Shown one piece after another: positions 1-38,267 of a DNA stretch of 38,267 bases; position 1 is the first letter of the stretch; every line of letters starts with the position of its first letter. The position numbers were made by a program, and so were the translations under genes. The DNA is from an uncultured Methylococcaceae bacterium (GTDB lineage Bacteria; Pseudomonadota; Gammaproteobacteria; Methylococcales; Methylococcaceae), in NCBI GenBank assembly GCA_903857165.1, contig CAIODU010000017.1, positions 1-38,267 on the forward strand. The letters are read 5' to 3'. The notes under the pieces were generated by a model that saw nothing but the letters and a program-made list of their open reading frames with translations, did not search any database and was not told the DNA's origin.

Positions 1-9
1 AAGTTAAGC

Positions 10-110
10 CGTCATACCGGCATGGACCGCCGGTATCCAGATTGCAGGGACGCCCCCAAGCCCGCGCCATCCCTGGAGCCTGGGTTCCGGCGGTCCATGC
101 CGGAACGACG
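10..110. repeat. Paired REP-type palindromes (inverted pair)
   Basis: Two short hairpins face each other. The left stem is ATACCGGC (14-21) with GCCGGTAT (29-36). The right stem is GTTCCGGC (84-91) with GCCGGAAC (99-106). Each has a 7-nt loop. The flanks are also inverted copies, about 38 nt per arm. The outer stem base pairs differ between the two hairpins but still pair. This is the common arrangement of REP/BIME elements in gammaproteobacteria. A relative lies at 30033-30148. Confidence 0.75.
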
Positions 111-171
111 ATGTTTTGTTAACTTAATGGCAGTGACGGGGACCGTGGGAACGATCAAAAGATTAAGACAT

Positions 172-232
172 GGAACGCCAAGCCCCAGCTTGGCATCAGG
201 GAATGACGTGCCAAGCCGGGGCTTGGCGTTCC
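172..232. repeat. 24-bp inverted repeat, long hairpin upstream of PEP-CTERM gene
   Basis: The left arm (172-195) and right arm (209-232) are reverse complements with one mismatch, separated by 13 nt. The hairpin ends 32 bp before the start codon at 265, so it lies in the probable leader or promoter region of that gene. There is no T tract on the plus side, so a terminator role is doubtful. It may be another dispersed repeat type. Confidence 0.7.
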
Positions 233-264
233 GTAAGAAAACGATTATTTAAAGAGAAAAACAC

Positions 265-924
265 ATGAAAAATTTGCATAGACTTTGTTTGATAACCCTG
301 CTTGCCGCCGTCAACCCGGCTTGGGCAGGTCACCTCAGCTACAACTTCAACTTCTCCGGGTCAGCCTTTACCGATTCGCCCAACAACGCGGTAGCCATTG
401 GAACCATCACCTTCGACGACACCAAGCTCAACAATCCGGGCCGCAACCTGTGGGACCCGAATAATTTATATGGCGGGTACGGGACACCCACCGCTGGGCT
501 AGTCACGGCATTAAGCGTCACCGTCACCGGCTCGACCGGGGGCAACGGCACCTTTGGCCTGGCAGACTTTGATGCCGTGCTATTTGACACGTCTTTATTG
601 GCACTCGATTTAAGACGGCAATTGATAGGGCAACCCACGTCCAGCCCCAATGGCAAGACTTGGGGGCAGGACGACCCGATCATCCCATTAACCAATCCCC
701 CCGCATTTTCCACGGGCGACTTCCAACTCTTCGCCAAATCCAGCAGTGCCGCGCCCTTTGGCATTTATCCGTTCCAAGTCGGTACCAATGGTGGAAACGA
801 CGATGGGATGCAATTGGTTTCCTTTGCACCGACTGGCAATGTGCCAGAACCCGGCACATTCGCCTTGTTCGGCTGGGGGTTGGCGGCGATGGGATGGGCG
901 CGGAGATTCGCCAGGCTGAAGTAG
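265..924 (+). CDS. PEP-CTERM sorting domain protein
   Basis: This 219-residue exported protein starts at ATG 265 behind a purine-rich AAAGAGAAAAA. Residues 1-21 form a signal peptide (basic start, hydrophobic LITLLAAV, cleavage near AWA). The body is rich in Gly, Thr, Asn and Ser, with no recognised enzymatic motif. The C terminus carries VPEPGTFALFG, a hydrophobic stretch and a basic tail (ARRFARLK), the tripartite PEP-CTERM signal recognised by exosortase. Known members are processed at the membrane and are often surface or biofilm-matrix proteins. No exosortase gene lies in this window, so the sorting enzyme must be elsewhere. The function of the body is unknown. Confidence 0.85.
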   Translation: MKNLHRLCLITLLAAVNPAWAGHLSYNFNFSGSAFTDSPNNAVAIGTITFDDTKLNNPGRNLWDPNNLYGGYGTPTAGLVTALSVTVTGSTGGNGTFGLADFDAVLFDTSLLALDLRRQLIGQPTSSPNGKTWGQDDPIIPLTNPPAFSTGDFQLFAKSSSAAPFGIYPFQVGTNGGNDDGMQLVSFAPTGNVPEPGTFALFGWGLAAMGWARRFARLK

Positions 925-1100
925 GCCGTGGTAGGTGAAAAGGCGTGACGGGGTTTGTAAGCCCGTCGCTAAGGTTTTGTACGAGGCCACGGCAACGACA
1001 CGGCAGCAAACGTTACGGACAGGAAGACCTATCCCCCCCGGATTTAGCCAGCGTAGCCCAGTTGGAGCGAAGCGGAATCCGGGAGGGATGGATTCGGATA

Positions 1101-1262
1101 AGGTGATTCCTGAGAAAGAACATCCCATCAAGAATCCGATCCGTAGGCAAAAAATAGAGTCCACGAAAGGCACGAAAAACACGAACAAAAGCATGTCTTA
1201 TTCGTGCCTTTCGTGTTTTTCGTGGACGATTCTTTTGGTGGGTTCATTATTGGAAATCACCT
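1101..1262. mobile_element. MITE-like element, copy A (162 bp)
   Basis: The element starts AGGTGATTCC and ends GGAAATCACCT, giving terminal inverted repeats of about 10 bp. Its middle is a large palindrome built from CACGAAAGG/CACGAAAAA units, facing their complement around a short loop. A second copy of the same length lies at 12743-12904 and differs at about 7 positions. Neither copy encodes a transposase, so any movement would need an enzyme supplied elsewhere. Target-site duplications could not be defined with certainty. The copy sits between two inverted copies of another 32-nt repeat. Confidence 0.75.
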
Positions 1263-1312
1263 AACCCGGATTACACCTCGTTCCATCCGGGCTACGGCAC
1301 AAATTTACGCTG

Positions 1313-1341
1313 AAAAAAAAGGCCGCTTTCGCGGCCTTTTT
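1313..1341 (-). terminator. Rho-independent terminator of the sec operon (possibly bidirectional)
   Basis: A perfect stem GGCCGC (1321-1326) / GCGGCC (1331-1336) has a TTTC loop. Read on the minus strand it is followed by eight T residues, a strong intrinsic terminator 25 bp after the secF stop. On the plus strand five T residues follow the stem, so it may also stop transcription from the left. Confidence 0.9.
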
Positions 1342-1366
1342 CATTTGACGGTCAATTATTTCTTTT

Positions 1367-2350
1367 TCAAGGCCGGTTGTCCGCTGCCGCACCTTCCTTC
1401 TCCGGCTGCATCAAGTCCATACGGCTAACACCGAGTTTGAGCGCGAGGGCGCTGGCAACATAAATGGACGAATAAGTACCCACGACGATGCCGACAATCA
1501 GCGCGAGGGCAAAGTTGTGGATGATCTGCCCGCCGAAGAAGGCCATTGCCAGCACCGACAGCAGTGTCAGGAACGAAGTCATCAGGGTTCGGCTCAAGGT
1601 CTCGTTGATGGAGATGTTCATCACCTCGCTCACTTCGCCCCGGCGCAGCTTGCGGAAGTTTTCACGGATGCGGTCGAATACGACAATGGTATCGTTCAGC
1701 GAGTAACCCATGATGGTCAGCACGGCGGCCAACACGCTGAGGTCAAACTCCAATTGCAAGACTGAGAAAAACCCCAAGATCATCACTACGTCATGCAGGG
1801 TGGCGAGAATCGCGCCCAAGGCGAAGCGGTATTCGAAACGCAGTGCGACGTAAATCAAAATGCCGATGGAGGCGTACAACAAGGCGAGTCCGCTGTCCGT
1901 CACCAAATCGTCGCCGACTTGCGGCCCGACGAATTCGATGCGGTGCAGTTCCGCCGTGTTGGCCGTGTCCTTGTTGAGGATTCCCATCACACGGGTTTTC
2001 AGATCGCTGCCGACCACCCCCTGTTGCGGGGCCAGGCGGATCAACACGTCGCGGGTGCTGCCGAACTGCTGCACCATGGGGCTGTTGAATCCGTCCGCTT
2101 CCAAATTCAGGCGAATCTGATTCACGTCGGCGGGCCCTTGGTACTTGACTTCGACGACAGTCCCGCCGGTGAAGTCGATGGCAAAGTTAAGACCCCTAAC
2201 CCCCAAGGAGACCAATGCGGCGATGCTTAGGATAATCGATGCCCATACCGCAATATGGCGCTTGCCAAGGAAGTCGATCTTATACAACCGGGGCGGTGCT
2301 TCTTTTGTAGGCGTGTTCAGCTTGGTGTTTGCATTCATGTTGTTCCCCAT
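1367..2350 (-). CDS. secF: Protein translocase subunit SecF
   Basis: SecF partners SecD in the inner membrane and uses the proton-motive force to help pull Sec substrates into the periplasm. The 327-residue product has a first membrane helix near 33-50, then FAIDFTGGT (56-64), a periplasmic domain to about 150, and five more helices. The conserved DTIVVFDRIREN lies at about 220-231. The secD stop and the ATG at 2350 share a base (TGATG), which suggests coupling. An internal ATG at 2338 has a better ribosome site (GGGGAA, short spacing) and would remove four residues. It is the last gene before the terminator. Identity is secure; only the start is uncertain. Confidence 0.97.
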   Translation of the reverse strand: MGNNMNANTKLNTPTKEAPPRLYKIDFLGKRHIAVWASIILSIAALVSLGVRGLNFAIDFTGGTVVEVKYQGPADVNQIRLNLEADGFNSPMVQQFGSTRDVLIRLAPQQGVVGSDLKTRVMGILNKDTANTAELHRIEFVGPQVGDDLVTDSGLALLYASIGILIYVALRFEYRFALGAILATLHDVVMILGFFSVLQLEFDLSVLAAVLTIMGYSLNDTIVVFDRIRENFRKLRRGEVSEVMNISINETLSRTLMTSFLTLLSVLAMAFFGGQIIHNFALALIVGIVVGTYSSIYVASALALKLGVSRMDLMQPEKEGAAADNRP

Positions 2351-4194
2351 CAGATCCAGAGTTTGACGCCGCGTTTTTCGCCGTACATCCAGTTGACCAT
2401 CATCCGGGTGCAGGTCACTGCGGTGAACAGTGAGGTGATAATGCCGATGGTCAGGGTGACGGCAAAGCCTTTGACCGGGCCAGAACCGATTCCGAACAGC
2501 ATGACGGCTGCCAACAGGTTAGTGATATGGGAGTCGAAAATAGTCGCAAACGCCCTATCGAAGCCCGCATAAATCGCCGCTTGTGGCGAGATGCCATTGC
2601 GTAGTTCCTCCTTGATGCGTTCGTAGATCAACACGTTGGCATCCACCGCCATGCCTACCGTAAGGGTGAAACCGGCGATGCCGGGCAAGGTCAGGGTGGC
2701 TTGGAATGACGACAAGATCGCCATAATCAAAGCCATGTTAAATATTAGGGTGAGGTTGGCGATGATGCCGAACACTTTGTAGTAAGCCAACACCACGATG
2801 GCGACCAGCGCGAAACCAATGATGAACGAGCGTTCGCCCTGGGCGATGTTTTCCTTACCCAAGCTGGGTCCCACCGTGCGTTCCTCGACGATGTCCATCG
2901 GTGCGGCCAAGGCACCCGCACGCAATAACAGAGACAAATTGCGGGCTTCTTCCGTGGTATCCAATCCTGTGATTTGGAAACGCTTGCTGAAGCGGTCACG
3001 GATGGTGGCAACGTTGATGACCTCTTCAACCTTCCTCTTGGTGGTAACCTTCTGGCCTTTGACCTCCTTGGTTTCGCTCTTGTTTTCGATGAACACCACC
3101 GCCATGGCCTTGCCGATGTTCTCTTTCGTGGTGTCGGCCATTTTCTTGGCACCGATGCCGTTCAGACTGATGAATACGGCGGGGGAGCCGGATTGCTGGT
3201 CAAGCCCAGAGTTGGCATCGACCACTTGATCCCCGGTGACAATGATTTTGCGCTGCAATAGCAGGGGCCTGCCAGCGCGGTCATTGTAAAGCTTGGCACC
3301 CAAGGGAGCCTTGCCGTCAGGGCCAATGACGTGTTCGCTATCCACCAACCGAAATTCCAAGGTCGCAGTGGCGCCGAGGATTTCCTTGGCGCGGGCAGTA
3401 TCCTGCACACCGGGCAATTGGACCACGATGCGGTCTTCGCCCTGCTGCTGGATGACCGGTTCGGCGACTCCCAGTTCGTTGACGCGATTACGGAGGATGG
3501 TAATATTTTGGGCAACGGCGAATTTACGCACATCACGGATTTCCTGTTCCGAAATGTTCGCCACAATGGTCAAATCTTTATCCAGTACATTCAGAATTAA
3601 ACCACGGATTTCCTTCTTAATGACATCGTGTCCTTGGGCCAGTGTCTGGGCATCCTGAAATTTGACCACAATCGTTGCCTTGTCGCGTTCCACCGACAGA
3701 TAGCGGATTTTGCTTTCCCTTAGGTTGGTGCGTATATCTTCGGCGTAACGATCCTGGGCTTGGCTTACCGCCGCATCCATATCCACCTGAAGCATGAAAT
3801 GCACACCGCCACGCAAATCAAGCCCGAGGTACATGGGCTTGGCACCAATGGCCCTTAACCAACCCGGCGTGGCCGGAGCGAGGTTGAGCGCCACGCTGTA
3901 GTTATTGCCCATGTTCGCCTTGAGCAACTCATCGGCCTTGATCTGGGTGTCGGTATCGTTAAAGCGGATCAATATCCGCTTGTCATTCAGTTCAGATGCT
4001 TTCACCTTCAAGCCATTGTCGCCAAGCAATTTCTCAATCTGAAGCTGAACGCTCTGATCGATTTTGGCGTTACGGCTAGGGGATAGCTGGACGGATGGAT
4101 CCTCGCCATAGAAATTGGGCAACGAATAAATAATCCCAAAAGCTAACACAGTCAGGATCAACACATTTACCCAAACGGGATAGCGGTTGCGCAT
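2350..4194 (-). CDS. secD: Protein translocase subunit SecD
   Basis: This large subunit of the SecDF complex is 614 residues long, normal for proteobacteria. It has one N-terminal helix (about 7-25) and a long periplasmic region with the P1-type domains, including YLGLDLRGGVHF. The C-terminal half has five membrane helices with the signature MAVDANVLIYERIKEE at about 515-530, which holds the conserved Asp used in proton coupling. The ATG at 4194 follows a short 78-bp spacer after yajC. The order yajC-secD-secF is the standard operon. Confidence 0.97.
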   Translation of the reverse strand: MRNRYPVWVNVLILTVLAFGIIYSLPNFYGEDPSVQLSPSRNAKIDQSVQLQIEKLLGDNGLKVKASELNDKRILIRFNDTDTQIKADELLKANMGNNYSVALNLAPATPGWLRAIGAKPMYLGLDLRGGVHFMLQVDMDAAVSQAQDRYAEDIRTNLRESKIRYLSVERDKATIVVKFQDAQTLAQGHDVIKKEIRGLILNVLDKDLTIVANISEQEIRDVRKFAVAQNITILRNRVNELGVAEPVIQQQGEDRIVVQLPGVQDTARAKEILGATATLEFRLVDSEHVIGPDGKAPLGAKLYNDRAGRPLLLQRKIIVTGDQVVDANSGLDQQSGSPAVFISLNGIGAKKMADTTKENIGKAMAVVFIENKSETKEVKGQKVTTKRKVEEVINVATIRDRFSKRFQITGLDTTEEARNLSLLLRAGALAAPMDIVEERTVGPSLGKENIAQGERSFIIGFALVAIVVLAYYKVFGIIANLTLIFNMALIMAILSSFQATLTLPGIAGFTLTVGMAVDANVLIYERIKEELRNGISPQAAIYAGFDRAFATIFDSHITNLLAAVMLFGIGSGPVKGFAVTLTIGIITSLFTAVTCTRMMVNWMYGEKRGVKLWI

Positions 4195-4272
4195 AGTTAA
4201 CAGCCTGTCTCATCGTTTCTAAAAATAAGGTGCCCGTCTAATGGGGCAAGTGGGGGGAGCGGGGCCTTGAGG

Positions 4273-4620
4273 CTATTTTTCGGTTTTCTTTCTAGCCTTG
4301 TAGGTACCCTTGGGCATCAGTTGAGTGACCGAGTGCTTTTGTACACTGATATTTATATTCTCATAAATTTCCAACAGGACGAAATTGTCATCGACTTCGA
4401 CAATCCGTCCCAAAATGCCCCCGCTCGTGACCACTTCGGCACCCTTGTTAAGGGATTGCAGAAGCTTTTTCTGCTCCTTGTTGCGCCGCAACTGGGGGAG
4501 GAAAACCAAGAAAAACAAAGCCACCCCAATCAACAAGAAAAAGACGACATCGGAAATGGGGGCTACCCCCGGTGAAACCACGCCTTCGGCGGCAAACGCA
4601 TCGGAAACGAAGAAGCTCAT
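4273..4620 (-). CDS. yajC: Preprotein translocase subunit YajC
   Basis: YajC is a small single-span inner-membrane protein that associates with SecDF and SecYEG. The 115-residue product has a hydrophobic helix at about 25-44 (VVFFLLIGVALFFLVFLPQ), then a basic and soluble domain. In that domain are GAEVVTSGGILGRIVEVDD and EIYENINISVQK, the family hallmarks. The N-terminal extension before the helix is Ala/Gly/Pro-rich, as in many gammaproteobacterial homologues. It lies between tgt and secD in the classic order. Confidence 0.95.
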   Translation of the reverse strand: MSFFVSDAFAAEGVVSPGVAPISDVVFFLLIGVALFFLVFLPQLRRNKEQKKLLQSLNKGAEVVTSGGILGRIVEVDDNFVLLEIYENINISVQKHSVTQLMPKGTYKARKKTEK

Positions 4621-4662
4621 TGTTCAACCTCTACTCATACACAAATTTAAAATCAGCCATTA

Positions 4663-5820
<1,158 letters not shown>

Positions 5821-5841
5821 TCATCACGAGCCTTTTCATCA

Positions 5842-6072
5842 ATGGTCAAAAAAACCGTCCTTTTCGAGGAGTCACTTGCTGAATTGGAGCAACTGGTGGA
5901 GCGCATGGAACAGGGCAACTTAAGCTTGGAGGAATCGCTCAAGTTGTTTGAGCGGGGTGTGCAATTGACCCGTTCCTGCCAAAAAGCACTGAAGGAAGCC
6001 GAGCAAAAGGTGCATGTCCTCCTAGAAGAAAACGGTGAACCCACTATACAGCCTTTTACCGATGAACCCTGA
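5842..6072 (+). CDS. xseB: Exodeoxyribonuclease VII small subunit
   Basis: XseB is the small helical subunit that binds the XseA catalytic subunit in multiple copies to form exonuclease VII, which degrades single-stranded DNA. Starting at ATG 5842 ([10 protein letters not shown]) gives 76 residues, the usual size. The family core is seen as [36 protein letters not shown] and LKEAEQKV. The upstream in-frame ATG at 5770 would overlap tgt and add an unconserved leader. The 3' end overlaps ispA by 11 bp, the common xseB-ispA-dxs arrangement. xseA is not in the window. Confidence 0.93.
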
Positions 6073-6964
6073 ACATTCCCTTAAAGATTTCATGAGTGCT
6101 TGCCAAGCCCGAGCCGAAGCTGCTTTGGACGCGAGGTTGCCGGTCACGGCCAAGATTCCCGAACGCCTGCACCGGGCCATGCGTTATTCCACTTTAGGGG
6201 GTGGCAAGCGCTTGCGGCCGCTGTTGACCTACGCCACCGGCCATGCCCTCGGCCTGCCTATGGACATTCTCGACGGGCCGGCCTGTGCGGTTGAATTCAC
6301 CCATGTCTATTCGCTAATCCACGACGACCTGCCTGCCATGGATGACGACGACTTGCGCCGGGGCAAGCCGACCTGCCACAAGGCATTCGACGAGGCGATG
6401 GCAATCTTGGCCGGTGACGGTTTGCAAACGCTCGCCTTCCATGTCCTCGCCTGCGACCCGACCATCCGCGTACCAGCGGAAAACCGCATTAAAATGATCG
6501 AGGCACTTGCCACGGCCTCAGGTTCTTGTGGAATGGTGGGCGGACAGGCGATTGATTTGGACTCGGTTGGCAAGGCTTTGGATTTGCCGGGCTTGGAGGC
6601 CATGCACATCCGCAAAACCGGGGCGTTGATCCGGGCCAGCGTGCGCTTGGCAGCATTGTCCAGTCCGGGGTTGGAGAAACAAACCTCCGACAAGTTGGAT
6701 CACTACGCCAAGTGCATCGGGCTCGCCTTTCAAATTCAGGACGACATTTTGGATGAGGAAGGCGACACCCAAACTTTGGGCAAGACCCAAGGCAAGGACC
6801 GGGATAATAACAAACCCACCTATCCCTCGTTGCTTGGGCTGTCAGGAGCCAAGGACAAGGCTGCCGACCTGCATGAACAGGCACTGGACAGTCTGACAGG
6901 CTTTGGCGACGAAGCCGATTATTTGCGTAAAATTTCATTGTTTATCGTACAACGCAAGAGTTGA
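6062..6964 (+). CDS. ispA: Farnesyl diphosphate synthase (geranyltranstransferase)
   Basis: IspA condenses DMAPP/GPP with IPP to make farnesyl diphosphate for quinones, undecaprenyl phosphate and hopanoids. ATG 6062 ([10 protein letters not shown]) gives 300 residues. The first Asp-rich motif is [14 protein letters not shown] (from residue 88) and the second is DDILD (227-231), followed by [12 protein letters not shown] binds diphosphate. The four-residue insert in the first motif is typical of bacterial FPP synthases. It is translationally coupled to xseB, and dxs follows after 221 bp. Confidence 0.95.
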
Positions 6965-7185
6965 TGCAAACCCACGGGGAAACCCAAAAAGATTGGTTTG
7001 CTTCGGGCAAGTGCAATCGGACTGTGGGACGGTAAACAGTACAAGCAATTACAGTGGTCAATCTTTCCTTGAAACCAGTCCACCAAAGTTTCATAATTGG
7101 CTCTGTAATAATTTATAAATCAAGATAATCGGCTTTTACCAGCGTTGGCGCGAAAGTCGAATCCCCGTTACGGAATGCCAATCTA

Positions 7186-9069
7186 ATGAGCGAATCCAAC
7201 ACTTTTTCACTATTGCAAGGAATAAATAGCCCAGCCGACCTGCGCCGACTGCCCGAGGATAAGTTGCCGAAATTGGCGGAGGAAATCAGAGCGTATCTGC
7301 TGGACAGCGTCAGCCAATCCGGTGGCCATCTGGCGGCGGGTTTGGGGACTGTCGAACTGACCATCGCCTTGCATTATGTCTTCAAAACCCCCGACGACAA
7401 GCTGGTGTGGGATGTCGGCCATCAGGCGTATCCCCACAAGATAATCACCGGCAGGCGGGACGGCATGTCCACCATCCGCAAAAAAGACGGTGTATCGGCA
7501 TTTCCATCGCGGGATGAAAGCGAATATGACACCTTTGGCGTCGGCCATTCCAGCACTTCCATCAGCGCGGCCTTGGGCATGGCCATCGCGGCATCCCAGA
7601 ACAATAGCAACCGTCAAGCCGTCGCCATCATTGGCGACGGCGGGCTGACCGGCGGCATGGCCTTCGAGGCGATGAACCATGCCGGCGCTTTGGATGCCAA
7701 CCTGTTGGTCATTCTGAACGACAACGAGATGTCCATCTCGCCGAATGTCGGTGCGCTCAACAACTACCTCGCCAAGATTTTATCCAGCAAGTTTTATTCA
7801 AGCGTCCGCGAGGGCAGCAAGCAATTGCTCAACCGGAACATGCCGAGCGTCTGGCAACTGGCCCGCCGCGCCGAGGAACATATGAAAGGCATGATCGTGC
7901 CCGGAACCTTGTTCGAGGAACTGGGCTTCAACTACATCGGACCCATCGACGGCCATGACATCAAAATGCTGGTCAGCACCCTGCGCAACCTCCGTGGCAT
8001 TCGTGGCCCGCGTTTCTTGCATGTGGTCACACAGAAAGGCAAGGGCTATCTACCGGCGGAACTCGATCCGGTGGCCTACCACGGAGTTGGCGTTTTCGAT
8101 CCGAGCAAGGATCACCTGCCCAAAGCAAAACCCGGCAGTCCTTCCTACACCGAGGTGTTCGGTCAGTGGCTGTGCGACATGGCGGCGCTCGAACCCAAGC
8201 TACTAGGCATCACCCCGGCCATGCGTGAAGGCTCCGGCTTGGTGGCCTTCTCCGAGCAGTTCCCGACCCGTTATTTCGACGTGGGCATCGCCGAACAACA
8301 TGCGGTGACCGTCGCCGCTGGACAGGCATGTGAGGGCTTCTTGCCGGTCGTGGCGATTTATTCCACCTTCCTGCAACGGGCTTACGATCAGCTGATTCAC
8401 GATGTGGCGCTACAGAATCTTAATGTGCTGTTCGCCATTGACCGGGGCGGACTGGTAGGGCCGGACGGCCCGACCCATGCCGGCAGCTTTGACTATAGCT
8501 ATATGCGCTGCATCCCCAACTTGGTCATCATGGCCCCCGCCGACGAAAACGAATGTCGGCAGATGCTCTACACCGGATTCAAATACAACGGGCCAGCGTC
8601 CGTGCGCTACCCGCGTGGCAAAGGTCCGGGGGTGGAGGTCATTGAGGGGATGTCCGAACTGCCCATAGGCAAGGGTGAAATCAAACGCCAAGGCAAGGGG
8701 CTTGCGATTCTGGCTTTTGGCAGCATGGTCGCACCGGCTTTGATGGCGGGGGAAAAATTCGACGCCACTGTGGTTAACATGCGCTTCGTGAAGCCTTTGG
8801 ATGAAGAACTGATTTTGCACTTGGCCGAAAGCCACGCTTGCTTTGTCACCGTGGAGGAAAATGTGGTGGCGGGAGGCGCTGGCTCGGGGGTGAACGAATT
8901 CCTGATCGGCCACGGCCAGTTGCCGCCCATGCTGAACCTTGGGTTGCCCGACCATTTCGTCGCGCAAGGTTCCCGCGAAGAATGCCTGGGCGCTTGCGGA
9001 TTGGACACCGATGGCATCACCGCATCCATACAAGCGTTCCTGAATCGTCAAGCCGGGGCAAAACACTGA
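7186..9069 (+). CDS. dxs: 1-deoxy-D-xylulose-5-phosphate synthase
   Basis: Dxs is the first enzyme of the MEP isoprenoid pathway: pyruvate plus glyceraldehyde 3-phosphate gives DXP and CO2, using thiamine diphosphate. The 627-residue length is normal. Visible signatures are [11 protein letters not shown], the TPP/Mg motif GDGGLTGG (150-157) with the downstream [34 protein letters not shown] and [15 protein letters not shown]. The ATG at 7186 lacks a clear Shine-Dalgarno, but the protein N terminus aligns with the family. The 221-bp gap from ispA suggests that a separate promoter is possible. apt follows one base later. Confidence 0.97.
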
Positions 9070-9070
9070 C

Positions 9071-9589
9071 ATGGAGCGGCTGAGGGCCAAGATTCGCGAT
9101 ATTCCCGATTTCCCCAAACCGGGCATCGTCTTCAAAGACATCACGCCACTGCTGCGTGACCCGGCCACTTTAATGCTGGCCGTCCATCAGCTTTTGCATC
9201 CTTTCTTAGGCGAGGAGATCACAGCAATCGCAGGCATTGAGGCCCGTGGTTTTATCTTCGGTGCCTTGGTGGCGCACGAATTGGGCCTAGGGTTCGTGCC
9301 GCTGCGCAAGCCGGGCAAGCTCCCTTACGATGTCCGTTCCATTGATTATGACTTGGAATACGGCTCCGCTGCACTGGAAGTGCATTTGGACGCAGTGGGC
9401 AAGGGGGACCGCGTACTCATCATCGACGACCTGCTTGCGACTGGCGGCACCGCCAAAGCCAGTTGCGAACTGGTTGAAAGCCTAGGTGCGGAAGTTGCCG
9501 CCTTGGCTTTCGTGGTCGAACTGGACTTTCTTAAGGGGCGTGAAAGGCTCGCACCCTACCCGATCCATTCACTACTGCATTATTATTGA
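9071..9589 (+). CDS. apt: Adenine phosphoribosyltransferase
   Basis: Apt salvages adenine with PRPP to AMP in the cytoplasm. The 172-residue protein starts MERLRAKIRDIPDFPKPGI and contains FKDITPLL, the adenine-side IEARGFIFG, LRKPGKLPY, and the PRPP loop VLIIDDLLATGGTAKA. All are standard for the family. It starts one base after the dxs stop, so the two are probably co-transcribed despite unrelated pathways. No terminator is evident in the 72 bp before the next gene. Confidence 0.97.
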   Translation: MERLRAKIRDIPDFPKPGIVFKDITPLLRDPATLMLAVHQLLHPFLGEEITAIAGIEARGFIFGALVAHELGLGFVPLRKPGKLPYDVRSIDYDLEYGSAALEVHLDAVGKGDRVLIIDDLLATGGTAKASCELVESLGAEVAALAFVVELDFLKGRERLAPYPIHSLLHYY

Positions 9590-9661
9590 CTGATAAAGCA
9601 AACAATCTGGCCAGACTGAGAATTGGCCGGTGTTCGTCCCCACTACACTGTCATACCCACA

Positions 9662-12043
9662 ATGAAGACCAAAAACAAAAATATCACGCCTGCGACCGTC
9701 AATTGCGGGAAGTTCAAGGCCAACCAGCACGGCGGCATTCTCGCGCCACTCGCAGCAGCCCTCATCGGACTCTGCACTGTTGCGGGGACGGTCCAAGCCG
9801 CCGATAATAATTGGACGGGCGGGACTGACGCGCAGTGGGATGCACCAACGAACTGGTCGCAGAACGCAAAACCGATTGCCAGCGACGCGGCAAACTTCCC
9901 GTCGGCTATTCCGGGCACGGGAGCGACGGTCACGCTGAACACCGGCGAAGTCGCCGACACACTCGGCTTTGGCAACAGCTACACGCTCACCGGCGGTAAT
10001 CTGGCACTCACTTCAGGCACGGTGGACGTTGCGCCCACATTCACCGCTACCATCAACTCCGCACTAATCGGCAGCGCAGTCCTCACCAAGAACAACACGG
10101 GAACACTGACCCTCGGGGGCGCGAACACCTACTCCGGCAATACGGTGATCGAGGGCGGCAGTGTGTCGGTTACTGGGTCGATTGGCAATGCCGACCAAGT
10201 GTATGTCGGTGTCAGCAACAGCGACACTAGCTTGACGGTTTCCTCGGGCGGTTCGGTGGCTGATGTGTCTGGCTCGATAGGGGTGGGAACCGGCTCGGCC
10301 AACAATGTCGCGACCGTGACCGGTGCGGGAACGGCATGGACGAATTCGGGCAACCTCAATGTGGGTTATGAAGGCGACCACAACACCCTCAATATTCAAA
10401 GCGGCGGTGCTGTATCGGCTAATTACACGAATATCGGTGGTTTTTCGACGGCAACCAACAATGCGTTGAACATTTCCGGTGCTGGTTCATCCTTGACAAA
10501 CGCCCATGATTTGTTTGTGGGCTACGGCGGTGACACCAATACGCTGAGCATCGGGGGCCAAACCCAAGCAAGCAATGTGAATGGGTTTGTCGGCTATGCG
10601 GCGACTGCCGATAATAACGCAGTCAGCGTATCTGGCACTAATTCGCTCTGGCAGAACGCAGGCGCACTTCAAATCGGTTATGACGGAAGCGGGAATACGC
10701 TGACGATTTCCGCCGGAGGTAAAGTGACGGTGAACGGAGCCAGCCAAGACGCGCTGATCAGTTCCAATGTAGGCGCAGATGCGAACCGTTTGACGGTAAC
10801 CGGGACGGGTTCGGAGTTTTCCAACCAATCGACGCTCTACATCGGCCGCGACGGCAACAACAACGAATTGGAGGTTCTTAACGGCGGTTTGGCATCGAGC
10901 AAGAACGTGCGGATCGGCGGCGGCACCGGTTCTGTCGGCAGTCCCACCGGCAACTCCGCGACGGTGGACGGTGCCGGTTCCGCATGGAACATTTCAGGAA
11001 CGCTGCGGGTCGGTTCCAATGGCACCAACAGCGCCTTGGACATCAGCAACGGCGGCACGGTGAACGTGACTGGCAACAGTTTCCTCGGCTACTCTGCCAC
11101 CTCCACCGGCAACCGTGTGAACATCAGCGGTGCTGGCTCACAACTGACGGCAAATGATTTGATTGTTGGCCGCGATGGTGGCAACAATGCCGTCATCGTG
11201 GAAACAGGCGGCAACCTGACGGCGACCTTAGTCACGCTGGGTCAGTCAGGTAGCCTGCAAATCGGCACAGGGGCCGCCGCCGGGACAGTCAACGTGCCAA
11301 CCATCACAAGCCCCGCCCCCGACAGTTTCGTGGCCTTTAACCATAACCAAAGTAGTTATAACTTTGGCTCAAACCTTGAGGGTAGTTTGAACGTCCAGCA
11401 GAACGGCACTGGTGAGACGGTTCTGAGTGGAAACAACACTTACACCGGATCCACGACGATTTCGTCAGGTACGCTAAGCCTCGCTGCCGCAACCAATAAC
11501 ATTGCGAGCAGTTCCCTCATCAGCGTTTCAGCCGGCGCAAAATTCAACGTCACGCAGGTGACGGGCGGCTTTGAGCTTGCCAACGGGCAGACGTTGAACG
11601 GGAACGGCAACGTGGTCGGCAGGTTTACCACGCTGGCTGGGTCAACCATCGCACCGGCCACCATCGGGACCATTGGCACCCTCGGGTTTGACAATGACTT
11701 GGTTTTGGGCGGCAACCTCAAAATTGATGTCTCCGGGGCTTTGAACGATTTGATCAAGGTCGCCGGGAACCTGCAACTTGGGGCAAACTCCATCCTCGAC
11801 TTCAATGGCATCGGCCCTTTGACCGCATCCACCTTCATCTTCGCGGAGTACGGCAACGGCCTACCAAACCCGCCAGGAAGCTTCGGCTCCGTCAACGGTT
11901 TAGCTGTGTCATACATCATAGACTACAACTACCAGGGGCTAAACCAGATTGCCTTGGTCATACCGGAACCATCAACCCTCAGCCTGATGGGGATTGCCGG
12001 TCTTGGGTTTGGAATGGCCCGACGCCGAAAAGTAAAAGCCTAA
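9662..12043 (+). CDS. Autotransporter-type repeat protein with PEP-CTERM signal
   Basis: ATG 9662 (MKTKNKN) gives 793 residues; an upstream in-frame TTG at 9623 is less likely. A long signal peptide ends near VQAADNNW. Autotransporter-associated strand repeats are visible as LTLGGANTYSGNTVIEGG and VLSGNNTYTGSTTISSG. Between them are about seven imperfect units around LxVGxxGxxNxLxIxxGGxV separated by SGAGSxWTN-like segments, matching the T5SS/PEP-CTERM-associated repeat type and predicting a right-handed beta-helix. The C terminus is VIPEPSTLSLMG, a hydrophobic stretch and ARRRKVKA, a PEP-CTERM signal. There is no autotransporter barrel. It is probably a surface or matrix protein; its ligand is unknown. 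Confidence 0.85.
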   Translation: MKTKNKNITPATVNCGKFKANQHGGILAPLAAALIGLCTVAGTVQAADNNWTGGTDAQWDAPTNWSQNAKPIASDAANFPSAIPGTGATVTLNTGEVADTLGFGNSYTLTGGNLALTSGTVDVAPTFTATINSALIGSAVLTKNNTGTLTLGGANTYSGNTVIEGGSVSVTGSIGNADQVYVGVSNSDTSLTVSSGGSVADVSGSIGVGTGSANNVATVTGAGTAWTNSGNLNVGYEGDHNTLNIQSGGAVSANYTNIGGFSTATNNALNISGAGSSLTNAHDLFVGYGGDTNTLSIGGQTQASNVNGFVGYAATADNNAVSVSGTNSLWQNAGALQIGYDGSGNTLTISAGGKVTVNGASQDALISSNVGADANRLTVTGTGSEFSNQSTLYIGRDGNNNELEVLNGGLASSKNVRIGGGTGSVGSPTGNSATVDGAGSAWNISGTLRVGSNGTNSALDISNGGTVNVTGNSFLGYSATSTGNRVNISGAGSQLTANDLIVGRDGGNNAVIVETGGNLTATLVTLGQSGSLQIGTGAAAGTVNVPTITSPAPDSFVAFNHNQSSYNFGSNLEGSLNVQQNGTGETVLSGNNTYTGSTTISSGTLSLAAATNNIASSSLISVSAGAKFNVTQVTGGFELANGQTLNGNGNVVGRFTTLAGSTIAPATIGTIGTLGFDNDLVLGGNLKIDVSGALNDLIKVAGNLQLGANSILDFNGIGPLTASTFIFAEYGNGLPNPPGSFGSVNGLAVSYIIDYNYQGLNQIALVIPEPSTLSLMGIAGLGFGMARRRKVKA

Positions 12044-12058
12044 TTCTGGTTGGTTTCC

Positions 12059-12135
12059 AAAAAGCCAGATCGGGCAACGTCCCTCCGGCAAGCTCAGGAT
12101 AGGCTTTTTGTTGCCCACCGATTGGAACGGTGGGC
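12059..12135 (+). terminator. Hairpin cluster downstream of the repeat protein (possible terminator)
   Basis: Several mutually exclusive inverted repeats follow the stop at 12043. AAAAAGCC (12059-12066) pairs with GGCTTTTT (12102-12109), GGGCAAC (12072-12078) with GTTGCCC (12110-12116), and GCCCACCG (12113-12120) with CGGTGGGC (12128-12135). Only the first ends in a T run. Termination is plausible but not certain, and part of this may be a dispersed repeat. Confidence 0.4.
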
Positions 12136-12310
12136 CTGACTAGCCGGGTATCGTTTGACAAACAGATGACAACATGAAGAGGGGGAAGTCAAGTTCTTCG
12201 ATGCCCGTGGACAGTTGGGGAACTCTAATTTAGTGCCTTCATTCCCTAATAAAATCAGAATCATCGCCTAACGTTGCGCTCCAACCGACCCGCCATTCGG
12301 GCTGCTTGCT

Positions 12311-12736
12311 TCAGGAAAAAAGGTAAACAATCGCCGCATACCGCCCCAGCTTTCCCAGGGCAATGGCAAGCAGCGAAGCCAGGAAGGGCATTCTCAACCA
12401 GCCAGCGGCGAAGCAGAATCCATCCCCCACTATCGGGAGCCAGGACAATAACAAGATCGGCACACCGAATCGGCGGACTGCTTGGACTGCCTTGCGCTTC
12501 TTCCCGTCATGCAAATTTTCCAACGGATAGCGGCGGGCAGCCCATAACCCAAGCAACCAAGTGGTGAGCGCCCCCAAAGTATTGCCCACCGTCGCGATGG
12601 ACAATAATAGCCCGGAGGGAATTTCAGCCTGATTGACCAAATAGGCCAACACGACCTCCGAACCCCCAGGGGCTAGGGTCGATGAAATGAAAGCGCTTAA
12701 GAAAAGGCCCCAAACGCCAAGCGCTGCAAAGTCCAC
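12311..12736 (-). CDS. yqaA: YqaA family membrane protein (DedA/SNARE-associated-like)
   Basis: This 141-residue inner-membrane protein is full length compared with E. coli YqaA. Family features are ISSTLAPGGSEVVLAYL near the N terminus, the GNTLGALTTWLLG segment, LLLSWLPIVGDGFCFAAG and a final helix with GKLGRYAAIVYL. About four hydrophobic segments are seen. The biochemical role is not established; DedA relatives act in membrane lipid and proton homeostasis. The only start is GTG 12736, with no good ribosome site. The MITE copy B ends 6 bp upstream of it and may have removed the native leader. Confidence 0.85.
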   Translation of the reverse strand: MDFAALGVWGLFLSAFISSTLAPGGSEVVLAYLVNQAEIPSGLLLSIATVGNTLGALTTWLLGLWAARRYPLENLHDGKKRKAVQAVRRFGVPILLLSWLPIVGDGFCFAAGWLRMPFLASLLAIALGKLGRYAAIVYLFS

Positions 12737-12742
12737 TGACTT

Positions 12743-12904
12743 AGGTGATTCCTGAGAAAGAACAACCCATCAAAAATCTGATCCGAAGGCAAAAAATAGA
12801 GTCCACGAAAGGCACGAAAAGCACGAACAAAAGCATGTCTTGTTCGTGCCTTTCGTGTTTTTCGTGGACGATTCTTTTGGTGGGTTCATTATCGGAAATC
12901 ACCT
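12743..12904. mobile_element. MITE-like element, copy B (162 bp)
   Basis: This copy has the same length, ends and internal CACGAAARR palindrome as the copy at 1101-1262, with about 7 substitutions over 162 bp. It lies between the zapD stop (12924) and the yqaA start (12736). zapD and yqaA are both read on the minus strand, so readthrough from zapD would have to cross its long hairpin. Both copies are in the same orientation on the plus strand. Confidence 0.75.
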
Positions 12905-12923
12905 TAACGGCGGACGGGATGGA

Positions 12924-13691
12924 TTAGAGTAGGCAACAGGTCAACAAAAAGCCCACGTCCCCCTTGCACTGGGTTGCCCTCCCGTCATCATTGCTTTGCA
13001 TGAAGCGTATGGTGAAGCGGTGCTTGCCTCCGCTAATTTCTGCAAAATAGGGATGGGAACGTTGCAAACCCACGCGCAACAATTGAAAGGGCAGGCTGTG
13101 ATCCAAGGTCTTCTGGAAAAAACCGGACATGCCCAGTTCTTCCGTGGGCGTTGCACTTTGCCGGATAAAGTTCAACAGGAGGTCGATGGCCGTGCGAATA
13201 GCCGCAAAGGGTTGCATCCAATGTTCCATATCCCGCTTGCGCTGGGCCACATCCAATTGCAGCCAGTAATGATAGGCAGGCAAATCAAAAGCACAGGTTC
13301 CACCCGGAATCGCGCTACGCTGGGAAATACACTTAAACAACTCGTTTTCCATCAGAGAGCTGCCGATTTTGCCAGGCGTTGCATAAAGCTCATCCCCGAT
13401 GGTGGCGAGTTTTGACAAAACAGTCTGCAATTTGGCATGGTCAATTTTGTCATTGCTGGCCATTTTGTTCAATACCGTTGAATGGCGGTCAACTTCTTTC
13501 AAAATTTCAGACTTTAGATCGTTGCGGCTGAAAATGGCGATGATCTCCAGCAGTGTGGAAATAACGCCACGACTTTCCCATATCGAACCGCCCTTCATGA
13601 AATGGTCAATCTGCTGAAAAAGCTGTTCGAGGCGCATGAACACCCGAATTCGCTCATTCAGTGGAAACTCATATAGAATCAGGTCGTTCAA
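12924..13691 (-). CDS. zapD: Cell division protein ZapD
   Basis: ZapD (YacF) binds the FtsZ C terminus and bundles protofilaments in the Z ring. The 255-residue product shows the conserved N terminus LYEFPLNERIRVFMRLE, then RNDLKSEILKEVDR, NELFKCISQRSAIPGGTCAFDLPAYHYWL and the C-terminal beta-domain RFTIRFM. The frame has no ATG upstream before a TAA stop. The only candidate just before the conserved block is TTG 13691 (CTG four codons in is another), and neither has a visible ribosome site. It usually follows coaE, as here. Confidence 0.93.
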   Translation of the reverse strand: MNDLILYEFPLNERIRVFMRLEQLFQQIDHFMKGGSIWESRGVISTLLEIIAIFSRNDLKSEILKEVDRHSTVLNKMASNDKIDHAKLQTVLSKLATIGDELYATPGKIGSSLMENELFKCISQRSAIPGGTCAFDLPAYHYWLQLDVAQRKRDMEHWMQPFAAIRTAIDLLLNFIRQSATPTEELGMSGFFQKTLDHSLPFQLLRVGLQRSHPYFAEISGGKHRFTIRFMQSNDDGRATQCKGDVGFLLTCCLL

Positions 13692-13830
13692 AGTGGGGGC
13701 CGGTCGTGATGGATGGTGGCAGGCATTTTAAAAGCACCCGCATGGATGATTAGTAGAGGAGCGATGATTTTGTGATTCATTTTTAGCACTTCATATTTGC
13801 GACCGCCTCAATATTGACCAATGCAAAGGA

Positions 13831-14457
13831 TTAGTCAATAGCCGCATCAACACTTCTTAAGGATATTCTTGGCACCAAGGTCAAATAAGCTTCATGTAAC
13901 TTTTCGACTTGCACCCTTAATTGTTTGATAAGCCCGGTGTTTTCTATGACATCATTTGCCACGGCCAGCCTTTCCTCGCGCTTGGCCTGGGCTTGGATGA
14001 TGCGTCCAACGGTGGCTTCATCCAGCCCGTCCCGCTGCCTCACCCTTTCATATTGTTGAACTGGATGGCAATCCACGACAAGGATTCTATCCACAAAGTC
14101 GAGTCGTCCAGTTTCTATCAGTAACGGTATGGCAAATATGCAGTACGGGCCATCCAAACATTCCGCACGATCAACCAACGCTTGATAGACCAAGGGGTGG
14201 ATTATCGCCTCAAGCGTTTGCCTCTCTAGCGGATTTGCAAAAACACGGTCACGAAGCTTGGCTCGATTGATACGCCCATGCTCTAAAATATCCTCCCCAA
14301 ATTCCGCGACAATCGCCGTAAAGGCCACCTGACCGGGTTCCACCAGTTCACGCGCAATTTGATCGGCATCGAAGACCGGAACCCCTTTCCCTGCAAAAAG
14401 ACCGGCAACGGTACTCTTGCCGCAACCAACTCCACCGGTCAAACCAACCTTCAGCAT
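13831..14457 (-). CDS. coaE: Dephospho-CoA kinase
   Basis: CoaE is the last step of CoA synthesis, phosphorylating the 3' hydroxyl of dephospho-CoA. The 208-residue protein has the P-loop GGVGCGKST (8-16), the CoA-domain motif FDADQIARELVEPG, LEAIIHPLV, IPLLIETG and VVDCHPVQQYERVRQRDG, all family hallmarks. ATG 14457 lies one base after the pilD stop. The pilB-pilC-pilD-coaE-zapD order is typical of gammaproteobacteria. Confidence 0.96.
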   Translation of the reverse strand: MLKVGLTGGVGCGKSTVAGLFAGKGVPVFDADQIARELVEPGQVAFTAIVAEFGEDILEHGRINRAKLRDRVFANPLERQTLEAIIHPLVYQALVDRAECLDGPYCIFAIPLLIETGRLDFVDRILVVDCHPVQQYERVRQRDGLDEATVGRIIQAQAKREERLAVANDVIENTGLIKQLRVQVEKLHEAYLTLVPRISLRSVDAAID

Positions 14458-14458
14458 T

Positions 14459-15343
14459 CTACTGTATTCCCACCAAACGGAAATAGCTTGCCGTTATTTC
14501 ATCCCCCCATAGCATCGCGATCCATCCGGCCAGCCCCAAATAAGGTCCAAAAGGAATGGGAATGGTGCGGTCGTGTTTAAAAAATACAATCATCACCAGC
14601 CCTACGATAGTGCCGACCATGGATGACAGCAATACTATCAAAAGCAGATTCTGCCAACCGAACCAAGCCCCGAACAAAGCCAAAAGCTTGAAATCACCAT
14701 AACCCATGCCCTCCTTGCCGGTGAACAGCTTGAACAATTGGAATACCGACCATAGGCTCATGTATCCGGTGATCGCACCGATGATGCTTGAGCGACAGTC
14801 TGTGAAAATATCGAACAGGCTGATAAACAGGCCCAACCAAATCAAAGGCAGCACGATGGCATCGGGAAGCAAGCGCCGGTCCATATCAATCGCTGAAAGA
14901 CAAATCAGGCTCCAACTGAGTGCCAGTCCCCCTGCGGTCTGCCAAGTCGGCCCGAATTTCCAAGCCACCATCAGTGAAACCAAGGCGGTCAATATCTCGA
15001 TGATCGGATAGCGCAATGAGATATTTTTTTTGCATTGCGAACATTTTCCTCCCAGCATCACATAACTGATGACCGGGATGTTTTCGTAGGCACGGACGGG
15101 GTGCTGACAATGCGGGCAATGGGAATGGGGGAATATCAAGTTGAATTTAGGCTGTGGCTCTTCTGGGGATGACTTCAACCCAAGATACTCCACGCAGTCA
15201 CGCCGCCATGTTTTTTCCAGCATTATCGGCAAGCGATGAACCACTACGTTGAGGAAACTCCCCACGACCAAGCCAAACAAGGCCACAGAGGAAACGAAAA
15301 ACCCGGTGTTTTGATTTTGAAGTAGCGTTAGCAAAGCGTCCAC
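14459..15343 (-). CDS. pilD: Type IV prepilin peptidase / N-methyltransferase PilD
   Basis: PilD cleaves the leader of type IV pilins and type II secretion pseudopilins and N-methylates the new N terminus at the inner membrane. The 294-residue product has the zinc tetracysteine pair CPHC (C76, C79) and CSQC (C101, C104). The catalytic aspartates are in AIDMDRRLLPD (D153) and GMGYGDFK (D217), and there are about seven hydrophobic segments. It starts at GTG 15343 with AAGGA about 12 nt upstream. A 95-bp gap separates it from pilC. Confidence 0.95.
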   Translation of the reverse strand: MDALLTLLQNQNTGFFVSSVALFGLVVGSFLNVVVHRLPIMLEKTWRRDCVEYLGLKSSPEEPQPKFNLIFPHSHCPHCQHPVRAYENIPVISYVMLGGKCSQCKKNISLRYPIIEILTALVSLMVAWKFGPTWQTAGGLALSWSLICLSAIDMDRRLLPDAIVLPLIWLGLFISLFDIFTDCRSSIIGAITGYMSLWSVFQLFKLFTGKEGMGYGDFKLLALFGAWFGWQNLLLIVLLSSMVGTIVGLVMIVFFKHDRTIPIPFGPYLGLAGWIAMLWGDEITASYFRLVGIQ

Positions 15344-15438
15344 TCGATTATGTTTCCTTAAAGTTTGAAGTGCCGTTTATAAGGACAGTAGGCGAATGGA
15401 CAGATGCCAGTCATTTCGCCGACTGCATTGGCAACTGT

Positions 15439-16653
15439 TTATACGACGGCACCCAGTTTGAATATGGGTAAATACATGGCGATGATCAAGCCCCCGACAA
15501 TAATGCCCAAGACCGACATGATCAAGGGTTCCAGCAAGCTACTCAGGGAATCGACCGCGTTATCCACCTCCTCCTCATAGAAGTCGGCGACCTTGGCCAA
15601 CATACTGTCGAGCGACCCGGACTCCTCGCCAATGGAGACCATCTGCACAACCATGTTAGGGAAAATTCCGACTTGCCGCATAGTATGCTGAAGTTGGTGG
15701 CCCGTAGCCACCTCGTCGCGCATGACCAGAACGGAATTGCCGTAAACGATGTTACCTGTGGCCCCCGAGACCGACTGTAGTGCCTCTACCAATGGGACGC
15801 CGGCAGAGGACATAGTCGATAACGTGCGGGCAAACCGTGCGATGGCCGCCTTACGAATGATTACACCGACCACGGGTATGCCCAATACCAATCGATCCAG
15901 ACCGTGATTAAATGCCTTGGACTTCCGCTTCAGATTGCTGAGCACGGCACCGATCCCGATGATGACACCTAACACCATCCACCAGTACTTCTGCATGAAT
16001 CGCGACATATTTACCACCATTTGGGTAAAAGCGGGCAACTCCGCTCCGAAACCGTGAAATAATTCCTCAAATTGGGGTACGACAAATATCAGCAGGACGG
16101 CGGTTACGACGAAAGCGACCACTAAAACCGCAATCGGGTAAGTGAGTGCCTTTTTGATTTTCGCCTTGATGGATTCCGTTTTTTCCTTGTACTCGGCAAT
16201 CTTATTCAGAAGGCTTTCCAATACGCCGGCCTGTTCCCCAGAATGCACAAGGTTGCAGAATAGCTCATCGAATTGCTCGGGGTGTTTCCCCAAGGAATCG
16301 GCCAAGGTGTTTCCTCCCTCGACATCCGCTTTGATGGACATCAATAAATCCTGCATCGAAGGGTTGTCGTGTCCCCGTCCGACGATATCGAACGCTTGCA
16401 CCAAGGGAACCCCCGCGCTTAACATGGTGGCGAGCTGTCGGCTGAAAATCGCAATGTCTTTAGTGGTAATTGCCTGTTTGCGGCCGGAAAAGAACGGCTT
16501 GGATTTTTTTTTGATCTTTATGACTTTAATACCCTGCCGCCGCAATTCAGCCCTCGCCAAGGTTTCCGAGCGTGCGCTGATTTCACCCTTAGTCCGGGAA
16601 CCCGATCTTTCGATCCCCTCCCAGCTAAAGTTAATTAACTCTTGTTTTGCCAT
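15439..16653 (-). CDS. pilC: Type IV pilus inner-membrane platform protein PilC
   Basis: PilC is the GspF-family membrane platform that couples the PilB/PilT motors to pilin polymerisation. The 404-residue product has two GspF repeats. The first contains FSRQLATMLSAGVPLVQAFDI and the second FARTLSTMSSAGVPLVEALQ. Each is followed by a hydrophobic span (about 180-205 and 380-400). EQAGVLESLLNKIAEY and EESGSLDSMLAKVADFYEEEV are conserved. ATG 16653 follows pilB by 19 bp. Confidence 0.95.
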   Translation of the reverse strand: MAKQELINFSWEGIERSGSRTKGEISARSETLARAELRRQGIKVIKIKKKSKPFFSGRKQAITTKDIAIFSRQLATMLSAGVPLVQAFDIVGRGHDNPSMQDLLMSIKADVEGGNTLADSLGKHPEQFDELFCNLVHSGEQAGVLESLLNKIAEYKEKTESIKAKIKKALTYPIAVLVVAFVVTAVLLIFVVPQFEELFHGFGAELPAFTQMVVNMSRFMQKYWWMVLGVIIGIGAVLSNLKRKSKAFNHGLDRLVLGIPVVGVIIRKAAIARFARTLSTMSSAGVPLVEALQSVSGATGNIVYGNSVLVMRDEVATGHQLQHTMRQVGIFPNMVVQMVSIGEESGSLDSMLAKVADFYEEEVDNAVDSLSSLLEPLIMSVLGIIVGGLIIAMYLPIFKLGAVV

Positions 16654-16672
16654 TTGCCAATTCTTCGCTCAT

Positions 16673-18388
16673 TTAATCTCTGGTTATCCGGTCGATTTCT
16701 TCCAAACTGGTAACCCCCGACTTTACTTTTTTCAAACCGGATGCCCGCAAGTCTGCCACCCCTTCACGATTGGCTTGCTCGGAGATTTCCATCACGTTGC
16801 CACCCTCCAAAATGATGCGGTTCATGCCCTCCGTAATGGGCATAACCTGATAGATGCCGACTCTTCCCTTATACCCCTTGGTGCATTTATCGCAGCCCAC
16901 CGGACCATAGACGATGAAAGTCCCCAATTCTTGTTCCCTGAAGCCCGCGTCCAGAAGCACCTCGGGGGGTAAATTCTCCACCCTTTTGCAATGTTCGCAC
17001 AAACGCCTTGCCAGACGCTGAGCCATGATCAGCAAGACGGACGAGGCAATGTTGAAGGCGGGAATACCCATTTGCATTAAACGGTTCAAGGTTTGTGGCG
17101 CATCATTGGTGTGTAGGGTGGATAACACCAAATGTCCCGTCTGCGCTGCCTTCACCGCAATTTCGGCTGTTTCGAGATCGCGAACCTCACCCACCATGAT
17201 GATATCGGGATCTTGGCGCAGGAAGGCGCGCAAGGCTTCAGCGAAGGTCAGTCCAGTCTTGACATTGACATTGACTTGATTGATGCCAGAAACGGTGATT
17301 TCCACCGGGTCTTCCGCCGTTGATATGTTAACATCCGGTTGATTCAGAATGTTAAGCGCTGTGTAAAGTGTAACCGTCTTGCCGCTACCGGTTGGGCCGG
17401 TCACCAATATCATGCCATACGGCTTGCTGATGGCTTTAAGAAAAGCCTCCTGCTGATCCGATTCGAAGCCTAGCTTTTCAATCCCTAATTGTGCGCTGGT
17501 TGGGTCAAGTATTCGCAATACCACCTTTTCACCGTACAGGGTCGGGCAGGTGTTCACACGAAAGTCAATCGAGCGGTTCTTTGAAATCGCCATTTTTATG
17601 CGTCCGTCCTGCGGGATTCTCCGTTCGGCAATATCCATTCGAGACATGACCTTGATGCGGGCCGAAAGACGGGATGCCAAATTTGCGGGGGGGTTGGCAA
17701 TTTCGTGCAGCATGCCATCTTGGCGATAACGGATGCGGAAGAATTTTTCGTAAGGTTCGACATGGATATCCGAAGCACCCCTTTTGATCGCGTCGAGCAA
17801 TATTTTGTTGACGAAACGGACAATAGGGGCATCGTCGATTTCGCTGGTGTCGATATCCGCTCGACGCTCTTCTTCCTCTCCGCCGGTGACTTGGATATTG
17901 TCCAAATCCGTATCCATCAAATCCTTCATGGAAGTGTCGGCCGCTTCCAACGCGTTGTCTATCGCTTGGCTAAGCTTGTCGTCCTCCACCACGATGCTTT
18001 CTGTGGATAATCGTGTGTTGAATTTAATTTCGTCAAGGGCTTGAAAACAGGTCGGGTCGGAAACCGCCAAAAACAACCGGTTGCCGCGCTTCAACAAAGG
18101 CAATACGTGATGTTGCCGGATCAGTTTTTCATTCACTAACTTGATGGGCAGACTGCCTGACGCAATGGAACTGAGGTCAAATAAAGGCAGGCCGAACTCC
18201 TTGGAAAGTGTCTTGGCTATGGCCAAACTTTCTAAAATTTTGTTTGCCACCAAGTAACGCACCATGGGCATTCTCTTCTTGACGGATTCCTCATAATGCA
18301 CTATCGCGTCTTCTTCAGTCAGCAAGCTTTCCTTGACCAAACTTCTGACTATTCCGCTAAGGGGCATTTTTGTCGCAGGTGTCGCCAT
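16673..18388 (-). CDS. pilB: Type IV pilus assembly ATPase PilB
   Basis: PilB is the hexameric cytoplasmic extension motor of type IV pili. The 571-residue length is standard. An N-terminal MshE-type domain (about 1-150) precedes the GspE core. The core has GASDIHVEP, Walker A GPTGSGKT (331-338), an Asp box near STAEDPVE, Walker B IIMVGEVRD and the His box TGHLVLSTLHTNDA. The zinc-binding CEHCKR...CDKC follows. No pilin gene is adjacent, so pilA must lie elsewhere. ATG 18388 has a weak ribosome site; ATG 18367 is an alternative. Confidence 0.95.
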   Translation of the reverse strand: MATPATKMPLSGIVRSLVKESLLTEEDAIVHYEESVKKRMPMVRYLVANKILESLAIAKTLSKEFGLPLFDLSSIASGSLPIKLVNEKLIRQHHVLPLLKRGNRLFLAVSDPTCFQALDEIKFNTRLSTESIVVEDDKLSQAIDNALEAADTSMKDLMDTDLDNIQVTGGEEEERRADIDTSEIDDAPIVRFVNKILLDAIKRGASDIHVEPYEKFFRIRYRQDGMLHEIANPPANLASRLSARIKVMSRMDIAERRIPQDGRIKMAISKNRSIDFRVNTCPTLYGEKVVLRILDPTSAQLGIEKLGFESDQQEAFLKAISKPYGMILVTGPTGSGKTVTLYTALNILNQPDVNISTAEDPVEITVSGINQVNVNVKTGLTFAEALRAFLRQDPDIIMVGEVRDLETAEIAVKAAQTGHLVLSTLHTNDAPQTLNRLMQMGIPAFNIASSVLLIMAQRLARRLCEHCKRVENLPPEVLLDAGFREQELGTFIVYGPVGCDKCTKGYKGRVGIYQVMPITEGMNRIILEGGNVMEISEQANREGVADLRASGLKKVKSGVTSLEEIDRITRD

Positions 18389-18483
18389 TGTGTCGTTGAC
18401 CCAAAGAATTCTATAATTTAGTATCGGAATGTACCGACCGATTTTAGTTCAAGCCGGAATAATATTACACTTACCTGAAGCTG

Positions 18484-18562
18484 GACGGGGTTTGTAACCC
18501 CGTCCGCACCGTTTGGAAAATGCTGCGCACCAAACGTAAGCTACGGGGTTGCAAACCCCGTC
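18484..18562. repeat. Two GACGGGG...CCCCGTC palindromes in inverted arrangement
   Basis: 18484-18504 and 18543-18562 are short near-perfect palindromes of the same family, with stems of 6-7 GC-rich pairs. They flank a 38-nt spacer that itself contains GTTTGG and CCAAAC. A related unit is at 947-967. They lie upstream of pilB and form one edge of the repeat island. Confidence 0.65.
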
Positions 18563-18575
18563 GCGCCTAAGAACA

Positions 18576-18633
18576 CATGGATTTTGCTCTTTTTATTCAT
18601 TCGGCGCAATACGCAGATTACCGCTATTGCGCC
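18576..18633. repeat. 58-bp direct repeat, left copy
   Basis: This copy matches 19703-19760 at about 55 of 58 positions in the same orientation. Its right half carries the inverted pair GGCGCAATA...TATTGCGCC. The two copies bracket the DUF2442/DUF4160/coiled-coil block, which may have arrived or been duplicated with them. Confidence 0.7.
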
Positions 18634-18647
18634 ATTGGCCGTAAACA

Positions 18648-18887
18648 TTAGGTATTTTCTCCAATTTCATATAAGAAATCCGGGGAAAAGTCGGCTTCAT
18701 TTGACCAAACTACCGTATCAATATCAGGATTTATCCTGACGCTTTTAAAATACTCAATGTCTATCAGAGGTTCAAATATTTCGCCATCTAGATGCGGCTT
18801 TAAGTCTACAATTTTGACAATGCTATCTTCAAATGTCAATTTTAATTTATAATCAGCAAAGTATTGTACATCTTTAACGAAGTGCAT
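18648..18887 (-). CDS. DUF2442 domain protein
   Basis: This is a 79-residue protein of the DUF2442 type, seen from MHFVKDVQYFADYKLKLTFED, IVDLKPHLDGEIFEPL and IDTVVWSNEADFSPDFLYE. Function is unknown. Genes of this type commonly follow a DUF4160 gene, as here (the broken copy ends 9 bp upstream). Such pairs have a toxin-antitoxin-like layout, but I know of no established activity. ATG 18887 has a strong ribosome site (GAGGTG). The gene is clearly more AT-rich than its neighbours, which suggests horizontal transfer. Confidence 0.8.
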   Translation of the reverse strand: MHFVKDVQYFADYKLKLTFEDSIVKIVDLKPHLDGEIFEPLIDIEYFKSVRINPDIDTVVWSNEADFSPDFLYEIGENT

Positions 18888-18896
18888 AACTCACCT

Positions 18897-19157
18897 CTAT
18901 ACCAAAGGTTCTATCTTGTTGATGGGCTTTTTTGCGGAAGCCAATTCCCAATTACTCAGAAGTTCTTCCCTGTGTTCAAATGCCCACTCTAAAACCAGCG
19001 AAACTATGCGCTTGGGAAGAGTGCCTTCTATGATTCATAAATCTTGTATTGAGAACACAGCAGTTTGATTGCCATACTTTGCATGAAAATGGGGTGGTGG
19101 ATGTTCTTTATGATACATCGCAATTATAATTCCCAAAAAACGACTAATTTCAGGCAC
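18897..19157 (-). pseudogene. DUF4160 gene with one internal stop codon
   Basis: My own translation gives an 87-codon frame from GTG 19157 to TAG 18897. It begins VPEISRFLGIIIAMYHKEHP with PPHFHAKYG following, then SIQDL. A TGA codon (19035-19037) is followed by IIEGTLPKRIVSLVLEWAFE and HREELLSNWELA. Both halves match the DUF4160 pattern and stay in the same frame, so a single nonsense change (probably from CGA) broke it. It is AT-rich like the adjacent DUF2442 gene. Stop-codon readthrough or a sequencing error are alternatives. Confidence 0.8.
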
Positions 19158-19241
19158 GATTAACTCTAGATATTAATAAATATAGCTGGTTGCAATGTGC
19201 GGCAAACCGCTATTGCGCCTTACCACGTTACGAGTTGACAT

Positions 19242-19312
19242 CGTAGGATGTGCCGACGAAGGAGGCGCATCATTCGCGAATGATGGGCTTCGCAAGCTCA
19301 GCCCATCCTACG
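19242..19312. repeat. Nested palindromic repeat
   Basis: An outer pair CGTAGGATG (19242-19250) / CATCCTACG (19304-19312) encloses a perfect 18-bp palindrome, CATCATTCGCGAATGATG (19268-19285). This is a dispersed repeat of the GTAGGATGGGC type. The region 19158-19326 has no credible gene. Confidence 0.6.
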
Positions 19313-19326
19313 GCCCTTCGTTGTTA

Positions 19327-19560
19327 TCAAGCGGTTTCATCGCGCAATTCCAGTCTCCGCTCAATGCGGGCCAGACGGTTTTCAAAGCGATCCATGCGAA
19401 GATTTAGCCCGGCGATGTCAGCATGAACTCCCGCCATCTGTGACTCAATTGAGCCTAGCCGCATGATCATGGTATCAAATTGTTCGTCATGTCGCGCCAA
19501 GGTCGAACGAATGGAACGCAGATGCTCTAGGATCAGATTGGAAACGTTGTCTTCGGTCAT
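19327..19560 (-). CDS. Small coiled-coil hypothetical protein
   Basis: This 77-residue product from ATG 19560 has GGGA at good spacing. From about residue 10 onward it is a heptad-rich helix (EHLRSIRSTLARHDEQFD, then IESQMAGVHADIAGLNLRMD and a charged end with repeated RLARIERRLE). No catalytic motif is seen. Similar short proteins are common as hypotheticals in proteobacteria. It lies between the two 58-bp direct repeats, and the ribosome site and clean coiled coil support it as real. Confidence 0.7.
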   Translation of the reverse strand: MTEDNVSNLILEHLRSIRSTLARHDEQFDTMIMRLGSIESQMAGVHADIAGLNLRMDRFENRLARIERRLELRDETA

Positions 19561-19702
19561 GATTTTTCCCGTGTATCGTTAACATGTGACGCAATTACAA
19601 ATCCCGCCTTGCCCATGGAGCCTGAATGAACACGCCAAACGTCGGCGCGGGTCGGCTGGAACGGCGGGTTAGGCGGGTAGGCTAGGGAACAATGCCGGGG
19701 TT

Positions 19703-19760
19703 CATGGATTTTGCTCTTTTTATCCATTCGGCGCAATACGCGGAGTACCGCTATTGCGCC
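19703..19760. repeat. 58-bp direct repeat, right copy
   Basis: This is the second copy of the 18576-18633 repeat, with about three substitutions. It is followed directly by further dispersed repeats, including a CCCGGATT...GGGCTACG unit at 19832-19869. Confidence 0.7.
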
Positions 19761-19884
19761 GAGTTAATGTAGCCCGTATGAAGCGTAGCGTAATACGGGT
19801 TTCGGGCGATGGCAAACCCCGTCATGTCTGTCCCGGATTACGCCGCAAGGCGGCTCCATCCGGGCTACGCTGGCTTCAAAGACT

Positions 19885-20278
19885 GCATTCCCAAGCTGGA
19901 GCTCTCATCGTTATACACAAGTCGTTGCGAGAGCCACGGAACCCCGAAGGGGTTCAAGCCATTAGCCGGGGGTTGAGCGAAGCGACACCCCCGGACGGCA
20001 AACCGAATAAAATATCGACCCCGGAGGGGTCGCAGTCTTTCCGGCGCGGCCTAGGATAACACCGGTCTAAACCTAGCATTTGCAGCGTTTACGGAAGAAC
20101 TCCTAGGTTATTGGGCCGATTGCTGCGACCCCTCCGGGGTCGTGGGTCTTTTTTCCGCATTTTCCGGGGGTGTCGCTTCGCTCAACCCCCGGCTAATGGC
20201 TGGCAACCCTACGGGTTGCAATATATTGGCATGCGTACACTTGTGTATAACGGCGAGAGCTGGAGCTTGGGAACGAGC
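19885..20278. repeat. Giant inverted repeat made of two three-hairpin elements
   Basis: The left arm (19885-20035) and right arm (20123-20278) are inverted copies of about 150 bp around an 87-bp centre. Each arm holds three hairpins. In the left arm these are GAACCCC-GAA-GGGGTTC (19939-19955), CCGGGGGT...ACCCCCGG (19966-19994) and CGACCCC-GGA-GGGGTCG (20016-20032). A 37-nt block with the middle hairpin is identical in both arms. The first hairpin differs by two compensated base pairs. No gene is credible between 19561 and 20336. It may be a mobile structured element or a repetitive RNA-like unit. Confidence 0.75.
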
Positions 20279-20311
20279 AGAACATCAGATAATACTTGTA
20301 CCACCGGCTAG

Positions 20312-20341
20312 TATAAATCAATGCGCCAGCATTGATTTATA
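20312..20341 (-). terminator. Perfect 13-bp stem-loop over the coxC stop codon
   Basis: The left arm (20312-20324) and right arm (20329-20341) are exact complements around GCCA. On the minus strand the structure begins at the end of coxC, whose stop lies inside it. The stem is AT-rich and no long T run follows, so it may be a weak terminator or a 3'-end stabilising structure for the cox message. Confidence 0.5.
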
Positions 20342-21221
20342 GCCAGTAGACAAAGATAAACAATCCCAACCAGACCACGTCCACAAAATGCCAATACCAT
20401 GCGGCTGCTTCGAAAGCAAAATGGTGCTTGGCTGAAAAATGACCCCTGACACAACGGAACAGGATCACCGTCAAAAAAATCGCACCGATGGTCACATGAA
20501 GGCCGTGGAAACCGGTCAGCATGAAAAAAGTCGAACCGTAAATGCCGGTGCCGAGTGTCAAGCCCATTTCTGTATAAGCTTCGTGGTATTCAATGGCCTG
20601 AAAAATTACGAATGAGAACCCCAGCACGACCGTGGCGATCAAACCTTTGATCAATTGAGCCCGGTTTTGCGCCAACAATCCCCAGTGCGCCCAAGTCACA
20701 GTCGCCCCCGAACTTAATAAGATGAGGGTGTTCAGTGCGGGCAAACCCCATGCGCCCATGGGTTCAAACTTACCTTCCTCCAAACCGCCGATATGGGCCG
20801 GGCCATTGTTGGGCCAAGCAGCCGTGAAACCATCCCATAGTTGCCTTGTGGCACCCAACGAAAAGCTTTCATTACCCGCCAGCCAAGACTCTGACAATAC
20901 CCTCGTATAGTAAAGAGAGCCAAAAAATGCCGCGAAAAACATCACTTCCGAGAAAATGAACCACGCCATCCCCATGCGGAAAGACCTGTCCACCTGGTCA
21001 TTGAATATTCCGCTTTCACTTTCGGCGATGACAGTCCCAAACCAGCCGAAAAGCATGGTGATCAGGACACCGGCGCCGACGATCATCATGGTTGAGCCAT
21101 AACTGGCCCCGTTTAGAAAGTTGGCAAAGCCCGCAAGCAAGGTTGAAAGCCCAATCGATCCGAAAATCGGCCACTGAGCCTTGTGCGGTATGTAATAAGC
21201 GTCTTTGGTTGTAGTTGCCAT
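20337..21221 (-). CDS. coxC: Cytochrome c oxidase subunit III
   Basis: This integral membrane subunit of the aa3-type oxidase has 294 residues and seven predicted helices. Conserved features are the N-terminal AYYIPHKAQWPIFGSIG, a fairly long insert between helices, FRMGMAWFIFSEVMFFAAFF, GFHGLHVTIGAIFL and the C-terminal FEAAAWYWHFVDVVWLGLF. It follows ctaG by 11 bp. It is the last gene of the cox operon; no surf1, ctaA or ctaB follows. Confidence 0.96.
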   Translation of the reverse strand: MATTTKDAYYIPHKAQWPIFGSIGLSTLLAGFANFLNGASYGSTMMIVGAGVLITMLFGWFGTVIAESESGIFNDQVDRSFRMGMAWFIFSEVMFFAAFFGSLYYTRVLSESWLAGNESFSLGATRQLWDGFTAAWPNNGPAHIGGLEEGKFEPMGAWGLPALNTLILLSSGATVTWAHWGLLAQNRAQLIKGLIATVVLGFSFVIFQAIEYHEAYTEMGLTLGTGIYGSTFFMLTGFHGLHVTIGAIFLTVILFRCVRGHFSAKHHFAFEAAAWYWHFVDVVWLGLFIFVYWL

Positions 21222-21232
21222 GAGAGTCCCCG

Positions 21233-21784
21233 TTAATTCTTAATGGTTGGTGTTTTCTCGGTTATGTCAAAAAAGGTGTACGACAGTGTCATCTCCTTGG
21301 TGTCAGCTTGAATCGTCGGATCAACGACGAAACGCACGGGCAGCTTCCGTTCCTTGTGAGGCTCGAATTCCTGTTCGGAAAAACAAAAGCATTCGGCCTT
21401 CTTCAAATAAGAAGACGACCAAGCCGGAGATATACTCGGTATCGCACGCCCCGTCAACTTTTTGTCAGAGGTGTTCTCAGCGTAGAAATTGACCGTGTAA
21501 TATTGTCCCGGATGGATTTGAAGCTTCCCGGTTTCAGCCCGAAAACGCAACGGCATTTGCCCGTTTACCACAGTGACAAATTCCAAGGTGATATTCCTGG
21601 ACTGGTCAACCTGATAAACCTGTTCGGTGCTGGCCTCTTTCACCCTCCCGCTGATGCCAAAATAATTGCACACCGCGTCATAGTAAGGGGCAATGGCAAA
21701 CCCTAAACCAAACATCAACAAAGCGATGGCTACAATTCGCCAAACCAGCCGGGCATTGGCCTTTTGCAACTCTTTAATGTCCAC
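21233..21784 (-). CDS. ctaG: Cytochrome c oxidase assembly protein CtaG/Cox11
   Basis: CtaG delivers copper to the CuB site of CoxA. The 183-residue product has an N-terminal membrane anchor (about 13-33), a periplasmic immunoglobulin-like domain and the copper motif CFCFSEQ. VCNYFGISGR follows the anchor, and LPVRFVVDP and TLSYTFFDI lie near the end. It starts at GTG 21784 with only a weak AGG upstream, 12 bp after a 33-codon small ORF. The coxA-small ORF-ctaG-coxC order is typical. Confidence 0.95.
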   Translation of the reverse strand: MDIKELQKANARLVWRIVAIALLMFGLGFAIAPYYDAVCNYFGISGRVKEASTEQVYQVDQSRNITLEFVTVVNGQMPLRFRAETGKLQIHPGQYYTVNFYAENTSDKKLTGRAIPSISPAWSSSYLKKAECFCFSEQEFEPHKERKLPVRFVVDPTIQADTKEMTLSYTFFDITEKTPTIKN

Positions 21785-21796
21785 TACAGATGATGC

Positions 21797-21898
21797 CTAT
21801 TTTGAAAGAACCACTTTCATAATCGAGAAAACGTAAAGCGAAATAGCTACAAGCGCTATCACCGCCGCTAAAAGGATGTTTTTTTTTCGCGTATCCAT
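21797..21898 (-). CDS. 33-residue membrane protein, cytochrome oxidase small assembly type
   Basis: Between coxA and ctaG I read ATG 21898 to TAG 21797. It gives MDTRKKNILLAAVIALVAIS followed by LYVFSIMKVVLSK, a basic start and a single membrane helix. Tiny single-span proteins at exactly this position are annotated as cytochrome oxidase small assembly proteins in other proteobacteria. The function is inferred from place and size. There is no strong ribosome site, but translation could be coupled to coxA. Confidence 0.7.
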   Translation of the reverse strand: MDTRKKNILLAAVIALVAISLYVFSIMKVVLSK

Positions 21899-21953
21899 CG
21901 TTTAATGCCGCCAATCCCACCCATTTTAAAAAAGCGGGATTGGCCTTAATGTT

Positions 21954-23579
21954 TCAGTGCAGGTCTGAAATAATTTCCTGGGCGGGTGCTTCCGTCCAAG
22001 TGTGGTACGGTGGCGGGGACGGCAAATGCCATTCCAAGCCATGCGCTTCCGCACCCTCCCAAACTTCGCTGGACGCCTTCACGCCGCCTTTGATGGCTTT
22101 GTAGATGACATAGGCAAAAATCAATTGGGAGAAGCCAAATACAAACGCACCCACGCTGGACAGCGCATTGAATTCGGCAAATTGAACGGCATAATCGGGG
22201 ATGCGGCGGGGCATGCCGGCCAAACCCACGAAATGCTGCGGGAAGAAGCAGATGTTGACTGAAATCGTCGTCAACCAGAAATGCAACTGGCCAAGACGCT
22301 CGTCGTACATGTGACCGGTCCACTTGGGCAGCCAATAGTAGGTGGCGGCGAACAAGGCAAACACCGCGCCCGGCACCAACACGTAATGGAAATGGGCTAC
22401 GATGAAATAGGTGTCGTGGTACTGCAAATCGGCCGGCGAGATCGACATCATAACGCCAGTGAAACCACCCATGGTGAACAGCACCACGAAAGCGATGGCG
22501 AACAGCATCGGGGTTTCAAAGGTCATTGCCCCCCTCCACATGGTCGCCAACCAATTGAACACCTTCACCCCGGTGGGAACCGCGATCAACATGGTGGCGT
22601 AGGTGAAGTAGAGTTCCCCCGCGATAGGCATACCCACCGTGTACTGGTGGTGAGCCCAAACGATGAAGGACAGGAAGCCGATTGCGGCCGTCGCATAAAC
22701 CATCGAGCTATAGCCAAACAGCGGCTTGCGCGAAAAGGTCGGGATGATTGAGGAAATGATGCCGAAGGATGGCAGGATCAAAATGTATACTTCCGGATGC
22801 CCAAAGAACCAGAACAAATGCTGGTAAAGCACCGGGTCACCGCCCCCTGCCGCATTGAAAAAGCTGGTGCCGAAGAACTTGTCGGTCAGCAACATAGTCA
22901 CCGCGCCGGCGAATACGGGCATGACTGCGATCAACAAAAAGGCCGTAATCACCCACGTCCACACGAAAAGGGGCAATTTCATCATGGTCATGCCGGGGGC
23001 GCGCATGTTGAACACGGTGACGATGATGTTGATAGCCGCCATGATGGAGGACATTCCCAACATATGGACAGTGAACACAGTGAACGGCAGCGCATTGCCA
23101 GTTTGCAGCACCAACGGTGGATAGAGCGTCCAACCCGCCGCCGCCGCTCCGCCATCCATGAACAAGGTGCTGGCCAGCATCACAAAAGAGAACGGCAGAA
23201 GCCAGAAACTCCAGTTGTTCATCCTTGGCAAGGCCATGTCGGGCGCACCGATCATCATCGGTATCATCCAGTTGGCCAGCCCGGCAAAGGCCGGCATCAC
23301 CGCGCCGAAAACCATGATCAACGCATGCAGCGTCGTCATTTGGTTGAAGAAATGCGGGTCTACGTATTGCAGGCCCGGTTCAAAAAGTTCCGCACGGATG
23401 ACCAGCGCCATTGCGCCGCCGACGAAGAACATAATCAGACCCGTGATCAGGTACAGCGTACCGATGTCTTTATGGTTGGTAGTCGTCACCCAGCGCATGA
23501 ATCCCTTGGCGGGACCATGATCGTGATGCTCATGGGCATCGCCATGAGCATGGGTTTCGTCATGTGTTGTAGCTGACAT
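21954..23579 (-). CDS. coxA: Cytochrome c oxidase subunit I (aa3-type)
   Basis: This catalytic subunit holds heme a and the heme a3-CuB centre and pumps protons. It has 541 residues and about 12 helices. Key sites are [31 protein letters not shown] (D-channel region), the CuB/Tyr crosslink and Glu in [25 protein letters not shown], the K-channel TGVKVFNW, and the heme ligands in [13 protein letters not shown]. The extreme N terminus is His-rich ([20 protein letters not shown]). It lies 25 bp downstream of coxB. Confidence 0.97.
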
Positions 23580-23604
23580 AGTCGTTTACCTCCAAAGGTT
23601 TAAA

Positions 23605-24759
23605 TTATTTGAGCGCCTGGATGTCGGCAGGTTGTATCGAATCGCCCTTATTGTTGCCAAAACCATTGCGCTGATAAGTCACCACCGCAGCGGTTTCAAC
23701 GTCGTTCAATTGTTCTTTAAAGGCCGGCATGGTTGCTTTGCCGTTTAAAACAAGCTTCACATGGTCAGACAAGGGGCCCGTGGCCACCTTGCTCCCCTTG
23801 ATGGCAGGAAACGCACCCATTCCCTCGCCTTCCGCCCCATGGCAGGCGGCGCAGTTGGAGGCATAGACTTCCTTGCCCTTGGACATCAGTTCATCCATGG
23901 TCAACATTTTACCTGGATCAAGCTTTCCCGCATCTTGCTTGGCTTTTTGCCCATCCACCCACTTCTTGAAGTCTTCCTCGGTTTTCACCACGACGACAAT
24001 AGGCATGAATCCATGATCCCGACCGCACAACTCGGCGCACTGGCCGCGATAAATGCCGGGTTTCTCGACATTGATCCAACCGTCAGTCACGAAGCCGGGT
24101 ATGGCGTCTTTCTTCCAGCCAAATTCGGGCACCCACCATGCGTGCAACACGTCGACAGCCGTCAACAGAACGCGAATTTTCTTATTAGCCGGAATGACCA
24201 ATGGATTATCGACATTCAGCAGGTAATGCTCGACCGTCGTGGGGTCTATTTTTGAACCCAGTTGGCGGGCTTCGTTGCTTTTGGCATCCAGCGAACTGAA
24301 GAAATCGATGCCTTTGCCCAAGCCGTCCGTCAGATATTCATAGCGCCACTTCCATTGATAACCGGTGACTTTTATGGTCATCACAGAATTTTCAGTGTCA
24401 TAGACCTTAATCATGGCTTGGGTGGCGGGAAACGCCATCCAAATCAAGATCAAAAAGGGGAAGATCGTCCAGGCGATTTCCCACTTGGTGTTTTCATGGA
24501 ACTTGGCAGGTTCGACACCCTTGGATTTACGGTGATGGATCAAAGAATAGATCAATATGCCATAGACAACCACGCCTATGACTACGCATATCCCAAGGAT
24601 CTTCATGTGCAAGTCATGGATGTCATGGCTAAGTGGGGTCACACCTGCCGGCATGTTCAAAGCACCCCAGCCCACGCCAGTGCCGCTGCCAGTTTCGGCA
24701 ATGGCCACCCCCCATAACACCGACCACAAACCGGCGAGCAGTTGTAATGTTTTTTTCAC
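23605..24759 (-). CDS. coxB: Cytochrome c oxidase subunit II with fused cytochrome c domain
   Basis: This subunit takes electrons into the CuA centre. It has 384 residues: a signal peptide (1-21), two helices (about 55-75 and 95-113), and a CuA domain with H206, C241, E243, C245, H249 and M252 in HAWWVPEFGW and CAELCGRDHGFM. A C-terminal class I cytochrome c domain carries CAACHG (C303, C306, H307). The fusion marks a caa3-like oxidase in which a bound heme c passes electrons to CuA. It starts at GTG 24759 after GAGGGCTCC. Confidence 0.96.
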   Translation of the reverse strand: MKKTLQLLAGLWSVLWGVAIAETGSGTGVGWGALNMPAGVTPLSHDIHDLHMKILGICVVIGVVVYGILIYSLIHHRKSKGVEPAKFHENTKWEIAWTIFPFLILIWMAFPATQAMIKVYDTENSVMTIKVTGYQWKWRYEYLTDGLGKGIDFFSSLDAKSNEARQLGSKIDPTTVEHYLLNVDNPLVIPANKKIRVLLTAVDVLHAWWVPEFGWKKDAIPGFVTDGWINVEKPGIYRGQCAELCGRDHGFMPIVVVVKTEEDFKKWVDGQKAKQDAGKLDPGKMLTMDELMSKGKEVYASNCAACHGAEGEGMGAFPAIKGSKVATGPLSDHVKLVLNGKATMPAFKEQLNDVETAAVVTYQRNGFGNNKGDSIQPADIQALK

Positions 24760-24804
24760 GGAGCCCTCTCTTCAAAATTACTTAAAAAAGCTTTTAATTA
24801 TTCA

Positions 24805-24832
24805 ATTATCCTGAATTCAACAGGACTCTCAA
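24805..24832 (-). promoter_or_regulatory. Candidate sigma-70 promoter of the cox operon
   Basis: On the minus strand, TTGAGA (24827-24832) and GATAAT (24805-24810) are spaced by 16 bp. The predicted leader before the coxB GTG is about 40 nt. This is the only good match in the region upstream of coxB. Confidence 0.45.
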
Positions 24833-25211
24833 TTCCCTAGCCAAAGCCTGACGCTCGGACTCCACCAGAAAGCGCCCTTTTCGACTTCCTTGCCATGCAA
24901 CCCCAGCGTCAGCCGGCTTGGCCGTCCCCGCATCGGAGACTGCACCCAGTCGGGCATGACCCAACCCAAGCCGCTGGAACTTGTGAGTTTGCAAGGGCCT
25001 GTCACGCCGCTTTCCGCCCTAACCCAAGGCATCGGTGAGGGTCATCACCGCACACGCCTGACTTTCCTGATGAGCGTATAGCTTCTATAACTATGACGCA
25101 AACTCCATCTGCGGAAAGCGCTTGGGAAGCTGGCAGAATTTCCGCTGCAAACAATCAGACCTTACTGGGATGAGGAAATTTAACTTATACGGGCTGTCTA
25201 AGCAAGATTTC
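24833..25211. other. Intergenic region between bioD and coxB, no recognised gene
   Basis: Several overlapping ORFs of 60-70 codons occur on both strands, for example minus 24829-25032 and plus 24890-25081. None has a ribosome site plus a recognisable family. A decayed gene is possible but I cannot name it. No clear terminator for the bio genes was found. Confidence 0.5.
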
Positions 25212-25901
25212 TTAGTAAATTACCCTGAAAAAATCCCTCTCATTAAAGTGCATTGACGACAAACCTTCCAATCCGGCACAATGCGGGATGCTGCCTAGGC
25301 ACGGAAAAGAAAGCCCGGACTTTAAGGTTTGAAGGTTTTCCTCAACACAGGGAAAGTCCGCATCGATGCAATTGGCGACCCATCCAAGGCACGAAACACC
25401 GGAGCGAACCATCGCATCGTGGGTTAAAACCGCATGGTTCAAGCACCCCAGCCTCATCCCGACAACCAATATGACTGGCAATTGCAGGGCGTAGGCCAAG
25501 TGCGACACCCTGTCCCTCTCGTTGAGGGGAACCTCCCACCCCCCAATGCCTTCGACCAAAACATAGTCGGCCAACGTTTCCAATTCCCTGCAACGTAGGA
25601 CAATATCACTTATTGAGACAGTTTTGCCTGAGCTACGTGCGGCAATGTGAGGTGAAACGGGTTGCTCGAATGCGTAAATATTTAATTTCGCATAGTCGAC
25701 AGGGAAAGTGGCGTTTTCCATAAGCAGCAAGGCATCTTCGTTGAGACATTCACCCTCTCTGCGAAAACAACCGGCTGCCACCGGCTTCATGCCGATCACT
25801 GCCAAACCCCGGGCTTGCAGAAAACGCATCAGGGCAACCGTTGCCCACGTCTTGCCCACCCCCGTGTCAGTGCCGGTGATAAAAAACCCGGCCACGCTCA
25901 A
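25212..25901 (-). CDS. bioD: Dethiobiotin synthetase
   Basis: BioD closes the ureido ring of dethiobiotin from DAPA, CO2 and ATP. The product is 229 residues from TTG 25901, whose TTGA overlaps the bioC stop. GTG 25895 is better placed behind GGGGGT and may be the real start. Motifs are the P-loop GTDTGVGKT (10-18), GMKPVAAG, the EQPVSPHIAA substrate loop and LVEGIGGWEVPL. It is the last gene of bioH-bioC-bioD. Confidence 0.95.
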   Translation of the reverse strand: MSVAGFFITGTDTGVGKTWATVALMRFLQARGLAVIGMKPVAAGCFRREGECLNEDALLLMENATFPVDYAKLNIYAFEQPVSPHIAARSSGKTVSISDIVLRCRELETLADYVLVEGIGGWEVPLNERDRVSHLAYALQLPVILVVGMRLGCLNHAVLTHDAMVRSGVSCLGWVANCIDADFPCVEENLQTLKSGLSFPCLGSIPHCAGLEGLSSMHFNERDFFRVIY

Positions 25902-26752
25902 TGACCCCCGGCGTCGAGGGGACCGGCCAGGCGCACTTGCCCATAGACAATTTCAAAACTGGCCTCGACTGTCCCCGGCACCATGGAGGCGGCATAGGCT
26001 TCCATCATCTTACGAAAAACACCCTTGCCGGTGAGGTGGCGCGGGCGGTTCAAGGTGACATTGTGTGCGCCCAAGTATTTTAGTTCGCGTAAAATCGCAT
26101 CGACACTGGGATAGGTTACTACAGATCGCTCGCTTTCGACCGAGAAGTCAGTGAAATGGGCTTTGGTCAAAGCCTCCTCAATCGCCACCCGTGACATGAA
26201 GGCATTCACATGGGTATGTTTATTATCAGCCTCGGCCCAAGCTTCCCGTAATTCACATAGGGTTGCTTCGCCAAAGGTGCTGAACAGGATCATGCCGCCA
26301 GGACGCAATACTCGTTTAAATTCCCTCAACACGGCTGACAAGTTGGGACACCATTGCAAAGCCAAGTTTGAAAACACCAAATCGGCACTATTATCCCTCA
26401 ACGGCAAGGTTTCAATATCGCCGCAGACTCGCAAGGCTTTTTGCTGCAAGCCCGCCCGTTGGTCGAAAGCCTTGAGCATTCCCAAGGAGATGTCCAAGGC
26501 AAGCAAACCCGCATCGGGGAAACGCTTGGCTAATCGCTCGGTGCAATAGCCCGTGCCGGCCCCAAGGTCGAGTATGCTTAGGGGTTCAAATGTGGCTTCA
26601 GCCAACCGCGCCAACAACCCCTCCCCTACCTGCCTTTGCAACGCGGCCACGCGATCATAACCCGCCGCCGCCCGGCTGAATGACCGTCCAACCCAGAGCT
26701 TGTCAGGCAGGGCTGACCGGGCGTTTTTATCGGATTGAAGCACTGCAAGCAT
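25898..26752 (-). CDS. bioC: Malonyl-ACP O-methyltransferase BioC
   Basis: BioC methylates malonyl-ACP so that fatty acid synthase can build the pimeloyl chain of biotin. The 284-residue protein has VGRSFSRAAAGYDRVAALQR, SAM motif I ILDLGAGTGYCTERL, LLALDISLGML, ADLVFSNLALQWCPNL, and FKRVLRPGGMILFSTFGEATL. The C-terminal region LKYLGAHNVTLNRPRHLTGK is BioC-specific. The ATG at 26752 lies inside the end of bioH (26-bp overlap). Confidence 0.95.
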   Translation of the reverse strand: MLAVLQSDKNARSALPDKLWVGRSFSRAAAGYDRVAALQRQVGEGLLARLAEATFEPLSILDLGAGTGYCTERLAKRFPDAGLLALDISLGMLKAFDQRAGLQQKALRVCGDIETLPLRDNSADLVFSNLALQWCPNLSAVLREFKRVLRPGGMILFSTFGEATLCELREAWAEADNKHTHVNAFMSRVAIEEALTKAHFTDFSVESERSVVTYPSVDAILRELKYLGAHNVTLNRPRHLTGKGVFRKMMEAYAASMVPGTVEASFEIVYGQVRLAGPLDAGGH

Positions 26753-27563
26753 TGCGTCGCCAAAAATCAGTGAGGATGTTTAGGCATTCGTTGGGATGGG
26801 AGAGAAATGGGGTATGGGCTGCGCCCTGCAAAATCTGCAATTCCGCCTCGCCGGACAGCGCCTGCATGGCCTGGCCGGCCGAAGGCGGGGCTAGGCGGTC
26901 GTGGCTACCCAACAACAACAGCAAGGGGACGCGCAAACCCGGCAGCAAACCGCGCAAATCTTCAGTGCGCAAAATATCCAAGCCCGCCCGCAAAGCCGCT
27001 TCGTCTGGCTCGTCGCATTCGGCCACATGGGCTTTCAAATCCTTCAGCACCTCGCGGGCATGTTCGAGGCCCCAGGTTTGCAGCCCTAAAAATTGCATCA
27101 ATGTGCGATGGTAATCGGTCATCAAGTCTTCGGCGAAACGGGACATCAGTTTAAGGTCCATCGCGCAAGGCCAATCATCATTTTGGGCGAAACGGGCATT
27201 GCCGGCCATCATCGTCAGGCTGGCCAGTCTTTCCGGGTTTCCCCCGGCAATAAACAACGAAAACATCGCCCCTAACGACCAGCCTAGCCAATGCGCCCGC
27301 TCTGGTGCTTTTTCGAGCAGTGCCATCCCGACCCCCTTCAAGCTGTAATCATCAATCATACCACTACGGCCATGGCCGGGCAGGTCAATCAAGGTGACGC
27401 GGAAATCTGTGGCAAGCTTGTGGGCAAACACGCGCCAAACCCCCGAGTGCATACCCCAGCCATGCACCATCACCACCTCCGGGCCGCTGCCGAAGGTTTC
27501 GGAATAGAGGATTCCCGTTTGCCGTTGCGTAAAACTTTTGCCTGCATCCTCCGCAATGCTCAC
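26727..27563 (-). CDS. bioH: Pimeloyl-ACP methyl ester carboxylesterase BioH
   Basis: BioH removes the methyl ester added by BioC, releasing pimeloyl-ACP. This 278-residue alpha/beta hydrolase has the oxyanion region VMVHGWGMHSGVW, nucleophile S96 in GWSLG, D222 in GSHDRLAP and H250 in GAAHTPF. It starts at GTG 27563 with a strong GGAGGTGA. bioF, bioA and bioB are not nearby; the unit follows a lipid-enzyme operon after 88 bp. Confidence 0.93.
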   Translation of the reverse strand: MSIAEDAGKSFTQRQTGILYSETFGSGPEVVMVHGWGMHSGVWRVFAHKLATDFRVTLIDLPGHGRSGMIDDYSLKGVGMALLEKAPERAHWLGWSLGAMFSLFIAGGNPERLASLTMMAGNARFAQNDDWPCAMDLKLMSRFAEDLMTDYHRTLMQFLGLQTWGLEHAREVLKDLKAHVAECDEPDEAALRAGLDILRTEDLRGLLPGLRVPLLLLLGSHDRLAPPSAGQAMQALSGEAELQILQGAAHTPFLSHPNECLNILTDFWRRNACSASIR

Positions 27564-27651
27564 CGATCACCTCCAACAATCTGCAACAATCGGCGCGACA
27601 TCCCTTGAACATTGACGGCGATCAATTTGCATCCACGGGCAAGGGACTGTG

Positions 27652-28323
27652 TCACTCCCACTCCGCAAACCCCCCTTCGGCTTCCAGCGCTTCCATGCCC
27701 TGCTCAAGATTGAGCATAAAATCGACACGGGAGCCATTCCAGTGCAAAGCCTCGCCGACAAACACATCGCAGAAAAACGGCACCAGCACCGTTTCGCCCC
27801 TAGGCAGGGATTTGCCCAGCCCATGCATGAATATCGGGATGACCGGGACATCGGGATGGTTTTCGATCAAGTGCGCGATGCCGGATTTGAATTTGGCCCG
27901 CTGTTCCGGCTCGCCCCGGGTGCCTTCCGGGAAGAAGATCACTATATCGCCACGCTCCAAAGCATCCTTACAGCCTTGCAATGGATGGACGGGCTTCGCT
28001 GCCCTGCTAGACATGGCCGGCGTGGGATTTTCGGCCTTCCGGGCCACCGGGATAATGCCGATGATGTTCAACGCAAACCAAGCCAATGGCCGGTTGCGCA
28101 AAAAATAATCCAGCGCCGCCGCCGGGCGAATCCTAGGCAGCAGCTTCAACGGCAATAGGCTAATCAGCACCATCGTATCCAAGTGGCTGTTATGGTTCGC
28201 CACAAGAATCGCAGGGCCGCCCAACGGCAGGCGTTCACGATGACGCACATTGAGTCCCAGCAATAACAACACCACCGTCCGCACGGCGACACCGAAAAAA
28301 AGAAAACGCAGTAGGCGGTTCAT
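27652..28323 (-). CDS. PlsC-type 1-acylglycerol-phosphate acyltransferase family protein
   Basis: This 223-residue membrane-associated acyltransferase has the catalytic HX4D in NHNSHLD (H44, D49) and the acceptor motif FPEGTRG (131-137), preceded by an N-terminal hydrophobic segment. IGIIPVARK matches the third motif. It starts 3 bp after the cdsA-like gene. In E. coli, ynbA and ynbB are followed by ynbC, so this gene occupies a comparable place but as a stand-alone acyltransferase. The acyl acceptor is unknown; lysophosphatidate or a related lipid is plausible. Confidence 0.88.
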   Translation of the reverse strand: MNRLLRFLFFGVAVRTVVLLLLGLNVRHRERLPLGGPAILVANHNSHLDTMVLISLLPLKLLPRIRPAAALDYFLRNRPLAWFALNIIGIIPVARKAENPTPAMSSRAAKPVHPLQGCKDALERGDIVIFFPEGTRGEPEQRAKFKSGIAHLIENHPDVPVIPIFMHGLGKSLPRGETVLVPFFCDVFVGEALHWNGSRVDFMLNLEQGMEALEAEGGFAEWE

Positions 28324-28326
28324 GGC

Positions 28327-29268
28327 TTAAAAATAAAAATAGCGCATGAAATGGAAAAACAGCGGGGCCGTGTAGGTCAGGCTGTCGATGCGATCCAAAA
28401 TGCCGCCGTGGCCGGGCAGCAGGGTGCCGGAATCCTTCACGCCGATGTCACGCTTGACTGCGGAAATCACCACATCGCCGATGAATCCGGCCACTGGGAT
28501 AATCACACCCACGGCGAGGGAGTGGACTAAACTCAGCGGGGTCAGCCAAGGCGCCAGCAACCACGAACATAGCAAGGTGGTGGCGACCCCACCCAGAAAG
28601 CCTTCCCACGTCTTGTTCGGGCTGACTTTGGGGATAATCTTGTGCCGACCCAACATTTTACCCCAGACATATTGCGCCACATCGTTGAATTCGGTTAGGA
28701 ACACTAGGAACAACACCAAGCCCGCCCCGCCGCCAACCGGGTTGTGGTCTTCCGGCAAGGCCAACAAAAAGGACAGATGGCTCAAACTGAACACCGTCAC
28801 CATCAAGCCCCAGTGCAAGGTGCCCGCCGCGCGCAAAAACTCTTTGGTTTCCCCAATCATCACCATGCGCATCGGCATGAACAAGAAGGCATAGACCGGG
28901 ATGAATATGATGAACATGCCATACCATTCCAAGTGAATCCAGTAGTATTGCATGGGTATGGTCAGATAGGCCCACAGCAGCACCCGCCGGTCGGCCCTGC
29001 GCGTCGGGATCAGGCTGAGATATTCCTTCAAGGCGAGAAAGCTGACTAGGCCAAAGAATACTAGGGACAACTTGCGGTTCAGCGCCATGGCTAGGGTGAA
29101 CACGATAATCATGCCCCACCATGAATTCACCCGCTGGCGCAATTCAGTGTAATTCTTATGCGGGTTTCGCCATTGCAGCAGGGAAACGATAATGGAAGCC
29201 AGCAGCAAGAGTGCAAACACCCCGGCCACTGCCCAGATGACATTCGGTTTGACTGCCAAGTTGATCAT
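28327..29268 (-). CDS. ynbB: CdsA-family phosphatidate cytidylyltransferase, YnbB-like
   Basis: Members make CDP-diacylglycerol from phosphatidate and CTP in the inner membrane. The 313-residue product has about eight helices, VSPNKTWEGFLGG, and the CDS signature VKRDIGVKDSG then HGGILDRIDS near the C terminus. FLALKEYLSLI and LTEFNDVAQYVWGK, and the pairing with a YnbA-like gene, point to the YnbB paralogue rather than housekeeping CdsA. E. coli YnbB has been reported to serve synthesis of the glycolipid MPIase (recalled, not checked). It overlaps ynbA by 4 bp. Confidence 0.88.
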   Translation of the reverse strand: MINLAVKPNVIWAVAGVFALLLLASIIVSLLQWRNPHKNYTELRQRVNSWWGMIIVFTLAMALNRKLSLVFFGLVSFLALKEYLSLIPTRRADRRVLLWAYLTIPMQYYWIHLEWYGMFIIFIPVYAFLFMPMRMVMIGETKEFLRAAGTLHWGLMVTVFSLSHLSFLLALPEDHNPVGGGAGLVLFLVFLTEFNDVAQYVWGKMLGRHKIIPKVSPNKTWEGFLGGVATTLLCSWLLAPWLTPLSLVHSLAVGVIIPVAGFIGDVVISAVKRDIGVKDSGTLLPGHGGILDRIDSLTYTAPLFFHFMRYFYF

Positions 29269-29873
29269 GGCGCAATCTCCTGCAACGCTTTACGCACCCG
29301 GTTGACCACAGTCCATCCCAACAAACCCACCAACACCCACAGCAACGCCGACAACCACAAGCCGGGAACCACGCCTAAACCGAGCAAAAGGCCGATGAAG
29401 CCTATTGCAAAGGCCCGGTCGCTTTTTCCCATAGGGCCGTCATAACGTCGGCTGGCCCCAATCTGCACCGCTGCGACGCCCGCCAGTTCACTGACCACTG
29501 CCAGCACCGCGAATATTGCCGCCGCCGCCCCACTCACGCCCGGAATCAATCCCAAGGGAAGGTAAAGCACGGTGTCTGAAACCACATCGCCCAATTCATT
29601 GAGCATGGAACCCAACGGCGAGCGCAGATCATGCTCCCTCGCCAACATCCCGTCGATGGCATTCAGCGCCATGCGGGTGAACATCAGCAAGGGGATCAAC
29701 AGGAAAGGCCAGCGTTCCGTTGGTTGCAGGGCAATACCGGCACCGCCTAGCACCGACAGCCAAAACGCCAGCCAAGTGATCTGATTGGGGGTGATGCCTT
29801 TTTTCCAAAGCCACCGGACTATGGGGCGCAACAAATCTTGAAAGCGAGGCTTGAGGTCGTAGATCGTGAGCAT
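29265..29873 (-). CDS. ynbA: CDP-alcohol phosphatidyltransferase family protein, YnbA-like
   Basis: I start at ATG 29873 (MLTIYDLKP), with GGAG seven bases upstream, giving 202 residues with about six helices. The CDP-alcohol transferase motif is present as DGMLAR, a G eight residues later, then SMLNELGD. Compared with the consensus DxxDGxxAR...GxxxDxxxD, the first and third Asp are Asn here. From memory E. coli YnbA has the same changes. These family enzymes swap the CMP of a CDP-lipid for an alcohol headgroup; the substrate here is unknown. It is the first gene of the ynbA-ynbB-acyltransferase unit. Confidence 0.87.
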   Translation of the reverse strand: MLTIYDLKPRFQDLLRPIVRWLWKKGITPNQITWLAFWLSVLGGAGIALQPTERWPFLLIPLLMFTRMALNAIDGMLAREHDLRSPLGSMLNELGDVVSDTVLYLPLGLIPGVSGAAAAIFAVLAVVSELAGVAAVQIGASRRYDGPMGKSDRAFAIGFIGLLLGLGVVPGLWLSALLWVLVGLLGWTVVNRVRKALQEIAP

Positions 29874-30032
29874 GGGATTCTCCAAGAGTGAGGAGTGCAA
29901 GACGCGCCTTGAATTTTTTTCGGGAGCGCAAGGCTTGCCTTGCATTATATGACACAGGTAAGCTTTACGCTCAATATCCAAGACACTACAGCAATTCCCA
30001 TTATGAGCCAAAGTGCCGATAGACAACTCGTC

Positions 30033-30148
30033 ATTCCGGCTTAGGATGCCGGAATCCAGTCACAAGGATGTGAATCTAGGGCGCGCCATCAAGCCTTTTT
30101 CAAACACTTACGCAACCGATAAGTTACCGTCCTTAGGCGCTGGATTCC
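30033..30148. repeat. REP-type palindrome pair
   Basis: The hairpin ATTCCGGC (30033-30040) / GCCGGAAT (30048-30055) is followed by an inverted partial partner. GGAATCCAG at 30051-30059 is complementary to CTGGATTCC at 30140-30148. It is the same family as 10-110. No gene is credible in 30027-30455. Confidence 0.6.
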
Positions 30149-30192
30149 GTCATCGAACGAGCTTTGGCGGACTGGCCGCACATCGAATTTAC

Positions 30193-30358
30193 CGGCTACC
30201 AGCTTAAGGCGGGGCAGGTTAAGCCGTTCGTGGCGAGCCCTTCGACTACGCCTGGGAGAGCCTTATCGACCCATGAACGGCTTACCCGTCCACCCCCTTC
30301 GACAAGTCCAGGGCGAACGGGTAAACCTTGATCGTGCCCCGCCTTGAAGTTGGTGACC
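30193..30358. repeat. 166-bp element with about 24-bp imperfect terminal inverted repeats
   Basis: The left arm (30193-30216, ending AAGGCGGGGCA) and right arm (30335-30358, starting TGCCCCGCCTT) are imperfect inverted copies. Inside are further inverted pieces (AAGCCGTTC / GAACGGCTT and CCCTTCGAC units). It is non-coding and may be a second MITE-like family. It lies at the 3' edge of the six-gene cluster. Confidence 0.55.
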
Positions 30359-30455
30359 AAAAGTTTCCTACATCTAGATTTTGTAGCGTCGCATCGCTGG
30401 AATCCCAATGCCGTCATAAATATATGGAAAAGTCCATTTTGTAAAATCCTAGATG

Positions 30456-31223
30456 TCAGGCATTTTGTGTATGGTTAACCTTCACCCCCACCATTCCAAT
30501 GCCCTCCCGCCCATCCCACAAACTGACATCATAGTAATATTCCGGGCTGAAATAATCGGTGCTTTCGACGATGAAACCTGCGGCGTTGAACAACGATGAC
30601 AAGGTTTCGATGTCGATGAAGTTAAAATATTCCGGCATGGCCTGAAGTAGCTCCTCTTTGTCTTCCTGCGCTTCAAGGCGAGGATTGTTAATTAAGGAAA
30701 CCCGTCCGGGCGTAGCATGGCTGGCTGCTTTTCTGGCGAGGAATTCAGGGTAAATGTCTTGGTTCATGCCATGGAATATCGAGTCCGCGACAATAAACAG
30801 CTTGCCGCCGGGTTCCAACCAGTGCTGGAATCGCGCTAGGCAAGTGGCAATTGTTGCGGAATCGAAAAAATGGAATACCCGTGCGCACAGTATGGCCGAC
30901 ACGCTGTCTGCCTCCAGATCAATGCCATCAATGCAAGAACCGCAGAGTAGTTGCAAGTTTTCCCGCAAGGGTTCTGGCGTTTGCTCGTACAATACATGCA
31001 GATGATGGGGTTCCAGATCGTTGACGATAATCCGGCCCCCATTATTCAGGACGGAAGTTGCTGCGACACCATAGGCCGCGCCGACTTCCATCACGGGCAG
31101 TGAAGCATTTTCCGCATAGTCGATAAACGCCCGCGTGTAGGGGTCGCCGATAGCCGCTGCCATCCAGCCCATATTATTCAAGGTTGGAATTAATTTGCTT
31201 TGCATGTTTTCATCGGTAATCAT
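30456..31223 (-). CDS. Class I SAM-dependent methyltransferase
   Basis: ATG 31223 (MITDENMQSK) has an excellent GGAGG five bases upstream and gives 255 residues. The SAM-binding motif I is VMEVGAAYGVAATSV, followed by IIVNDLEPHHLHVL as the acidic strand-2 end, then SVSAILCARVFHFF and LEPGGKLFIVADS. The substrate is unknown; the C-terminal part (YFSPEYYYD) shows no family signature I recognise. It is the last gene of the PqqD/ATP-grasp/PLP cluster, 60 bp after the outer-membrane protein gene, so it may methylate the cluster's product. An independent role is possible. Confidence 0.85.
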   Translation of the reverse strand: MITDENMQSKLIPTLNNMGWMAAAIGDPYTRAFIDYAENASLPVMEVGAAYGVAATSVLNNGGRIIVNDLEPHHLHVLYEQTPEPLRENLQLLCGSCIDGIDLEADSVSAILCARVFHFFDSATIATCLARFQHWLEPGGKLFIVADSIFHGMNQDIYPEFLARKAASHATPGRVSLINNPRLEAQEDKEELLQAMPEYFNFIDIETLSSLFNAAGFIVESTDYFSPEYYYDVSLWDGREGIGMVGVKVNHTQNA

Positions 31224-31283
31224 GTTAACCTCCAAACAGCTTTATTTTGACTAAGTTTCCCTGACGGGATAGGGGAGTAACCG

Positions 31284-32222
31284 TCACCATTGCGCGGTGA
31301 CACCTAGAAATACATTGGCCCCGGAATAGGTATACCGATTGCCGCTCGAATAATCCCGCGTTTCATAGATGTCATAACCACTGGAAAGTGTCGCTTTGTA
31401 CTGGCTTGACAGTTTCCATTGGGCGGCCAAAAAACTGCCACCTTTTTGTTCGTCGGCCAGGTTGTAAACCAGTGCCGTATCGCTATCGACCGCATACATG
31501 CGATTGCCTGCCAAACCACCGGCTGTCACCCAAGAGGGTATCCAAACCGACTGGGAGGCAAAATAATGGGTGAACTTGATTTCCACCGCGTCGGTATGAC
31601 CGCGCATGGCGCGTAACGGATTGGAAACATTGACATCGTACAGCCGCAATTGCAGCCAGTCATAGTTTTGGTTGAAGCCAAAACCCAGGGTTGGGGTCCA
31701 CTGCTGGACAGTCAGTGAACCATTGCCGATCTTGCTGTCACCGTAAAAACTAATGGCATAACCCAAATCGGCGTAAAACGATTTGGACTCATGTAAATAA
31801 GACACTTGCGGGGCGACAACTTGCACCTCATCGCTCTCATTGGTCGAATCATCGTTATTGATTTGATGCCCATCCAAACGTGCGGTTAAACGGCCCGCTA
31901 GAAATTCAGGCGTGAAATTAAGCCGGCCTGAGAAAAACTCCGACGCTTGGTTGAGTGCCGAACCACCCCCTTTAAAATTTAAATTGGTATAGGTGGCACC
32001 GCCAGCGATGCCTCCACGATCCAAATACTGTGCGTCGAAATAAACCCCTGCACTGGTCATGTCGCTACGCAGCGGGGAGCCGCCATACCCGGTGTAAGAA
32101 ACCAACGGCGTCAGTTTCAGCGTCCATGGCCCCGTCGCCGGTTCTTCCGCAGCACTGGCGTTCACGACCAGCATCGCCAGGCAAGCCGCCAAACGGGGGC
32201 TTAAGTTGTATTGATTTTTCAT
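31284..32222 (-). CDS. Predicted outer-membrane beta-barrel protein
   Basis: From ATG 32222 (MKNQYNLS) the protein has 312 residues with a signal peptide ending near ASA-AEEP. The rest is alternating amphipathic strands with aromatic girdles (SYTGYGG, GVYFDAQYLDRGG, SFYADLGYAISFYGD, WLQLRLYDVNVSNP). It ends in VTAQW, an aromatic last residue typical of Bam substrates. I do not recognise a named family. It starts 5 bp after the urea-transporter/M23 gene, so the two are probably coupled. Confidence 0.75.
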   Translation of the reverse strand: MKNQYNLSPRLAACLAMLVVNASAAEEPATGPWTLKLTPLVSYTGYGGSPLRSDMTSAGVYFDAQYLDRGGIAGGATYTNLNFKGGGSALNQASEFFSGRLNFTPEFLAGRLTARLDGHQINNDDSTNESDEVQVVAPQVSYLHESKSFYADLGYAISFYGDSKIGNGSLTVQQWTPTLGFGFNQNYDWLQLRLYDVNVSNPLRAMRGHTDAVEIKFTHYFASQSVWIPSWVTAGGLAGNRMYAVDSDTALVYNLADEQKGGSFLAAQWKLSSQYKATLSSGYDIYETRDYSSGNRYTYSGANVFLGVTAQW

Positions 32223-32227
32223 GATAT

Positions 32228-34558
32228 TCAATGGACTGATTTTTTATCCGACACCCAACTGGCGTTTTCCAACACCGCTTCCCAAGTTTGCCCGAAGCAA
32301 TCCATGCGCAAGCGCCGCACACCGACTTCGGGCTTGATTTCAGCCAGTGTGTGCACTTGCCACTCGATGCCCGGTGCGAGGCGGATACGGTGTTCGCCTT
32401 TTTGCCGCCAGACTTGCGTTTCCTCGTCCCAATGACGGCAATAATGGCTGTCGCAACCCGTGCCTAGCGGGCGTAGCAGCGCGACCAACAGATGTCTGCC
32501 CCGACCAATCGGCAACAAGCGCATAGACGGGCGGTCGTCCCAACACTCGGCGGCGCTGCTGAGTGGCGTTAGCCCCAAAGCCAGCAGCCAAAGGTCAAGC
32601 AAAAGGGCCGTCTTGCCCTGCCGGTCATAAAACCCGATCACCGCCGCCGTCTTTTCAAAGGCAGCGGAAGCGCCCTGCGTTTCTGTCAAGCGGAATTGCC
32701 CGAGGAGGCTTAGATTGACGTTCAGGCAAGCCGTGTTGCCCGCGCCGTTTTCCGGTGTCTTGATTCGATAGCGAAAACTGAGTCCGGCAGGCAATTTCAT
32801 TGCAGCGGCAAGCGGCTCGCTGATGGGGGCGGCACTGACAAAATCCCCATCCGACGGCCTTTTGCACAGCCGGAAATTCCGGGCGGTTTGATCGCCGCTG
32901 CGCACCAACACATTGCCAAAATGAAACGGCAAAGTAGGGCCGCCTAGGTATTCGCCGATTTGCACATGCAGGTGCAGATGCGGTTGCGGCGAACGCCCAG
33001 AACTGCCACACGCTGCGATGCGCTGGCCGGGGTTGACCCATTCGCCGACATTGGCCGTCAAACTACCCTGCTTGAGATGGGCAAGTTTCACATACAAACC
33101 ATTCCCCATGCGGAGCAGCACAAAATTCCCCCAATTGTTGACAAGGTCCACCTCGCCTGGTGGCATGTCGGGCAGGTCGGAACGCAATAGCACCACTTGC
33201 CCTGCCGCCGGCGATAGCACGGGCGCACCGAAGCAGTAATAATCGGTTAAGGAAGCACCGTCGCCACTGTGGCTGCGTCCGTTTTCGACAATATGAAAAT
33301 CCAAGGCATGCCGCCACGCCTCGCGATGGGTGTGCGGCCCGTCAAAACCTTGCGATACTTGCCATTCGCCGTAGAACGGCAGGGCCAGTGGCAGGCTGTC
33401 GGCGGGTGCGCCCCGCGCTTCGGCCAGCCGCGCCCGCTCGTAGGTGATTTCCGGCGCGGAGGGAAGCTCTAGGTTCAGGTAAGGTTTCCGCCAACGAGTC
33501 CGTGCGCTTAACGCACCTAGGCACAAATAGACGGCAAGCAAAAAGGGGGCGGTCAACAGCGGCAAGGCGAAGCCGTACAGCATCCCGTTCAAAGCCACCG
33601 CCGTCCATCCGCTCAACGCACTGCCCGCCACTGCGAATGCAAATCCAGCCCGGCTCGGCACGGTGAAGATGCCGCCCAAGGCCATGGCGGTCAGCATGAA
33701 ATTAAAGCCATTGCCGTGCGGGTCGCCGAGATTGAACAAATGGAATCCCGCAAGGCCCGCCAGATAGCCCGCCGCCGCCAACAGGCCCAGATAGCGCGAG
33801 GCCACGACCAGCCCTAGAAACAGCAAGACCCCCGCCAGCGGGTCAGGAACTAGGAAGAGCCAGCCCAAGGAGGTGAAAAATGGATCCAGCCACGGTGTGA
33901 ACAAGGCTTGCGTATTCGCCTGGCCGGCGACGGATGCCAAGGTCGCCGCACGGTAGGGTTGGGTCAGCAGTATCGCCCACGTCACCAAGGTGAACGGCAG
34001 GCTCAACACCGGCAGTCTGCCCGTCTGCCATAGCAGCCCCGCCAGCCAGTGGGCGCTCAGTGTGACCAACAGGGACGCGATGGCGACCCAGGCCAGCAAT
34101 TGCATATCCAAAGGATGGATGGCACCGATGACTAAGCCGGTGAGCAAGCCGTTGACCCAATGCGGTTCGCCGGGTTTGGACAGGCCCAACACGCGCCCAC
34201 AGCCGGCGGCGCAAAATAGTCCGAGCAAACCGGGCAAGGCAGTCTGTGGCGAAAACCAAGTCAACAGGGCGAACCATGCGCCCAACCACGGCGAATCGCA
34301 GAACAGCACCGACGCATAGGCGCGGGCAAAGGGTGCGATCAATATTCCTAGACGGATTATTAATGCCGTAAGGCGAGCAAACGTCACTTCCAAAAAGCTT
34401 AGGGCAAACCCCGCCGACTCGTTTTTAAACACCGAGTTGGTATGGTGTCCAGATAGAAGGGCAGGTTCTTTGCTTGCCCACGGGAACCGGATCAATCGGC
34501 GGACACGAAAAAGCCTTGCCCAGCCTGCGTTTTTGTTTTCCAAGGTTACGGCGCTCAT
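32228..34558 (-). CDS. Urea-transporter-like membrane domain fused to M23 metallopeptidase domain
   Basis: This 776-residue fusion has three parts. Residues about 55-350 are multi-span and carry two internally related blocks typical of urea transporters (SPWLGAWFALLTWFSPQTAL with WVNGLLTGLVIGA, and NGFNFMLTAMALGGIFTVPS). Residues about 395-535 are an M23/LytM domain with zinc ligands in HALDF (H417, D420), LVNNWGNFVLLR, KLAHLKQGSL and PHLHLHVQ (H527-H531). The last 240 residues are unrecognised. M23 enzymes cut peptidoglycan cross-links; the transporter part probably forms a channel. The 4-bp ATGA overlap with the PLP gene argues for joint function. Confidence 0.82.
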   Translation of the reverse strand: MSAVTLENKNAGWARLFRVRRLIRFPWASKEPALLSGHHTNSVFKNESAGFALSFLEVTFARLTALIIRLGILIAPFARAYASVLFCDSPWLGAWFALLTWFSPQTALPGLLGLFCAAGCGRVLGLSKPGEPHWVNGLLTGLVIGAIHPLDMQLLAWVAIASLLVTLSAHWLAGLLWQTGRLPVLSLPFTLVTWAILLTQPYRAATLASVAGQANTQALFTPWLDPFFTSLGWLFLVPDPLAGVLLFLGLVVASRYLGLLAAAGYLAGLAGFHLFNLGDPHGNGFNFMLTAMALGGIFTVPSRAGFAFAVAGSALSGWTAVALNGMLYGFALPLLTAPFLLAVYLCLGALSARTRWRKPYLNLELPSAPEITYERARLAEARGAPADSLPLALPFYGEWQVSQGFDGPHTHREAWRHALDFHIVENGRSHSGDGASLTDYYCFGAPVLSPAAGQVVLLRSDLPDMPPGEVDLVNNWGNFVLLRMGNGLYVKLAHLKQGSLTANVGEWVNPGQRIAACGSSGRSPQPHLHLHVQIGEYLGGPTLPFHFGNVLVRSGDQTARNFRLCKRPSDGDFVSAAPISEPLAAAMKLPAGLSFRYRIKTPENGAGNTACLNVNLSLLGQFRLTETQGASAAFEKTAAVIGFYDRQGKTALLLDLWLLALGLTPLSSAAECWDDRPSMRLLPIGRGRHLLVALLRPLGTGCDSHYCRHWDEETQVWRQKGEHRIRLAPGIEWQVHTLAEIKPEVGVRRLRMDCFGQTWEAVLENASWVSDKKSVH

Positions 34559-35955
34559 TCTGGCAGTCCTTGCGGGAAAGGCACTCTCAAGCTTTCGGGC
34601 AGACGCTCGAAATCATTGATTGCTGAAAGTCGCTCGGCAGCACGGACCACTTCCACCTTGCCTGCTTGCGTCACCATCACCACGGCGGGCCGGTATTGGA
34701 TGAACTGCATCCATTGCGTGTTGTTGTAAGCCCCGGCGGGGCGAACCATCAGCGCATCGCCGACATTCAGCGGCGGCAGCATCACCGAACTGCGCACGAT
34801 GTCGATGTTCATGCACAGAGGCCCGTACAGCACGGTTTCCTCGGGTATGCCGTCCAGCGGGCGCAAGGGCTTGACTTCGTGGTTATACCAAAATGCCGTG
34901 AACAGCAGGTTGACCCCGGCATCGAGAATTGCCGCACGGCGACCGTCGGGTAGGCGCTTGCCGCCAACGACACGGGTCACCAATATTTCCGCATCGTCCA
35001 CCATTGCCCTGCCCGTTTCCAAAATCAATGTCGGTAGCGGCTGGCCCGCCGCACTGCGGGCGCGGGTGGCTTCCAATAAAGCCCCAGTGATCGCTTCCGC
35101 GTATTGGTCAAAACTCGGCACGAGTTGGTCTGGCGGCAGATACACGCCTTGCAAGGCATTGCGCGACGCAAAGCCGCCGCCAACATCCAAATATTCGATC
35201 TGGCAAGCCGTTTCAGCCTCCACCTTCTCCATGAACTCTGCCATGATCCGGGCTTGGGCGGCATAGGCCCGCACGTCCAAGATGAACGTGCCGATATGGC
35301 TGTGCAACCCAGTGAGATTCAGCCACTCGCTGGAGGCGATGCGTTGCGCCGCGTCCATGGCGGCCCCGGACTCCAGATTGAAACCAAACCGGCTCCATGA
35401 CTCGGTGTAGCCCGTGTCAAAATTCAGACGGATGCCGACAGCGACTTTTTTGTTAAGCCCTTTGGCGACCTGTTCCAGCGCATAAATCTCATCCAAATGG
35501 TCTAGGTGAATCTGCGCCCCTTCGCGTGCAGCTTGTTCAAGGATGGCCGACGGTTTCCATGGCCCGTTGAAGATGATGCGCGAACCGGGGACACCCAAGG
35601 CGCGAGCCTTGTGGTACTCAAAATCGGATACGACCTCGGCCCAAGAGCCTTCTTGGTGCAGGATGGAACACACGGCATTCAGGTAATTGGTTTTGTAAGA
35701 CCAGCCGTGGCGCACTTTTGGCCACCTTGTGGCAAAAGCACGGCGCAAACGTCGGGCATTTTCACGCAAGGTCTTCTCCGACAGGATGAACAGCGGCGAA
35801 CCGTATTGCTCCAATAGCGGCTCAATCGCCACGCCGTCCACCTCGTCTTGGTGGTGGTGTTGGCGCACTGCGCCGAATTTGTTCATCACGCCGACACGGT
35901 GCGGCGAGAGCGAGGGTTTCGTCCAGGGTTTCAATATTTTTTCAGGGGCGTTCAT
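34555..35955 (-). CDS. Fold-III PLP-dependent decarboxylase (diaminopimelate/ornithine decarboxylase-like)
   Basis: The product has 466 residues, with the start at ATG 35955 after AAGGAT. The N-terminal PLP barrel carries the Schiff-base lysine K88 in SYKTN, the HSHIGT loop (218-223), DVGGGFA (257-263) and ETGRAMV. The C-terminal beta domain has GPLCMNID around C381. Diaminopimelate decarboxylases have CESxD at that place, so the Glu that reads the distal carboxylate is Met here. A different amino-acid substrate is therefore likely. It lies 10 bp after the ATP-grasp gene and overlaps the transporter fusion by 4 bp. Confidence 0.88.
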   Translation of the reverse strand: MNAPEKILKPWTKPSLSPHRVGVMNKFGAVRQHHHQDEVDGVAIEPLLEQYGSPLFILSEKTLRENARRLRRAFATRWPKVRHGWSYKTNYLNAVCSILHQEGSWAEVVSDFEYHKARALGVPGSRIIFNGPWKPSAILEQAAREGAQIHLDHLDEIYALEQVAKGLNKKVAVGIRLNFDTGYTESWSRFGFNLESGAAMDAAQRIASSEWLNLTGLHSHIGTFILDVRAYAAQARIMAEFMEKVEAETACQIEYLDVGGGFASRNALQGVYLPPDQLVPSFDQYAEAITGALLEATRARSAAGQPLPTLILETGRAMVDDAEILVTRVVGGKRLPDGRRAAILDAGVNLLFTAFWYNHEVKPLRPLDGIPEETVLYGPLCMNIDIVRSSVMLPPLNVGDALMVRPAGAYNNTQWMQFIQYRPAVVMVTQAGKVEVVRAAERLSAINDFERLPESLRVPFPQGLPE

Positions 35956-35965
35956 GGGTTTATCC

Positions 35966-37030
35966 TTATGCTTCAGGGATGCATTGGCCCTGCATCATCA
36001 AGTGTTCAAACAGTGACATCGGTACGATGGTTTCCATCGCGTGGCGGATGAACATCGTGCCGGGACGGGGCGGGGCCATGGTGGGGGCGGGGTGTCCCAT
36101 CACCAATTCCAACAACAAGGCGGGCAGGTTGCGGCCAACGCCATGGGACAGGTAGATCCAAGCGGGAAAGCGGGGGTTGATTTCAATTAACTGATAATCG
36201 CCCTTGGCATCGCGCATCACCTCCACTTCCAGCGGGCCTTTCCAGTTGAGTTCCCTGACCAGCTTTCGGGCGACTTCGGCAAGTTTTTCATCGGCGGTCG
36301 CCACCCCGGCCCAGGCTTTGCCCTTGGATGTGACGGCGCGTTTCTTCATCATGACTTCACCGAGCAGATTCCCCTGCCCGTCGCCAATCCCGGTCAGATT
36401 GTATTCCTCGCCGGCGACAAAGCGTTGCACCAGCACCGGCAGGCCCCACTCGTGAGCAATGCTGTGAAACGCGGCGGCGGCTTGCTCCGGGTTGGCGACG
36501 ATCTTGGCATCGTAAAACACGCCTTTGACCACCAAGGGGTAAGACCAGCCATCCTTTTCGCACTCGCGGAAAAATTGCGGGCTTGCCAAGGCTTTGAGTT
36601 CCGGGTGGGCAATGCCGGCGGCTTCCGCCAGTTCCGCCAGACGGGCCTTGGAGCGACGCTCGAACTGTCCGGCATTGGGCATGAAGGTTCGCAAGCCCAG
36701 CCCGGCCAGCTTTTCCGCCAAACCCACCATCAACGGCAATTCGGCATCCAGGCAGGGGATCAACACGTCAATATTCTCCACCGCCTGAATCTCCGCCAGC
36801 CGTTCCAGCAGAAGCTCGGAACCATTGAGCGGATAAGACAGCAGGTAAACGCTATCGCAGTACTCGCCAAGATAAAGGCCAGGATCCAGCGCGTCATAGC
36901 CAAGGCCCACGATGCGCACACCGTCGCCATAGGCTTCCCGCAGGCAACGCGCCACTGCCAGGCCGGGTCCGGGATTGTCCGGCAAGGCGTTCATGCCAGT
37001 GATTGCCACCGTCAATGGTTTGGTATTCAT
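35966..37030 (-). CDS. ATP-grasp ligase (carbamoyl-phosphate synthase-like)
   Basis: This 354-residue protein has an N-terminal Rossmann-like domain (VAITGMNALPDNPGPGLAVA) and the ATP-grasp fold. Visible elements are the lid/Lys strand YPLVVKGVFYDAKIV, the adenine-hinge VLVQRFVAGEEYNLTG and the metal site LEVEVMRD...LIEINPRFP (E283, N285). Such enzymes join a carboxylate to an amine or similar nucleophile through an acyl-phosphate. Substrates cannot be read from sequence. Its start overlaps the PqqD-like stop by 4 bp (ATGA). Confidence 0.87.
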   Translation of the reverse strand: MNTKPLTVAITGMNALPDNPGPGLAVARCLREAYGDGVRIVGLGYDALDPGLYLGEYCDSVYLLSYPLNGSELLLERLAEIQAVENIDVLIPCLDAELPLMVGLAEKLAGLGLRTFMPNAGQFERRSKARLAELAEAAGIAHPELKALASPQFFRECEKDGWSYPLVVKGVFYDAKIVANPEQAAAAFHSIAHEWGLPVLVQRFVAGEEYNLTGIGDGQGNLLGEVMMKKRAVTSKGKAWAGVATADEKLAEVARKLVRELNWKGPLEVEVMRDAKGDYQLIEINPRFPAWIYLSHGVGRNLPALLLELVMGHPAPTMAPPRPGTMFIRHAMETIVPMSLFEHLMMQGQCIPEA

Positions 37031-37290
37031 TGAAAGTTCACCTTCAACAGACCTGCGAATTCGCTCACGTCGCGCTCCGCGACAGACGCATCGATCACGA
37101 ATTCCGCTTGCAGCCTCTTCGTGATTTGTCCCACGTCCAGCGTTTGTCGGATCAATTGCAATAGCGCAAGCCCGGTATGATTGACGGTGAAGCTATTGCC
37201 CGTCACGGGGTCAAAAATAAAGCCGCTTTCGCTCAGTGCCAAGCGTTTCAACGATTCCACATTGGGAAAATCGAGTGTCTGTCGAGTCAT
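37027..37290 (-). CDS. PqqD-like (RRE-fold) small protein
   Basis: ATG 37290 (MTRQTLDFPN) follows a clear AGGAG and gives 87 residues. The PqqD pattern is visible as LSESGFIFDPVTGNSFTVNH with TGLALLQLI, then ITKRLQAEFVID and ERDVSEFAGLLK. PqqD and related RRE domains bind leader peptides and bring them to modifying enzymes. It heads the six-gene cluster, 130 bp downstream of the histidine kinase. No precursor peptide was found beside it, so it may act on a distant peptide or as a partner of the ATP-grasp enzyme. Confidence 0.82.
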   Translation of the reverse strand: MTRQTLDFPNVESLKRLALSESGFIFDPVTGNSFTVNHTGLALLQLIRQTLDVGQITKRLQAEFVIDASVAERDVSEFAGLLKVNFQ

Positions 37291-37420
37291 TGTCCTTCTC
37301 CTAAGTTTCGTGTCTATGAATACGGGCAGGGGTGTTTGCCGTCCGCTGTCGATGCGTCCCCGTGGGGTGCGTTGTTGAAAAGTATGGCAGGGCACGATTA
37401 CCGCAGAGGGGTTAGGCAAA

Positions 37421-38140
37421 TTACAGAGTTGTAATGTGCGTCGCCAGATTAACCACAAACCTCACCTCTCCATCGGCAGACTTGGCAAGCGTTAAATCCC
37501 CACCATGCGCCCGCGTAATCTCGCGGGATAGGCTAAGCCCCAAGCCCACGCCTTCGACTTGGCGGTTGTGCGAGGGGTCGGCGCGGTAGAATCGCTCAAA
37601 GATGCGTTCGTGGTCGGCGGCGGGGATGCCCGTCGATGCATTGGCGATGGATATTTCGACTCGGCCATTTTGGCGGGCGGTAGTGATGCGTATCCAACCG
37701 TTCGGTAGATTGTATTTGATGGCATTGCCCAGCAGGTTGTGCAGCACTTGCCGCAGCAAGGCCGCATCGGCACCGACAGTCAGGCCAGGGGCGATGGAAC
37801 CGCTCACCTCCAGTTCCGGGGCCAGCATTTGCGCGTCTTCCACCAAATCTTCCAAGGCTTGCGACAAATCGAAGGGGATGATATGCAAACGCAGCCGCCC
37901 GGCATCGGCCAGCGATAACAACAACAGCTTGCGCGAGATCGTACCCAAGCGTTGAACTTCGTCGAGGATGCCGGTCAGCCGGGCTTGGACCGGCGAACCG
38001 GCTTCGCATTGCGCCATGGCCTGCTCGATTTGCCCTTGCAGAATGGCCAACGGGGTTTTCAACTCGTGGGCGGCATCGGCTGAAAAGCGCGAAGCTTGCA
38101 GGAAACTGCGTTCCAAGCGTTCTAACATGAGACTGAGCAT
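37421..38140 (-). CDS. Sensor histidine kinase, N-terminally truncated
   Basis: The 239-residue frame from ATG 38140 contains only the transmitter. It has the end of a HAMP linker (MLERLERSF), the dimerisation/phosphoacceptor box SADAAHELKTPLAILQGQIE (H25), the N box NLLGNAIKYN, ASTGIPAADHERIFERFYR, and the ATP lid GVGLGLSLSREI. The sensor domain and membrane helices are missing. In-frame upstream sequence reaches a TAG within a few codons, and there is no ribosome site. The gene looks cut by an insertion or deletion near 38145-38160. A cytoplasmic short form is less likely. Confidence 0.8.
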   Translation of the reverse strand: MLSLMLERLERSFLQASRFSADAAHELKTPLAILQGQIEQAMAQCEAGSPVQARLTGILDEVQRLGTISRKLLLLSLADAGRLRLHIIPFDLSQALEDLVEDAQMLAPELEVSGSIAPGLTVGADAALLRQVLHNLLGNAIKYNLPNGWIRITTARQNGRVEISIANASTGIPAADHERIFERFYRADPSHNRQVEGVGLGLSLSREITRAHGGDLTLAKSADGEVRFVVNLATHITTL

Positions 38141-38267
38141 TCTTTTTGATGGACAATTTTCAAGCTAATTGAGTGTCGATTGGGGGGGTGTTCGGACAGG
38201 GCTGGCCTATGACTGGGCATTGGCAGGGTTCAGTCTGCCCTTTTTGGCCGCCGCCTTAAGCTAATGT
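38141..38267. other. Non-coding sequence replacing the 5' end of the kinase gene
   Basis: This stretch does not continue the kinase frame and shows no kinase sensor or HAMP coding sequence. It may be the edge of an insertion sequence or of another gene's flank. No terminal repeat or transposase can be seen before the window ends. Confidence 0.4.

Follow-up and report, generated by a model that had tools for sequence, protein, structure and literature searches.

Insertion sequences of the IS50 subgroup (IS50/Tn5) are 1350-1550 bp long, end in the consensus CW------Y---CA-A--W- and duplicate 8-9 bp of their target (PMC2266710); for the IS4 family overall, the duplication is about 10 bp. One IS4-family element, ISRm22, of the subgroup IS4Sa (PMC2266710), has been found inserted into REP palindromes (PMC1525189). 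In the portions of two papers considered here (PMC3116915, PMC3733652), REPINs and REPtrons, which are associated with RAYT transposases, have inverted palindromic arms with one hairpin each and a GTAG tag, a less conserved spacer and paired changes, and their arms also flank a Y1 transposase gene. The part of one survey consulted (PMC3733652) further describes TIRtrons, in which long, partly self-complementary inverted repeats enclose a Y1 gene but are also found gene-free and as repeat families, and reports that REPs tagged with CGTC have no dedicated transposase.

The element described here lies in a stretch of 38,267 nucleotides (the window) from the genome of an uncultured Methylococcaceae bacterium (G000; 4.9 Mb, 428 contigs, order Methylococcales), between the 3' end of coxIII and an intergenic repeat region. 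Judging from sequence comparison, it is very probably a non-autonomous transposon with two nested layers, a Tn5-type MITE outside and a Y1-type folded doublet inside. Each layer is of a known kind, and what is new is the nesting of a Tn5-type with a Y1-type system. The outer layer shares with IS50 and the MITEs derived from it the transposase family, the YREK motif, 19-bp ends that fit the consensus and a parent length of 1449-1452 bp, but it differs in its 10-bp (not 8-9-bp) duplications, its strong preference for palindrome loops and its miniatures filled with REP doublets. Insertion of an IS4-family element in REP palindromes is a trait shared with ISRm22, whereas here the element is of the IS50 type, comes with miniatures and occupies the loop, with 10 bp duplicated. 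All the traits listed above for REPINs and REPtrons recur in the inner layer, except that each arm (about 95 nt) holds three hairpins instead of one and no GTAG tag; moreover, its transposase fits the IS200/IS605 model and not the REP-associated one, and its arms lie inside Tn5-type ends. The likeness to TIRtrons extends to both their gene-bearing and gene-free forms, but the triple-hairpin design and the double-layer mobility proposed here are not described in the consulted part of the survey, and many copies of the CGTC-tagged REP dimers, which are reported there to lack a dedicated transposase, lie here inside Tn5-type ends.

A BLAST search of both strands of G000 returned 94 matches; the best 40 of 218 candidate places were scored, and an alignment of 26 scored copies with their flanks gave the element boundaries. 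The preliminary description had placed the structure at 19885-20278, an extent that contains the element but is too wide: the true element spans 19904-20257, and positions 19885-19903 and 20258-20278 lie outside it and belong to the duplicated target and the palindrome that the insertion interrupts. The two inverted arms with three hairpins each, and the 37-nt block identical between them (CCATTAGCCGGGGGTTGAGCGAAGCGACACCCCCGGA), were found as described. The features, in window coordinates, are as follows.

19887-19893, plus strand: left half of the interrupted target palindrome (ATTCCCA); the uninterrupted form, ATTCCCAAGCCGGAACTTGGGAA, is at the syntenic place in G006
19894-19903, plus strand: left target-site duplication, AGCTGGAGCT, 10 bp, matching the right copy at 10 of 10 positions
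19904-20257: whole element, putative Tn5-type MITE, 354 bp, non-coding, defined by copy alignment, ends and target-site duplication
19904-19922, plus strand: left terminal inverted repeat (TIR), CTCATCGTTATACACAAGT; an identical 19 bp bounds Tn5-like transposase genes
19939-19955, plus strand: hairpin 1 (HP1) of the left arm, type A, GAACCCC-GAA-GGGGTTC
19966-19994, plus strand: HP2 of the left arm, CCGGGGGTTGAGCGAAGCGACACCCCCGG
20016-20032, plus strand: HP3 of the left arm, CGACCCC-GGA-GGGGTCG
20036-20122: inter-arm spacer, 87 nt, the place occupied by the transposase gene in Y1-bearing relatives
20126-20142, minus strand: HP3 of the right arm
20164-20192, minus strand: HP2 of the right arm
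20203-20219, minus strand: HP1 of the right arm, type B, GCAACCC-GTA-GGGTTGC read inward
20239-20257, minus strand: right TIR, CTCGCCGTTATACACAAGT read inward
20258-20267, plus strand: right target-site duplication, AGCTGGAGCT
20268-20273, plus strand: right half of the interrupted target palindrome (TGGGAA)

The arms are complementary to each other at 89% (19888-19922/20239-20273), 92% (19943-19995/20163-20215) and 100% (20016-20035/20123-20142), and the DNA of the region folds at -148.5 kcal/mol, against -65.5 +/- 4.9 in shuffles (z -16.9).

The window copy sits in the loop of the palindrome TTCCCAAGCTGGAGCTTGGGAA, bounded by its 19-bp terminal repeats and the perfect 10-bp duplication. Full copies in the 26-copy alignment carry CTCATCGTTATACACAAGT outside both arms, and the palindromes they interrupt read TTCCCA(A/C)GCTGGAGC(T/G)TGGGAA or its GGAG/CTCC flip. 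The 14-nt core of the ends occurs 170 times in G000 with up to one mismatch, versus once for the reversed control, and the palindrome arm TTCCCA(A/C)G stands at a fixed distance outside 124 of the 133 ends collected; 165 uninterrupted palindromes of the target type (up to two mismatches) are also present in this genome. Since all targets are alike, the duplications had to be compared between own and swapped pairs: in the 31 elements with both ends, left-right identity was 72% for own pairs versus 55% for swapped ones, with the 10-bp frame clear of 6-9 and 11-13 bp. The duplication is perfect in eight of these 31 and matches at nine of ten positions in six more, the imperfect ones representing recombinants or decay. 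An empty site was found in G006, of the same genus, where the uninterrupted palindrome CGCATTCCCAAGCCGGAACTTGGGAACGAG lies beside the same coxIII gene (C170:11770-11799). With up to one mismatch, 16 of the 81 genomes and 8 of the 29 genera searched contain the TIR (none for the reversed control), and the same TIRs bound a second element type of about 205 bp. Being short, non-coding, present in many copies and bounded by a target duplication and the TIRs of an autonomous element, the element is best classed as a Tn5-type MITE. The preliminary description, centred on the fold, had missed that the window copy looks to have been placed by a Tn5-like double-strand transposase acting through TIRs that need no fold.

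The source of these ends was sought by a PF14706 (Tn5-type DNA-binding) profile search of 81 relatives and a scan of named genomes with the Tn5-like protein as query. The only PF14706 match in G000 is a truncated ORF of 119 aa at the edge of contig C389, which starts about 55-56 bp inside an identical TIR, itself placed in the same type of palindrome. The 428 contigs of G000, which break at repeats, yielded no intact gene for a Tn5-like transposase, and PF01609 had no match there, in line with the truncation of the sole Tn5-like gene found. Because the fragmented assembly breaks at these very repeats, the copy numbers in G000 and the absence of an intact parent insertion sequence are uncertain; many of its contigs start or end in these elements, which may account for part of the fragmentation. 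Identical TIRs lie about 55 bp before a longer Tn5-like ORF in G001 (C42) and just before another in G066 (C28). Complete insertion sequences with the TIR on both sides were found in a Methylobacter sp. MAG (1452 bp) and in Pseudomonas sp. A-1 (1449 bp, flanked by the perfect 10-bp repeat CGCAGGAGCA), the duplication thus being 10 bp in Pseudomonas sp. A-1 as in the miniatures, and not the 8-9 bp of the IS50 subgroup. Their transposases (458-461 aa) belong to the IS4 family. The Tn5-like transposase matches PF14706 (E 8e-23), has a DDE domain, scores 307 bits with the NCBIfam IS4-family model NF033590 (cut-off 160) and carries the YREK motif as YAVRWCIEVYFHVLK; the closest protein in the PDB to the G001 version is the Tn5 transposase (E 6e-26). 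CTCATCGTTATACACAAGT fits all seven fixed positions of the IS50 subgroup end consensus, and 12 contiguous bases of the TIR presumably match the Tn5 outer end. The right end of L158, L160 and L161 reads CTCATCGTTATACACATCT. A literature search for Tn5-end sequences and a search of a plasmid collection each gave no match. A TIR common to all Tn5-like transposases of the order was considered and rejected: the transposases of G030, G041, G055 and G060 lack it, so the link between this TIR and its transposase is specific to one subclade.

For the inner layer, the linked transposase anticipated in the preliminary description proved to be a Y1 enzyme, of a kind whose substrate is single-stranded DNA. 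G079 has a 147-aa ORF that encodes a Y1_Tnp domain (PF01797, 6e-25) and lies between arms of the same type. Across the 81 genomes, seven Y1 loci of at least 69% identity were found, in G000 (two), G002, G025, G050 (two) and G079, and in all seven the gene has three-hairpin arms on either side at a distance of up to about 400 bp. At six of them, the arms form an inverted pair around the Y1 gene as in REPINs and REPtrons; at the G025 locus (L209), they share one orientation except for a 21-24-nt fragment. One of the two G000 frames is intact (C137:20977-21417). The protein scores 68 bits with the IS200/IS605 model NF033573 (cut-off 55) and fails the REP-associated (RAYT) model NF047646 with 26 bits against a cut-off of 80; translated copies share HVH, the HUH motif of this family, and a conserved tyrosine in a YI..QE.HH stretch, which by analogy is probably the catalytic one. 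As a rule, neither GTAG nor CGTC stands at the foot of HP1-HP3 in the arms inspected. Arms without Tn5-type ends occur at the Y1 loci, at L051 (G000) and at L201 in G311, which belongs to a distant family; G311 represents the at least one genome outside the order that carried arms when 369 genomes of the class were searched and two candidates per genome were scored. A BLAST comparison of the 87-nt spacer with the Y1 loci and the flanks of the Y1 gene detected no similarity, and a derivation of the spacer from these flanks was rejected. Insertion in the IS200/IS605 family takes place at defined cleavage sites and duplicates no target sequence. No empty site for a Y1-type insertion was found; L051 is unsuited as a clean one, because one degenerate arm is present at the corresponding syntenic position in G001 and in G003. 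The interior of the element (about 281 bp) can best be described as a gene-less doublet of the Y1 system, resembling a very large REPIN.

The first hairpins of the window, GAACCCCGAAGGGGTTC and GCAACCCTACGGGTTGC, do differ as first reported, pair 2-16 going from A-T to C-G and pair 4-14 from C-G to A-T. Given that the A and B versions recur in most copies and at most of the Y1 loci, these are not on their own two fresh compensations; the A/B contrast is mostly an old, ancestral difference between left and right ends, and the evidence for the fold comes instead from many copies. Most Y1 loci pair an HP1 of type A (GAACCCC/GGGGTTC) with one of type B (GCAACCC/GGGTTGC), as the window element does; both arms are of type A in G079 and at one G050 locus. 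Over 47 arms from ten genomes, hairpin cells are paired in 97.0% of cases versus 91.9% in shuffles, 6 of 24 stem pairs have changed on both sides, with paired changes in each hairpin, and covariation reaches 0.135, versus 0.056 in shuffled and at most 0.048 in slid versions. All fold measures exceed the slid versions, and all exceed each of 500 shuffles except the number of doubly changed pairs, which seven of the 500 reach. Since relatedness inflates the covariation scores of the arms, a within-genome test on 24 aligned G000 copies was added, in which departure from the consensus was 2.5% in stems, 11.5% at unpaired arm sites and 12.7% in the spacer (2.7, 10.9 and 14.6%, respectively, at G/C sites alone). 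Variation is thus about 4-5 times lower in stems than at unpaired sites, so that the comparison of paired with unpaired substitutions over more copies, on which the preliminary description had staked its claim, came out in favour of the fold. Double Watson-Crick changes in these copies number 7 versus 0.9 in shuffles (maximum 6 in 2000), although gene conversion between copies, which could shift both sides of a stem together and mimic compensation, possibly explains some of them. The paired changes, the low stem variation and the linked Y1 transposase bear out a structured mobile element with selection on its fold.

These figures weigh on the possibility that only the Tn5-like ends matter and that the hairpins are captured, decaying passengers of a plain MITE, as repeat-rich DNA trapped between two ends that insert into repeat clusters. 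The same ends do carry other cargo (CGTC-tagged REPs at 74 of the 133 ends, three-hairpin arms at 55), and some elements, of 97-102 bp, hold just one CGTC hairpin. However, the stems that vary so little and the double changes in excess of shuffles are those of carried copies, and G050, of another family, has preserved the layout of three hairpins; we consider this reading possible but rather unlikely. For the nested reading, the low stem variation favours carried copies that still serve the Y1 enzyme, or still exchange with copies that do, over mere descendants of such copies.

As to the form that is kept, the left HP2 of L032 and L036 alone has changed from GGGGG/CCCCC to GGTGG/CCACC, which breaks the pairing between arms and preserves the local hairpin. 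Because these double changes are confined to one arm, the local hairpins and not the arm-arm pairing appear to be kept, and a giant arm-arm hairpin was rejected as the selected structure. Read on the inward strand, the loops are mostly GNA (36 of 47 in HP1, each of the 37 three-base loops in HP2, most in HP3), and the complement, TNC, never occurs; together with the one-arm double changes, this points to likely selection on local hairpins formed by the inward strand. GNA loops closed by C-G form unusually stable DNA mini-hairpins, and their presence is consistent with single-stranded DNA, though no proof of it. The preliminary description had left the choice between folded RNA and single-stranded DNA, of which the latter is the better supported. 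A role of the hairpins as RNA, either as a transcribed structured element or as a bidirectional terminator insulating the insertion from neighbouring genes, would fit the strong fold of the region and the stem-loop followed by a T-run on each strand (20123-20145 on the plus strand, 20032-20016 on the minus strand), but terminator-like sites number 2 versus 1.3 expected in shuffles, no Rfam family matched the window, and the arms flank genes for enzymes that act on single-stranded DNA, all of which makes this role very improbable. That two REP families were merely joined or nested through repeat-mediated recombination, as the mixed duplications and swapped end modules produced by inter-copy recombination might suggest, is hardly credible given the perfect 10-bp duplications, the same ends on complete insertion sequences and the empty site, whose one target copy had already disfavoured it.

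The sister elements of about 205 bp carry head-to-head dimers of CGTC REPs, CGTCATTCCGGC...GCCGGAATCCAG. G000 holds 269 exact CGTC REPs of the search pattern, and some of its dimers lack Tn5-type ends. Three of these (L267, L258 and L270, about 139 bp) share a common frame, CATTATGAGCCAAAGTGC ... GCAATGGAGCC, which is possibly a further carrier. The Tn5-type miniatures with a single CGTC hairpin are L228 1501-1602 and L234 1501-1597 (97-102 bp); L228 lies outside the usual palindrome, with CGTTAACG on both sides. One further CGTC-tagged REP is present in the window at 30029-30059, and one G000 copy of the element (L021 550-654, C381) is broken by an insert of about 105 bp beside the right TIR.

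Other sequences in the window were recorded alongside the element. Just downstream of coxIII, positions 20312-20341 form a perfect palindrome, TATAAATCAATGC-GCCA-GCATTGATTTATA, whose counterparts are TATAAATCGATGCACCAGCATCGATTTATA in G006 and a similar hairpin in G004; the changes are paired, and the palindrome is likely a conserved terminator of the cox operon. A repeat of about 145 bp with a GGCGCAATACGCGGAGTACCGCTATTGCGCC hairpin (19617-19760) recurs many times in G001-G003 and G006, where one contig often has several copies at spacings of a few hundred to a few thousand bases. The short-ORF region at 19300-19595 has 94-96% identical copies in G001, G002 and G006 and a second copy in G000 (C131). 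On the minus strand, 32228-34558 encodes a 776-aa protein in which an M23 peptidase domain (PF01551) comes after a urea-transporter domain (PF03253), a fusion that looks unusual.

The nested reading is built on the TIRs, the target duplication, the target itself, the empty site, the TIR shared with insertion sequences, the Y1-flanking arms and the conservation of the stems, all of which are observed. From these, we infer that the element is mobile and would be transposed in trans by each enzyme. A Tn5-like transposase (IS4 family, IS50 subgroup) supplied in trans would cut at the 19-bp ends and place the element in the loop of one of the abundant TTCCCA(A/C)GCTNNAGC(T/G)TGGGAA palindromes, duplicating 10 bp; the predicted target sequence is TTCCCAAGCTCCAGCTTGGGAA. 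The inner pair of inverted arms would have lost its Y1 gene, leaving the doublet of about 281 bp, and its hairpins would most likely be kept through recognition of each arm by the Y1 transposase as folded single-stranded DNA. More speculatively, and with considerable doubt, this Tn5-like group might spread REP doublets in methanotrophs, inserting in REP loops and carrying in its miniatures at least two unrelated doublets (Y1-type arms and CGTC-tagged REPs), which would enable both double-stranded (DDE) and single-stranded (Y1) DNA movement of one element.

A DDE miniature with a Y1-type doublet as its body, set in the loop of a third palindrome, would join three repeat classes that are usually handled apart, and the 47 arms offer a large natural set with which to test by what features a Y1 transposase recognises folded DNA. 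The Tn5-like ends would give REP dimers without a dedicated transposase, as the consulted part of one survey has them (PMC3733652), a concrete and testable source of mobility. If the broader proposal is true, carriage by Tn5-like elements would be a route of spread for orphan CGTC REPs.
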